Below, in pieces: positions 1-48,347 of a DNA stretch of 48,347 nt. Below the pieces are notes generated by a model that did no database searches, was not told the origin of the DNA, and saw nothing but the letters and a program-made list of their open reading frames with translations. The DNA lies in NCBI GenBank assembly GCA_944323925.1, contig CALUUI010000016.1:1-48347 (forward strand), read 5' to 3'. Every line of letters begins with the position of its first letter. Positions within the stretch are counted from its first letter, which is position 1. The stretch comes from Candidatus Gastranaerophilales bacterium (GTDB lineage Bacteria > Cyanobacteriota > Vampirovibrionia > Gastranaerophilales > Gastranaerophilaceae). Made by a program: the position numbers and the translations under genes.

Positions 1-2096
1 GCAGTAGCATTGCTATAAATCGCCCCGCCTTTGGCATCAGAAGAACCGGAAGTGTAGTTCCCAATAAAATCGCCTGTTATGTTTCCGATTGTGGCTGTTC
101 CAGAACTAGCATAGTTAAAAATCGCCCCGCCTTTGGCAGTATAATTGGAAGCATAGTTTCCAATAAAATCGCCTGTGATGTCCCCGATTGTAGCTGTACC
201 AGATGACGTGTAGTTATAAATCGCTCCGCCGTAGGGAAAAGAACCGGAAGCGTAGTTCCCAATAAAATCGCCGGTGATGTTACCGATTGTGGCTGTAGAT
301 GAAGAGTCAGCATAGTTAACAACCGCCCCACCGTAGGCAGAAGAACCGGAAGCGTAGTTCCCGATAAAATCGCCTGTTATGTTCCCGATTGTACCATTAC
401 CGTTAAAAATCGCCCCGCCGTTGGCATTAGAATAAGTAGAATCAGCGTAGTTTCCAATAAAATCGCCGGTGATATTACCGATTGTGGCTGTTGCATTAGG
501 GCCAGAGGCAGCGTTATAAATTGCTCCGCCGTAGGCATATTTGCTGGAAGATTTAGCGTAGTTCCCAATAAAATCGCCGGTGATGTTGCCAATTGTTGCA
601 GTTGCAGAAGATGAATCTGCATAGTTATAAATCGCCCCGCCGTAGGCAGTAGAAGAACCGGAAGAAGCATAGTTTCCGATAAAATCGCCGGTGATGTCCC
701 CGATTGTGGCTGTTGAATTAGAACTAGCATAATTATAAATTGCCCCGCCTTTGGCAGAATAACCTGAAGCGTAGTTTCCGATAAAATCGCCTGTGATGTC
801 CCCGATTGTGACTGTTGAAGAAGACGAATCAGCATAGTTAGAAATCGCCCCGCCGTAGGCATAATAATTATAAGATGATGAGGTACCGGAAGATTGAGCA
901 TAGTTTCCGATAAAATCGCCTGTGATGTCCCCGATTGTGACTGTTGAAGAAGACGAATCAGCATAGTTAGAAATCGCCCCGCCGTAGGCCTTAGAAGAAC
1001 CGGAAGAAGCAAAGTTCCCAATAAAATCGCCTGTGATGTCGCCGATAGTACCTCTATAGTTATAAATCGCCCCGCCTAAGACAGAAGAATAACCTGAAGC
1101 GTAGTTTCCGATAAAATCGCCGATGATGTCACCGATTATGGCTGTTGAATTAGAATAATAAACATAGTTATAAATCGCCCCGCCGTTGGCATAAGAACCG
1201 GTAGTTTGAGCATAGTTTCCGATAAAATCGCCTGTAATGTTGCCGATTGTACCATTTTGGTTATAAATCGCCCCGCCGTTGGTATTGCTACTGGTTATAC
1301 TCTGTTTAATAAAGTTACCAACAATATCTCCGCTGGCGCTTGTTGTCCTTGTTAGTGAGTTAGCAGGGTCGTAACTGTAAATAATACTGTTATCACCCGT
1401 TGCTGATGCGCCTTCTTTTAGGGTATAGTTGCCACTAGCGTCTTTTTCCCAGTTAAAGTATATTTTTTCAGCCCCGCTGCCGTATTCTGTTTTAGCAAGG
1501 TTAACTTCGTAATAATGAGGTACGGTTTCTTTTGTCAAAACTTCTCTGTAGTTTACCCCCTCTTGTTTATCAGCTTCCGCAACCTCAAGCCCCGTTTGCG
1601 GGTCATAGTACTTGGTCACCTCTTTTATTTCGTATTTAACAATTACGTTGTCATCAAGGTTGCTAGTATCAGCCGGTGTTACCTTGGTCAAGGTATAACC
1701 GCTGTTTTTTAGTTTGTTGCTGTCATAGGTATAGTATTTGCCATCCGGTGTAGAATAAAGAGCCTTGTCTGAGGTTGTTTCAACAAGCGCCGTGCTACCC
1801 GTTGATGATAGCAATTGCAAAAGCTCTTTATTATCGCTTGGGGTATAATAATATTCTTTATCCCCCACCTTTACCATAACCGCACCGTCCGGCGCTGTTA
1901 CGTCCGCTGTTATCTCTGTTAAGGTATAAGTTTGGCTGTTAGTATTCAGAAACGCTGTTTCCTCAGCCTTTACTCTATCAAGTGTTGTGACACCGAGTTT
2001 GCTCGCATCACTATCTGCCCCCGCCGCCATCGCCATCGGCGCCAAGGCTATCATGATTGCTGTTATTAATATTCTCGTGTAAGTTTTAACCTTCAT
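1..2096 (-). CDS. Pmp-like repeat adhesin, N-terminal part (runs off left edge)
   Basis: This is an open frame of 698 codons without a stop, truncated at the window edge. The ATG at 2096 follows a GAGGG ribosome site with a 7-base gap. Residues 1-24 are a signal peptide (basic start, hydrophobic core, AMA|AG cleavage), so the protein is exported. Residues ~25-260 form a unique Tyr/Thr-rich region. From plus-strand position ~1350 down to the edge come about 13 tandem units of 30-43 residues, each reading roughly TIGDITGDFIGNYAS, a variable linker, then GGAIYN. FIGN and GGAI match the FxxN and GGA(I/L/V) signature of chlamydial polymorphic membrane protein repeats, which build right-handed beta-helix autotransporter passengers. 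Unit spacings (99, 99, 102, 93, 111, 111, 102, 129, 111, 90, 111 bases) are all multiples of three, confirming the frame. The C-terminus, and any beta-barrel or other anchor, lies outside the window. The role as a surface adhesin is inferred. Confidence 0.85.
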   Translation of the reverse strand, partial: MKVKTYTRILITAIMIALAPMAMAAGADSDASKLGVTTLDRVKAEETAFLNTNSQTYTLTEITADVTAPDGAVMVKVGDKEYYYTPSDNKELLQLLSSTGSTALVETTSDKALYSTPDGKYYTYDSNKLKNSGYTLTKVTPADTSNLDDNVIVKYEIKEVTKYYDPQTGLEVAEADKQEGVNYREVLTKETVPHYYEVNLAKTEYGSGAEKIYFNWEKDASGNYTLKEGASATGDNSIIYSYDPANSLTRTTSASGDIVGNFIKQSITSSNTNGGAIYNQNGTIGNITGDFIGNYAQTTGSYANGGAIYNYVYYSNSTAIIGDIIGDFIGNYASGYSSVLGGAIYNYRGTIGDITGDFIGNFASSGSSKAYGGAISNYADSSSSTVTIGDITGDFIGNYAQSSGTSSSYNYYAYGGAISNYADSSSSTVTIGDITGDFIGNYASGYSAKGGAIYNYASSNSTATIGDITGDFIGNYASSGSSTAYGGAIYNYADSSSATATIGNITGDFIGNYAKSSSKYAYGGAIYNAASGPNATATIGNITGDFIGNYADSTYSNANGGAIFNGNGTIGNITGDFIGNYASGSSAYGGAVVNYADSSSTATIGNITGDFIGNYASGSFPYGGAIYNYTSSGTATIGDITGDFIGNYASNYTAKGGAIFNYASSGTATIGNITGDFIGNYTSGSSDAKGGAIYSNAT
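772..989. repeat. Recent tandem duplication inside the adhesin
   Basis: An 89-base stretch at 772-860 recurs without mismatch at 901-989, an offset of 129 bases (43 codons). It covers one FIGN/GGAI unit junction. The other units share only the conserved FIGN and GGAI portions, so this pair is probably the youngest duplication and a likely spot for unit gain or loss. Confidence 0.8.
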
Positions 2097-2336
2097 ACTT
2101 TTACCCTCACTGGTTACTGATATGTGTTCTATACTATTTCTATTCCCAGTTTTTTTAATAAAATATCACGATTTTGTAATTTTGTTACAAAAATTTACAA
2201 TAAAGTGTTGTTTAAACAATAATTCAAGGGGTTAAAACCCGCTTTACAAAAGCGGTTTAGGATTAATCCGCCTATATTTACAGTTTTCTCATATTTTCCA
2301 TCTCACTTCCCCAGCGCCTTAATTTACCAATTCATC

Positions 2337-2622
2337 TACCCCCCTTCCCCAGATGGGGGAAGGTCGGGATGGGGTGTATCCCGTAAGGGAACTTATCCGC
2401 CAAGGGAAATAATTAATAAAAATATTTTATACAGGGGGCTGTGCGCCCCCTTGAACCCCGCATCAAGGTTCTTTCTTTTTGTTGCGATGCAAAAAGAAAG
2501 AACCTTGAGGAAGAAAGAAAAACCCGCAGGTCAAAAACAATCACTAAGCTCAACCAAGAGCCGTGTAAACTCGCTGCGCTCAGACAATACACGGCTTGAT
2601 GTTGTTTCGCTAAGTGATTGTA
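2337..2622. repeat. Structured intergenic repeat, copy 1
   Basis: About 286 bases that recur almost unchanged 423 bases downstream. In order the element holds a CCCC/GGGG-rich segment, a 7-bp hairpin around GGGGGC/GCCCCC (2433-2451), a perfect 19-bp hairpin with an 8-base loop (arms 2463-2481 and 2490-2508), and a third fold whose arms include AGCCGTGTA and TACACGGCT, flanked by CAATCACT/AGTGATTG. It is more GC-rich than its surroundings. Short open frames inside it coincide with hairpin arms and look spurious. It is probably a dispersed, non-autonomous repeat family of unknown function. Confidence 0.8.
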
Positions 2623-2759
2623 GTTGTTTTTACTGCACCTTTTCCCCACCCTAACCTTCCCCAAGTCGGGGAGGGGATTATAAAAAAAACTCCTTCCCCA
2701 GTTCTTCTCATACGCCCCCACCCTGCCCCCTCATTTATCCCTTTATTTACCCCCTCTTT

Positions 2760-3045
2760 TACCCCCCTTCCCCAGATGGGGGAAGGTCGGGATGGGGCGT
2801 ATCCCGTAAGGGAACTTATCCGCCAAGGGAAATAATTAATAAAAATATTTTATACAGGGGGCTGTGCGCCCCCTTGAACCCCGCATCAAGGTTCTTTCTT
2901 TTTGTTGCGATGCAAAAAGAAAGAACCTTGAGGAAGAAAGAAAAACCCGCAGGTCAAAAACAATCACTAAGCTCAACCAAGAGCCGTGTAAACTCGCTGC
3001 GCTCAGACAATACACGGCTTGATGTTGTTTCGCTAAGTGATTGTA
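2760..3045. repeat. Structured intergenic repeat, copy 2
   Basis: Second copy of the element at 2337-2622. The clearest difference is one base in the stretch GGGGTGTATCCC (copy 1) versus GGGGCGTATCCC (copy 2). All three hairpins are preserved, including the 19-bp stem. The spacer between the copies (2623-2759) and the sequence after copy 2 (3046-3240) are C/T-rich, and the spacer carries another CCTTCCCCAAGTCGGGGAGG segment like the start of the element. I see no protein gene in 2097-3575. Confidence 0.8.
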
Positions 3046-3363
3046 ACTGTTTTTTCACTCATTTACCACTTAATTTACCCCCACCCTCTCTTAAAAACGG
3101 GGTGGAAGTACTACAAACCCCTTCACCACTTCCACACACTCTCCCCTGCCATAGTTCTCCAGTCGAGGAAGAAAAGAAAATACCCCTACCAACTAATCCT
3201 AATTTCACCTCTCTCATTTACTCTACACTTCCTAAGGGCTAACTCATGCCCGAATTCTCCTTCTTAACTACTATTTTATTAATTGTAAAGTTTTGTATAG
3301 TGTCTAAAGTACACTATTTGTACGAATTTTACTATTTCTTTAAAAATATATAAAACATAACAC

Positions 3364-3534
3364 TTGACATTAATCTTTTGTTATGCAAAAATAAAAGTGT
3401 TGCAGTTAAGTGTTAATTAAACACTAATTGCAGCAAATAACCCCGAATATCATATAAAATTCTAAATAATAAACACTAAAGACCATTAGGATGCAGAAAA
3501 CAACCCACTCTATCGAGTGGTTTTTTTTTTTTTT
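3364..3534 (+). ncRNA. Candidate small RNA with promoter and terminator
   Basis: TTGACA at 3364-3369 is followed after 17 bases by AAAAAT (3387-3392) preceded by TGC, an extended but weak -10. Transcription would start near 3399. Downstream is an imperfect hairpin (TGCAGTTAAGTGTT paired with AACACTAATTGCA, about 3401-3435) and then a strong rho-independent terminator ending in a T-run at 3534. No plus-strand gene lies upstream that would need this terminator, and no credible ORF lies between. The transcript would be about 135 bases. I do not recognise the family. Confidence 0.35.
3505..3534 (+). terminator. Rho-independent terminator
   Basis: CCACTC-TATC-GAGTGG stem (3505-3520) followed by 14 T. 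It ends whatever is transcribed from the region before hemW, most likely the candidate small RNA. Confidence 0.8.
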
Positions 3535-3563
3535 GTTTCGTTCAACTATTAAATACTTTGTTG

Positions 3564-3569
3564 TATTAT
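3564..3569 (+). promoter_or_regulatory. -10 box of leaderless hemW promoter
   Basis: TATTAT sits exactly six bases before the ATG at 3576, which places the expected transcription start on the A of the start codon. There is no Shine-Dalgarno sequence. The -35 region (TTCAAC, 3541-3546, 17-base spacer) is weak. Confidence 0.55.
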
Positions 3570-3575
3570 TTAACT

Positions 3576-4658
3576 ATGGTTTCTAACTCTTATATTCACA
3601 TTCCGTTTTGTAAGGCTAAATGTAATTACTGCTCATTTACCTCTTTCCCCTGCGTAGAAAAAATTCCCGCATACATGTTTTCTCTTTATAAAGAAATTTC
3701 ACAAAATTACAAAAATGAAAAATTAGATACCCTATATATAGGTGGTGGCACCCCATCAATTGTTCCTGTTAATTTTATTGAAAAACTTATAAAGAAATTT
3801 GGTTTTACTGAAAACTACGAATGTACCATAGAAGTTAATCCTGATGATGTTTATTCTGAGTTAATTTCTTCATACTTAAATTTTGGTATTAATAGAGTAA
3901 GCATGGGGGTTCAATCTTTTAATGATTCCATCCTCAATTCAATTAATAGACGCCATAATTCTAAATCAGCGCTTAAAGCAATTGAGATAGTTAATAAATC
4001 TGGTATAAATAATCTTAGCATTGATTTAATCTATGGACTTCCTGACCAATCTCTGGATGATTTTATAAAGGATATTAACATATCAGTAAATTTACCGATT
4101 ACTCATATCTCTTTATATGGATTGAAAATAGATGAAAATTGTTACTTTGCATTACATCCGCCCGAAAATCTTCCTGATGATGATCTTCAAGCTGATATGT
4201 ACCTTGCGGCTTGTAGTATCTTAGAATCACACGGCTTTTATCAATATGAGATAAGTAATTTCGCTAAAACTAATTGCCATTCAAAACATAATCTGAATTA
4301 TTGGAATAATAACACTTATTACGGCTTTGGAGTAGCTGCTCATGGATATTGTGACGGGTACAGATACTATAATACAAATTCCATTGACAAATATATCCAA
4401 GATCCGACAGTAAGTGAATTCGCCCACTTCTTATCTTCTCAAGAAAAATTGCAAGAAGAAATTTTTCTCGGATTAAGAAAAACTCAAGGTATTAATATAA
4501 ATAATATCAACAATAAATATAATATCGATTTTTATAAACTTTATTGTAATATCATTCAAAAATATACTCCGGAGTTTTTGGTATTATCAGATGATTATCT
4601 CAAATTTACACGAAAAGGATTCATGCTTTCTAATGTTATTCTGGCTGATTTTATATAA
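3576..4658 (+). CDS. hemW: HemW-like radical SAM heme chaperone
   Basis: A 360-aa radical SAM protein of the oxygen-independent coproporphyrinogen oxidase-like family. The cluster motif is C12-x3-C16-x2-C19 followed by F21 (HIPFCKAKCNYCSF). Cys-x-Phe after the motif is typical of HemW, whereas true HemN has Cys-x-Cys. GGGTPS, the MGVQSF strand and a NYW(N) segment further along also fit the family. HemW is thought to bind heme and deliver it to haem proteins rather than to oxidise coproporphyrinogen. An in-frame TTG at 3558 would give six more residues, but it overlaps the -10 box, so the ATG at 3576 is preferred. The gene is probably monocistronic or co-transcribed with the membrane protein that starts 39 bases later. 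Confidence 0.85.
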   Translation: MVSNSYIHIPFCKAKCNYCSFTSFPCVEKIPAYMFSLYKEISQNYKNEKLDTLYIGGGTPSIVPVNFIEKLIKKFGFTENYECTIEVNPDDVYSELISSYLNFGINRVSMGVQSFNDSILNSINRRHNSKSALKAIEIVNKSGINNLSIDLIYGLPDQSLDDFIKDINISVNLPITHISLYGLKIDENCYFALHPPENLPDDDLQADMYLAACSILESHGFYQYEISNFAKTNCHSKHNLNYWNNNTYYGFGVAAHGYCDGYRYYNTNSIDKYIQDPTVSEFAHFLSSQEKLQEEIFLGLRKTQGININNINNKYNIDFYKLYCNIIQKYTPEFLVLSDDYLKFTRKGFMLSNVILADFI

Positions 4659-4697
4659 ATTTTATGATATTATTACTATATAGTTGGAGATTAAAAA

Positions 4698-5486
4698 ATG
4701 GAATTTGTCAAAAGAGCTTTTAAACTTACGAATAAGAATATAATGTTAGTTTGTGGTTTGATTATTTTTCAGTGTTTAAGTAGTGTATATATTATTTTGA
4801 CGCAAACAACCGGATTAAATATGAATATTCAAATTTTGATTCTTTATGCTCTCATGGTTGTTGCATTCTTCGCCGGATTCTTTAATATAATTAAATACAA
4901 TCTTAATAATGAAATAGGCAAACTTAGATTTTTAGAAGGTGTTGGTGATTATTTTTTACCTATGTTAGGGATATTCTCTGTTTCATTTATATTTTATTCT
5001 TTGGGATCATTAGTTTCTGTCCTTATTGCAGAACACTACTTGGGTGGTATTAAGCCTATTATTAGTCTTATTGCTAATTTGCTTAATAATCCGAATATTT
5101 CTGCCGAAGCTATTAAATCTATTAATCCTGCACTTATTGAATTATCATTTATTTGGTTAGTTATTTTATGGGCTATTCTTGCACTTATCTCTTTTATTTT
5201 ACTCTTTTGGGTACCGGTTTTATATATTGACTCTGAAAGAAATATTTTTAAGTCATTTTTTAAAGCCATTAAATTTTTGGGTAAAAATTTTGTTAAGACA
5301 TTATTATTTAGTATAATTATTTTGATAGTTGTTATTGCTCTATCGCTTTTGGAATCTCTAACGGCATCTATTCCTGCGATAAGTGCAATATTTAGTATAG
5401 TTACATACTATTTTACTGTTGTATTTTTATTTGGAATTTTCTTGTTATACAAAGAAAAAAGTTCCGGTAATCAAGGAAATAATTAA
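4698..5486 (+). CDS. Polytopic membrane protein of unknown function
   Basis: A 262-aa, strongly hydrophobic protein with about six membrane spans: one near residues 15-33, one near 40-65, one near 85-115, one near 150-180, and two in the last 70 residues. A GGAGA ribosome site lies 8 bases before the ATG. The TAA stop directly abuts the ATG of the next gene, so the two are translationally coupled with the downstream exported M48-like protein. I do not recognise the family. No enzymatic motif is visible. Confidence 0.75.
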   Translation: MEFVKRAFKLTNKNIMLVCGLIIFQCLSSVYIILTQTTGLNMNIQILILYALMVVAFFAGFFNIIKYNLNNEIGKLRFLEGVGDYFLPMLGIFSVSFIFYSLGSLVSVLIAEHYLGGIKPIISLIANLLNNPNISAEAIKSINPALIELSFIWLVILWAILALISFILLFWVPVLYIDSERNIFKSFFKAIKFLGKNFVKTLLFSIIILIVVIALSLLESLTASIPAISAIFSIVTYYFTVVFLFGIFLLYKEKSSGNQGNN

Positions 5487-6251
5487 ATGAAAAAATTATC
5501 TTTATTATTAATGCTTTTATTATTTGGTTCTGCCTTTGCTGCAGATTATGATTCTACTGTTTCAGAAGCTGCTAATATAGAAGTTGAACAAGAGCAGATT
5601 ATCGCACCTTTTAATCAAGAAAAAGAAGAAAAATTGTTGAAAGAACAAAACTTGCAAGAAAAAATCGCTAGTATCGGATATAAAATTCTTAATGCTAATA
5701 AAATACAGAAGCCTATTATTTTTACTTATACATCGGCTCATAAATCAATGTTGCCTTCTGATACATCAATTACAAAACGTCAAATAATTTTTTACGATGA
5801 ATATTTTAAGTATACCGCTTCTGATGATGAAATAGCTGCATATCTTGCTAGAGAAATATCAAAAGCTGTTCGCTCTTATGATGGGTCTTGGGGGGGAGCT
5901 ATATCTGCTGCTCAAGTTAAAATGGCACCGAAAAAATATGAAGTCTTTGCTGATAAAAGAGCAGTTGATTATATGGTTTATGCCGGCTATAATCCGCTAG
6001 GTCTTATCACACTTATTCATAAGGCGTATCCGCAAAAACGTTATGACGCAGTATCTTATACTAATTTAACTTCTAAGAGATTAGCTATAATTTATGAATA
6101 TATTTTTAAAAAGTATCCCCAATTTTTGATTAACAACGAATATATTAACAATGAAGTATATCAAAATTTCTTACTTACTTCAATTAATAATAGGAATAAA
6201 CTTGAACAAAAATTAAAATCAGGGAGTAATGGTAGCCCAAATTATGATTAA
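5487..6251 (+). CDS. Exported M48-peptidase-like protein lacking the zinc site
   Basis: A 254-aa protein with a signal peptide (residues 1-18, SAFA|AD). Residues ~60-180 follow the layout of M48 metallopeptidases: DDEIAAYLAREISKAV (114-129) sits where the family has its HExxH helix, and YEVFADKRAVDYMVYAGYNP (151-170) matches the downstream ExxxD...GYxP segment. The zinc ligands are replaced (R122-E123-x-x-K126 instead of HExxH), so the protein should be unable to bind zinc in the normal way. Either it is a pseudo-enzyme with a binding or scaffold role, or the assignment rests only on the shared fold. It starts on the base after the previous stop and overlaps the next gene by 23 bases, suggesting one operon. 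Confidence 0.65.
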   Translation: MKKLSLLLMLLLFGSAFAADYDSTVSEAANIEVEQEQIIAPFNQEKEEKLLKEQNLQEKIASIGYKILNANKIQKPIIFTYTSAHKSMLPSDTSITKRQIIFYDEYFKYTASDDEIAAYLAREISKAVRSYDGSWGGAISAAQVKMAPKKYEVFADKRAVDYMVYAGYNPLGLITLIHKAYPQKRYDAVSYTNLTSKRLAIIYEYIFKKYPQFLINNEYINNEVYQNFLLTSINNRNKLEQKLKSGSNGSPNYD

Positions 6252-6813
6252 AATTTCAGTTATAACTCTTATAGTATTATTTATTTGTTTAAAAGCATGT
6301 GCACAGGAATTTATAAATGATGATTTTGCTAAAATTTGGTATAAAGATAAAACAATAAATTATATTGAACCAATTAGTAATTATGATTATTCAAGTATAA
6401 GACGTGAGAAAATAATATTAACTCCGACAGAAAAATATACTACTCCTCATAATGTATATGACGGTATGCCTGTTAATCTTGTTGTAAAACGTAATGCGAG
6501 GATAGGTCGGGATTTATTAAAAAAAGGAACACCTGCAAAAGGTATAGTTGAATTATATACAACGAATGGTATGACTGGTATTCAAGCGACTATGACTATT
6601 GGACAAATTGAAATTCAAGGATTAGATAGTAAAAAATTAGGATATTATTTCGTAAAAGAAGGACAAAATCGCTCGACTTGGATTTTACCACTTAAATGGG
6701 CTTTAACTTTTATTCCGTTTGTTGGTTCACTAACTAATTTTATAAAAGGCGGGCAGGCTGTACTTAAACCTGGAGATGAAATTCCAGTCTATTATTATTA
6801 CGATTGGATTTAA
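6229..6813 (+). CDS. Secreted protein of unknown function
   Basis: A 194-aa protein with an N-terminal hydrophobic export signal. Two starts are possible: ATG 6229, with AGGGAG very close upstream, or ATG 6244, which gives a cleaner signal (MIKISVITLIVLFICLKACA). LKAC at the end of the signal resembles a lipobox, but Lys at that position is unusual. The mature part looks beta-rich and has a DGMPVNL segment, a repeated lysine/glycine turn pattern (LKKGTPAKG..., LKPGDEIPVYYYY) and a short hydrophobic patch (WALTFIPFVGSL). It overlaps the preceding gene by 23 bases and is the last gene before a new promoter. Function unknown. Confidence 0.65.
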   Translation: MVAQIMIKISVITLIVLFICLKACAQEFINDDFAKIWYKDKTINYIEPISNYDYSSIRREKIILTPTEKYTTPHNVYDGMPVNLVVKRNARIGRDLLKKGTPAKGIVELYTTNGMTGIQATMTIGQIEIQGLDSKKLGYYFVKEGQNRSTWILPLKWALTFIPFVGSLTNFIKGGQAVLKPGDEIPVYYYYDWI

Positions 6814-6863
6814 TTTTTTTGTAATATATATAAATCCTGTTATTACTTGATTTAAGGTAGTAA

Positions 6864-6882
6864 TTGTAAATTTTTGTAAATA
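6864..6882. promoter_or_regulatory. TGTAA/TTACA motif
   Basis: TTGTAAATTTTTGTAAATA, two TGTAA words one helical turn apart, lies about 16 bases upstream of the sigma-28-like -35 box. Related words recur upstream of other genes of unknown function in this window (2174-2200, 15106-15125, 22591-22610, 42878-42898, 44080-44098). It could be an operator, an UP element or AT-rich chance. Confidence 0.3.
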
Positions 6883-6897
6883 TTTTATTAAAAATAT

Positions 6898-6924
6898 TAA
6901 AGATTTTTTAAGAGTTGCCGATAC
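6898..6924 (+). promoter_or_regulatory. Sigma-28 (FliA/SigD)-type promoter
   Basis: TAAAGATT (6898-6905), 11 bases, GCCGATAC (6917-6924). The textbook sigma-28 consensus is TAAAGTTT-N11-GCCGATAA, so the match is 14 of 16 with exact spacing. Transcription would start near 6931, leaving a short leader with AGGAGA before the ATG at 6959. Confidence 0.7.
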
Positions 6925-6958
6925 CTATAGTACGGAAAAATATAGGAGAAAATGAATT

Positions 6959-8347
6959 ATGGGTATGTCAGCATCACAAGCAAGGTTACTTCAACTCACT
7001 TCAACATTAAATGATGTAGAGTTTGAAGGTCAACAGATTAACATGGCGAGGACGCAATTGTCTTCAACATCTGCAAGGTATTACAATCAGTTATTAAGTA
7101 TGGAGGTCCCGACCCCGCCAAATAAAACTGATTATACAAAATTAACTTATACTTACAATGCTAATGGTTATGATTACACCATTACAAACATAGGAAATCT
7201 TGATGCCGAAGGAAATGCAATAGTTACAACTCAGCATACAGGTTATGGTGCAACCGTTTCAGGCAGCGGTACTTATAGCAAAGTAGTTACAACTGACAAA
7301 GTTGTAAAGGATACAGATAGAGGTACTATCTGCGCTAGTAATAAAGATGATTTATATACTGAAGACGGAACACCATATACTCCAATAAAAAAAGCAAATT
7401 CATATACAGAAGGTGCAACTTATGTAGATAGTACCGGTGCAAATATAGATGTAGCATCGGCTGTAAATACAGCACTAAGTTCTGGCAAATTTATTGGCGC
7501 AGATGGTAAAGTAGCCACTTCATACACTATGCCTTTGTATTCAAAAGGTGAGCAAAAAACTCAAATGGTAGATGATACATCAAAACCAATTACTGACGAC
7601 GATGGCAATATAATTGGTTATGAGCAAAAAGAAGAACCAATTGACGAATGGGAATTGGGTACAGAGTATACTCCGGAAACATTCTTTGCTCAATTAAATT
7701 TAGGTACAGATGTTAATCAAGTAGTTGATGATAGTGAAGCAACATCATTTATTGGAACCGCAGCTAAAACTGTTCAAGAATATACTATTGATGGTCAAAC
7801 TCCAATGACTTTAGATGATTTACCTGATGGAGATGCTACTAAAGCAGAACTTGAAACTGCTATTGCGCAGACAGGAAAAAGCCCAGATGATTATTATATA
7901 ATTCAAGACGGAAATTCTTATAAATTATATTTAAAAACTGATGTTAGAGATGGAAATGATTCTGCTGAAGTCCAAAAGGCAAATTATACAAATAGTGCAT
8001 TATATACAGAAAATATTGATGCTAACCTAGATTTCGGTACTGACGGAAGAATTTCATCAATAACATTATCAGATGGAACCAATATAGCTGTTACACCAAC
8101 TGTTGAAACTGATGAATTAGCTTACGAAGACGCTTACGCTCAATATACCTATGAAAAACAAATCTATGATAAAGATCAAGCAACAATTAATTCTCAACTC
8201 TCAACTATACAGGCCCAAGATAAAAAACTTGAATTGCAATTGACAGAGTTAGATACTCGCAGATCTCAAATAACAACTGAGTTAGACGCTTTGCAAACAG
8301 TTCTAGGTGATAACGTAGAAAGAACTTATAAAACATTCTCAGGTTAA
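6959..8347 (+). CDS. Flagellin-shaped protein of unknown family (MGMSASQ type)
   Basis: A 462-aa protein. An AGGAGA ribosome site lies 9 bases before the ATG. The first ~50 residues (MGMSASQARLLQLTSTLND...) are a heptad-patterned helix without a signal peptide. Residues ~60-375 are Gly/Thr/Asp/Tyr-rich and look beta-structured and variable. Residues ~385-450 are again a long coiled-coil helix (SQLSTIQAQDKKLELQLTELD...) ending in ERTYKTFSG. Helical ends around a variable beta core is the architecture of flagellin, hook-associated proteins and other axial proteins exported without a cleaved signal. With the sigma-28-type promoter, an exported filament or cap protein is a reasonable inference, but no flagellin sequence signature (such as the D0/D1 Asn-rich blocks) is present. 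I recall similar N-termini in Gastranaerophilales proteins. Monocistronic, ending at a clear terminator. Confidence 0.7.
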   Translation: MGMSASQARLLQLTSTLNDVEFEGQQINMARTQLSSTSARYYNQLLSMEVPTPPNKTDYTKLTYTYNANGYDYTITNIGNLDAEGNAIVTTQHTGYGATVSGSGTYSKVVTTDKVVKDTDRGTICASNKDDLYTEDGTPYTPIKKANSYTEGATYVDSTGANIDVASAVNTALSSGKFIGADGKVATSYTMPLYSKGEQKTQMVDDTSKPITDDDGNIIGYEQKEEPIDEWELGTEYTPETFFAQLNLGTDVNQVVDDSEATSFIGTAAKTVQEYTIDGQTPMTLDDLPDGDATKAELETAIAQTGKSPDDYYIIQDGNSYKLYLKTDVRDGNDSAEVQKANYTNSALYTENIDANLDFGTDGRISSITLSDGTNIAVTPTVETDELAYEDAYAQYTYEKQIYDKDQATINSQLSTIQAQDKKLELQLTELDTRRSQITTELDALQTVLGDNVERTYKTFSG

Positions 8348-8389
8348 TCCCCCCTCACTCATATATAAACCCATAATTCAAAATTTTCG

Positions 8390-8420
8390 ACTCTTCTTTT
8401 ATATAAGAAGAGTTTTTTTT
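8390..8420 (+). terminator. Rho-independent terminator
   Basis: ACTCTTCTT / AAGAAGAGT stem (8390-8398 and 8405-8413) with a 6-base loop and a run of eight T (8413-8420). It ends the transcript of the flagellin-shaped protein. Confidence 0.85.
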
Positions 8421-8430
8421 ATATTAAAAT

Positions 8431-8458
8431 TTGTATTCTTTTATTGAAGTGGTATAAT
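8431..8458 (+). promoter_or_regulatory. Sigma-70-type promoter of thrS
   Basis: TTGTAT (8431-8436), 16-base spacer, TATAAT (8453-8458). The start would be near 8465, giving a leader of only about 30 bases. That is too short for a T-box riboswitch. Confidence 0.7.
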
Positions 8459-8494
8459 TATCGCTATAAAAAGAAAAGTGAGGGAATATAAATT

Positions 8495-10267
8495 ATGGAA
8501 AAAAACGAGTCTACTCTTGGAATTTTGCGACATTCAACTTCGCACATTATGGCACAAGCCGTTCAAAACTTATTTCCGCAAGCAAAACTTGCAATCGGAC
8601 CATCTACTGATACCGGGTTTTATTATGATTTTGATTTGACTGACGGCTATACTTTTACAGAAGAAGACCTCGTTAAAATTGAACATGAAATGAAACGTAT
8701 TGTAAAAGAAGATTTAGTCTTTGAAAAAGTTTCTATTAATGATGTTCAAGAACAAATTGATGAATTCAAAGCTGAAGGAGAAATTTATAAGGCTGAATTA
8801 TTAGAAGAACACAGAAATGATGCTCCAACATTGTATCTAACTAAGACCCGTGATGGTAAAATACTTTTTAATGACTTGTGTAAAGGTCCACACTTAGAAT
8901 CAACTAGAGATATCAAGGCATTTAAGTTATTAAAAGTTGCAGGTGCTTATTGGAGAGGTTCAGAAAAAAATAAAATGCTCCAAAGAATTTATGCTACTGC
9001 ATTTTGGACTAAAGAAGATTTACAAAATTATTTAACATTCCTAGAAGAAGCTGAAAAACGTGATCATAGAAAGTTAGGTGCTAAACTGGATTTGTTCTCC
9101 ACAAGAGAAGAATTAGGCGGTGGGCTAGTCCTTTGGCATCCTAATCTTGCAATTGTTCGTGAAGAAATTGAAAACTACTGGAGAACTGAACATAGAAAAA
9201 GAGGTTATGTAATCGTTAATACACCTCATATTGCTAAGTCTAAATTATGGGAAATCTCCGGCCACGCTGATCACTATAGAGAAAATATGTTCTTTATACA
9301 AAAAGAAGAAGATAGTGATGAGCAATTCATTCTTAAACCGATGAACTGCCCATTCCACATTTTAATTTATCAATCAAACAGATATTCATACCGCTCGTTG
9401 CCTCTTAGAATGGCGGAATTAGGAACTGTATATCGTAAAGAAAAATCAGGCGCACTGTCTGGTTTAACAAGAGTACAAGGTTTCACTCAAGATGATGCGC
9501 ATATTTTCTGTACTCCAGAACAGTTAGTTGATGAAATTAATGAAATTATTGATTTCGTTGCTGATACTATGGCTATCTTTAAGATGGATTTTGAAGTAGA
9601 ATTATCTACTCGTCCTGAAAGCTATGTAGGTGAAATCGAAAATTGGAATAGAGCCGAAGCAGGACTTAAAGAAGCTATGGATAGACGTGGGCTTAAATAT
9701 GATATTAACGAAGGCGATGGAGCTTTCTATGGACCTAAAATCGATTTTAAGGTTAAAGATGCACTTGGAAGAACTTGGCAGTGTGCTACTATTCAATTAG
9801 ACTTTAACTTACCTGAAAGATTTGATATTAAGTACCAAGATAAAGATGGTTCACTTAAAACTCCGGTTATGCTTCATAGAGTTATTTTTGGTTCAATGGA
9901 ACGTTTCCATGGTATTTTGATAGAACATTATGCCGGTGCATTCCCTCTTTGGCTTGCTCCTACTCAAGTTTCTGTTGTTCCTATATCTAATGAAAAACAT
10001 ATTGAGTTTGCTGAAAAAGTTTATAAAAAACTTCGTGATAAAGGTATTAGAGTTAATCTCGATGACAGATCTGAAAGTATGAACTACAAAATAAGAGAAT
10101 CCCTCCAAGATAAGAAGGTTCCTTATGTCTGTGTAATTGGTGATCGTGAAATTGAAGCAGATTCAGTTGCTGTAAGAAAACGTAAAGTAGGTCAAGTCGG
10201 GACAATGAAGGTTGATGAGTTCGTTGATATGATTCTTGATGAAATTAGAACTAAAAAAGCTGATTAA
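8495..10267 (+). CDS. thrS: Threonyl-tRNA synthetase
   Basis: A 590-aa class II synthetase that charges tRNA-Thr in the cytoplasm. It begins directly with the editing domain (H13-S-T-S-H17 is the first HxxxH metal motif, DLCKGPH follows) and lacks the ~60-aa TGS domain found in most bacterial enzymes. Cyanobacterial ThrRS has the same short form. The catalytic core shows motif 2 around TVYRKEKSGALSGLTRVQGF, the zinc Cys in NCPFHI, GAFYGPKIDF, and motif 3 (FGSMERFHGILIEHYAG). The anticodon-binding domain occupies the last ~110 residues (APTQVSVVPIS to the end). A GAGGG ribosome site precedes the ATG. The gene is flanked by terminators on both sides and is therefore monocistronic. Confidence 0.97.
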   Translation: MEKNESTLGILRHSTSHIMAQAVQNLFPQAKLAIGPSTDTGFYYDFDLTDGYTFTEEDLVKIEHEMKRIVKEDLVFEKVSINDVQEQIDEFKAEGEIYKAELLEEHRNDAPTLYLTKTRDGKILFNDLCKGPHLESTRDIKAFKLLKVAGAYWRGSEKNKMLQRIYATAFWTKEDLQNYLTFLEEAEKRDHRKLGAKLDLFSTREELGGGLVLWHPNLAIVREEIENYWRTEHRKRGYVIVNTPHIAKSKLWEISGHADHYRENMFFIQKEEDSDEQFILKPMNCPFHILIYQSNRYSYRSLPLRMAELGTVYRKEKSGALSGLTRVQGFTQDDAHIFCTPEQLVDEINEIIDFVADTMAIFKMDFEVELSTRPESYVGEIENWNRAEAGLKEAMDRRGLKYDINEGDGAFYGPKIDFKVKDALGRTWQCATIQLDFNLPERFDIKYQDKDGSLKTPVMLHRVIFGSMERFHGILIEHYAGAFPLWLAPTQVSVVPISNEKHIEFAEKVYKKLRDKGIRVNLDDRSESMNYKIRESLQDKKVPYVCVIGDREIEADSVAVRKRKVGQVGTMKVDEFVDMILDEIRTKKAD

Positions 10268-10287
10268 TTACTTTTTTAATACTCTCT

Positions 10288-10324
10288 AAAAAGACAGCTA
10301 AAAGAATTTAGCTGTCTTTTTACT
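10288..10324 (+). terminator. Rho-independent terminator of thrS
   Basis: Perfect 15-bp stem (10288-10302 and 10307-10321) with loop AGAA, ending in five T. Confidence 0.85.
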
Positions 10325-10367
10325 TGCTACTATACTATTATTTATGTAAAATGATTATAGGAGGGAT

Positions 10368-11777
10368 ATGCCAAACTACAGACCGTATCTAACTAATGAT
10401 GGCTCTATTGGGCTATTTTCAGGTGACTTTGATGATATTTTTCACTCTAAGTTCGGGGCGCTATCTGAAGCGTATGAGAAGTTTGTTATCCCCGCTAATA
10501 TTAATAAACTTTTTTTAAATGATAATATTAATGTTTTAGATATATGCTATGGTATTGGTTATAATTCTAAAGCATTATTAAATTCTTTTCTAAAAAATTA
10601 CTTACTTAAAAATTTTTCTGAATATTTTGAAAATAATATTTTTAATAAATCACAATATATCGTACCGATAGGTGCTGATAAAAAACCTAATCAGGAGAGT
10701 AACAATATCGAAACGATAGGTGTCGATAATAACGTAGCTAAAAAATCAATATATCACCTTGCTAAAATTATTAATAGTTTAAATAGAAATTTTATACAGA
10801 GTAAAAATTTACTGAAATGTATTTATAATGATTCAGATATTGATAATAATATCAAAACAGTGGAAAACAGAATTTTTTCAGATTTCCCTCAAATAAATAT
10901 TGAAGCGATAGAACTTGAAAAAGAGTTTGTTTTTCTATCACCTTTTATAAAGAACAATTGTTATAAATCTGAATATAAAATATACCCAATAGTAAGTGAA
11001 CTGATATTAGATAAATTATTAACTCAGTATAAAAGTGAATTTATAAATGAAATCTCGAATTATGATGTGATTAATCAAAATAAACGTTACTTTGATAGAA
11101 ATTTGCTCTTAAACTGCAAAAAATACAATAATAAAGGGTATAAATACCTATCAGAAAACATTTTATCGACCTTGTTACATAATATATATTATCGCCATAT
11201 ATCGAAACAAGTATATTGTAAAAACGAATTTTTAAATGATATATTTTATCAGTATATCACGAAACGATATTTAAGAGGATTTTATAATTTTCTTTTTGAT
11301 AAAATTAATATTAATTATTTTATTAATGATGCTAGAGATGTTATAAAAAATATTAGTAAAAAATATGATTTAATATTTCTTGATGCATTTACTCCATCAA
11401 AGGCTCCTATGCTATGGACTGTACAATTTTTTGAAAAACTATCTAATCTGCTTTCAGATGGTGGATATATACTTACTTATTCTAAATCAGCAAGAGTTTA
11501 TTCTGCCGTTTTAAAGAATAATTTATATCTAGGTCATGTTATGGATTCAGATAATAAGGTTATTGGGACAATTATTTCTAAAAATCGTTCTAATTTAGCA
11601 AATCCATTTACAGAAGAAGAACTTTCGGCTATTAATACGCGTTCGGGTATTCCATATAATGACTATTCTTTTTCAGATAACTCCGATACTATAATTAAAA
11701 ACTTAGAGCACGATGTTTTGAATTCGGATTTACCTACTTTTTCTAAATTTATGAAAGGGCATCAAGATGAAATATAA
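10368..11777 (+). CDS. MnmD-like tRNA-modifying methyltransferase with large insertion
   Basis: A 469-aa SAM-dependent methyltransferase related to the MnmC methyltransferase domain (DUF752/MnmD), which finishes mnm5s2U34 in tRNA. Residues 1-40 match the family opening (DGSIGLFS, FHSKFGALSEAYEKF). Motif I is VLDICYGIGYN (56-66), an acidic motif II is ETIGVD (115-120), and LDAFTPSKAPMLWT (339-352) is the family signature. TYSKSARVYSAVL follows. Residues ~126-318, between motif II and the signature, form an AT-coded insertion of nearly 200 residues rich in Asn, Ile, Lys and Tyr that I cannot assign. An AGGAGGG ribosome site precedes the ATG. It overlaps the FAD oxidoreductase gene by 11 bases. 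Confidence 0.75.
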   Translation: MPNYRPYLTNDGSIGLFSGDFDDIFHSKFGALSEAYEKFVIPANINKLFLNDNINVLDICYGIGYNSKALLNSFLKNYLLKNFSEYFENNIFNKSQYIVPIGADKKPNQESNNIETIGVDNNVAKKSIYHLAKIINSLNRNFIQSKNLLKCIYNDSDIDNNIKTVENRIFSDFPQINIEAIELEKEFVFLSPFIKNNCYKSEYKIYPIVSELILDKLLTQYKSEFINEISNYDVINQNKRYFDRNLLLNCKKYNNKGYKYLSENILSTLLHNIYYRHISKQVYCKNEFLNDIFYQYITKRYLRGFYNFLFDKININYFINDARDVIKNISKKYDLIFLDAFTPSKAPMLWTVQFFEKLSNLLSDGGYILTYSKSARVYSAVLKNNLYLGHVMDSDNKVIGTIISKNRSNLANPFTEEELSAINTRSGIPYNDYSFSDNSDTIIKNLEHDVLNSDLPTFSKFMKGHQDEI

Positions 11778-13113
11778 TATTGTTGTTGTAGGGGGCGGAA
11801 CTGCAGGCTGTGCGGCAGCATATTTCTCTGCAAAACTAGGCTTAAAAACACTTTTAATTGAAAAGAACTCTTACCTTGGGGGGACAATTACAGGCGCTCT
11901 TGTTGTTCCGGCTATGAAGTCTGTTCAAAGTATATTAAACAATGATTTTTATAATATTTTTACTCAACGTTTATATAGTTTAGGCGGTCAGATTACCTAT
12001 TTAGATGGGAATAAAGGGTGGATTAATCCTGAACTCGCTAAAATTGCACTTGATTCTATTCTTGCTGATGCTGGTGTTGATATTTTATTTAATACCTATA
12101 TTAATGACATTTTTATCCAGAATAGCTTTATTAAATCTTTATCTATATCCTCAAGTGAAAAAATTAACCTTATACCGATTGATAATGATGCAAATATTTT
12201 ATCAGTATCTACCGAAACGACTACTAGTGAGAACAATAACTCCTTAAAATTATCAGAATATATCGAAACAGATTATGTTATTGATGCCTCCGGCACACAA
12301 ATAATTTGTCGCAAAGCAAATTGTAGATTTATTGACGATAATACTAATTTACAACCATCTAGTTTGAGATTTATAGCTTCAGGAATAGATTTAAGTAAAT
12401 TTAAAGAATTTATACTTGAGTATGACAAAGATAGAGAAGCAACTACAGCTGGAGTAATAAATAATGAAATACATCTCTCTACTGCTTGCACTTGGGATAA
12501 AGAGTGGGCATTAACTCCATTGTTTAATAAAGGGCTAAAAGAGGGGCTCCTTAATAAAGAAGACTTAGCATATTTTCAAATATTTACAATTCCAGGAATG
12601 CCTAATTCAGTAGCATACAACTGCCCTCGGTTTACTAAAAGTATTAATAATAATGACTTATATGCATTATCTAATGAGATAATAGCTGCACGCAAAAGTA
12701 TGCTCCGATTAATAAATTTTTGTAAAAAGTATTTCCCCGGTTTTGAAGGTGCTTATATTAGTGAAATAGCGCCGGAAGTTGGGGTAAGAGTATCGCCAAG
12801 GCCGGTCGGGAAATATATATATACTATTCAGGACTTAAAAGAAGGTAAAACCTTTGAAAATCCTGTCTTAGTATCAAATTATCCAATAGATGTGCATTCA
12901 GATAAAAGAGATGGTGCAAAGTTAGAAAAAGTTTATAAGGAGTATCAGCTGCCTATTGAATCATTAATATCAGCAGATTATAAAAACTTATTTTTTGCTG
13001 GTCGTTCTATCAGCTGTGATTTTTATTCTCAGTCTGCTCTACGAATTATACCATCTTGTTTTTCAATGGGGGAAGGATTAGCAAGGTATATTGCCAATTT
13101 GTCTAATCAATAA
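11767..13113 (+). CDS. FAD-dependent oxidoreductase
   Basis: A 448-aa flavoprotein. The N-terminal dinucleotide motif is VVVGGGTAGCAAAYFSAK, followed by LLIEKNSYLGGTITGALV, typical of FAD-dependent oxidoreductases of the PF12831 type. Near the C-terminus, LFFAGRSISCDFYSQSALRIIPSCFSMGEG supplies the second flavin-contact segment. Several Cys residues are present, but no ferredoxin-like cluster. The 11-base overlap with the MnmD-like gene implies coupled translation. The substrate is unknown. In enterobacterial MnmC an FAD domain is fused to the methyltransferase, but that domain belongs to a different (DAO) family, so a shared role in U34 modification is only a suggestion. Confidence 0.75.
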   Translation: MKYNIVVVGGGTAGCAAAYFSAKLGLKTLLIEKNSYLGGTITGALVVPAMKSVQSILNNDFYNIFTQRLYSLGGQITYLDGNKGWINPELAKIALDSILADAGVDILFNTYINDIFIQNSFIKSLSISSSEKINLIPIDNDANILSVSTETTTSENNNSLKLSEYIETDYVIDASGTQIICRKANCRFIDDNTNLQPSSLRFIASGIDLSKFKEFILEYDKDREATTAGVINNEIHLSTACTWDKEWALTPLFNKGLKEGLLNKEDLAYFQIFTIPGMPNSVAYNCPRFTKSINNNDLYALSNEIIAARKSMLRLINFCKKYFPGFEGAYISEIAPEVGVRVSPRPVGKYIYTIQDLKEGKTFENPVLVSNYPIDVHSDKRDGAKLEKVYKEYQLPIESLISADYKNLFFAGRSISCDFYSQSALRIIPSCFSMGEGLARYIANLSNQ

Positions 13114-13156
13114 AATTTAAATATATTATATTCTTTTATAAACGGAGGGATATAAT

Positions 13157-13726
13157 ATGAAATTAGAAAGCTCAGAAACATTCCATAATCTGGTCAACGC
13201 ATTTGCCGGTGAATCACAGGCAAGAAACAAATATACTTTTTATTCTAAACAAGCTCAAAAGGAGGGCTACTTAGAAATTTCACAAATATTTTTAGAAACG
13301 GCGCAAAATGAACATGAGCACGCTAAAATATTTTACAAATATATACCATCTGGTCATCACGAAGTAAAAGCAACTTATCCGTTCTTTTTTGGCAAGACTT
13401 ATGACAATTTACTCGCTGCTTCGGATGCCGAGCACGAAGAATGGTCTAATATCTATAAAAATGCAGCCGAAACTGCCCATAAAGAAGGCTTTAATGATAT
13501 ATCAAATTCTTTTAGCCTTATTTGTGATATAGAAAAATATCATCAAAACAGGTACTTGGAATTAGCAAAACTAGTAAAAGAAAATACTGTTTACTCAAAA
13601 GAATATGACACACAATGGTTTTGTATGAAATGTGGATACCATGTTATAGCAAAATCAGCACCACTTAATTGTCCTGTTTGCCATCACGATTACTCTCATT
13701 TTCAGGTACTATGTGATAAATTTTAG
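13157..13726 (+). CDS. Rubrerythrin
   Basis: A 189-aa non-haem iron peroxidase that removes hydrogen peroxide in anaerobes. The four-helix domain carries di-iron ligands E19, E52-x-x-H55, the second-pair segment around E92-E95, and E126-x-x-H129. The C-terminal rubredoxin domain has C156-x-x-C159 and C172-x-x-C175. A GGAGGG ribosome site precedes the ATG. It lies 43 bases after the FAD gene with no terminator between, so it may be on the same transcript. Its last four bases overlap the end of the convergent minus-strand gene. Confidence 0.95.
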   Translation: MKLESSETFHNLVNAFAGESQARNKYTFYSKQAQKEGYLEISQIFLETAQNEHEHAKIFYKYIPSGHHEVKATYPFFFGKTYDNLLAASDAEHEEWSNIYKNAAETAHKEGFNDISNSFSLICDIEKYHQNRYLELAKLVKENTVYSKEYDTQWFCMKCGYHVIAKSAPLNCPVCHHDYSHFQVLCDKF

Positions 13727-15054
13727 GCAATACCAAACATTTTATTTGAAACATTTGCAGGTAACATTGCTGACCAATCAATTTGCGGTGTATAGTTCAT
13801 AAATTCATTACCTATAAATCCTGTTGGATTATATGGATTAAACATCGGATTGGTTTGCATTGTTATATTGCTTGTTTGAGTATTTGTAGCAGCTTGAGTA
13901 TCAGTTGTCGTTTGAGTATTACTACCGTTTTGAGCAATTTGTTCTGTCTTTTCTTGCTTTGCTTCGTTGTTTAGTTCAGAAACTACGGCTTCACCAAATT
14001 TCTTCTGATATACTGTTTTGAGCTGATTAAGTACATTCAAAATTGCTGTCATTTGTTCCCTTGTTGCTTCCTGCGTTTCAGTATCACCTTCATTTATCGC
14101 AGCTTCTAATATCGCACCTGCTTCATATAAATAATTATTACAGTATGCAATTTCTTCTTCTAAATTCTGTTTAGCTTCAGGTGTTGTGTCTTGTTCGGAA
14201 ATTATTGTTTCAATTTTATTTTCTTTTGTTATTTCGTTTTCACTAGGAATTACCTTATCATAAGCCATCTTTGAAAGTTGCGATGTTAATCCACCAATTG
14301 CAAATCCAATAGCACTACCAAGCAGCCCTCCAACAAGAGTTCCGGCTCCAGGTATTACTGAACCCAGTAATGCTCCTATTTTTGCACCGGCAGCTGTACC
14401 AGCTACAAACCCCCCAAAACCTACAGCTGCTCGACCTGTAGATTTTGCTAATTGTTTCATTCCTTTTTCGCTACTTTCACCAAACGCTTGTATTACTGTT
14501 GGAGCTTCTTGTAGGGCTTCAAATAAAATCATTATTTTGTTAGATTTATATGATTTTAATAATTCGCCACAAAATGATGATTTTGTAGCACCTTTTGCCA
14601 GTGCCTTTGTAATAAATCCTGTTTTCCAATTTGTATTCTTTGAAACTATTTCATAATACTTTTTATTGAGTGCTTTTAACTTATCTTTTGCTAAGGCACC
14701 ATTTCCTTGTATCGATTTAATTTCATCTTTTAAGGACAATACATCGGATTGTAAAAATGGATCTCTTACATTTAAACGATTAACATGTGCATTTAATTCG
14801 TTTAATCTTACCATTCTATATTTGTTACTTTTTAAATCAATCCCTGAAAGGCTTGGATCCATCTTTACGGATGAAAATTCTTTGCAACTAAAAATTAATG
14901 GAAAAGCAATACTCGAACCTAAAGCCATTGGTGAAAAATTTTCCCATATACTTGGTTCATCGGGTATTCCCCTTACAACATTGTATGATTGTTGTAAGTT
15001 CTCGCGCAGCTCGGAAGGCTGCATTGATGTTACTTTAAGCTCGTCGTTTCCCAT
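13723..15054 (-). CDS. Glycine-zipper membrane-associated protein of unknown function
   Basis: A 443-aa protein without a signal peptide. Residues ~190-265 are Gly/Ala-rich (GFGGFVAGTAAGAKIGALLG..., VGGLLGSAIGFAIGGL), a glycine-zipper pattern able to insert into or oligomerise in membranes. Before it is a mostly helical, Lys-rich region. After it come a Glu/Gln-rich helix (~280-355) and a Gln/Thr/Asn-rich tail with TQTTTDTQAATNTQTS. Glycine zippers occur in pore-forming toxins, channels and secretion-system proteins, and nothing here chooses among them. AGGGAAAG precedes the ATG. A TGTAA/TTACA motif lies 52-71 bases upstream. Convergent with rubrerythrin, sharing four bases. Confidence 0.65.
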   Translation of the reverse strand: MGNDELKVTSMQPSELRENLQQSYNVVRGIPDEPSIWENFSPMALGSSIAFPLIFSCKEFSSVKMDPSLSGIDLKSNKYRMVRLNELNAHVNRLNVRDPFLQSDVLSLKDEIKSIQGNGALAKDKLKALNKKYYEIVSKNTNWKTGFITKALAKGATKSSFCGELLKSYKSNKIMILFEALQEAPTVIQAFGESSEKGMKQLAKSTGRAAVGFGGFVAGTAAGAKIGALLGSVIPGAGTLVGGLLGSAIGFAIGGLTSQLSKMAYDKVIPSENEITKENKIETIISEQDTTPEAKQNLEEEIAYCNNYLYEAGAILEAAINEGDTETQEATREQMTAILNVLNQLKTVYQKKFGEAVVSELNNEAKQEKTEQIAQNGSNTQTTTDTQAATNTQTSNITMQTNPMFNPYNPTGFIGNEFMNYTPQIDWSAMLPANVSNKMFGIA

Positions 15055-15105
15055 ATAACTTTCCCTATATATTTATTAAGTCTTTTGCTTTATAATAATT
15101 GATAA

Positions 15106-15125
15106 TTTGTAACAAAAAATTTACA
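15106..15125. promoter_or_regulatory. TGTAA/TTACA motif
   Basis: TTTGTAACAAAAAATTTACA, an inverted TGTAA...TTACA pair, sits between two divergent genes. It is 32-51 bases before the leaderless winged-helix start and 52-71 before the glycine-zipper start, a position suited to controlling either. Confidence 0.3.
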
Positions 15126-15144
15126 TTTTTTTCTAAATTCAATG

Positions 15145-15150
15145 TATAAT
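15145..15150 (+). promoter_or_regulatory. -10 box of leaderless promoter
   Basis: A perfect TATAAT, six bases before the ATG at 15157, with no ribosome site. An alternative in-frame ATG at 15142 overlaps this box and would not be transcribed. Confidence 0.65.
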
Positions 15151-15156
15151 ATAAAT

Positions 15157-15471
15157 ATGAGTTATTTAATTGAGGATTCTGAATTAAAAAAGGTCGGGCT
15201 TGAATTAATGTTTTTAACCCCGCAAAAATATGCAAATCCGGATGGTATTACTGCCGTTGAGTTATCTAAATTAGTCGATTTGCCTATTGATGTTGTAAAA
15301 AGAAAATTACAAATTCTAAAAGATAAAAATATTGTCAGAGTTAGAGGAATTAATCCTAAATATTGGTTATTTGATGAATATAATTTTCAAAGATTAGACG
15401 ACGAAGATGAAATATTTGCGCTATTATGTAGCTTTGATGATGTTGATTTTGATAGATATTTTTCATATTAA
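15157..15471 (+). CDS. Small winged-helix protein
   Basis: A 104-aa protein. Residues ~8-70 read as a helix-turn-helix with wing: GITAVELSKLVDLPIDVVKRKLQIL gives the two helices, and DKNIVRVRGINPKYWLF the wing. The tail is very acidic (DDEDEIFALLCSFDDVDFDRY). Probably a DNA-binding regulator, target unknown. It is expected to have a leaderless mRNA. Eleven bases separate it from the MarR-like gene, so the two form a regulator pair. Confidence 0.65.
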   Translation: MSYLIEDSELKKVGLELMFLTPQKYANPDGITAVELSKLVDLPIDVVKRKLQILKDKNIVRVRGINPKYWLFDEYNFQRLDDEDEIFALLCSFDDVDFDRYFSY

Positions 15472-15482
15472 TAGGAGTATTA

Positions 15483-15935
15483 ATGTCTTATAGTGAATGT
15501 TTACAATACGAAATTGAAAAAACAGCAAGAATGCTACAGTTAAGTGCAAAAATTACATTTATGAAAACTATTAAACTAGGTATAACTCATGATGAGTTCT
15601 TAATACTTGATACATTAATTAATAATCCTGATATTTCACAAAGCGATTTATCAAAACTTGTACTAAAAGGGCGTTCTCATACAAGCAAAATTATTGTATC
15701 ACTTGAAAAAAAAGAATATTTGACTAGAACTCAAAGTACAAAAAATGGTAAAATGATATATAATATGATTGTTACTGACAATGGGTTAAAACTTTATAAT
15801 AAAGCATTGTTGGTGCTAAAAAATGAAATTGAATTTTGGAATAAAAACCTCGGTGATACAACTTTTATGAAAAATGAATTGAGGCGTATTCAAAATATAA
15901 TAATAGAAAAAGTTGGAGATATATCTTTAGAATAG
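15483..15935 (+). CDS. MarR-family transcriptional regulator
   Basis: A 150-aa protein with the MarR layout. The N-terminal helix is the dimer contact. The winged helix spans about residues 37-95 (ISQSDLSKLVLKGRSHTSKIIVSLEKKEYLTRTQSTKNGKMIYNMIVTDNG), and a long C-terminal dimer helix follows. MarR proteins are usually repressors that sense small ligands. AGGAGT precedes the ATG. It probably shares the leaderless transcript of the preceding winged-helix gene and ends at the shared terminator with rplL. The ligand and targets are not evident. Confidence 0.8.
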   Translation: MSYSECLQYEIEKTARMLQLSAKITFMKTIKLGITHDEFLILDTLINNPDISQSDLSKLVLKGRSHTSKIIVSLEKKEYLTRTQSTKNGKMIYNMIVTDNGLKLYNKALLVLKNEIEFWNKNLGDTTFMKNELRRIQNIIIEKVGDISLE

Positions 15936-15954
15936 TTTTAAATATTCATTAATA

Positions 15955-15985
15955 AAAAAGCGACGGTTAACAACCGTCGCTTTTT
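15955..15985. terminator. Bidirectional terminator
   Basis: A 14-bp stem (AAAAAGCGACGGTT / AACCGTCGCTTTTT) with loop AAC, flanked by A-run and T-run, so it works on both strands. It serves the MarR-like gene (plus) and rplL (minus). Confidence 0.85.
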
Positions 15986-16001
15986 CTTCAAGTAAAAAAA
16001 C

Positions 16002-16376
16002 TTACTTAATTTCAACAGAAGCGCCAGCTGCTTCAAGTTGTTTCTTGATAGCTTCAGCATCTTCTTTCTTGATGTTTTCTTTAACAGGTTTTGGAGCGCC
16101 ATCAACTAAATCTTTAGCTTCTTTTAAGCCAAGACCAGTGATTGCACGAACTTCTTTAAGAACAGCAATCTTGTTAGCACCAGCAGATGCTAAGATAACA
16201 GAAACTTCAGATGCTTCTTCTTCAGCTGGAGCTGCTGCGCCTGCTGGAGCTGCTGCTACTGCTACTGGAGCTGCTGCAGATACACCGAATTTTTCTTCCA
16301 TTGCTTTTACTAGTTCAGCTGCTTCTAAAAGGGTTAATTTTTCAATTGATTCTAAAATTGATTCTACATTACTCAT
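16002..16376 (-). CDS. rplL: Ribosomal protein L7/L12
   Basis: A 124-aa stalk protein. It has an N-terminal dimerisation helix pair (1-35), an Ala/Pro/Glu-rich hinge (36-58), and a C-terminal domain ([42 protein letters not shown]...) that recruits translation GTPases. AGGAGA ribosome site. It lies 41 bases after rplJ and belongs to the same transcript, under the L10 leader. Confidence 0.97.
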
Positions 16377-16417
16377 AATTTATTCTCCTTTATTAATATT
16401 GAGTATCACATTATATA

Positions 16418-16939
16418 CTAGGCAGTTTTTTGATCACGCACAGCGGCAACGGCACGTGTAAGTGCTGCCATAACACCGTTGACTGTGTATACAAGACCTG
16501 AAGCTGGTGAATTGATGCTTCCAAGCATTTTTGCATAAATTTCTTCTTTGGTTGGAAGATCTGCAAGTGCTTTTGCTTCTTTAGCTGTTAATAATTTACC
16601 ATCTAAAGCTGCTGCTAAAATTTCACCTTTTTTAGTATCTTTAATGAACTTTGCTAATACTTTGGCAGGCATTACTTGATCCTTATAACCAAAAGCAATA
16701 GCAACAGGTCCGCTTAATACATCAGAAAGCACTTCATAAGGGGTTCCCTTAATTGCAACTTTTGCCAATGTATTTTTGGTAACCATGTAGTCACCATCTT
16801 CTTTTTGTAGATCACGTCTTACTTTTGTGATTTCTTCTACAGTTAGACCTTTATATTCGGAAACAATAGCTACTTGTGCTTTGTCAATCTTTGACTTGAT
16901 TTGAGCTATTTTATCAGTTTTAAAGGCTTTTGTTGACAT
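16418..16939 (-). CDS. rplJ: Ribosomal protein L10
   Basis: A 173-aa protein that anchors the L7/L12 dimers to 23S rRNA. It has the characteristic opening KTDKIAQIKSKIDKAQVAIVSEYKGLTVEEITKVRRDLQK, KNTLAKVAIKGT, and a helical C-terminal L12-binding segment. AGGAGC precedes the ATG by 7 bases. First gene of the rplJ-rplL operon. The upstream sequence folds as an L10 leader, so autogenous control by the L10-L12 complex is expected. rplA and rplK, often just upstream, are absent here: the next upstream gene is divergent. Confidence 0.97.
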   Translation of the reverse strand: MSTKAFKTDKIAQIKSKIDKAQVAIVSEYKGLTVEEITKVRRDLQKEDGDYMVTKNTLAKVAIKGTPYEVLSDVLSGPVAIAFGYKDQVMPAKVLAKFIKDTKKGEILAAALDGKLLTAKEAKALADLPTKEEIYAKMLGSINSPASGLVYTVNGVMAALTRAVAAVRDQKTA

Positions 16940-16990
16940 AATTTGCTCCTTTATTTATATTTTATCGGATTTCTCCGTTCGACCCATACT

Positions 16991-17010
16991 AAAAAGACTT
17001 TGCGTCTTTT
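16991..17010 (-). terminator. Possible attenuator hairpin in the rplJ leader
   Basis: AAAAGAC-GCAAA-GTCTTTT hairpin on the minus strand with a short T-run, between the L10 leader fold and the rplJ ribosome site. It could cut transcription when the L10-L12 complex binds the leader. The T-run is short, so this is tentative. Confidence 0.4.
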
Positions 17011-17013
17011 CTT

Positions 17014-17130
17014 AACCGCAAAATCTTACACATTTTAATACTATTCTTTTCGACTGTGTAACCTCGATTAGCTTGATTTCTATCAAATTAAACTGTAACT
17101 TTTCATTTACAGGACTAATTGTCTGCGGTT
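17014..17130 (-). ncRNA. L10 leader (ribosomal autoregulatory RNA)
   Basis: The minus-strand transcript starts with AACCGCAGACAATTAG (from 17130) and closes with TGCGGTT (17020-17014), pairing the ends. Inside, the ACAATTAG...CTAATCGAGG arrangement matches the L10 leader consensus, in which CAGACA...CGAGG internal loops bind the L10-(L12)4 complex. It lies immediately upstream of rplJ with its own promoter, as expected. Confidence 0.75.
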
Positions 17131-17136
17131 ACTTTT

Positions 17137-17165
17137 ATATTAACAAAAACATTTTTTTTTATCAA
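17137..17165 (-). promoter_or_regulatory. Promoter of rplJ-rplL
   Basis: On the minus strand: TTGATA (17165-17160), 17-base spacer, TAATAT (17142-17137). The start falls at about 17130, the first base of the L10 leader. Confidence 0.7.
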
Positions 17166-17216
17166 TAGGTTTATTAAGATTATTTAATTCTAATAGAAAA
17201 ATTATTGCATTTTTGC

Positions 17217-17222
17217 TATATT
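17217..17222 (+). promoter_or_regulatory. -10 box of leaderless carbonic anhydrase promoter
   Basis: TATATT lies exactly six bases before the ATG at 17229. TAGAAA at 17194-17199 (17-base spacer) is a partial -35. No ribosome site is present. Confidence 0.6.
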
Positions 17223-17228
17223 AATTTT

Positions 17229-17813
17229 ATGAACAATATACCATTTAAAGCACAAAATGAATTAAATAAACTATTAGCGGGTAATCAAAATTTTGTTAAT
17301 GGTACGCCTACTGCTTCTAATATGTGCTTAAATACTTTAAAAAAATATGCTTTTCATCAAGAACCCTATGCCGCTGTTTTAAGTTGTTCGGATTCAAGAG
17401 TTGTTCCTGAAATTATATTTGACTGTGGTATTGGAGAATTATTTGTCGTTAGAGTGGCAGGTATTACGGCAGGACCTAATGTTGTAGAAAGCCTGGAATA
17501 TGCTGTTTATAAATTAAAAGTTCCACTAATGATTTTGTTGGGGCATGATGACTGTGGGGTAATGAAATATGCTAAAGATAATTACCCTAATTTTACTGGG
17601 CATTTTGATTCTATTCTTAAATGTGTTTATCCGGTATTAGATAAAAAAGAGGACATTACTTGTCACAATTTCTTTGCACAACAGCATACTATTTGGGTTG
17701 AAGAATACTTAATGAAAACTTCCAAAATAATTTCTAATGCCGTTAAGAACTGTGATTTATATATTGCAAAAGCTCATTTAGACCATTCTACAGGGGTGGT
17801 TAGTATAATTTAG
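17229..17813 (+). CDS. Beta-carbonic anhydrase
   Basis: A 194-aa zinc enzyme interconverting CO2 and bicarbonate. The ligand set is complete: C53-S-D55-S-R57 and H106-x-x-C109 (GHDDCG). GIGELFVVRVAGI and SLEYAV are family signatures. A TTG at 17205 would add eight residues, but it lies upstream of the -10 box, so the ATG at 17229 is chosen and the mRNA is predicted leaderless. Convergent with gmhA, one base between stops. Probably supplies bicarbonate for carboxylations in an anaerobe. Confidence 0.95.
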   Translation: MNNIPFKAQNELNKLLAGNQNFVNGTPTASNMCLNTLKKYAFHQEPYAAVLSCSDSRVVPEIIFDCGIGELFVVRVAGITAGPNVVESLEYAVYKLKVPLMILLGHDDCGVMKYAKDNYPNFTGHFDSILKCVYPVLDKKEDITCHNFFAQQHTIWVEEYLMKTSKIISNAVKNCDLYIAKAHLDHSTGVVSII

Positions 17814-17814
17814 A

Positions 17815-18381
17815 TTAACTAAAGATTTTTTCTTCAACTAGTGCACAAATTATGTGTTCAATCATTAAATGAGCCTCTTGAATTAGAGGAACGTTAGTCG
17901 AAGGTACTTTTATTATATAATTGCATAGTTCATCCATTTCTGTAAAATTTTGGCCTGTTAAACCAATGCATACTATATTCTTCGCTTTTGCAGCTCTTAG
18001 GGCTTGTATAATATTTTCTGAGCAGCCAGAAGTTGAAATACATATTAAAACATCTCCTGCGTTTCCTAAGGCTTCAATTTGCCTCACAAAAATATTTTTA
18101 TATCCTAAATCATTACTGACCGCTGTTAGAATAGATGAATCTGTTGTTAAAGCTATTGCTGGTAATGGTGCTCGTTCAATATAAAATTTTGACACAAACT
18201 CACCTGCCATGTGCTGTGCATCTGCCGCAGAACCTCCGTTACCGGCTGTTAAAACCTTTTTCCCGTTTGCAAATGCATTGATAAGGACTTTTGAGCAATC
18301 TTCAATTTTTATCAACAAACTATGATCAGTTAATATTTTTTCTTTTAGTGCTAAACTTTCGTTAATATACTCTTTTATCAT
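17815..18381 (-). CDS. gmhA: Sedoheptulose-7-phosphate isomerase
   Basis: A 188-aa SIS-domain protein that converts sedoheptulose 7-phosphate to D-glycero-manno-heptose 7-phosphate, the first step to ADP- or GDP-heptose for lipopolysaccharide core or S-layer glycans. GNGGSAADAQHMAGEF and STSGCSENIIQAL are the sugar-phosphate binding segments, and EAHLMIEHIICALVE holds the catalytic Glu and His. It starts two bases after the stop of the upstream family 9 glycosyltransferase gene, with AAGGAG overlapping that stop, so the two are coupled and likely act in the same surface-glycan pathway. Confidence 0.93.
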   Translation of the reverse strand: MIKEYINESLALKEKILTDHSLLIKIEDCSKVLINAFANGKKVLTAGNGGSAADAQHMAGEFVSKFYIERAPLPAIALTTDSSILTAVSNDLGYKNIFVRQIEALGNAGDVLICISTSGCSENIIQALRAAKAKNIVCIGLTGQNFTEMDELCNYIIKVPSTNVPLIQEAHLMIEHIICALVEEKIFS

Positions 18382-18383
18382 AG

Positions 18384-19394
18384 TTAAACTCCTTCATTAT
18401 CCTTTAATTGCAATAAATTTTCTGATTTAATTTTATTTATAACATCATTAACTGTTATACTTTCCATGCAAGGAGTATATAATTCATTTTCAGCCAAATA
18501 TACGCATTTTTTCTTCCAGCAATACTTACAATGATAATTGGGACCAATATAATAGCCATTTGATCCGTAAGGCTTAATTTTATCCGGAGAAGTTGAACCC
18601 AATATTGCTAAAGTTTTAATATTATGAGCTGATGCCACGTGTATTGGCCCTGTATCACCTGCAATAACCAAGTCCATTAAAGAAAACATAGCACTTGATT
18701 CTGGTAAAGTAAATTGTCCGGTTAATATCTTTACATTGTCTGATTCTAATTGTCTATGATAATCAAATTCTTTATCGCTACCAAGAACAAATACTGTTCC
18801 ACCAGTTAAAGCTGTCAACAATTTACACAACATTGACCAGTTATTAATATTCCACAATCGCCCCTTTCTTGTAAAATCGGTTCCGCCACCGGGGGCAATT
18901 GCAATAAATGGTCTTGGACAACTTGATATCTCATTTTTCACTTTTTCAAGTGCTTTCGGGTTTATTCCTATATGCAAACTTTCAGGTTTTTCTATATCCT
19001 TTATTACTTTTTTTGCTGTTAAATAAAAATTTTCTACCCATGATTTACCAAATTCTTTTTTGATAACATTTTTTTTGGGACGTGCTAAAAAGGTTAGTAT
19101 AAAGTTTCTAAATGTAACAGTTAAATTAAATATTATGTCATACTTACGTTGTCTTAAAAAATACCCGAGTTCAAAAATCTGTTTTGTCTTATTTTTCCCA
19201 GATATCCATGGTATTAAATTATCTATTTCACTGTCATATTCTAACAATGGGAAAAGTGCTTCATGTGTTAAATAATCAACCTGCCAATCAGGATGTTTCC
19301 TCTTAATTGCAGAAGCAATAACAGTTGCAAAGACGCTATCACCTATTGCTCCTAATTTAATTATTAAAATTTTTTTCTTTTTGCTATTGTTCAT
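18384..19394 (-). CDS. Glycosyltransferase family 9 (heptosyltransferase-like)
   Basis: A 336-aa GT-B enzyme of the heptosyltransferase family, which moves heptose to the lipopolysaccharide core at the inner membrane. Signatures: KILIIKLGAIGDSVFATVIASAIKRKHPD (N-terminal domain), AIAPGGGTDFTRKGRLW, and the sugar-nucleotide site VIAGDTGPIHVASAHNIKTLAILGSTSP. A Cys-rich segment near residue ~290-315 (CKYCWKKKC...C) is unusual for the family and might bind a metal. A longer frame runs back into the tRNA-Ser gene; the Met at 19394, just after the tRNA, is the sensible start. The neighbour gmhA makes the heptose precursor. Confidence 0.88.
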   Translation of the reverse strand: MNNSKKKKILIIKLGAIGDSVFATVIASAIKRKHPDWQVDYLTHEALFPLLEYDSEIDNLIPWISGKNKTKQIFELGYFLRQRKYDIIFNLTVTFRNFILTFLARPKKNVIKKEFGKSWVENFYLTAKKVIKDIEKPESLHIGINPKALEKVKNEISSCPRPFIAIAPGGGTDFTRKGRLWNINNWSMLCKLLTALTGGTVFVLGSDKEFDYHRQLESDNVKILTGQFTLPESSAMFSLMDLVIAGDTGPIHVASAHNIKTLAILGSTSPDKIKPYGSNGYYIGPNYHCKYCWKKKCVYLAENELYTPCMESITVNDVINKIKSENLLQLKDNEGV

Positions 19395-19412
19395 AAGTAT
19401 AACTTTATTATT

Positions 19413-19499
19413 CGGAGGAAGTGGGATTTGAACCCACGGTGGAGCTTCCCCCACACAGATTTTCGAGATCTGCACCTTAAACCACTCGGACATTCCTCC
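19413..19499 (-). tRNA. tRNA-Ser (anticodon CGA)
   Basis: 87 bases on the minus strand. The acceptor stem is GGAGGAA/TTCCTCC with discriminator G. The anticodon stem CAGAT/ATCTG encloses loop CTCGAAA, giving anticodon CGA (codon UCG). A long variable arm (GGGGGAAGCTCC) and the T-loop GGTTCAAATCC are present, as in class II serine tRNAs. CCA is not encoded. It lies upstream of the glycosyltransferase gene and may be on its transcript. Confidence 0.95.
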
Positions 19500-19515
19500 T
19501 AATAAATTGTTCTTT

Positions 19516-19989
19516 CTAATTTAAAAAGCAAATCTTATATACAAGAGGAATTGCATCACATACAAATAGTGCAAAAAAGAATATTAACCCTACTATAGCT
19601 AAAGTCTTTTGCATATCAGAAAATAAAAATGCTTTTTTATTCTTTTTACATTCTAATATAGCATCCCTTTCTAATGTATAAGATTTTATTGGAAGGTAGT
19701 TTTCCATTTCTTCTAATACTTTTTGATATTTTACTTTTATAAGTAAATTGTAAGAATCAATGTTCATCCACCATAAAATGCAAACTAATCCACCAATTGC
19801 TGAAAACAATAATGACGCTGGTATTAACTTTATAAATACAATTCCGCCAGTATATATTGTTAATAATATTAGAGCAACAAATGAAACAAGATAAAATCTA
19901 TTTGTAACAAAATTCCTCGATGTAAAATTCTCTTTTTGTTCTGAATATAGCTTATACTGCTCTAAAATCATTTCTTCTTTTGTTAACAT
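19516..19989 (-). CDS. Small membrane protein, RipA-like
   Basis: A 157-aa protein. A soluble amphipathic N-terminus (EQYKLYSEQKENFTSRNFVTNRFYL) is followed by two close membrane spans (~33-75), a cytoplasmic loop (~78-125) and one more span (~130-152). The YK...E...F..RN..NRFY opening resembles the RipA family of octameric inner-membrane proteins; I am only moderately sure. It overlaps the end of ftsH by seven bases and is translated from the same transcript, so it may work with or be a substrate of FtsH. Confidence 0.65.
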   Translation of the reverse strand: MLTKEEMILEQYKLYSEQKENFTSRNFVTNRFYLVSFVALILLTIYTGGIVFIKLIPASLLFSAIGGLVCILWWMNIDSYNLLIKVKYQKVLEEMENYLPIKSYTLERDAILECKKNKKAFLFSDMQKTLAIVGLIFFFALFVCDAIPLVYKICFLN

Positions 19990-21875
19990 TGTCCTCCTCT
20001 TTCGCTTCTTACTTTATTCATTAATTCCTCAAAATCTTTTTCTTCTAATGTTTCTTTTTCTAAAAGAGTTGCAGATATATATTCTAACATATCACGATTT
20101 TCTGTTAAAAGATTTTTAGCAATATTATAACGTTCATCAATAATTCGTTTCATTTCTTTATCAATGTCAGCAGCAATTTCATCAGAAAAGTCTCTTGTTT
20201 GTCCAAAATCCCGGCCCATGAATACATGTTCTTGTGATTTCCCATATGCCATAGTACCCATCTTTTCAGACATTCCCCATTGCGTAACCATCTTTCTTGC
20301 TATACCAGTTACTTTTTCTATATCATTTGAGGCTCCTGTACTAACATTATTCTCACCATACACAAGTTCTTCAGCTACTCTTCCTCCCAATATCATAGTA
20401 ATTTCATCAAACAATTTTGCTTTGCTTACACTTACTTTATTATCTTCAGGTTTAGTCCAAGTTAAACCTAATGCATAGCCTCTGGGTATTATTGTCACTT
20501 TATGTAATTTATCACAATTTTCCAATAATTTTGCCAATAGTGCGTGACCTACTTCGTGATATGAAGTTCTTTTCTTATCATCCTCGGTCATTACCTTACT
20601 TTTCTTTTCAATACCCGCAATAACTCTGTCGATAGAGTCGTCAATTTCTGACATACTAATTTTATCTTTGTTTTTTCTTGCTGCAAGTAATGCGGACTCG
20701 TTAAGCAAACTTTGGATATCAGCACCGGTAAAGCCAGGTATGCGTTTTGCAAGAGTTGATAAGTCTACATCATCATCAAGCGGTTTACCTTTAGCGTGAA
20801 CCTTTAATATTTGTTCTCTACCTTTTACATCCGGCAAACTTACCATAATTTGTCTATCAAACCTACCCGGTCTTAATAGTGCATTATCTAAAATATCCGG
20901 TCTGTTAGTAGCCGCAAGAATAATTATATTTGTATTTTCATCAAATCCATCCATTTCAACAAGTAATTGGTTAAGGGTTTGTTCTCTTTCATCGTGTCCA
21001 CCACCTAAACCTGCACCTCTTTGACGACCAACTGCATCTATTTCATCTATAAACACAATACAAGGCTGATGTTTCTTTGCTTGTTCAAATAAATCTCTTA
21101 CTCTGCTTGCACCAACACCTACGAACATTTCTACAAAGTCTGAACCGCTAATTGAAAAGAACGGGACACCAGCTTCTCCGGCAACAGCTTTTGCCATTAA
21201 TGTTTTACCTGTACCTGGTGCGCCGACTAGCAAAACGCCTTTCGGGATTTTAGCACCAAGTTTTAAATATTTTTCACCATTCTTGAGGAAATCCACTATC
21301 TCCTCAAGTTCCTTCTTTTCTTCATCAATACCTGCTACATCATTAAAAGTTGTTTTAACTTTACTGTCTATCATCATTTTAGCTTTACTTTTACCAAATG
21401 ACATAGCTTGTGTTCCACCGGCTTGAATTCCCCTTGCTAGCATTATTAAAAATACAATAAATAGCAATGGTAATATTAGTCCGCCTATAGCTCCAAGCCA
21501 TTGACTTGATTCACTTGGCTTTTTTGCTGTTATTTCTATATTTTTTAAGGACTCTAATCTTTCTACTACATCCGCTCCTGTTGGTATTAAAACTTTGTAT
21601 TGAAGCTCACCTACTTTTTGTGGTGCCAATAGTGGACTAACAGGCTTTTGGGTTTCATTTTTTTGTTCTTCTTTTGGTTGCTTTGCAGGAACTGCAATCA
21701 AGTATTCCTTATCTATATCAACACTCTTTATTTCACCATTCTTAGCTATTTCCAAGAATTTTGAATATGCCAACTCCTGCGTATTTGTTGCCGGACCGTT
21801 AAATAACATTGATACAAACGCCAGTACCATTATTGCTAAAATTATATACATACCGGTTGATTGACTTTTATTCAT
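19983..21875 (-). CDS. ftsH: ATP-dependent zinc metalloprotease FtsH
   Basis: A 630-aa membrane AAA+ protease that degrades misfolded and short-lived membrane or cytosolic proteins. Two membrane spans (~8-25 and ~128-148) bracket a ~100-aa periplasmic part. Walker A is GAPGTGKT (218-225), Walker B is [11 protein letters not shown] (273-283), the second region of homology is [20 protein letters not shown], and the zinc site is HEVGH (440-444). AAGGGG precedes the ATG. On the minus strand TATAAT at 21911-21906 is a good -10 box. The full-length family protein is ~610-650 aa, so it is complete. Confidence 0.98.
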
Positions 21876-21960
21876 ATATTCCCCTTCTTATATTTCTGTA
21901 TAAAAATTATATCAGAAACATTTCTTTTTTACACTCTACCAACTCATCAATTTACAAAAA

Positions 21961-21990
21961 AAAAGAGGATTCTCTAAATCCTCTTTTTTG
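21961..21990 (-). terminator. Rho-independent terminator
   Basis: 11-bp stem (AAAAGAGGATT / AATCCTCTTTT) with loop CTCTA and T-run on the minus strand. It ends the QFKG-motif gene just before the ftsH promoter. Confidence 0.8.
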
Positions 21991-22007
21991 ATTCTTTCTA
22001 AAACCGT

Positions 22008-22511
22008 TTACGATTTTAATGTTCTTGTAATTTCGCTAATTTCAGAAATCTCAGGATCATTTTTCAACGTTTTTTCTGTTTTAACATTAATCTTACCAGC
22101 TTCAGGATATTCAAATGTTCTAACAATTTCACTATATTCACCATCCTTTGGCTTGATTGTTACTTTTAATTTTTGTCCATTACTATATTCAACAACTTTA
22201 TCAGCACCATTTGCTTTCCCTGAAATTATACCGGTGTATGGGTTTCCTTTTTTGTCTAAAATCTTTCCTTCTTCAAATTTAAATCCCATTTTCTTAAAAT
22301 TAGCAAATGTTGGCTTTTTGCCTTTTTTCATTGCATATAAAGCTCCGCCTAATGCAAGAACTCCTATTCCTGCTAGTGAACCATACAGCAGCGCATTACC
22401 ATTCTTTTTTACTTCCTGTTTTTTTGCTTCTGGTTGTGGCATTGTAACTTCAGTACCTTTAAATTGTGGGGCGTTTACTACTGCACCTGTTTGGATACTA
22501 TCTACTGACAT
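22008..22511 (-). CDS. Single-span membrane protein with QFKG motif
   Basis: A 167-aa protein. The N-terminal ~37 residues are polar and contain APQFKGTEV. One membrane span follows (~residues 39-63, LLYGSLAGIGVLALGGALYAM), then a Lys-rich stretch and a beta-rich C-terminus with KKGNPYTGIISG...NGADKVVEYSNGQKLKVTI, reminiscent of MORN/YwqK-type beta repeats. AGGAGA precedes the ATG. I recall short NFKG/QFKG motifs near the N-terminus of many proteins in Gastranaerophilales, and NFKS also occurs in the radical SAM protein at 46181-47602. Function unknown. A 15-bp palindrome lies in its leader region. Confidence 0.65.
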   Translation of the reverse strand: MSVDSIQTGAVVNAPQFKGTEVTMPQPEAKKQEVKKNGNALLYGSLAGIGVLALGGALYAMKKGKKPTFANFKKMGFKFEEGKILDKKGNPYTGIISGKANGADKVVEYSNGQKLKVTIKPKDGEYSEIVRTFEYPEAGKINVKTEKTLKNDPEISEISEITRTLKS

Positions 22512-22543
22512 GCTATTCTCCTTTCATACTGTTTATTAACACA

Positions 22544-22576
22544 AAAACAAAGCAAATTATAAATTTGCTTTGTTTT
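22544..22576. promoter_or_regulatory. Perfect 15-bp inverted repeat
   Basis: AAAACAAAGCAAATT, spacer ATA, AATTTGCTTTGTTTT. It lies 33-65 bases before the ATG of the minus-strand QFKG gene and upstream of the divergent 53-aa gene. It could be an operator, or an attenuator hairpin of the minus-strand leader because a short T-run follows on that strand. Confidence 0.5.
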
Positions 22577-22680
22577 ATGCATATATTAACTTTTGTAACA
22601 AAAAATTTAATCACTGAAATTAAATAAAAAATATATACTTTATATATATGTAAGACGAAAAGATACAAGAGGCAAGCATT

Positions 22681-22842
22681 ATGGCAGTACTTAATATTTA
22701 TGATATAAATGCAAAAGCTAATTCGATATACAAAGATTTTATTAAAAAAGAAGATGAAAATGATAAGTCACAAGTCTTATATGATGAAATGCAAATCTTT
22801 GCAGAAACAAATTTAAATATGTTGAAATACTTGAGAAGATAA
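22681..22842 (+). CDS. Small 53-aa protein of unknown function
   Basis: A 53-codon frame starting MAVLNIYDINAKANSIYKDF, mostly helical and charged (KKEDENDKSQ), ending LKYLRR. Support for its being real: AGAGG eight bases before the ATG, an isolated position between a divergent gene and nadD, and a dedicated terminator 45 bases after the stop. No signal peptide or metal motif. It shares an AT-rich divergent promoter region with the QFKG-motif gene, including a TGTAA...TTTAA motif at 22591-22610. Confidence 0.6.
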   Translation: MAVLNIYDINAKANSIYKDFIKKEDENDKSQVLYDEMQIFAETNLNMLKYLRR

Positions 22843-22886
22843 AGATATATTTTTTATTATTAATTCCCCAAAATAATTATTTAACG

Positions 22887-22913
22887 CCTGATTAAAAAAT
22901 CAGGTTTTTTTTT
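22887..22913 (+). terminator. Rho-independent terminator
   Basis: CCTGATT-AAAA-AATCAGG stem (22887-22904) followed by nine T. It ends the 53-aa gene and isolates it from nadD. Confidence 0.85.
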
Positions 22914-22953
22914 ATTATACAGTATGGTATTATAATTTTAAGGAGAGTTACAC

Positions 22954-23541
22954 ATGAAATTATGTATATACCCGGGAACTTTTAACCCGATACACAATGT
23001 TCATTTAGCAATTGCAGATTTTGCATTAAAGTATTATAAATTTGATACGATACTATTTATACCGGCATATAAACCTCCACATAAAGATATAGACGATGAG
23101 TTGGCAACTCATAGATATAATATGGTTAAACTTGCTATTGAAGGTAATACACAGTTTCAAATAAGTAATATTGAGTATCAGAATGAACGTTTTTCATATA
23201 CATATTTTACGGTTTTAGAACTATACAAAAGATACAAACCCGAAGGAAAAATAAATTTATTAATTGGTACAGACGCATTTAGAGAAATCGATAGTTGGAA
23301 ATTTGCAGATGACTTAAAAAAGCAAGTACATTTTATAGTCTTTCCAAGGACAAAAAATTTTCATGAAAAGAATTTTCAACGTTTTACAGAATGGAAATAT
23401 GATTATGAGTTTGCACCTATGGAGTTTATTGATTTATCTTCAACAGTATTAAGAAGTAGAATTTATAAAGGTAAACCTAATAATGGTGTAATTCCTGACA
23501 AAGTATTGGAATATATAAAAGAAAATGGACTTTACCAATAA
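22954..23541 (+). CDS. nadD: Nicotinate-nucleotide adenylyltransferase
   Basis: A 195-aa nucleotidyltransferase that makes deamido-NAD from nicotinate mononucleotide and ATP. The start YPGTFNPIHNVHLAIADFAL carries the H14-x-x-H17 signature, FIPAYKPPHK is the substrate loop, INLLIGTDAFREIDSW follows, and DLSSTVLRSRI is the C-terminal SxTxxR motif. AGGAGA ribosome site. A TATTATAAT -10 sequence lies just upstream. The 3' end overlaps yqeK by 17 bases; the nadD-yqeK order is common in bacteria, often followed by rsfS, which is absent here. Confidence 0.95.
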   Translation: MKLCIYPGTFNPIHNVHLAIADFALKYYKFDTILFIPAYKPPHKDIDDELATHRYNMVKLAIEGNTQFQISNIEYQNERFSYTYFTVLELYKRYKPEGKINLLIGTDAFREIDSWKFADDLKKQVHFIVFPRTKNFHEKNFQRFTEWKYDYEFAPMEFIDLSSTVLRSRIYKGKPNNGVIPDKVLEYIKENGLYQ

Positions 23542-24124
23542 ACAAGAAATAATAGATAAATTAAAAAAAACATTGAATCCTGAACGCTATGAACATACTC
23601 TCGGTGTTGCTGAAGAGGCTGCTTATTTAGCTGAAAAACTTAACATTAACACCGAAAAAGCTGTTATTGCAGGGCTATTGCACGATTGCGCAAAATGTTT
23701 ATCTATAAAAGAGCTTGAGGATATTATTAGTAAAAATCGAGCAACACTAGGAATCAATGATTGCGAATTACTAAATTATAAAACTTTTCATGCTCCGGCT
23801 GGGGTAATTGTTGCTAAAAACGAATACAATATATATGATGAAGAAATTTTATCAGCTATCAGGTGGCATACTATTGGAAAAAAAGATATGACGCTTTTAG
23901 AAAAAGTTATATATCTTGCTGATAAAATCGAAAAAAGAACACGCCCTGCTGAATATAGAAATAAAATTGAAAAATTTTTAGATGAAGACAATGGTCTTGA
24001 TAAAGCAATATTAGAAAGTTATAGGTTAACTATAAAAAGTTTAGTTGATAGAAATCTATTAATTTGTTTTCCGACAATAGATATTTATAATTCTTTATTA
24101 AATAAACTTTATAATAATAATTAA
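23525..24124 (+). CDS. yqeK: YqeK-like HD-domain hydrolase
   Basis: A 199-aa HD-superfamily phosphohydrolase. H24, the H53-D54 pair (AGLLHDCAK), FHAP, RWHTIGKKDMTLLEKVIYLADKIEKRTRP supply the metal ligands and the family signature. YqeK proteins hydrolyse diadenosine tetraphosphate symmetrically, controlling an alarmone made by aminoacyl-tRNA synthetases. The start overlaps nadD by 17 bases, so the two are coupled. The start codon (ATG at 23525) is the only Met before the conserved part. Confidence 0.9.
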   Translation: MDFTNKQEIIDKLKKTLNPERYEHTLGVAEEAAYLAEKLNINTEKAVIAGLLHDCAKCLSIKELEDIISKNRATLGINDCELLNYKTFHAPAGVIVAKNEYNIYDEEILSAIRWHTIGKKDMTLLEKVIYLADKIEKRTRPAEYRNKIEKFLDEDNGLDKAILESYRLTIKSLVDRNLLICFPTIDIYNSLLNKLYNNN

Positions 24125-24180
24125 AAAATGAACTTTTTATTTTTTATTTCGTTTTTCTAATGTAAGGGTTAGAAAGGCTG

Positions 24181-24483
24181 ATGATGAAAAAGATTTTTTT
24201 GTACAAATTATTATTACCATTAGCAATATGCATAACACTACCGGTAAATGCTGCAGGTATAAATTATGCAGTAACAGTCGGAACAGGATTTAACCAACCT
24301 ATTTTTATAGTGGATCCATATACTATGGATTTTTATTCTCCATATTATATGTTTAATCGCCCTTACTACAGAACTTTCGGGGCACCGCCACATATTATGC
24401 CACCACCTCCACCACACGCTGGGATTCATCGACATCCCCCAGCTCCACCAATAAAAATTAAATTTAATCATATACGACACTAA
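24181..24483 (+). CDS. Small secreted His/Pro-rich protein
   Basis: A 100-aa protein with a signal peptide (about residues 1-24, PVNA|AG). The mature part has an aromatic/Pro-rich centre (DPYTMDFYSPYYMFNRPYY) and a His/Pro-rich tail (PPPPPHAGIHRHPPAPP, ending NHIRH) that could bind metal ions. Tandem ATG codons at 24181 and 24184 follow AAAGG. It stands alone between yqeK and the trmD terminator region, and has its own terminator. Unknown family. Confidence 0.6.
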   Translation: MMKKIFLYKLLLPLAICITLPVNAAGINYAVTVGTGFNQPIFIVDPYTMDFYSPYYMFNRPYYRTFGAPPHIMPPPPPHAGIHRHPPAPPIKIKFNHIRH

Positions 24484-24527
24484 CTAAATTCATTCTCGCA
24501 TTTATTCCACTCTTTATTCAAAACTCT

Positions 24528-24549
24528 GCGGCTTTGCCGCTTTTTTTTT
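24528..24549 (+). terminator. Rho-independent terminator
   Basis: GCGGC-TTT-GCCGC followed by nine T. It ends the His/Pro-rich gene. Confidence 0.85.
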
Positions 24550-25219
24550 AGCTTAATAAATCTGGTCGTCTTTGCTTTGTACGCTCAATCTTTTGTTGCA
24601 TTCTATATTCATTAATTTCTTTATGATTGCCATTTAAAAGTACATCAGGAACTTTATACCCTCTAAAATTTCTTGGCTTTGTATATTGAGGATACTCTAA
24701 CAATCCATCAGAGAAACTATCATCTTCCATTGACTCAATTTTTCCCAATGTTCCTTCTAACCTTCTGCTTATACTATCTATTAAGCACAAAGCAGGGAGT
24801 TCTCCTCCTGTCAAAACAAAATCACCAATTGATACTTCTCTTGGTTTTATAATTTCTCTTATACGTTCATCAAATCCCTCATAATGTCCGCATAATAGGA
24901 TTATTTGACTGTACTTAGAAAACTCATCACATAGTTTTGTATTAAATACTTCTCCTTGTGGAGTAAGCATAATAGTACAGGTATTTTCAAGTTTTTCTAC
25001 TGCCTCATAAGCATCTACATAAGGTTGTGGCATTAAGACCATACCTGCGCCACCACCATAAGGGGTATCATCTACTTTTTTATGTTTATTTTCAGTATAA
25101 TCCCTAGGATTTATAGTATTAACAGTTATAATGCCGGCTTCAACAGCTCGTTTCATTATGCTGTATTGAAAGTTAGCCTCGACCATTTCTGGAAAGAGTG
25201 TTAATACATCAAACCTCAT
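24548..25219 (-). CDS. trmD: tRNA (guanine-N1)-methyltransferase
   Basis: A 223-aa SPOUT methyltransferase that makes m1G37 next to the anticodon and prevents frameshifting. MRFDVLTLFPEMVEA, DDTPYGGGAGMVLMP and the knotted SAM site (LLCGHYEGFDERI, SIGDFVLTGGELPAL) are diagnostic. DSFSDGLLEYPQYTKPRNFRG follows. It overlaps rimM by four bases and ends the three-gene operon (zinc-ribbon protein, rimM, trmD). rpsP, a usual neighbour, is not in the operon. Confidence 0.97.
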   Translation of the reverse strand: MRFDVLTLFPEMVEANFQYSIMKRAVEAGIITVNTINPRDYTENKHKKVDDTPYGGGAGMVLMPQPYVDAYEAVEKLENTCTIMLTPQGEVFNTKLCDEFSKYSQIILLCGHYEGFDERIREIIKPREVSIGDFVLTGGELPALCLIDSISRRLEGTLGKIESMEDDSFSDGLLEYPQYTKPRNFRGYKVPDVLLNGNHKEINEYRMQQKIERTKQRRPDLLS

Positions 25220-25728
25220 TCAAGAAGTCCTTCCATATCAGTCAATTCGATTTTTCTAGCCTTTACATCTACATTTGTAACTATTGCTTTTACAAATGGA
25301 ACTAAAGATATATTATCTGATTTTGTTTTAACAGAAAGCAAATCAGTTGCACCATTATTGGAAACTCCGGTTACAACACCAGAAAATACACCTTTCATAT
25401 AAACTTCCATTCCTATCAGATCATTTATCAAAAACTCATCTTCATCTAAACTTTCATTTGCTTTTTCTTTTTCTATATATAAAGAACAGCCCTTAAATAC
25501 TATTATATCGTTTATGTTATTGTACTCCTTAAATTTAGCTATAGCAGATTTTGGAGTAAATTTAACATATTCCAAATGTAATTGCACAAAATCACTATCG
25601 GTCTTAACATAAACCGTAGATAGAGTTTGAATAAAAACTTCACGCCCTTTAGAATAGCCTAGTTTAAATTCACCTTTTATACCATGGAAATTTAGTATTT
25701 TCCCAAAAGAAATATACTTACTCTTCAT
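25216..25728 (-). CDS. rimM: Ribosome maturation factor RimM
   Basis: A 170-aa 16S rRNA-processing factor for the 30S head, binding S19. The N-terminal beta-barrel domain opens with ISFGKILNFHGIKGEFKLGYS, and the C-terminal PRC-barrel domain contains DEFLINDLIGMEVYMKGVFSGVVTGVSNNGATDLL and LVPFVKAIVTNVDVKARKIEL. The first 11 bases overlap the end of the zinc-ribbon gene, and the last four overlap trmD, showing tight coupling. Confidence 0.95.
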   Translation of the reverse strand: MKSKYISFGKILNFHGIKGEFKLGYSKGREVFIQTLSTVYVKTDSDFVQLHLEYVKFTPKSAIAKFKEYNNINDIIVFKGCSLYIEKEKANESLDEDEFLINDLIGMEVYMKGVFSGVVTGVSNNGATDLLSVKTKSDNISLVPFVKAIVTNVDVKARKIELTDMEGLLE

Positions 25729-26779
25729 TTTTTACTTTTGGCTTTCTTCCACGTTTTGGTTTTGCTGGTACTTCCTCTAAAACATCTTGGTTAGGTTCAG
25801 CATCAGGAGTTTTTACTTGTTCAGCTTCAACAGCAACTTGCCCTTTATCAATAGGCTCTATTACATCATCGGCTTTCGGCGTAACTTCTTCCTTTGATTC
25901 ACTTTTTGCCTTCTCAGGTCTTGGATGCTTTGGAACCATACAGTCAGCAGGTTTATCAGCTCTGTCTTCATTCCATCGTTCTAAACCTAATTGTGCGCGG
26001 ACGAGTTTTATACCAACGTGAACACGCCACTCATCCATTTTAAGCTGTGCTGCAATTATTTTATGACAACCTATTGGAGGCAACGGTAACAATGGCTCAT
26101 ACAAACTCTTAATTGCTGTCATCTGATCCGGTGTAATTGCTAACTTCCTTTTTGGGAATGCGAGCTTTGGCAACATCATTTTCTGTCTTATTAAATTAAT
26201 ACCGAAAAATACTTTTTGTGGTTCAATTCCTAATTTGTTACCAATTAATTCATGCGCATCCGGATTAGGTAGTGGCAACATCGTTTTATACAAAACTTCA
26301 ATATTTTCTAACTGTTCTTTTGACAATAACAAAGGTTTTTGCTGCTTTTTAGGCTTATTAAACTGTTTTCTGTTATTTGGGAATCGGTTATTTTGAAATC
26401 TGTTATTTGGTCTATTATTTCCGTAAGGTTTTCTAAAACCGCCTTGAACATTTTCATGTGATTGGAAATTATCTCTACGATACCCGCTGTCACCGTAACT
26501 TTTTCTTGGCTGATAATTATTATCACGTCTAAAATCTTGTCTTTGTCTTTGTTGATATCCGCCTTGATTATAGTTATTATATCTGGGGCGTTCATAAGAA
26601 CGATCCTCACCGGCAGAATACGAACTATAACTTTGTAAAGGTTTAGCTTCATTTCCAGCTTCATTACCATTATCTGTTGTTGACGTTTTATCCGCATACA
26701 AACACTTCGGACAGATTACTCGTTTGGGGTTCTTCGTTTCGAATTCAGCACCACACTTAATGCATTTGTTGATATACAT
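25718..26779 (-). CDS. Zinc-ribbon, RG/N-rich, AT-hook protein with an internal duplication
   Basis: A 353-aa protein. Residues 1-30 form a zinc ribbon (C6-x2-C9, C23-x2-C26). Residues ~40-145 are low-complexity Arg/Asn/Gln/Tyr/Gly (YNNYNQGGYQQRQR, NNRPNNRFQNNRF), typical of RNA-binding disordered regions. Two copies of a ~58-aa unit follow (~152-210 and ~214-272), sharing LY..(M/L)LPLP....H.(L/I)I...L......V..GI.L.R. The tail is acidic and closes with KPKRGRKPK (~340-348), a classic AT-hook. Nucleic-acid binding is likely. Its place as first gene of the rimM-trmD operon suggests a role in ribosome or tRNA biology. I know no family with this layout. Confidence 0.7.
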   Translation of the reverse strand: MYINKCIKCGAEFETKNPKRVICPKCLYADKTSTTDNGNEAGNEAKPLQSYSSYSAGEDRSYERPRYNNYNQGGYQQRQRQDFRRDNNYQPRKSYGDSGYRRDNFQSHENVQGGFRKPYGNNRPNNRFQNNRFPNNRKQFNKPKKQQKPLLLSKEQLENIEVLYKTMLPLPNPDAHELIGNKLGIEPQKVFFGINLIRQKMMLPKLAFPKRKLAITPDQMTAIKSLYEPLLPLPPIGCHKIIAAQLKMDEWRVHVGIKLVRAQLGLERWNEDRADKPADCMVPKHPRPEKAKSESKEEVTPKADDVIEPIDKGQVAVEAEQVKTPDAEPNQDVLEEVPAKPKRGRKPKVKNEE

Positions 26780-26863
26780 AAATTTAAAGCCTCTTAATTA
26801 CTCAGGTTAAAAATAAATACTAATAAACTAATAAATAATACTCCTCAATAAGTGGATAAAATA

Positions 26864-26891
26864 ATTATAATATAATTATATATCTATTCAA
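26864..26891 (-). promoter_or_regulatory. Promoter of the zinc-ribbon/rimM/trmD operon
   Basis: Minus strand: TTGAAT (26891-26886), 16-base spacer, TATAAT (26869-26864). It leaves a leader of about 80 bases before the ATG at 26779. Confidence 0.6.
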
Positions 26892-26937
26892 GGCTTAAAT
26901 CAAGTATTTTAATAAAAATTAATCAAAAAAAAATTAA

Positions 26938-26968
26938 AAGCCGCTTTATTTTTTCAATAAAACGGCTT
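26938..26968 (-). terminator. Rho-independent terminator
   Basis: AAGCCG and CGGCTT arms with an AT-rich extended stem, followed on the minus strand by TTTT and a longer T-rich run. It ends the Cys-rich secreted protein gene. Confidence 0.7.
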
Positions 26969-26992
26969 ATTACGCATAAAAAGCAAGTATAA

Positions 26993-27283
26993 TTACTTAA
27001 TGCTATTTTGATGTTCCATTTGATTTTGAAGCGAATCACAAGCATCACAAGGTGCAGGTGGTGCTGCCGGGCATGGCATTGCTTCTTGACAGGATGGCTT
27101 ACATTCTTGCTTTTTGCAAGGATCGCATTCCTTTTTACATTTGCAATCACTCTTTGGGGTTTGGCATTTTGGACAGGTTCCCCAATTTGCTGGATTTAAA
27201 TATTTCCAATCAAATGCATGTGATGCTTGCGCGCTAAATGCCAATACTGATAAAATTCCTAGTACTGATAATGTTTTTTTCAT
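26993..27283 (-). CDS. Small secreted Cys-rich protein
   Basis: A 96-aa protein. Residues 1-23 are a signal peptide (ASHA|FDW). The mature ~73 residues start FDWKYLNPANWGTC and contain 11 cysteines, many paired (CPKC, CKC, CDAC), with Lys and Pro between. Either a metal-binding (metallothionein-like) or a disulphide-rich exported protein. AAGGAGGG lies upstream of the ATG. I recall similar FDW...LNP.NW...C openings in Gastranaerophilales, but cannot name a family. It has its own terminator; the upstream tlyA stop is 83 bases away. Confidence 0.65.
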   Translation of the reverse strand: MKKTLSVLGILSVLAFSAQASHAFDWKYLNPANWGTCPKCQTPKSDCKCKKECDPCKKQECKPSCQEAMPCPAAPPAPCDACDSLQNQMEHQNSIK

Positions 27284-27365
27284 TATTCCCTCCTTTATAT
27301 TTGGAGTTTATAGGATTTCTTAATTTTTGTTCATACCCGCAGCGGCAGTCTATATTGGCTATTGT

Positions 27366-28175
27366 TTATTTTAAATTTTCATGCGCACTATTTACTATTT
27401 CTTCTATATCATAGGAATTTTCAGCAGCCTCGTTTCCAAACCAGATTAAATACTCTATATTTCCAGCTGGACCTTTTATAGAGGAGTACGTTAAACCGTA
27501 TATATTAAATCCTAAAGTTTTTACGCAATCACATATTTTATTTATTACTGATTTATGAACATTTTTATCAGTAACGACTCCACCTTTTTCCACAAACTCT
27601 TTCCCTGCTTCAAATTGCGGCTTTATTAAACAAATATATTCTTGTTTTTCTTGAGACAAAAGAGTTTTTATATTTGGTAAGACTTTTGTTAAAGATATAA
27701 ATGACAAGTCAGAAACACACAATTCCGGATACGAATCATTTTCTGCATAAATATCACTAGGTGTACAAATTTTTAAATTTGTTTTTTCAACAACCTTAAC
27801 ACGGCTATCATTTCTTAATTTCCAATCAATTTGACCATAACCGACATCTACAGCATAAACAAACTTAGCACCTCTCTGCAGCAGGCAATCAGTAAAACCA
27901 CCTGTTGAAGCGCCTGCATCAAGCGCTATTTTTCCTTCAACAGATATACTAAATGTATCCAGAGCTTTTTGTAATTTAAAACCGCCTCTCGAAACATAAG
28001 GCATAGTTTTTATTACAAAATCATATTCCTTTGTCACATCAATTTGGTACCCTGCTTTGGTTATTACTTCGTCATTTACTTTTACGTCTCCTGCAAGGAT
28101 TGCAGCAGATGCCTTACTCTTTGTTTCAAAGTAACCTAAATCGGTCAAATGTTTATCTAAGCGTTCTTTTTTCAT
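27366..28175 (-). CDS. tlyA: TlyA-family rRNA methyltransferase
   Basis: A 269-aa protein. Residues 1-60 form an S4 RNA-binding domain (RLDKHLTDLGYFETKSKASAAILAGDVKVNDEVI). The remainder is an RrmJ/FtsJ-like Rossmann methyltransferase with the SAM motif ALDAGASTGGFTDCLLQRGA and VYAVDVGYGQIDWKLR. TlyA enzymes 2'-O-methylate rRNA, and some members are linked to haemolysin activity. The start overlaps the tatD-like gene by four bases. Last gene of the mutS2-tatD-tlyA operon. Confidence 0.93.
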   Translation of the reverse strand: MKKERLDKHLTDLGYFETKSKASAAILAGDVKVNDEVITKAGYQIDVTKEYDFVIKTMPYVSRGGFKLQKALDTFSISVEGKIALDAGASTGGFTDCLLQRGAKFVYAVDVGYGQIDWKLRNDSRVKVVEKTNLKICTPSDIYAENDSYPELCVSDLSFISLTKVLPNIKTLLSQEKQEYICLIKPQFEAGKEFVEKGGVVTDKNVHKSVINKICDCVKTLGFNIYGLTYSSIKGPAGNIEYLIWFGNEAAENSYDIEEIVNSAHENLK

Positions 28176-28930
28176 ATTTTAAATACTCTTTCAGCATTTT
28201 TCGTTGTTATTTCAGCTATTTCTTCAACTTTCATATTTCGTAGCTTTGCTATTTCTTTAGCAACATGAACTATATAACTTGGCTGATTTTCTTTTCCTCT
28301 ATACGGCACAGGAGCTAAATAAGGACAGTCCGTCTCAAGCATTAATCTATCAAGCGGAACATTAATTGCAACCTCTTTTAGTTCATCAGCCTTTTTAAAG
28401 GTAACAATACCACCTATGGCTAAATAGTGACCCCTTGAAACTACTTTTTCCATGAAAGTTTTATTACCTGAAAAACAATGAAAAACTACTTGTGAACCTT
28501 TATTATACTCATCTAAAATACTTAAAACATCCTCGTGAGCTTCTCGGTCGTGGACAGTTATTGGCAGCTCTAATTCATTGGCCAGTTTTATTTGTTCTAT
28601 AAAAACTTCTTTTTGTTTATCAATAAAACTCTTATCCCAGTAATAGTCTAAACCAATTTCACCTATTCCGACACACTTAGGGTGTCTTGACAATTCTTTT
28701 ATCATTACCGGATACTCATCGTCCCATTTTTCTACTTCAGAAGGAAATAACCCCAGCTCAAAATAAACATTTTTAAATTCTTCCGCTAATTCAACGATTG
28801 AAGGGTATCCCTCGGCATCAATAGCCGGAATAATAATTTTAGAAACATTATTCTCAGCAGCCTGAGCTATATAAAATTCGGGATACCCCTCAAGCATATC
28901 TATGTGTGCGTGTGTATCTATCAATTCCAT
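28172..28930 (-). CDS. TatD-family metal-dependent hydrolase
   Basis: A 252-aa TIM-barrel hydrolase. Metal ligands are visible in DTHAHID (first strand), GEIGLDYYWDKS, PITVHDREAHED, VFHCFSGN and LETDCPYLAPVPYRGKENQPSY. TatD proteins act as 3'-5' DNA exonucleases or deoxyribonucleases in quality control and possibly on D-aminoacylated substrates. It starts 17 bases after mutS2 and overlaps tlyA by four bases. Confidence 0.93.
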   Translation of the reverse strand: MELIDTHAHIDMLEGYPEFYIAQAAENNVSKIIIPAIDAEGYPSIVELAEEFKNVYFELGLFPSEVEKWDDEYPVMIKELSRHPKCVGIGEIGLDYYWDKSFIDKQKEVFIEQIKLANELELPITVHDREAHEDVLSILDEYNKGSQVVFHCFSGNKTFMEKVVSRGHYLAIGGIVTFKKADELKEVAINVPLDRLMLETDCPYLAPVPYRGKENQPSYIVHVAKEIAKLRNMKVEEIAEITTKNAERVFKI

Positions 28931-28947
28931 AATTAAAACTCTCCAAC

Positions 28948-31305
28948 CTATTTTAGCTCAACAACACTTACGCCATCGCCGCCTTCTGCCCCTTCTCCCG
29001 GTCTATATTTTGCTACATATGGAGAAGTATTTAGAAACTCTCTTATCGCACTTTTTAACGCGCCTGTACCATGCCCATGAATTATATAGACAGGTGTTAA
29101 GTTGGCAAGACTTGCTTCATCTAAAAACCCCTCTAATTCATCTAGGGCTTCTTCAACTCTATGCCCACGCAAATCAAGTGTTGACGAAAGTTCATATTTT
29201 TTAAGTTCAAAATTTTGTGTATATTGTGTAGGAAGCACAGTCTTGTAGGTTAGACCTTTATCATAAACAGCAAGTCGGTCTTTTTTTACTCTTGTATTTA
29301 TAAGTCCCATCTTTACAAAGGCATACCCGTTTTTATCCGGAATTTGAAGCAGCGTTACGCCTTGATTCAAATCTTTAATCATTACCATATCGCCAACTTT
29401 TACATTATCCCAGTCTATTTCAGTATATTTATCCTTATCTGTGAGAGTTGCAACATTACTCTTATTCTGTTGTTCCAACTTGGTTAAACGAGATAGCGAT
29501 CTTCTGGCAATTTTTTCAGACTTTTCTTCCCTCATTTCTTTTAAAATTTGTTTTATTTCAGATTTTGCAGCTTCAATTTCTTCGCTGAATTGAGCTCTTA
29601 TGCCTTTTAAAACTTTTTTCTTTTCTTTTTTATGCTCATTTAGCTGTTTTTCATAACTCTTTTTAAGTTCATCAGCCTCATCCCTCAGCTCTTGTGCTTG
29701 CTTTAAATTTTCATCAAGCTCCTGCTTTGTATTCTGAAGTTTTTCAACGACAAGAGAGGAATTGTCTCTTTGTTGAGAAAGCAGAGATTTTGCACTCTCA
29801 ACCAAATCATTACTTAACCCTAAGCCTGCAGATATTGATATTGCATTACTCAGTCCGGGGATGCCGATTATTAGGTTATAAGTCGGAGATAGCGTCTTTG
29901 TATCAAATTCAACGCACGCATTTTTAAAATAATCATTGTAATACTCAAGTGCCTTTAATTCTCCGTAGTGAGTGGTTACAACAGATAATGATGACTTATT
30001 CGCCAACTCCTTTAAAATAACTTCAGCCAAAATTGCACCCTCTTGAGGGTCTGTTCCGGCACAGATTTCATCTATTAGAATAAAACTGTCAGCATTAGCG
30101 TTATTTAGAATTTCAATTAGCACTTTCATATGAGATGAGAATGTTGAAAGATTTTGTAATATATTTTGCTCATCACCAATATCGGCAAAAACTTTTTCAA
30201 ACGGATAAATTTTAGCACCAAGGCAAGGGAGAAACAGACCGGATTTTGTCATTAATAAAAACAATCCGACTGTTTTTAGTGCTACAGTTTTTCCGCCTGT
30301 GTTAGAACCCGTTATGATAATGGATTTATAACCTTCACCTATTTCAAAGTCATTTTCAACGATATGCTCTACTGCCCCAATTAGCAAAGGGTGACGCATT
30401 TTGTCGATTTTTACTACTTTTTCAGTTACAAGCTCAGGCTCTACTGATTTTGTTTTTATGGCATACCTTGCTTTCGCAAAATGGAAATCAATTTCAGCCA
30501 GAATTTTTTCCGTTTCCAGAAGTTTTGGTAAATCGTGTCTTACTTCACGACTTAGAGCTGTTAATATTCTTATTATTTCAGCATAAATTTTTGTTTTAAG
30601 TTCTCGGATTTTATTATTTATCGGAACAATTTGCTGCGGTTCAATATAAAAAGTTCTGCTTGTCGCCGATACATCGTGGACAATTCCTGGGACTTTACTT
30701 TTCGAGGATGCTCTTACCTGAAATACAACCCTATCGTCTCTTATCGTATATATTTGTTCTTGCAAATACTTTGAAAATTCAGGACTGTTTAAAAGGTCAT
30801 TAACACTTGTACGCAAATGTGCTTCTGTATCTCTTAGAGAAGAATATAATCCGGCAAGCTCAGGAGTTGCATTTTGTTTAACATTATGAGCCTCATCAAA
30901 TGTGTCTGCAATTCTATCTTCTAGCTCTTTATTCACATAAAGAGGAAATGCCAAATTATTTAACTTTGAATTATACTCTGAATTCTCCTTCAAAAAATTC
31001 CTTACTAAACGAGAAGTCCGCATAGTTTTTGAAATATCTATTAACTCTTCTTCTACAAAATACTCATTTTTTAAGGTTAATTCCGAAATTGCCATTACAA
31101 AATCCATAGGAACTTCAGTACCCATATCTAAAATTTTTAATGTTTCTGACGTATAATCCAACTGCTCTTGGATTTTAGATGGCTCTTTAAGAGGTAATAA
31201 GTTTAAACATAAAGGCTTAGACTGTGACAATTTAGTACATTCTGACAGTCTTTCAAGTATTTTATCATATTCTAATGCTTTAAGTGTTTTAGTTGGGATT
31301 TCCAT
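28948..31305 (-). CDS. mutS2: MutS2/RqcU-family ATPase
   Basis: A 785-aa protein. The N-terminal clamp and core are followed by the ABC-type ATPase (P-loop TGSNTGGKT at 332-340, Walker B ILIDEICAGTDPQEGA, THYGELKAL). A KOW-like linker and coiled coil (~510-620) come next, then a C-terminal Smr nuclease domain (DLRGHRVEEALDEL, IIHGHGTGALKSAIREFL). MutS2 acts against homologous recombination in some bacteria and rescues collided ribosomes in others. It lacks the mismatch-binding domain of MutS1. The mRNA is predicted leaderless: TACAAT lies six bases before the ATG. First gene of the operon with tatD and tlyA. Confidence 0.96.
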   Translation of the reverse strand: MEIPTKTLKALEYDKILERLSECTKLSQSKPLCLNLLPLKEPSKIQEQLDYTSETLKILDMGTEVPMDFVMAISELTLKNEYFVEEELIDISKTMRTSRLVRNFLKENSEYNSKLNNLAFPLYVNKELEDRIADTFDEAHNVKQNATPELAGLYSSLRDTEAHLRTSVNDLLNSPEFSKYLQEQIYTIRDDRVVFQVRASSKSKVPGIVHDVSATSRTFYIEPQQIVPINNKIRELKTKIYAEIIRILTALSREVRHDLPKLLETEKILAEIDFHFAKARYAIKTKSVEPELVTEKVVKIDKMRHPLLIGAVEHIVENDFEIGEGYKSIIITGSNTGGKTVALKTVGLFLLMTKSGLFLPCLGAKIYPFEKVFADIGDEQNILQNLSTFSSHMKVLIEILNNANADSFILIDEICAGTDPQEGAILAEVILKELANKSSLSVVTTHYGELKALEYYNDYFKNACVEFDTKTLSPTYNLIIGIPGLSNAISISAGLGLSNDLVESAKSLLSQQRDNSSLVVEKLQNTKQELDENLKQAQELRDEADELKKSYEKQLNEHKKEKKKVLKGIRAQFSEEIEAAKSEIKQILKEMREEKSEKIARRSLSRLTKLEQQNKSNVATLTDKDKYTEIDWDNVKVGDMVMIKDLNQGVTLLQIPDKNGYAFVKMGLINTRVKKDRLAVYDKGLTYKTVLPTQYTQNFELKKYELSSTLDLRGHRVEEALDELEGFLDEASLANLTPVYIIHGHGTGALKSAIREFLNTSPYVAKYRPGEGAEGGDGVSVVELK

Positions 31306-31311
31306 ACAATG

Positions 31312-31340
31312 ATTGTATTTTAAATACTTTTTGAATACAA
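31312..31340 (-). promoter_or_regulatory. Leaderless mutS2 promoter
   Basis: Minus strand: TTGTAT (31340-31335), 17-base spacer, TACAAT (31317-31312), then exactly six bases to the ATG at 31305. There is no room for, and no sign of, a ribosome site. Confidence 0.7.
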
Positions 31341-31356
31341 GCAGTTTTTAAATAAA

Positions 31357-31385
31357 TTGTTTTTAAGCAGATTTTTTTGTAAAAT
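31357..31385 (+). promoter_or_regulatory. Leaderless tadA promoter
   Basis: TTGTTT (31357-31362), 17-base spacer, TAAAAT (31380-31385), then exactly six bases to the ATG at 31392. The sequence between is T/A-rich with no Shine-Dalgarno. Confidence 0.65.
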
Positions 31386-31391
31386 TAAATT

Positions 31392-31826
31392 ATGAAACGG
31401 GTTATAGAAGAAGCAAAGAAGTGTTTAAATGATGTTCCTGTTGGTGCAATGATTCTTAAAGATGGTCAAATTATTGCACTTGAGCATAACCGGAAAGAAG
31501 AAAACAATGATGTAACAGCACACGCTGAAATGCTAGCGATTAAATCTGCACAAAAAATTCTAAACTCCTTCAGACTATCAGATTGCGAAATGTATGTTAC
31601 TCTTGAACCTTGTCCGATGTGTGCTTGGGCAATCCTGCAATCAGGTATAAGCAGACTTTATTTTGGTTCTTACAACCAACAATACGGAGCTTTTTCTTCA
31701 GTCCTTGATTTAAAGAAGATTGCAAATTCTAAAATCGAAGTTTTTGGCGGGATTCTAGAATCGGAATGTGATATGCTTCTTGAAACTTTTTTTGATAAAA
31801 TAAGAAGTAAGGGGTTAAGCAAGTAA
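31392..31826 (+). CDS. tadA: tRNA-specific adenosine deaminase
   Basis: A 144-aa zinc deaminase that converts A34 to inosine in tRNA-Arg(ACG). H44-A-E46 and P73-C74-x-x-C77 are the zinc and catalytic residues. The N-terminus is a little short compared with other TadA, lacking the usual MxxAxxxA opening, but the core is intact. The mRNA is predicted leaderless. The stop overlaps the next ATG by one base (TAATG). Confidence 0.93.
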   Translation: MKRVIEEAKKCLNDVPVGAMILKDGQIIALEHNRKEENNDVTAHAEMLAIKSAQKILNSFRLSDCEMYVTLEPCPMCAWAILQSGISRLYFGSYNQQYGAFSSVLDLKKIANSKIEVFGGILESECDMLLETFFDKIRSKGLSK

Positions 31827-32581
31827 TGATTACCAAAACTGAACTTGATAAACTTGTCAAAAAATATGAAACGACTGAATTTATTGGTGCTGATCCTGTA
31901 CAATTTATTCATACGCTAAAAGATAAAAAGGACATTGAGCTTCTTGGGTTTATTTCTGCACTTTTTGCTTTTGGCTCAAGAAAGGTATTTATCGAGAAAT
32001 TAAATACTTTATATAAAATTATGGGAAATGAGCCTTTAAACTATATTTTAAACGGTGATTTTTCGGAATTAAAGGGGTTTAATTACAGATTTGCAAAAAC
32101 GGAAGATGTAGTATCAATATTATCAATTCTTAAAAAACTATATTCAGAAAGTAAAGGTTTAGGAGAGCTATTTGAATATGGATACAACGTAGATAATACT
32201 ATCAAGCAGACCTTAACAACTGTTACAGACTACTTTTATTCAAATACAAAAAATATAACTCAAGGTTTTGCATTTATGTTAGCACAGCCCCAAAAAGGCG
32301 GCGCAATGAAAAGACTAAATATGTTATTACGTTGGTTTGTTAGAAAATCATCAGTGGATATTGGTATTTGGAATTTTATAAAACCATCTGAACTTCTCAT
32401 TCCACTTGACACTCATGTTGCTAATGTTTCAAGAAAAATGGGATTGCTAACAAGAAATGCAAACGATTTTAAATCAGTAATTGAATTAACAAACAACTTA
32501 AAACAATTTGACCCAAACGATCCTGTAAAATATGATTTTGCAATGTTTGGTGCAGGTATTGAAGGATTATATAAGGACTGA
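31826..32581 (+). CDS. TIGR02757 (DUF2400) family protein
   Basis: A 251-aa protein of a conserved bacterial family without a settled function. Recognisable segments: DPVQFIHTLKDKKDIELLGFISALFAFGSRKVFIEKL, PQKGGAMKRLNMLLRWFVRKSSVDIGIWNFIKPSELLIPLDTHVANVSRKMGLLTR, and FDPNDPVKYDFAMFGAGIEG. The helical layout with a closing loop resembles HhH-GPD DNA glycosylases, but this is not proof of activity. Coupled to tadA by a one-base stop/start overlap, and four bases before pheA. Confidence 0.85.
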   Translation: MITKTELDKLVKKYETTEFIGADPVQFIHTLKDKKDIELLGFISALFAFGSRKVFIEKLNTLYKIMGNEPLNYILNGDFSELKGFNYRFAKTEDVVSILSILKKLYSESKGLGELFEYGYNVDNTIKQTLTTVTDYFYSNTKNITQGFAFMLAQPQKGGAMKRLNMLLRWFVRKSSVDIGIWNFIKPSELLIPLDTHVANVSRKMGLLTRNANDFKSVIELTNNLKQFDPNDPVKYDFAMFGAGIEGLYKD

Positions 32582-32585
32582 CGCG

Positions 32586-33428
32586 ATGAATAGAATTTAT
32601 TTTTTAGGACCCAAAGCATCATATTGTGATTGTGCAAGAGAAAAATTTGTAAAAACATTTTTTCTTGAAGATTATGAACTATCTCCAGAGCATTCAATAC
32701 TTAGCGTACTAAAAAAACTTGCCAAATCTGAAGCAGAAAATGATTACGCCGTTATCCCGATAGAAAATTCCGTTGAAGGTATCGTTAGAGAATCAATTGA
32801 TAACTTATCAATATTGAAAAATACACAAATGACAATACTTGCGGAAACTACCCTAAAAGTATCACATTGTCTTGCTGGTTTTGCAAAAACTTTAGATGAA
32901 ATAGATACAATTATTTCTCACCCTCAAGCAATTGCTCAATGTTTCGGTTTTATATCAGATACATTCGGGGATAATATAACCCTAAGAAATGAACTTTCAA
33001 CGGCATTAGCAGTAAAGAGTATTTTACCCGAACAGCCTAACTTAGCTGCTATTGGAAGCGAATATGCCGCAAGATTATATAATATTCCTATTATAAAAAG
33101 CGATATAAATGATGTCGAATCTAATACAACAAGATTTATTCTTATTGGAAAGAAGAAAAATATTATTACCGGAAATGATAAATCGGGATTTTCCTTTTCA
33201 ACACCAAATACTCCGGGGGCACTTTGTAAAATATTAAATATTCTTGATAAGTATAAAATCAATATGACCTACATTGATTCCAGACCCTCCAAAAAAGTTC
33301 TTGGTGAATATGTATTTTATACCGATATTGATGGACATATATTAACCGATAATGTTTCTAAAGCGCTCTTTGAAATTCTCCAAAATGTCACTGACTTTCA
33401 GTTTTTTGGGAGTTATACAAAAATATAA
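32586..33428 (+). CDS. pheA: Prephenate dehydratase
   Basis: A 280-aa enzyme that converts prephenate to phenylpyruvate in phenylalanine synthesis. The periplasmic-binding-like catalytic domain shows IYFLGPKASYCDCA, YAVIPIENSVEGIVRESIDNL, IISHPQAIAQC and the SNTTRFILIG motif with the catalytic Thr. The C-terminal ACT domain (FSFSTPNTPGALCKILNILDKYKINMTYIDSRP) senses phenylalanine. No chorismate mutase domain is fused. The ATG at 32586 follows AAGGAC and lies just after the TIGR02757 stop; earlier in-frame codons overlap that gene. Confidence 0.93.
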   Translation: MNRIYFLGPKASYCDCAREKFVKTFFLEDYELSPEHSILSVLKKLAKSEAENDYAVIPIENSVEGIVRESIDNLSILKNTQMTILAETTLKVSHCLAGFAKTLDEIDTIISHPQAIAQCFGFISDTFGDNITLRNELSTALAVKSILPEQPNLAAIGSEYAARLYNIPIIKSDINDVESNTTRFILIGKKKNIITGNDKSGFSFSTPNTPGALCKILNILDKYKINMTYIDSRPSKKVLGEYVFYTDIDGHILTDNVSKALFEILQNVTDFQFFGSYTKI

Positions 33429-33433
33429 TTTAA

Positions 33434-33463
33434 TTGGATAAGAATTTATATATTTGCTATAAT
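33434..33463 (+). promoter_or_regulatory. Promoter of the EamA transporter
   Basis: TTGGAT (33434-33439), 18-base spacer, TATAAT (33458-33463). The leader of ~25 bases contains GGGAG before the ATG at 33496. Confidence 0.6.
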
Positions 33464-33495
33464 ACGTTTGTAAGTATTTTTTCAGACGGGAGATT

Positions 33496-34422
33496 ATGCA
33501 AGATAAGCTAAAAGGTGCTATATTTGGTTCAATAGCGGCAGCAAGTTACGGGATGAATCCGCTTTTTGCTCTGCCTTTGTATTTTAACGGAGTTGGCGTT
33601 AACTCTGTTCTATTTTATAGATATATTTTAGCTATCATTTTCTTATTTATTACTATTAAAATTAAGCGTCACTCATTTTTTGTTACAATAAGGCAGCTAT
33701 GGAAATTATTTTTCCTTGGGTTATTGTTCTCTGTGTCTTCGTTGTTTTTATTTATGAGTTATAACTATATGGATGCAGGAATAGCCTCTACCATATTATT
33801 TATTTATCCTATCCTCGTAGCTATTATAATGGCCATATTTTATAGAGAAAGACCCTCTTTGCAAACAATAATATGTATTATCTTAACTGCACTGGGTGTA
33901 TTATTCTTATATTATGGAAAAGCAAATGCACCACTTAATTTATACGGTGTATTTCTTGTATTCTTATCTGCGCTAAGCTATGCATTATATATTGTTGGAG
34001 TTAATAAAACCAGTTTAAAATATTTACCACCTGAAAAATTAACTTTTTATGTTCTGCTTTTTGGCTCTTTAATTTATATTATTTCAACAAAATTCTGTAC
34101 ATCACTAGATATGATTCCACATTGGTATTTGTGGATTAATGCCGTTGGCTTAGCTCTACTACCTACAATTGTTTCTATAGAAGCGATGACAATATCCATT
34201 AAACTTCTGGGTGCTACTCCCGCTGCCATATTAGGTACATTGGAACCAGTTACTGCATTATTCTTTGGGGTCGTTGTATTTCATGAAACACTTACTCCTA
34301 AAATTATCTGCGGAATAATTTTGATTTTACTTGCTGTTATTGGAGTAATACTTAAACCTGATTATCATAAAGACTTATTCTTAAAGCCAGGACATAATAC
34401 AGAGGACTCCAAGCCCACATAA
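33496..34422 (+). CDS. EamA/DMT-family transporter
   Basis: A 308-aa inner-membrane protein with ten hydrophobic segments in two repeats of five (EamA domains). Typical segments: GSIAAASYGMNPLFALPLY, SYNYMDAGIASTILFIYPILVAIIMAIFYRERPS, ALGVLFLY, and GATPAAILGTLEPVTALFFGVVVFHETLTPKIICGIILILLAVIGVIL in the second repeat. The family exports or imports amino acids, nucleotide sugars or other metabolites; no substrate can be read. The last 42 bases overlap the convergent minus-strand gene. Confidence 0.9.
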   Translation: MQDKLKGAIFGSIAAASYGMNPLFALPLYFNGVGVNSVLFYRYILAIIFLFITIKIKRHSFFVTIRQLWKLFFLGLLFSVSSLFLFMSYNYMDAGIASTILFIYPILVAIIMAIFYRERPSLQTIICIILTALGVLFLYYGKANAPLNLYGVFLVFLSALSYALYIVGVNKTSLKYLPPEKLTFYVLLFGSLIYIISTKFCTSLDMIPHWYLWINAVGLALLPTIVSIEAMTISIKLLGATPAAILGTLEPVTALFFGVVVFHETLTPKIICGIILILLAVIGVILKPDYHKDLFLKPGHNTEDSKPT

Positions 34423-35127
34423 ACTTATTACAGATATAATATCAACTATCTTTCTTAAAATTGTTTTTTCACTACTCTTTGATTTTGATTTTTTCTTCTT
34501 CTTAGGCCTATCGCTTGGCACAGGTGATGACTTTGGCTTTTTGGGCTTCGGCAAAGTCTTTAGAGCTTTAGGTTTCTTTTTTTCTACATAAAATTCGTTT
34601 TCTTTTGTTTTATTTTTCTTATTATTGCTCTCTTTTTGCTTCATTTCTGTATATTTCTGCTGCAGAGTTTTTTCTTTACTGCGCTTACCGGTTATTAATA
34701 ATTCTTCATCATACTGAAGCGACAGAATAGTTTTATCTGGAGTATTTTTAAGCATCGCAAAGTTTATAGCAACCTCAAATGCCCTTTGCAAACACTCTAA
34801 AGCCTTAATCCCGTCATTTTCTAGCTTTACTGAATGCGCAGACTGATTACCAGCTTTTTTTAAGAAATACAAATCATTTATAAATTCTCTGCCGCCAATA
34901 GTATCACTCATTCTATCTTTTAGAGTTGCTAGTATTTCATCAAAAGATTCTTGTGCTGAAAACTCACCATTTGTTATATTTCTACAAACATTTTCAGCAA
35001 ACCTTCTTGTCTGTACCATGCACTGATCAAAATACTCATCACAATATAATTGTTCTGCATCATTTGCTATTCCATACAAATTTTTATCAATCTTTGCTAA
35101 AAAGCTGAAATTACACTCTTTTGCCAT
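34381..35127 (-). CDS. DUF4145-like protein with Lys-rich linker and C-terminal membrane anchor
   Basis: A 248-aa protein. Residues ~1-120 are helical and resemble DUF4145, a domain seen at the N-terminus of some HsdR restriction subunits and in other defence proteins: NDAEQLYCDEYFDQCMVQTRRFAENVCR, and FINDLYFLKKAGNQSAHS with the NxxAHS pattern. Residues ~150-225 are very Lys/Pro/Ser-rich (KPKKPKSSPVPSDRPKKKKKSKSKSS). The last ~20 residues are a membrane span (DIISVISLCGLGVLCIMSWL), so the protein is probably tail-anchored with its domain in the cytoplasm. It starts eight bases after the DUF486 gene. The role is unknown. Confidence 0.65.
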   Translation of the reverse strand: MAKECNFSFLAKIDKNLYGIANDAEQLYCDEYFDQCMVQTRRFAENVCRNITNGEFSAQESFDEILATLKDRMSDTIGGREFINDLYFLKKAGNQSAHSVKLENDGIKALECLQRAFEVAINFAMLKNTPDKTILSLQYDEELLITGKRSKEKTLQQKYTEMKQKESNNKKNKTKENEFYVEKKKPKALKTLPKPKKPKSSPVPSDRPKKKKKSKSKSSEKTILRKIVDIISVISLCGLGVLCIMSWL

Positions 35128-35135
35128 TTATTAAC

Positions 35136-35477
35136 CTACCACTTTTTAAATATTAAAAAGGCCGCTATAATTATTAGCGCAAAACCAACTAAATAATTCC
35201 ATTTAAACTGTTCTTTTAAATACCAAACTGAGAAAAAACTGAATACAACAAGAGTAATAATTTCTTGTATGGTCTTTAAATGTGCTGCATCATAGACTTC
35301 ATGTCCTATACGGTTAGCAGGGACTTGAAAGCAATATTCAAAAAAGGCTATTCCCCAACTCACAAGGATAACAACCCAAATGGCAGCTGATTTATACTTC
35401 AAATGTCCATACCAAGCAAAAGTCATAAATACATTTGATATAGTTAATAATACAATCGGTAAAACAAATTTAATCAT
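35136..35477 (-). CDS. DUF486 small membrane protein
   Basis: A 113-aa four-span membrane protein of the DUF486 family, related to small multidrug-resistance-like transporters: VLLTISNVFMTFAWYGHLK, SWGIAFFEYCFQVPANRIGHE, LKTIQEIITLVVFSFFSVWYLKE and WNYLVGFALIIIAAFLIFKKW. Function unproven. An in-frame TTG at 35495 lies upstream of the -10 box, so the ATG at 35477 is chosen and a leaderless mRNA predicted. The downstream DUF4145-like gene follows after eight bases. Confidence 0.88.
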   Translation of the reverse strand: MIKFVLPIVLLTISNVFMTFAWYGHLKYKSAAIWVVILVSWGIAFFEYCFQVPANRIGHEVYDAAHLKTIQEIITLVVFSFFSVWYLKEQFKWNYLVGFALIIIAAFLIFKKW

Positions 35478-35483
35478 AGATTT

Positions 35484-35489
35484 ATTATA
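35484..35489 (-). promoter_or_regulatory. -10 box of leaderless DUF486 promoter
   Basis: A perfect TATAAT on the minus strand (35489-35484), six bases before the ATG at 35477. No ribosome site and no clear -35. Confidence 0.65.
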
Positions 35490-35576
35490 TAACAAACTCT
35501 ATCCTATCAGATAATACTTTTGTCGAATTTGAAAAAAAATATTTTTAACTATATTTCAGGAAAAGGAGAAATAATT

Positions 35577-35966
35577 ATGACAAACTTACTTGAAATGTAC
35601 AAATGCGATATATGCGGGAATATGGTTGAAGTTATTGAAGCAGGTGAAGGAGAACTTGTTTGCTGCGGTCAGCCAATGAGAAAATTAAAAGAACTTACAA
35701 AAGATCATGAAATGTATACCGAAAAACATGTTCCCGTAATAACCAAAACTGAAACAGGTTACAACATTAAAATTGGCACACAGCCGCATCCAATGGAAAA
35801 TGAGCATTATATAGTATTTATTGAAGCTAATTCACCGGATAAAAAATATATTAAAAGGAAATACCTTCATCCGGGAGAAAAACCCGAACTTGATTTAAAA
35901 TGCGACTGTAATGAAATAATTGTAAGAGCTTACTGTAATATTCACGGATTATGGACTTCTGATTAA
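35577..35966 (+). CDS. Desulfoferrodoxin (superoxide reductase)
   Basis: A 129-aa protein that reduces superoxide to peroxide without making oxygen, the standard route in anaerobes. N-terminal FeS4 domain: C10-x2-C13 and C29-C30. Catalytic domain iron ligands: E49, H51, H71, H77, C120 and H123 (EKHVPV, PHPMENEH, YCNIHGLW). The ATG at 35577 follows AAGGAG; an earlier ATG at 35520 lacks a ribosome site and adds residues not seen in the family. Peroxide produced here could be handled by the rubrerythrin encoded at 13157. Three bases separate it from the MCE gene. Confidence 0.95.
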   Translation: MTNLLEMYKCDICGNMVEVIEAGEGELVCCGQPMRKLKELTKDHEMYTEKHVPVITKTETGYNIKIGTQPHPMENEHYIVFIEANSPDKKYIKRKYLHPGEKPELDLKCDCNEIIVRAYCNIHGLWTSD

Positions 35967-35968
35967 TT

Positions 35969-36850
35969 ATGCGAAAAACAGTTCTAATATACTTAACAAT
36001 CGTTTTAATTATACTATGCAGTCTTGCATTTTATTCTAGTTTTAACTCACAAGTTATAAATATACGATTTGATGAGCTTAGACCGCTTAAACACGATGTA
36101 GGCGTATTCTACAAAGGAATAAAAGTAGGGCGTATAGTTTCTATAAAACATAGCGATAATTTGTCGCACACGATTGTAAAGGTTGCAATAAGACCTAAGG
36201 ATATAGCTTTACCATCAAATATCAAAGCTGAACTGAGGGTAGAAAAAAGTAAGAAGCACGAATATGACTATATTGAACTTATACAACCTTCAAAACCGAC
36301 AGGAAAATTATGTAAGGGCTGTTTCATTAAAGGTGAATCATTAGTTGATTTTAACAGTTATTTTTCAAACCAGAATAAGGAATCGTTAGACGGTATAAAA
36401 AATAACCTTTATGAATCAACTGAAAATTTGAATACAACAATAAAATCATTAAATAAATTGATAAACAACATTGATACAACTCTCGTTCAGAATCAGAAAA
36501 ACATAACTGATATAACGGATAACATAAAAGACATGACAGCAAAAGTTAATAATGCATTATCGAGTGAAGTACTAGACAATTCCATAAATGATATTCAAGA
36601 AACATTGGATAACATAAAGAAGGCTACTGATGAATTAAGTAACAGCGCAAATGATGTATCTGTAACAACAAATAAAATCGGGAATTCCTTGCCAAACACA
36701 ATAGAGCAAACAGAAAATATTATAAGAAATGTAGATGAAATTACCTGTGGAGTAGCAACAACTCTTAAGAAACCATTTGGCGGACTAAGAATAATATTTG
36801 GGAAAACCATTACTAAAAATCAAAACTGTACTTGCCAAAACAAGAATTAA
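35969..36850 (+). CDS. MCE/MlaD-family lipid-transport protein
   Basis: A 293-aa protein with one N-terminal membrane anchor (residues 5-25) and an MCE domain (~28-125: INIRFDELRPLKHDVGVFYKGIKVGRIVSI). About 140 residues of helical coiled coil follow (ENLNTTIKSLNKLINNIDTT..., ending NIIRNVDEITCGVATTLKK). MCE proteins form periplasmic hexameric tubes that move phospholipids between inner and outer membranes, which supports a diderm envelope. No permease or ATPase partner is next to it. It has no Shine-Dalgarno of its own and starts three bases after the desulfoferrodoxin stop. Confidence 0.85.
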   Translation: MRKTVLIYLTIVLIILCSLAFYSSFNSQVINIRFDELRPLKHDVGVFYKGIKVGRIVSIKHSDNLSHTIVKVAIRPKDIALPSNIKAELRVEKSKKHEYDYIELIQPSKPTGKLCKGCFIKGESLVDFNSYFSNQNKESLDGIKNNLYESTENLNTTIKSLNKLINNIDTTLVQNQKNITDITDNIKDMTAKVNNALSSEVLDNSINDIQETLDNIKKATDELSNSANDVSVTTNKIGNSLPNTIEQTENIIRNVDEITCGVATTLKKPFGGLRIIFGKTITKNQNCTCQNKN

Positions 36851-36854
36851 AAAT

Positions 36855-37667
36855 TTATTCAAGAGATAAAGCCAAGTCATAAATTTTATTTTTACTGTAA
36901 TCATAAAGTGATGATAAAATTACAGCACAGTCCTTGGCTTTATATCCTTTATTCTTAAGTTTTTTGATTTTATCAACAATGACATCGTCATCAATATTGC
37001 AAGAAGGGTAGAGCATACAAACAATTTCTCCCTTAATCTCACCATTATAATGATTCAGTACATTACCAATCGTATCAATATTAATTTCTTCAAATAGCTT
37101 AGATAACTCTCTACCTAGGGCAATTTTAATATCACCCCTTACACTTTTGATAATTTCAAGAGTTTTAAAAATTCTTTCAGGAGCTTCATAAAACACCAAA
37201 TTTTTATCAATATTTTCAGAAACAATTTTTTTAATCTGTTCAGCAGAACGTGGAATAAAACCGATAAAAGTAAATTCTTCACTTAGGCGCGGAACTTGCG
37301 AAATAAACGTAGTAACAGCACACGCACCAGGCAGTGAGGTAACGGAAACACCATCTTTTATAAGCTCTTCGATTAAAACAGCCCCAGGGTCACAAATTAA
37401 AGGAGTACCTGCATCTGAAACAAGTGCGATTTTTTTCCCTTCTGATATCAAACTATTGAAGAAATTTAGCCGCTCTTTTTCATTATATTTGTGATAAGAG
37501 TAGCACTTGGTAGCAATTTCGTAATGATTAAGAAGTTTTTGCGTTGTTCTTGTATCCTCACACGCTATTACATCAACAGATTTTAAAACCTCAATAGCTC
37601 TTAAAGTTATATCTTTAAGATTTCCTATAGGTGTTGGTACAATATATAATTGGAATTCTCTAGCCAT
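36855..37667 (-). CDS. rsmI: 16S rRNA (cytidine-2'-O)-methyltransferase
   Basis: A 270-aa tetrapyrrole-methylase-fold enzyme that methylates C1402 of 16S rRNA. Signatures: LYIVPTPIGNLKDITLRAIEVLKSVDVIACEDTRTTQKLLNHYEI, KIALVSDAGTPLICDPGAVLIEEL, LPGACAVTTFISQVPRLSEEFTFIGFIPR, FYEAPERIFKTL and RGDIKIALGRELSKLFEEI. It ends four bases from the convergent MCE gene and starts six bases after the small membrane protein gene, in the operon that begins with the radical SAM and RNase E/G genes. Confidence 0.95.
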   Translation of the reverse strand: MAREFQLYIVPTPIGNLKDITLRAIEVLKSVDVIACEDTRTTQKLLNHYEIATKCYSYHKYNEKERLNFFNSLISEGKKIALVSDAGTPLICDPGAVLIEELIKDGVSVTSLPGACAVTTFISQVPRLSEEFTFIGFIPRSAEQIKKIVSENIDKNLVFYEAPERIFKTLEIIKSVRGDIKIALGRELSKLFEEINIDTIGNVLNHYNGEIKGEIVCMLYPSCNIDDDVIVDKIKKLKNKGYKAKDCAVILSSLYDYSKNKIYDLALSLE

Positions 37668-37673
37668 TTTAGA

Positions 37674-38090
37674 TTACTTTGTTTTTTCAAGAAAAATATT
37701 AACTGCATCTCTCAAATTATTAGGCGAAGACAGAGTATTCTTGTAATCCTGAGATGGTGAACTTACAACCCTATTTCTAATTTTATTGTAAACAGTTAAC
37801 ATTACAAATAAAATAATGGACGAAATAGCAACTCCAAGCATTGCCAATAAGAACTTTTTAGCAGTATGTTTAATACTAACAGGCTCTTTGTAAATTATTT
37901 TAGCCTTATCTATATTTTTAACATTTTCCGAAGGTGTAGTTTCAACAACAGAAGTACTATCCTTAACATCTGTCTTAGTCTCAACCTTTGGAGAAACAGC
38001 CTGAACACTATCAACAGCAGCTGCTACTTGATAAAAGTTCGGAAAAACTATTAATGAAACAAATATTATAAAATATACTAATTTTTTCAA
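37674..38090 (-). CDS. Small exported membrane protein
   Basis: A 138-aa protein. Residues 1-25 are a signal-like hydrophobic segment (QVAAA|VD). Then comes a Thr/Ser/Val-rich polar region, a second span (~80-102, FLLAMLGVAISSIILFVMLTVY) and a short cytoplasmic tail. No recognised domain. It lies between the RNase E/G and rsmI genes with six-base gaps on both sides, so it is translated from their transcript. Possibly a single-pass envelope protein. Confidence 0.6.
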   Translation of the reverse strand: MKKLVYFIIFVSLIVFPNFYQVAAAVDSVQAVSPKVETKTDVKDSTSVVETTPSENVKNIDKAKIIYKEPVSIKHTAKKFLLAMLGVAISSIILFVMLTVYNKIRNRVVSSPSQDYKNTLSSPNNLRDAVNIFLEKTK

Positions 38091-38096
38091 AATAAC

Positions 38097-39935
38097 CTAA
38101 CCTTGTTCTTGATTCTCATCAGCTTTTTTTACTTTTCTTGTACGCCCTTTTTTTTGTGTACCTCTGTTTGGTCTGCGTTTTTTTACTGCCTTATCAGCTT
38201 CAACACTTTCCACCGAATCTGTATTTTCTGATGCTTCAACTTTAGTATCTTCAAGAGTCAGATTTGATTTTTCTTCAACCTTTATTTCTGCATCAGCAGG
38301 AATAACAGGAACAATTTCAGGATTTGGCGGTAAAATTATCTCAGCAGCTTCCACATCTGCTGCATTAGTTATTTGTACTTCAGCAGCCTCTTTGGCTTCT
38401 TTTGCCTTCTTTCTTTCAAACCTCTTTCCGCCACGTTTTTTCTTGGTTGATTTTTCTTGCTCAACCTTTTCAGCTGCTTCAACAGTAGCTACAACAGATG
38501 GGTTTTCAACAGGAATAGCCACTTCTTGAATTTCAGGCGCCTCTTGCGGTTGCGGATTTTCTTGAACTTGAATTTCCTCTACAACTTCTTGAGCTCCTCT
38601 TTGGTTTTTATTGTTGAATTTATTATTATTATTGTTGTTATTATTATTTTTCTTAAAGTTATTAATAGGTAACTTCATCTTAGCAGCTTTCGCTCTATAT
38701 TCACCATCAGCAGTAGCAGAAGCGAACTTTAATTCCTCCATTATATAACCGTTACCTTGGCAATGAGGACAACGCTTAGCAAATATTTCTGCCAATGCTT
38801 GACCTTGGCGGTGTCTTGTTAACTCAACTAACCCTAAATCAGATAATTGTCCTACTTGCGGCTTCGCTTTATCTGGTTCAAGAGCTAATTCAAAAGCCTC
38901 CATTACAGCAAGTTTATCAACTCTATTTGTCATATCAATAAAGTCAATAATAATCATTCCGCCAATATTTCTTAATCTTAGCTGACGAGCTATTTCTTGA
39001 ACAGCTTCTAAATTTGTCTTTAGAATAGTTTCATCTTGGGTAGCCGAATTAGTAAATTTACCGCTGTTAACATCAACAACAGTCAAGGCTTCAGTTGTTT
39101 GTATAAACAAATACCCACCCGACGGCAAATTAACTTTCATCTGTAATGCCGCTTTTATTTCTTTATGAATTCCCATAGCAACTAATAGAGGTTCAGAACC
39201 TTTATACAAAGTTGCTTTTATATTCTTCCCTAAGTGCCAGTTTTGTAAAAGACTTTGAACACGATTTAATGCAAAGGCAGTATCAACAATAATTTCTTGA
39301 ACATCATCAGTACAAGCCTCACGAATAACTCTGTATAATAAATCTTGGTCTCTATATAATAAACTTGGAGGCTCAAGAGTTTCAGCTGATGTAATAATAT
39401 TATTCCACTTTTCTAACAAAATTTCTAAATCTTCTTGAATATCAGCCTCTGATTGACCTTCTGCCTCAGTCCTTACAATAATACCTACACCTACAGGTTT
39501 TAGCAAGTTAACAATTGATTTTAATCTCGCACGCTCTTTTACGCTTGTAATTTTCTTACTAACATTAACGCCCTGTTCCGTTGGCATCAAGACTAAAAAT
39601 CTCCCGGGAAGACTAATTTCTGTAGTCAATCTTGGGCCTTTATGTCCTACAGGTTCTTTTATAACTTGAAGAATTAAATTTTGTTTTGGATACAACTTAT
39701 CTTGAAGAGCACCTTTTTTGATTGCATCTTCCGCGTGCAAAAATCCCATCTTATCAGAACCAACATTGATAAATGCTGCATCAATACTAGGTAAAACGTT
39801 TTCTACTTGGCCTAAATATACATCACCTAATAGAACATCACCTCTATGGATAAAAAATTCAGTAACTTTTTTGTTTTCCATTAAAGCTGCAATATTGTCT
39901 CTTTCTGCAATTACAATTTTCTTTTCTGTAGTCAT
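38097..39935 (-). CDS. Ribonuclease E/G family protein
   Basis: A 612-aa endoribonuclease of the RNase E/G family, which starts mRNA decay and processes rRNA. The S1-like RNA-binding part (GDVLLGDVYLGQVENVLPSIDAAFINVGSDKMGFLHAED), the 5'-sensor and DNase-I-like core (GGMIIIDFIDMTNR carries catalytic Asp residues) and the Zn-link (C-P-H-C in RCPHCQGNGYI) are complete. The ~200-residue tail is not conserved: a run of Asn (NNNNNNNNN) and Glu/Lys/Ala-rich sequence, ending in KKRRPNRGTQKKGRTRKVKK, which may bind RNA. The moderate length resembles cyanobacterial RNase E. AAGGA precedes the ATG; the radical SAM gene ends 12 bases upstream. Confidence 0.93.
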   Translation of the reverse strand: MTTEKKIVIAERDNIAALMENKKVTEFFIHRGDVLLGDVYLGQVENVLPSIDAAFINVGSDKMGFLHAEDAIKKGALQDKLYPKQNLILQVIKEPVGHKGPRLTTEISLPGRFLVLMPTEQGVNVSKKITSVKERARLKSIVNLLKPVGVGIIVRTEAEGQSEADIQEDLEILLEKWNNIITSAETLEPPSLLYRDQDLLYRVIREACTDDVQEIIVDTAFALNRVQSLLQNWHLGKNIKATLYKGSEPLLVAMGIHKEIKAALQMKVNLPSGGYLFIQTTEALTVVDVNSGKFTNSATQDETILKTNLEAVQEIARQLRLRNIGGMIIIDFIDMTNRVDKLAVMEAFELALEPDKAKPQVGQLSDLGLVELTRHRQGQALAEIFAKRCPHCQGNGYIMEELKFASATADGEYRAKAAKMKLPINNFKKNNNNNNNNNKFNNKNQRGAQEVVEEIQVQENPQPQEAPEIQEVAIPVENPSVVATVEAAEKVEQEKSTKKKRGGKRFERKKAKEAKEAAEVQITNAADVEAAEIILPPNPEIVPVIPADAEIKVEEKSNLTLEDTKVEASENTDSVESVEADKAVKKRRPNRGTQKKGRTRKVKKADENQEQG

Positions 39936-39947
39936 AAATAAATCCTT

Positions 39948-42476
39948 TTAAATCTCTCTTAGCTCATTGTCAAAGAACTTTACCCTCGTGATATCAAATA
40001 AAATATCATTAGAAATGAGTTTCATTAACTCATCTGCTCTTACCGCCGGAATATCAGATCCTTGACCGGTTTTAAGTACAATGAATAAACAATCATCCTT
40101 GAACTCATAGGAGTTAATAGACTTTTTAATGTTTATTGTTTTTTCTAAACCTTTTTTGTTTTTCTTCGTTAGATAAATCTCCTCGGAAGATAAAACCTTT
40201 TCTATATTGTACCTGATATCATCAAGTTTGTAAAGCACGGCAGAAGTAGGGCGAATAGTGTACTCTGCCCACTGAACAGTCGTATCGATTGATTTTTCAG
40301 CTTTTGAAATTTTTGTTACAGAAATAATTTTTGATTGCCCGCAAAGAGCTGATTCAATTTTCTCAGCTACAATATTTTCAGAAATATCATCATACAACTC
40401 AATATCAACAAGTTCACACACACTTTCACAAAACAAAGGTAGAGCAACTCCCATTGAAACCTTCATAGAAGGATTAAAACCTAGTGAAAAGGCTACATTT
40501 AAGCCACTCCTTGCTAATGCCTTAAAGAATGTATTTTGCCAATCCAAATGCGAAAAATATCTCAATAAACCATTTTTTGTAAGTTTAATGCGGTACTTAA
40601 AAATCTTTCTGTCAGGATTTGGATGTACATTGTTTGGATCAACAGGAGGAAGTTTGGCTAACTCTTGCGCCTTTTCTGATGCCTTATAAGGCTTTGCCAA
40701 GTGTTTTTTTAGTTTTAGATTTTTACAAACTCCGCAATTTACACATTTTTGCTCACATGTTGGCTGTAGATTAAAAGTTTCGGGCTGATTAAATGCTTCT
40801 ATGTATTCATTTTTCAACCAAGACTTATCAAGCCCTGTATCAATAAAATCCCAAGGTAAAACGTCATCTAGTGAATATACCTTTTGAGCAAGTTCAGCAA
40901 GATTAATATTTAAATCTTGTGCTGTATCAAACCAAATTCTCTTATCAAAATAATCATCCCAAGCATCAAGATAGCAACCTTTTTTGTAGAGTGCTTCTAT
41001 ATATTTACACAACGATTCATCACCACGTGTAAGCACAGCCTCTAATAGTGAAATATACTTTTCGTGATAATTGATTTTTAGACCTTTTATATGTGCGGTC
41101 TTTTCTTTTAAGTAGTTAATATTCTCAGTAACAGTATCTAAATCAATTTGAGAACACCACTGAAACGGTGTAAATGGTTTAGGCACAAAAATTGATAAGG
41201 TACAGACCAAATCGAATCCATGCTTTAATCCTTTTTCTTTTTTTATTCTTCTTATTCCCGATTTAATTTCAGCAAGCAAACTTGCCATTTCATCAAGATC
41301 TTCCTTTGTTTCTGTCGGAAGTCCAGTTATAAAATAGAATTTTAATCGTGACCAACCATTTTCATATAATGTAAAAACAGCATTTAAAATTTGTTCTTTA
41401 GAAATATTTTTCTTAATAACATTTCTAAGTCTTTGACTACCTGCTTCCGGTGCTAATGTCATTGTTGACTTTCTAACGGATTGAACTAGATTAGCTAACT
41501 CAAGACTAAAACCGTCAATCCTTTGACTTGGAAGCGATACAGAAACCTTTTTAGAGTTAAATTCCACTCCAAGCTCTTTAATAACTTCTTTAATATTTGA
41601 ATAATCATTTGATGACAAAGAAAGCAGTGAATATTCATCATACCCGGTATTATGAACAAGTTCTTTAGTAATTTTAATGATATCCTCGGCTTCTCTTTCT
41701 CTAACAGGAAGCGTAACGTGTCCAGGCTGGCAAAAACGGCACATACGCCCACAGCCACGTCGAATTTCTACTACAGCCCTATCGTGAACAGAACTTGAGA
41801 ACGGTATAGGATAGGCCTTAAGTGCTGTTTCATATTTTAACTCAACAGCGCATTTCTTAACCTTTTTATTTTTTCCGACAAGAGGAACCCAAACGCCTTC
41901 TATTTCAGATAGCTTAATTAATTTCTGCTCTCTTGATAAACTCTTATTTGCCAAGATTGACTCGCAAATTTTTATATTAACTTCCTCACCGTCACCAATA
42001 ACAAATGCGTCAATAAAATCCGCCATTGGTAAAGGATTATAAGTACAAGGGCCACCGGCAATAACTATAGGTGAGTTTTCTCCTCTGTCTGCTCTTTTAT
42101 ATGGAATACCACTCATATCAAGCAGTTTCAAAACCGTAGGATAAGATAATTCATACTGCAAAGAAAAGCCTACAACATCAAAATCTTTAATGAGACGTTT
42201 AGACTCTAAACCATAAAGATATTCAGGCTTAAAATCCGGTTCAGGAGCATACGCTCTGTCAGCCATAAAATCAGGATGACGATTTATTAAATCATAAAGA
42301 ATTCTAACACCTAAATTACTTATTCCAATTTCATATTTATCAGGAAAAACAAACGCAAAACGTAATTTAGCGGAATCAAAGTCTTTATTATATGCAAGAA
42401 TTTCTCCACCAACATACTGATAAGGTTTCGTACAATTATATAGGGCTTCGTGTATATTATGGAAAAAACAAGTCAT
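39948..42476 (-). CDS. B12-binding radical SAM protein fused to DUF2344
   Basis: An 842-aa protein of the TIGR03960 type. The N-terminal ~200 residues form a B12-binding-like domain. The radical SAM cluster is C-x3-C-x2-C in RRGCGRMCRFCQPG, followed by TLAPEAGSQRLRNVIKK and FYFITGLPTET. After residue ~600 comes a Cys cluster (CEQKCVNCGVCKNL), then a DUF2344/TIGR03936 domain (IFKYRIKLTKNGLLRYFSHLDWQNTFFKALARSG). The substrate is unknown. In Cyanobacteria and several Firmicutes a gene of this type sits next to the RNase E/G gene, as here. GGAGGA lies 12 bases before the ATG, within the end of the preceding gene. Confidence 0.9.
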   Translation of the reverse strand: MTCFFHNIHEALYNCTKPYQYVGGEILAYNKDFDSAKLRFAFVFPDKYEIGISNLGVRILYDLINRHPDFMADRAYAPEPDFKPEYLYGLESKRLIKDFDVVGFSLQYELSYPTVLKLLDMSGIPYKRADRGENSPIVIAGGPCTYNPLPMADFIDAFVIGDGEEVNIKICESILANKSLSREQKLIKLSEIEGVWVPLVGKNKKVKKCAVELKYETALKAYPIPFSSSVHDRAVVEIRRGCGRMCRFCQPGHVTLPVREREAEDIIKITKELVHNTGYDEYSLLSLSSNDYSNIKEVIKELGVEFNSKKVSVSLPSQRIDGFSLELANLVQSVRKSTMTLAPEAGSQRLRNVIKKNISKEQILNAVFTLYENGWSRLKFYFITGLPTETKEDLDEMASLLAEIKSGIRRIKKEKGLKHGFDLVCTLSIFVPKPFTPFQWCSQIDLDTVTENINYLKEKTAHIKGLKINYHEKYISLLEAVLTRGDESLCKYIEALYKKGCYLDAWDDYFDKRIWFDTAQDLNINLAELAQKVYSLDDVLPWDFIDTGLDKSWLKNEYIEAFNQPETFNLQPTCEQKCVNCGVCKNLKLKKHLAKPYKASEKAQELAKLPPVDPNNVHPNPDRKIFKYRIKLTKNGLLRYFSHLDWQNTFFKALARSGLNVAFSLGFNPSMKVSMGVALPLFCESVCELVDIELYDDISENIVAEKIESALCGQSKIISVTKISKAEKSIDTTVQWAEYTIRPTSAVLYKLDDIRYNIEKVLSSEEIYLTKKNKKGLEKTINIKKSINSYEFKDDCLFIVLKTGQGSDIPAVRADELMKLISNDILFDITRVKFFDNELREI

Positions 42477-42477
42477 G

Positions 42478-42825
42478 CTACGCTAAATCCTCCGGAAAAT
42501 ATTTTTCTATCTCAATAATCTTCCCGTTAAGAGTATTTTCTTCAAATGCTTTTAGGAATTGTGCTAAATCATCATTTTTTACATCATAGTTATATAACCA
42601 AATTTCACCATCCAATTCACGCATAACACTAACAATGTAATGGCATTTTTCAGCATAACTAATTAAACGCTCCTTATTAAACCTATTACCATTTTTATCT
42701 TTATTAATTTTAACGTAGTTAAATCCTGCAAAATATCTTATATGCTCATTTTTTGACTCATTATTTCTATTGTGATGTGCGGCAAAAATATTAACAATAT
42801 TTTTGTCATTATCGTACTCTTTCAT
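42478..42825 (-). CDS. Small conserved-looking protein, function unknown
   Basis: A 115-aa acidic, soluble protein (MKEYDNDKNIVNIFAAHHNRNNESKNEHIRYF...), ending DLA. Residues ~50-110 look like alternating strands and helices (NKERLISYAEKCHYIVSVMRELDGEIWLYNYDVKNDDLAQFLKAFEE). A longer frame from 42873 exists, but GGAGGAG immediately precedes the ATG at 42825, which is therefore chosen. It precedes the radical SAM gene with a one-base gap, making it the first gene of that operon. A TTACA...TTACA motif lies 53-73 bases upstream. Confidence 0.6.
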   Translation of the reverse strand: MKEYDNDKNIVNIFAAHHNRNNESKNEHIRYFAGFNYVKINKDKNGNRFNKERLISYAEKCHYIVSVMRELDGEIWLYNYDVKNDDLAQFLKAFEENTLNGKIIEIEKYFPEDLA

Positions 42826-42900
42826 TTCTCCTCCTACTATTACTATTAAACAATATAAACAATATAAGTTCAAAATATTACAAAAAAAATTTACAAATAA

Positions 42901-42931
42901 AAAAGGGAAACCTATAAAAAGTTTCCCTTTT
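42901..42931 (-). terminator. Rho-independent terminator of gap
   Basis: AAAAGGGAAAC / GTTTCCCTTTT 11-bp stem with a 9-base loop and T-run on the minus strand, 23 bases after the gap stop. Confidence 0.8.
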
Positions 42932-42953
42932 CCAAATTACATTAAACTACAGA

Positions 42954-43958
42954 TTATAATTTAGAAGCAACCATTTTAGTTGTTTCAGCTAATCTTGTAG
43001 AATAACCCATTTCGTTATCATACCAAGAAATAATCTTAACTTGGTTTCCGCCCATAACACGAGTTAATAAAGCATCAACAGTTGAAGATTGAGAAGTACC
43101 GATGTAGTCAGAAGAAACAAGAGGTTCTTCAGTGTAGCAAAGTACATGACCATCAGCGCCTTCTTTTAAAGCTGCGTTAACTTCTTCAACAGTAACATCT
43201 TTAGCAAGTTCAAATACAACGTCAACTAAAGAAACGTCTGGGGTAGGAACTCTCATAGCGAAACCGTCCAATTTACCTTTAAGTTGAGGTAAAACAAGAG
43301 CAACAGCCTTAGCAGCACCAGTCTTAGTAGGAACGATGTTTAAAGCGCCAGCTCTAGCACGACGAGGGTCTTTATGACCAGCATCAAGAATTCTTTGGTC
43401 ACCAGTGTAAGAGTGAACAGTAGTCATTAACCCTTTAACAATACCAAATTTTTCATCCATAACCTTAGCAACAGGTGCTAAACAGTTAGTAGTACAAGAA
43501 GCCATAGAAATAACATGGTGCTTAGCAGGGTCATACATTTTGTCGTTTACACCTAAAACAATAGTAATATCTTCGTTTGTTGCAGGAGCAGAAATAATAA
43601 CTTTCTTAGCACCAGCATCTATATGAGCATGAGCCTTAGTTGCATCAGTGAAGAAACCTGTTGATTCAACAACAACTTCAACACCAAGTTCTCTCCAAGG
43701 TAATTGTGCAGGATCTTTTTCAGAGAAGAATTTAATCTTCTTACCGTTAACAATAATACCTTCTTCGTATGCTTCAACAGTACCGTCGAATTTACCCATA
43801 ACTGAGTCATATTTAAAAATTCTAGCAGCATCTTCAGGTTTAAGACCTGGATCGTTGATTGCAACATAATCTATTTCATTGAAGATACCTTCTCTGATAG
43901 CTGCTCTTAAAGTGTTACGTCCGATTCTACCGAATCCGTTAATTGCTACTTTTACCAT
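42954..43958 (-). CDS. gap: Glyceraldehyde-3-phosphate dehydrogenase
   Basis: A 334-aa glycolytic enzyme. NAD-binding motif NGFGRIGR (7-14), IVLGVN, catalytic Cys in MASCTTNC (C155), the partner His in TVHSYTGDQ, and WYDNEMGYSTRL near the C-terminus. AAGGAG precedes the ATG. The minus-strand promoter is TTGATT-17-TACAAT (44031-44003). It stands alone between two terminators. Codon use is visibly less AT-biased than in its neighbours (GCA, ACA, GGT mixtures), as expected for a highly expressed gene. Confidence 0.97.
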   Translation of the reverse strand: MVKVAINGFGRIGRNTLRAAIREGIFNEIDYVAINDPGLKPEDAARIFKYDSVMGKFDGTVEAYEEGIIVNGKKIKFFSEKDPAQLPWRELGVEVVVESTGFFTDATKAHAHIDAGAKKVIISAPATNEDITIVLGVNDKMYDPAKHHVISMASCTTNCLAPVAKVMDEKFGIVKGLMTTVHSYTGDQRILDAGHKDPRRARAGALNIVPTKTGAAKAVALVLPQLKGKLDGFAMRVPTPDVSLVDVVFELAKDVTVEEVNAALKEGADGHVLCYTEEPLVSSDYIGTSQSSTVDALLTRVMGGNQVKIISWYDNEMGYSTRLAETTKMVASKL

Positions 43959-44002
43959 AAGTTTTACTCCTTCTTATTATTGGTAATAATCTTAACAAAC
44001 TG

Positions 44003-44031
44003 ATTGTAAGATAAACAAAAAGTGTAATCAA
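44003..44031 (-). promoter_or_regulatory. Promoter of gap
   Basis: Minus strand: TTGATT (44031-44026), 17-base spacer, TACAAT (44008-44003). The leader is ~38 bases with AAGGAG. Confidence 0.65.
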
Positions 44032-44112
44032 GTAATTTTGAATAACTTAATTATTTTTTAATTATTAGTCAGAAATAAATGTAAAATTTTGTAAAAAGAA
44101 TACAAAAAAGTA

Positions 44113-44139
44113 TAAAGTTTTAGAAAAAAAAGCCGACAA
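44113..44139 (+). promoter_or_regulatory. Sigma-28 (FliA/SigD)-type promoter
   Basis: TAAAGTTT (44113-44120), 11 bases, GCCGACAA (44132-44139). It matches TAAAGTTT-N11-GCCGATAA at 15 of 16 positions with exact spacing. The start would be near 44146, giving a ~17-base leader to the ATG at 44163. Confidence 0.75.
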
Positions 44140-44162
44140 ATATATTACGAAAGGAAAACCAG

Positions 44163-44318
44163 ATGCTAAAAAGATTAGAGAAACCAACCAATAATACAAG
44201 TTCATGCGTTGAATTTATATTAAGGGGAGCCAAGAAGCGGCGAACAATGGCAATAGCCGAAGCAGTCAGAGTAAATGCAGACTCAGGAATCCAAACAGAA
44301 CTGAGAGCAGTAAAATAG
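44163..44318 (+). CDS. 51-aa basic protein behind a sigma-28-type promoter
   Basis: A 51-codon frame: MLKRLEKPTN..., a Lys/Arg-rich centre (RGAKKRRTM), and a C-terminus ending QTELRAVK. AAAGGA lies 7 bases before the ATG, a sigma-28-like promoter just upstream, and a hairpin terminator ~25 bases after the stop, so the unit is complete. Base composition is richer in G and C than the surroundings, and codons include CGG and CGA, so a structured RNA rather than a protein remains possible. The sequence does not resemble FlgM or a known flagellar protein. Confidence 0.5.
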   Translation: MLKRLEKPTNNTSSCVEFILRGAKKRRTMAIAEAVRVNADSGIQTELRAVK

Positions 44319-44341
44319 CATTAACGAGGATGTAAGATGAG

Positions 44342-44375
44342 AAAAAGGACGAGCAAAAAAGCGAGTCCTTTTCTT
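44342..44375 (+). terminator. Rho-independent terminator
   Basis: AAAAGGAC / GTCCTTTT arms (44343-44350 and 44365-44372) with an internal AGC/GC pairing, then TTCTTT. It ends the 51-aa unit. Confidence 0.7.
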
Positions 44376-44412
44376 TAATATAAAATTTTTTTAATAAACT
44401 AAAAATAAATGT

Positions 44413-44440
44413 TTGAAATAAAAAAACTTTATGCTAGTAT
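44413..44440 (+). promoter_or_regulatory. Promoter of tRNA-Ser(GCU)
   Basis: TTGAAA (44413-44418), 16-base spacer, TAGTAT (44435-44440), ~12 bases before the tRNA. Confidence 0.65.
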
Positions 44441-44451
44441 AGAAATACCGA

Positions 44452-44541
44452 GGAAAAGTGGCCGAGTAGGTTTAAGGCGGCACCCTGCTAAGGTGTTGTG
44501 TGGGGTAACCTGCACCGAGGGTTCGAATCCCTCCTTTTCCG
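44452..44541 (+). tRNA. tRNA-Ser (anticodon GCU)
   Basis: 90 bases. Acceptor GGAAAAG/CTTTTCC with discriminator G. Anticodon loop CTGCTAA gives GCU (codons AGC/AGU). A long variable arm (GTGGGGTAACCTGCAC) and T-loop GGTTCGAATCC are present. CCA is not encoded. Confidence 0.96.
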
Positions 44542-44546
44542 AATTT

Positions 44547-44573
44547 AAAAGCCCTTAATAGGGCTTTTTTTTT
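44547..44573 (+). terminator. Rho-independent terminator of the tRNA
   Basis: AAAAGCCCT-TAAT-AGGGCTTTT followed by further T. Confidence 0.85.
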
Positions 44574-44588
44574 ATGGGATGAGAACCC

Positions 44589-44605
44589 TCCAAGCGGAGC
44601 TTGGA
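44589..44605. repeat. Short hairpin in the gap after tRNA-Ser
   Basis: TCCAAGC-GGA-GCTTGGA, within a locally GC-richer patch (44574-44640) that also holds GCTCGAGC. This may be the remnant of a dispersed repeat. The rest of 44574-44845 is AT-rich and contains only the -10 box TATAAT at 44789-44794 for the next gene. Confidence 0.45.
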
Positions 44606-44845
44606 TAAAGCTCGAGCGCAAGACAACAGAGAGCGGAGTAATTTTGAGCACTATATTTCATGTTTATTAATTTATGTTACAAAATAATAAATAGTAGAAA
44701 CCTTGTAATACAATGAGTTTGCACATAAATTTTACATAGAAACCAATTTATCGTCTAAAAAAATTAGTAAAATATATAAAAATTATGATATAATTTTCCG
44801 AGTAAGAGATTGTTATATCTCCTGCTGCTAGTATAAGGATAAAAT

Positions 44846-45193
44846 ATGAAAAATTTGAGTTTAAAATCAATAATTTTAATATTAATGTCACCTGTTCTTT
44901 ACTTCTTAATTGATAAATTAGCAATTTACCTTACTTTATGTTTGGCATTAATTATTAACTTTGTATTATCACTTAAATACCCTCTAGGAATTGAGCTCTA
45001 CTCTATGTCAGGAAGACTAACTGATGTAGTAACTTTTTATATTCCTTCTATAAGAATAACTTATGCGATAATAACAACTGCTATATTAATTGAAATTATT
45101 AAATACTTAAACTACAAAAATAAAAATAAAGGAGCGACGATTGACGATGTCAAAAATAGTATCATTTTTAAGAAAACCGATAATAACAATTAG
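44846..45193 (+). CDS. Small membrane protein of unknown function
   Basis: A 115-aa protein with three hydrophobic segments (~7-25, ~28-45, ~70-90) and a Lys/Asn-rich cytoplasmic tail (YKNKNKGATIDDVKNSIIFKKTDNNN). AAGGA precedes the ATG, and TATAAT at 44789-44794 is its likely -10 box. The end overlaps the next membrane protein gene by 53 bases (47 from the alternative ATG), so the two are co-expressed. No known family recognised. Confidence 0.65.
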   Translation: MKNLSLKSIILILMSPVLYFLIDKLAIYLTLCLALIINFVLSLKYPLGIELYSMSGRLTDVVTFYIPSIRITYAIITTAILIEIIKYLNYKNKNKGATIDDVKNSIIFKKTDNNN

Positions 45194-45884
45194 TCTGTTA
45201 ACTATATTATTTACAGTAATTCTGTTCGTAGTAAATGGTTATAGTTTCAATACTCCCGATTATTACACGAATAGAGAAGCCGCACTCCAAGCTGCACAAA
45301 TTGCAGACCCAAATGCAGCAGCACTGGAAGTAAGCAAATATAAAAACGAGTTATACAGGGTTTATAATAATTTGTTCCAAATTTGGGGATGGCTTGTATC
45401 CATATTAATTTTTACAATAATTTTTCAAATTAAGGATTTCATAGATTTTAAGAATATAAAGACATTCAGGAAAAAATTATTTGTATACTTATGGATTAAC
45501 CTATCTTACATTTTATATTGTATTTGTTGGGTTCCAGCTTATATGGCTGACATAGAAAAATATGTTTATAATGCATACCAAGATACACTTGCTATTCCTC
45601 TATTTAACACTATTTTTGGACTTGCAGATTTAGCCATTAATTATTATGCTATTACAAACATTTTATTCTTTATAATATACAATACAAAAATCAAAAGTCG
45701 ATTCTATTCATTTATTGTTATTCTGGGAATACTGCTTTTAACACTTAAGGCCTATGCCGGTTCTTTTCTTCATTTCTCACTGTGGCATATAGGACTTAAT
45801 GTGTTTTATATAACCTGGCTAATGCTACTACTTTCTGGACTAAGTATCTTAAAAGAAAAACGAACAAATAAATTAGATAAATAA
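45141..45884 (+). CDS. Polytopic membrane protein of unknown function
   Basis: A 247-aa protein with about six spans: ~12-33, ~78-98, ~110-135, ~150-178, ~185-205 and ~215-236. A soluble loop between the first two spans contains YYTNREAALQAAQIADPNAAALEVSKYKNELYRVY and should lie outside the cytoplasm. GGAG is six bases before a TTG at 45141 and twelve before the ATG at 45147, so the start is uncertain by two residues. It overlaps the preceding membrane protein gene. Function unknown. Confidence 0.65.
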   Translation: MTMSKIVSFLRKPIITISLLTILFTVILFVVNGYSFNTPDYYTNREAALQAAQIADPNAAALEVSKYKNELYRVYNNLFQIWGWLVSILIFTIIFQIKDFIDFKNIKTFRKKLFVYLWINLSYILYCICWVPAYMADIEKYVYNAYQDTLAIPLFNTIFGLADLAINYYAITNILFFIIYNTKIKSRFYSFIVILGILLLTLKAYAGSFLHFSLWHIGLNVFYITWLMLLLSGLSILKEKRTNKLDK

Positions 45885-46180
45885 AGGCACAATAATATAA
45901 TCATTAGAAAATAACTGGAAGATAGGTGTAATTATGGAATATTACGTACTACAAACCCGATACTAAAATAAAACTCAAAAGCATTTTGAATCTCCGCTTA
46001 TATTGATAATGTAACCTTAATTTATTTGCATGATGATATTGTGTAGTGTAGCATAATCCGTTAAACCAATAAAAAAGCTTCCAAACGCGAAATAGGGAAC
46101 TCTTTTACATGCTTTATGAAAATGTGAATCGGCTTGTACAGAGACAAATTTATAATTAAAATTATCAATTTAGCATAAGA
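45885..46180. other. Gene-free stretch of ~300 bases
   Basis: No convincing protein gene on either strand. The plus strand has AGGTG before a 10-codon frame (45934-45966). The minus strand carries a sigma-28-like promoter (46152-46126) followed by scattered short frames, one of 11 codons with GGAG in front. The stretch may hold a small or antisense RNA, or be a decayed gene. Confidence 0.4.
46126..46152 (-). promoter_or_regulatory. Sigma-28-like promoter facing no clear gene
   Basis: Minus strand: TAAA (46152-46149), exactly 15 bases, GCCGATTC (46133-46126). The extended match to the consensus is 12 of 16. It reads away from the radical SAM gene, toward the 3' end of the plus-strand membrane protein gene. 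Confidence 0.45.
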
Positions 46181-47602
46181 CTACCAAATTAAAGCCTCAT
46201 TAATTATTTTTCTAGATAATGTAGGATATTCTTTTGTTGCGAATTTTGCTGTTAACTTATCTTTATTAGAAATATTCAAAGACAACTCCGTGGGAATTAT
46301 AGCAACAGCATTAGCAAGATAAATACGCCCATTTGCATCAATTATTTTATTAAAATTATCGTCATTAAATAACCTTTTACTAATATCAGAAATATAATCC
46401 TTAACCAATTCTTCTTGAAGTATTCTAGTATAAGCATAAAAATTGCTTTTAGAAACGAGTTTAGTTAACCGTCCCCCTATCACTAAATCAGTTTCAAGAT
46501 GTTCGACAATGAAAGAAGTTAGCTTATCAATTACATCGTACATCATTTTTTTAGATTTAATAACTTTATTTTCACCATTTAAATCCATAACATACAATTT
46601 AGCAAGGTTTGATAAAATATTATGCGTTATATCATTCATATCTGACTCTCGATAGCCATTAGCAAATTTACCTACTGTAGAATCCGGAAAAGCCCGCACA
46701 ATTACATCAAAATTTTTATCGTTCAATAATGGTGTAAATGTAAATAAGACATTTGCCATTCTTTTTGCATAGGCGTTCTTTAAAATTTTAGCTTTATTTT
46801 CATCATTCCGTTTCAATGACTTAACGGCATTATAATTAAACCAATTAAATGGATTGATTGAAATATTAATTTGTGATAATTTATCAGCATTTTCAGACTG
46901 AGAATAATATTCAACAAATTTTTCAGCACGTTTTTGCAGTTTAATATTAGATTTACTCCACCCATGAGTATCAAATAAAATCTTTTTTTCTAGTGAAGAA
47001 TAAGCTATATTACTTAAGTCAATGAAATCATAGACTCTACCACTATTATCCTTTAATTCTAATTCTAAACAATCCGCATCTCTAAATAAAGACATATCTC
47101 CTGATATTGCAGTATAAGGATTAAACTCTAAACGCTCTCTAAAAGTTTTTAAATCATCCATTATAGCTATATAATCTTCATAAGACATTTTATTAATATG
47201 CTTTTCATCTTCCTTAATTGGAGCCTTAGCACCAGCATAACAATGTGCACAGTAACCGCTACACCCCCGATAAACAGCAATTTCAGTTAAATTTTGACAT
47301 ATAAAAGCTATTTCTTTAATATTCATTCCTTCAAAAATTTTTAAACCATTTTGTATTCCATTAATTTTTTTTAAATCTAAATCTTTTAATGAATTAGGCA
47401 AACCTTTTTCATTAATTATTTTCTTTAAGTAAATTTTTGCCATACTATAATTACAATCAAGCGATTTAAAATTTACAGGTAAATAATAATTATTTGGTAA
47501 AATAGATAAATTAGACTTAAATTCTTCTGATTCTTTATTTGACAATCTTTGTTGAAAAGATCTTGAATTAAAATTATTAAAAACAACTCTATTAATATTC
47601 AT
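46181..47602 (-). CDS. Radical SAM protein of unrecognised family
   Basis: A 473-aa protein. The cluster motif is C114-x3-C118-x2-C121 in YRGCSGYCAHCYAGAKAP, fitting the radical SAM superfamily, with TAISGDMSLFRD and FDTHGWSKSN strands downstream. The N-terminal ~110 residues are helical and contain LPVNFKS (~41-47), similar to the QFKG motif of the 22008-22511 protein. The C-terminal half is long and helical and does not match a SPASM domain, because the extra Cys are missing. Eight bases separate it from the YkgJ-like gene upstream, so the two form an operon. The substrate is unknown. Confidence 0.7.
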   Translation of the reverse strand: MNINRVVFNNFNSRSFQQRLSNKESEEFKSNLSILPNNYYLPVNFKSLDCNYSMAKIYLKKIINEKGLPNSLKDLDLKKINGIQNGLKIFEGMNIKEIAFICQNLTEIAVYRGCSGYCAHCYAGAKAPIKEDEKHINKMSYEDYIAIMDDLKTFRERLEFNPYTAISGDMSLFRDADCLELELKDNSGRVYDFIDLSNIAYSSLEKKILFDTHGWSKSNIKLQKRAEKFVEYYSQSENADKLSQINISINPFNWFNYNAVKSLKRNDENKAKILKNAYAKRMANVLFTFTPLLNDKNFDVIVRAFPDSTVGKFANGYRESDMNDITHNILSNLAKLYVMDLNGENKVIKSKKMMYDVIDKLTSFIVEHLETDLVIGGRLTKLVSKSNFYAYTRILQEELVKDYISDISKRLFNDDNFNKIIDANGRIYLANAVAIIPTELSLNISNKDKLTAKFATKEYPTLSRKIINEALIW

Positions 47603-47609
47603 AATTAAA

Positions 47610-48173
47610 TTACTTTCTTTTTTTCAGATTTTTAAAGAAGGCTCTTAAATTATCAAAATTAAATAATTGAGCAAGATAAAATTTAATAATATCAAATCTA
47701 CTAGACTTATCTGGACAAAGATCAACTTTGGCAAAAGAAGTACCAAACTCTCTACAAATTGGCGGTCTATGTTCATAAACAGCACATCTACCATAGTCAG
47801 TTATAAAAGGACAATAGTTGTATATTTTTTGAGCTTCATAATTATTTAGCAATGTATTAATATCATCCATACTTCTAACTTGCAATTCATCAAGCATATC
47901 TTTAGAAATACCATAAATCTTTTTTCCTGTATTTCTATCAATATTAATCAATTGTATAGGTCTTGTATTATAAACAATAGAATTAAAATTGTCTTTCGGA
48001 TCATTAATTCCAATATTAAGTCCACTATAAATAGGACGTTGAATACGAGAATTAAAACGTTCAAGGAAACCTTCAGGTAATGGAGCATCAATACAACAAC
48101 GAGCTCTACATTTCGGAATAAAGCATTTTGTTGGAGTATTAAAATAATCAACAGTTTTTCTAAGAATTTTCAT
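47610..48173 (-). CDS. YkgJ-family cysteine-cluster protein
   Basis: A 187-aa protein. The N-terminal cluster C17-x4-C22-x3-C26-C27, and CPFITDYGRCAVYEHRPPICREFG further on, match the YkgJ/zinc- or iron-chelating family; the RPxxCRxF segment is diagnostic. Related Cys clusters occur in flagellin lysine methylases (FliB) and other modification proteins. The ATG at 48173 gives the family start; a Met seven codons upstream (48194) is also possible. Followed by the radical SAM gene after eight bases. Upstream is the low-complexity contig end, so the promoter cannot be judged. Confidence 0.8.
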   Translation of the reverse strand: MKILRKTVDYFNTPTKCFIPKCRARCCIDAPLPEGFLERFNSRIQRPIYSGLNIGINDPKDNFNSIVYNTRPIQLINIDRNTGKKIYGISKDMLDELQVRSMDDINTLLNNYEAQKIYNYCPFITDYGRCAVYEHRPPICREFGTSFAKVDLCPDKSSRFDIIKFYLAQLFNFDNLRAFFKNLKKRK

Positions 48174-48210
48174 ACAGATATAAAAATCAAACATAATATT
48201 TTTTGCCTAG

Positions 48211-48347
<137 letters not shown>

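What the first reader, a model, noticed from the sequence alone, without database searches (positions are those of the whole stretch)
6898..8347. Sigma-28-type promoter driving a flagellin-shaped protein of unknown family
TAAAGATT-N11-GCCGATAC matches the FliA/SigD consensus with exact spacing, at a sensible distance before AGGAGA and the ATG. The protein has no signal peptide, helical heptad ends and a variable beta-rich middle, the build of flagellins and hook-associated or needle-tip proteins, yet lacks a recognisable flagellin signature. It may be a new class of exported axial or surface protein placed in the late flagellar regulon, or sigma-28 may control something else here.
Basis: partly seen in the sequence, partly recalled or inferred. 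Interest (0 to 1): 0.72.

Follow-up and report, generated by a model that had tools for sequence, protein, structure and literature searches.

The report
FliA-controlled axial-type protein, flagellum-derived secretion machine
The gene encodes one of a large, unnamed family of flagellin-shaped proteins found in gut relatives of cyanobacteria, apparently switched on by a flagellar-type sigma factor, and the family goes with a second, non-motile flagellum-like secretion machine that these bacteria keep even when they have no flagella.

Summary
TAAAGATT-N11-GCCGATAC lies at 6898-6924, 61 nt before the ATG of a 462-aa ORF (6959-8347). The genome (Gastranaerophilales-type, 1.94 Mb) has one FliA/WhiG sigma factor. 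The promoter is conserved: 40 of 80 relatives' upstream regions carry it at -45 to -85, against 4 of 565 other genes in the same loci.

The protein belongs to a family with no Pfam match. Its ends are conserved helices and its middle is variable. All 97 sampled Gastranaerophilaceae genomes have it, several copies each. The predicted fold is long helix, beta middle, long helix; 29 of the 31 best structural alignments are flagellar axial proteins. No sequence homology to flagellin was found.

The 'late flagellar regulon' reading fails. Only 23 of those 97 genomes have flagellin, yet all keep the family and FliA, and nearly all a second export gate. That system is not the flagellum: the own genome's two FlhAs are 36% identical, and its second FlhA is 85% identical to those of non-flagellated relatives. 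In about 20 genomes a family gene lies 8-17 kb from it.

Best reading: an exported axial-type subunit of a flagellum-derived, non-motile T3SS. Export and assembly are inferred.

The parts
6864..6880 (+). TTGTAAA-N3-TTGTAAA direct repeat upstream of the -35; putative activator site
   Evidence: across 40 family promoters TGTAA begins at -33/-34 (26 occurrences) and -23/-24 (20 occurrences) from TAAAG; window copy at 6864-6880. Function inferred.
6898..6905 (+). sigma-28-type -35 element TAAAGATT
   Evidence: conserved in relatives.
6917..6924 (+). sigma-28-type -10 element GCCGATAC after an 11-nt spacer
   Evidence: conserved in relatives.
6944..6949 (+). ribosome-binding site AGGAGA
   Evidence: Sequence.
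6959..8347 (+). CDS, 462 aa, member of an unnamed axial-type protein family (MGMSASQARLLQL...ERTYKTFSG)
   Evidence: no Pfam match in any of 42 members at E 0.001.
6962..7099 (+). conserved N-terminal helix, residues 2-47
   Evidence: Model mb0c54b2bbff6, block pLDDT mostly 84-88; conserved in alignment A3.
7136..8110 (+). variable beta-rich middle, residues 60-384
   Evidence: length and sequence vary across the family.
8114..8338 (+). conserved C-terminal helix, residues 386-460
   Evidence: conserved in alignment A3.
8390..8420 (+). terminator-like hairpin ACTCTTCTT...AAGAAGAGT followed by a T run; suggests a single-gene transcript
   Evidence: Read from sequence; not scored.
44080..44138 (+). 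second sigma-28-type site in the window: TGTAA repeat 44080-44095 and TAAAGTTT-N11-GCCGACA 44113-44138
44163..44318 (+). 51-aa ORF 50 nt after the start of the second site
   Evidence: conservation not tested.

Best explanation
The gene encodes an exported axial-type subunit that goes with a second, flagellum-derived type III secretion system, transcribed by a FliA/WhiG-type sigma factor as a late product. The helical ends would pair, as in flagellin, hook and FlgK/FlgL proteins, and pack into or cap an external tubular structure; the beta-rich middle would face outward. Shown computationally: the promoter and its conservation; the FliA homologue; family architecture and predicted fold; a second FlhA/FliP lineage distinct from the flagellar one; co-occurrence; gene linkage of some family members. 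Inferred: transcription by FliA, export by this system, position in the structure, and polymerisation.
For: Fold: helix 2-47, beta middle, helix 386-460; 29 of the top 31 structural alignments are flagellar axial proteins (FlgK junction Z 9.8, FliD 9.7, filaments about 9, FlgL 8.4, distal rod 8.0, hook 7.6). Distribution: all 97 Gastranaerophilaceae genomes have the family and one FliA each; nearly all show the second FlhA type; 96 of 97 have FliP; only 23 have flagellin. Two lineages: the own FlhAs are 36% identical to each other and the own second copy is 85% identical to FlhA of four non-flagellated genomes. Parts: FliE, FliF, FliH, rod-like FlgB/C and FlgF/G in the own genome; FliM/N, FliO, FliQ, FliR beside FliP in G022. 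Linkage: a family gene 8-17 kb from the second FlhA in about 20 genomes (coordinates), in a block holding a 107-109-aa hairpin protein that resembles the family's N-terminus. Promoter.
Against: No profile homology to flagellin (hhalign probability 0.1) and none to any PDB sequence. Structural Z of 8-10 for long-helix proteins can reflect a common arrangement, Foldseek's best E is only 2e-3, and pTM is 0.45. Export and assembly are untested. FliI, FlhB and an outer-membrane channel of the second system were not established. The members nearest the second FlhA belong to the subclass without the FliA-type promoter. One near-complete genome lacks a FliP hit (G124), and one has only a partial FlhA match (G088).
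Confidence: 0.6

Rival explanations
1. The protein is exported by the second secretion system but is a secreted effector, adhesin or translocator that does not polymerise; the shared N-terminal helix is the export or chaperone-binding signal.
For: Many different family copies per genome with hypervariable middles; the same promoter motif precedes small unrelated proteins and two large hydrophobic or glycine-zipper-like proteins; the 108-aa hairpin aligns to a coiled coil of IpaB (Z 12.5, but a generic hairpin).
Against: Conservation at both ends with a variable middle, and axial matches across the whole model, are more typical of subunits.
Confidence: 0.22
2. A component of the true flagellum (minor filament, cap or hook-associated protein) of the late flagellar regulon, as the reader first proposed.
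For: FliA-type promoter; axial fold; the own genome is flagellated; one paralogue (C1:185835) lies beside flgG/fliK/fliJ-like genes.
Against: The family and the motif persist in 74 genomes without flagellin; three own flagellins, flgK and flgL lack the motif.
Confidence: 0.1
3. A cytosolic coiled-coil protein unrelated to export whose fold only resembles axial proteins.
For: No sequence homology to axial families; long helices give generic structural matches (note).
Against: Co-occurrence and linkage with the secretion genes; FliA-type promoter; consistency of the axial matches.
Confidence: 0.08

Closest known systems
Bacterial flagellin, hook and hook-associated proteins (FliC, FlgE, FlgK, FlgL, FliD)
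   Same: Conserved helical ends, variable beta-rich middle, no Sec-type N-terminus, FliA-type promoter, predicted axial core
   Different: No detectable sequence homology; present in genomes without flagellin; several family copies per genome with different middles
Non-flagellar T3SS lacking motility parts, e.g. the Myxococcales form of Abby and Rocha (PMC3459982)
   Same: Flagellum-derived export gate and basal body retained without flagellin
   Different: Keeps four rod-like genes and a FliM/N homologue, and goes with FliA and this axial-type family; no secretin identified here (none was searched for genome-wide)
'Incomplete flagellar gene sets' of gut Melainabacteria (Di Rienzi 2013, PMC3787301; Soo 2014, PMC4040986)
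   Same: Probably the same genes as the second system described here (inference; their gene lists were not compared one by one)
   Different: Read there as flagellum loss or genome reduction; here they are a separate lineage that coexists with a full flagellum in flagellated relatives
Sigma-28 of Chlamydia (PMC10597470)
   Same: A FliA-type sigma factor not used for a flagellum; the paper reports a two-gene regulon
   Different: Here the motif is enriched in many genomes and precedes axial-type and other proteins

Membership tests
FliA/WhiG sigma factor and its promoters | Sigma factor scoring over the TIGR02479 cut-off | tested here: met
   C5:47673-48335, 232 bits against 189.6
FliA/WhiG sigma factor and its promoters | TAAAGTTT-N11-GCCGATAA-type promoter, conserved in orthologues | tested here: met
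FliA/WhiG sigma factor and its promoters | Transcription from the site by this sigma factor | not testable with these tools
   Needs RNA data or in vitro transcription
Flagellin (PF00669/PF00700) | Flagellin N- and C-terminal domain match | tested here: not met
   No Pfam family matches any of 42 members at E 0.001; hhalign to own flagellins and FlgL probability 0.1
Flagellar axial fold | Antiparallel N- and C-terminal helices with an inserted beta middle | tested here: inconclusive
   Predicted so and best aligned to axial proteins, but Z 8-10 and pTM 0.45 are not decisive
Late flagellar regulon | Occurs with flagella | tested here: not met
   Present in 74 of 97 family genomes without flagellin
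Flagellum-derived non-flagellar T3SS | Export gate and basal body separate from the flagellar set | tested here: met
   Second FlhA and FliP lineages; FliE/F/H and rod-like proteins, FliM/N and FliO/Q/R
Flagellum-derived non-flagellar T3SS | ATPase (FliI) and FlhB of its own | not tested
   No genome search was left for these
Flagellum-derived non-flagellar T3SS | Delivery of proteins to the outside or into another cell | not testable with these tools
   No functional data

The most novel reading that the evidence does not exclude
Gut Gastranaerophilaceae, most of them non-motile, carry a conserved flagellum-derived secretion machine whose external structure is built from a previously undescribed family of flagellin-shaped proteins, and FliA has been retained to control that structure instead of a flagellum.
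Probability: 0.4. Interest if true: 0.85.

Novelty: new variant of a known kind. Interest (0 to 1): 0.72.

Why it matters
Published work reads the partial flagellar gene sets of gut Melainabacteria as lost or decaying flagella. These data indicate that the retained genes are a separate, conserved secretion system that goes with its own family of axial-type proteins and a FliA-type promoter motif. If true, a common but little-studied group of gut bacteria has an undescribed surface machine that could contact the host or other microbes, and it gives a new case of sigma-28 outliving the flagellum.

Tried and rejected
Pfam and NCBIfam on the protein: only weak coiled-coil matches below cut-off. 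PDB sequence search with the family profile: nothing. The one-mismatch motif search was noisy, partly from coding repeats at C1:244283-244596 and near window 1022. The 108-aa protein as a T3SS needle: its model is a generic helical hairpin matching many unrelated proteins, so left open. FlgM: the small ORF in the flgJ-flgN gap has no Pfam match; no genome-wide FlgM search was made. The FlhA fragment extracted for G052 was wrong (172 aa) and is disregarded, as is a 35-aa FliP fragment from L187. No paper on a type III system in this group turned up in the held library, which lacks most subscription journals.

Full report
Observation. The window carries TAAAGATT-N11-GCCGATAC at 6898-6924, AGGAGA at 6944-6949 and a 462-aa ORF at 6959-8347. 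A terminator-like hairpin follows the stop codon.

The sigma factor. The own genome (1.94 Mb, 42 contigs; relatives named are mostly labelled Candidatus Gastranaerophilales, Melainabacteria, Cyanobacteria or uncultured bacterium) has eleven matches over the sigma region 4 cut-off, not all of them sigma factors; one of the five tested against NCBIfam, at C5, passes the FliA/WhiG cut-off. Across 194 genomes of the class, every genome of the own family has exactly one FliA/WhiG match at the strict threshold used.

The promoter in relatives. All four close orthologues have TAAAG-N14-GCCGT 63-68 nt before the ATG. Of 80 family upstream regions, 40 have the loose motif at -45 to -85, against 4 of 565 control ORFs in the same loci. 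Another 22 have a TTGACTTT element instead and never the FliA type. The sequences are related by descent, so the p-value (about 1e-36) overstates independence. Genome-wide, the strict pattern exceeds its reversed control in flagellin-positive genomes (345 against 73 sites in 23 genomes) and in flagellin-negative genomes (941 against 261 in 74), but not in a family without a FliA hit (178 against 380 in 50).

The protein family. The own genome has several paralogues with the same ends and different middles. A profile finds the family in all 97 sampled genomes of the own family, in the one other-family genome of the order, and in three further families of the class. No Pfam model matches any of 42 members. 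The predicted structure has a helix at 2-47, a beta-rich middle and a helix at 386-460; the ends and much of the middle are confidently predicted, the overall arrangement less so (pTM 0.45). Foldseek's top hits are flagellar cap and filament proteins at weak E-values. In the second look, 29 of the top 31 rows are flagellar axial proteins, Z up to 9.8. Such Z values can arise from long helices alone; the consistency of the hits is the stronger point. No sequence relation to flagellin was found.

Flagellum or not. The own genome has a flagellum (flagellins, FlgK, FlgL, FlgN, rods, gate). It also has a second FlhA 36% identical to the first, and that copy is 85% identical to the FlhA of the four non-flagellated genomes compared. 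FliP shows the same split. Beside the second FlhA lie FliE, FliF, a weakly FliG-like protein and FliH; elsewhere are FlgB/C-like and two FlgF/G-like proteins. In a non-flagellated genome, FliM/N, FliO, FliP, FliQ and FliR form one block. Weak rod matches persist in nearly all non-flagellated genomes. Flagellin occurs in only 23 of the 97. Family, FliA and second system therefore travel together without the flagellum. In the own genome the three flagellins examined, flgK and flgL lack the motif; the remaining flagellins were not examined.

Linkage. In about 20 genomes a high-scoring family hit is 8-17 kb from the second FlhA on the same contig (coordinates; counted by eye). In two read in full, the block is: family protein, 271-272-aa protein, 90-aa protein, 107-108-aa protein, then FliE, FliF, a FliG-like protein, FliH and FlhA further on. 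The small protein resembles the family's N-terminus (hhalign probability 94 over 41 columns; phmmer to a member down to 3e-8) and is predicted as a helical hairpin. It may be the family's core without the inserted middle; this is an inference. The linked members examined use the other promoter type, so the FliA-type members such as the window gene lie elsewhere. A two-tier scheme, structural genes and linked members early, FliA-type members late, would mirror the flagellum but is untested.

Literature. Di Rienzi et al. (PMC3787301) and Soo et al. (PMC4040986) describe partial flagellar sets in gut Melainabacteria and interpret them as flagellum loss or reduction. The present data suggest that what remains is a distinct system. 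Abby and Rocha (PMC3459982) describe a Myxococcales system lacking motility parts as an intermediate form, a comparable case.

Verdict. Transcription by FliA, export, assembly and function remain untested.

Noticed in passing
window 6864-6880 and 44080-44095; family upstream regions in L091-L170: TGTAA direct repeats one helical turn apart sit at fixed distances (-33/-34 and -23/-24) before the -35 of FliA-type promoters; similar repeats precede two own flagellins. An OmpR/PhoB-like activator site is possible.
   Followed up: partly
L181 upstream of 7634(-) and 8928(-): Two own flagellin genes lack the FliA motif but share GTTATTA...GGAATA, which resembles SigB/SigF-type promoters; a SigF-like sigma is encoded (C3). 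Only two cases.
   Followed up: no
G000 C1:47955-49421 (L063 7956-9422): A 488-aa protein carrying only the C-terminal half of FlhA (PF00771 positions 321-656).
   Followed up: no
G000 C1:4436 (L213); L216, L218, L222: The FliA-type motif precedes a GAF + HD-domain protein in the own genome; similar-looking proteins follow it in G102, G153 and G108.
   Followed up: partly
L008 and L009 (ends of contigs C7 and C21): Nearly identical truncated family genes at two contig ends, probably a recent duplication collapsed in assembly.
   Followed up: no
window 44163-44318: 51-aa ORF after a second FliA-type site in the window; not characterised.
   Followed up: no
window left edge, - strand: Open-ended 722-codon frame; repeats near 1022-1047 create a spurious motif hit.
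   Followed up: no
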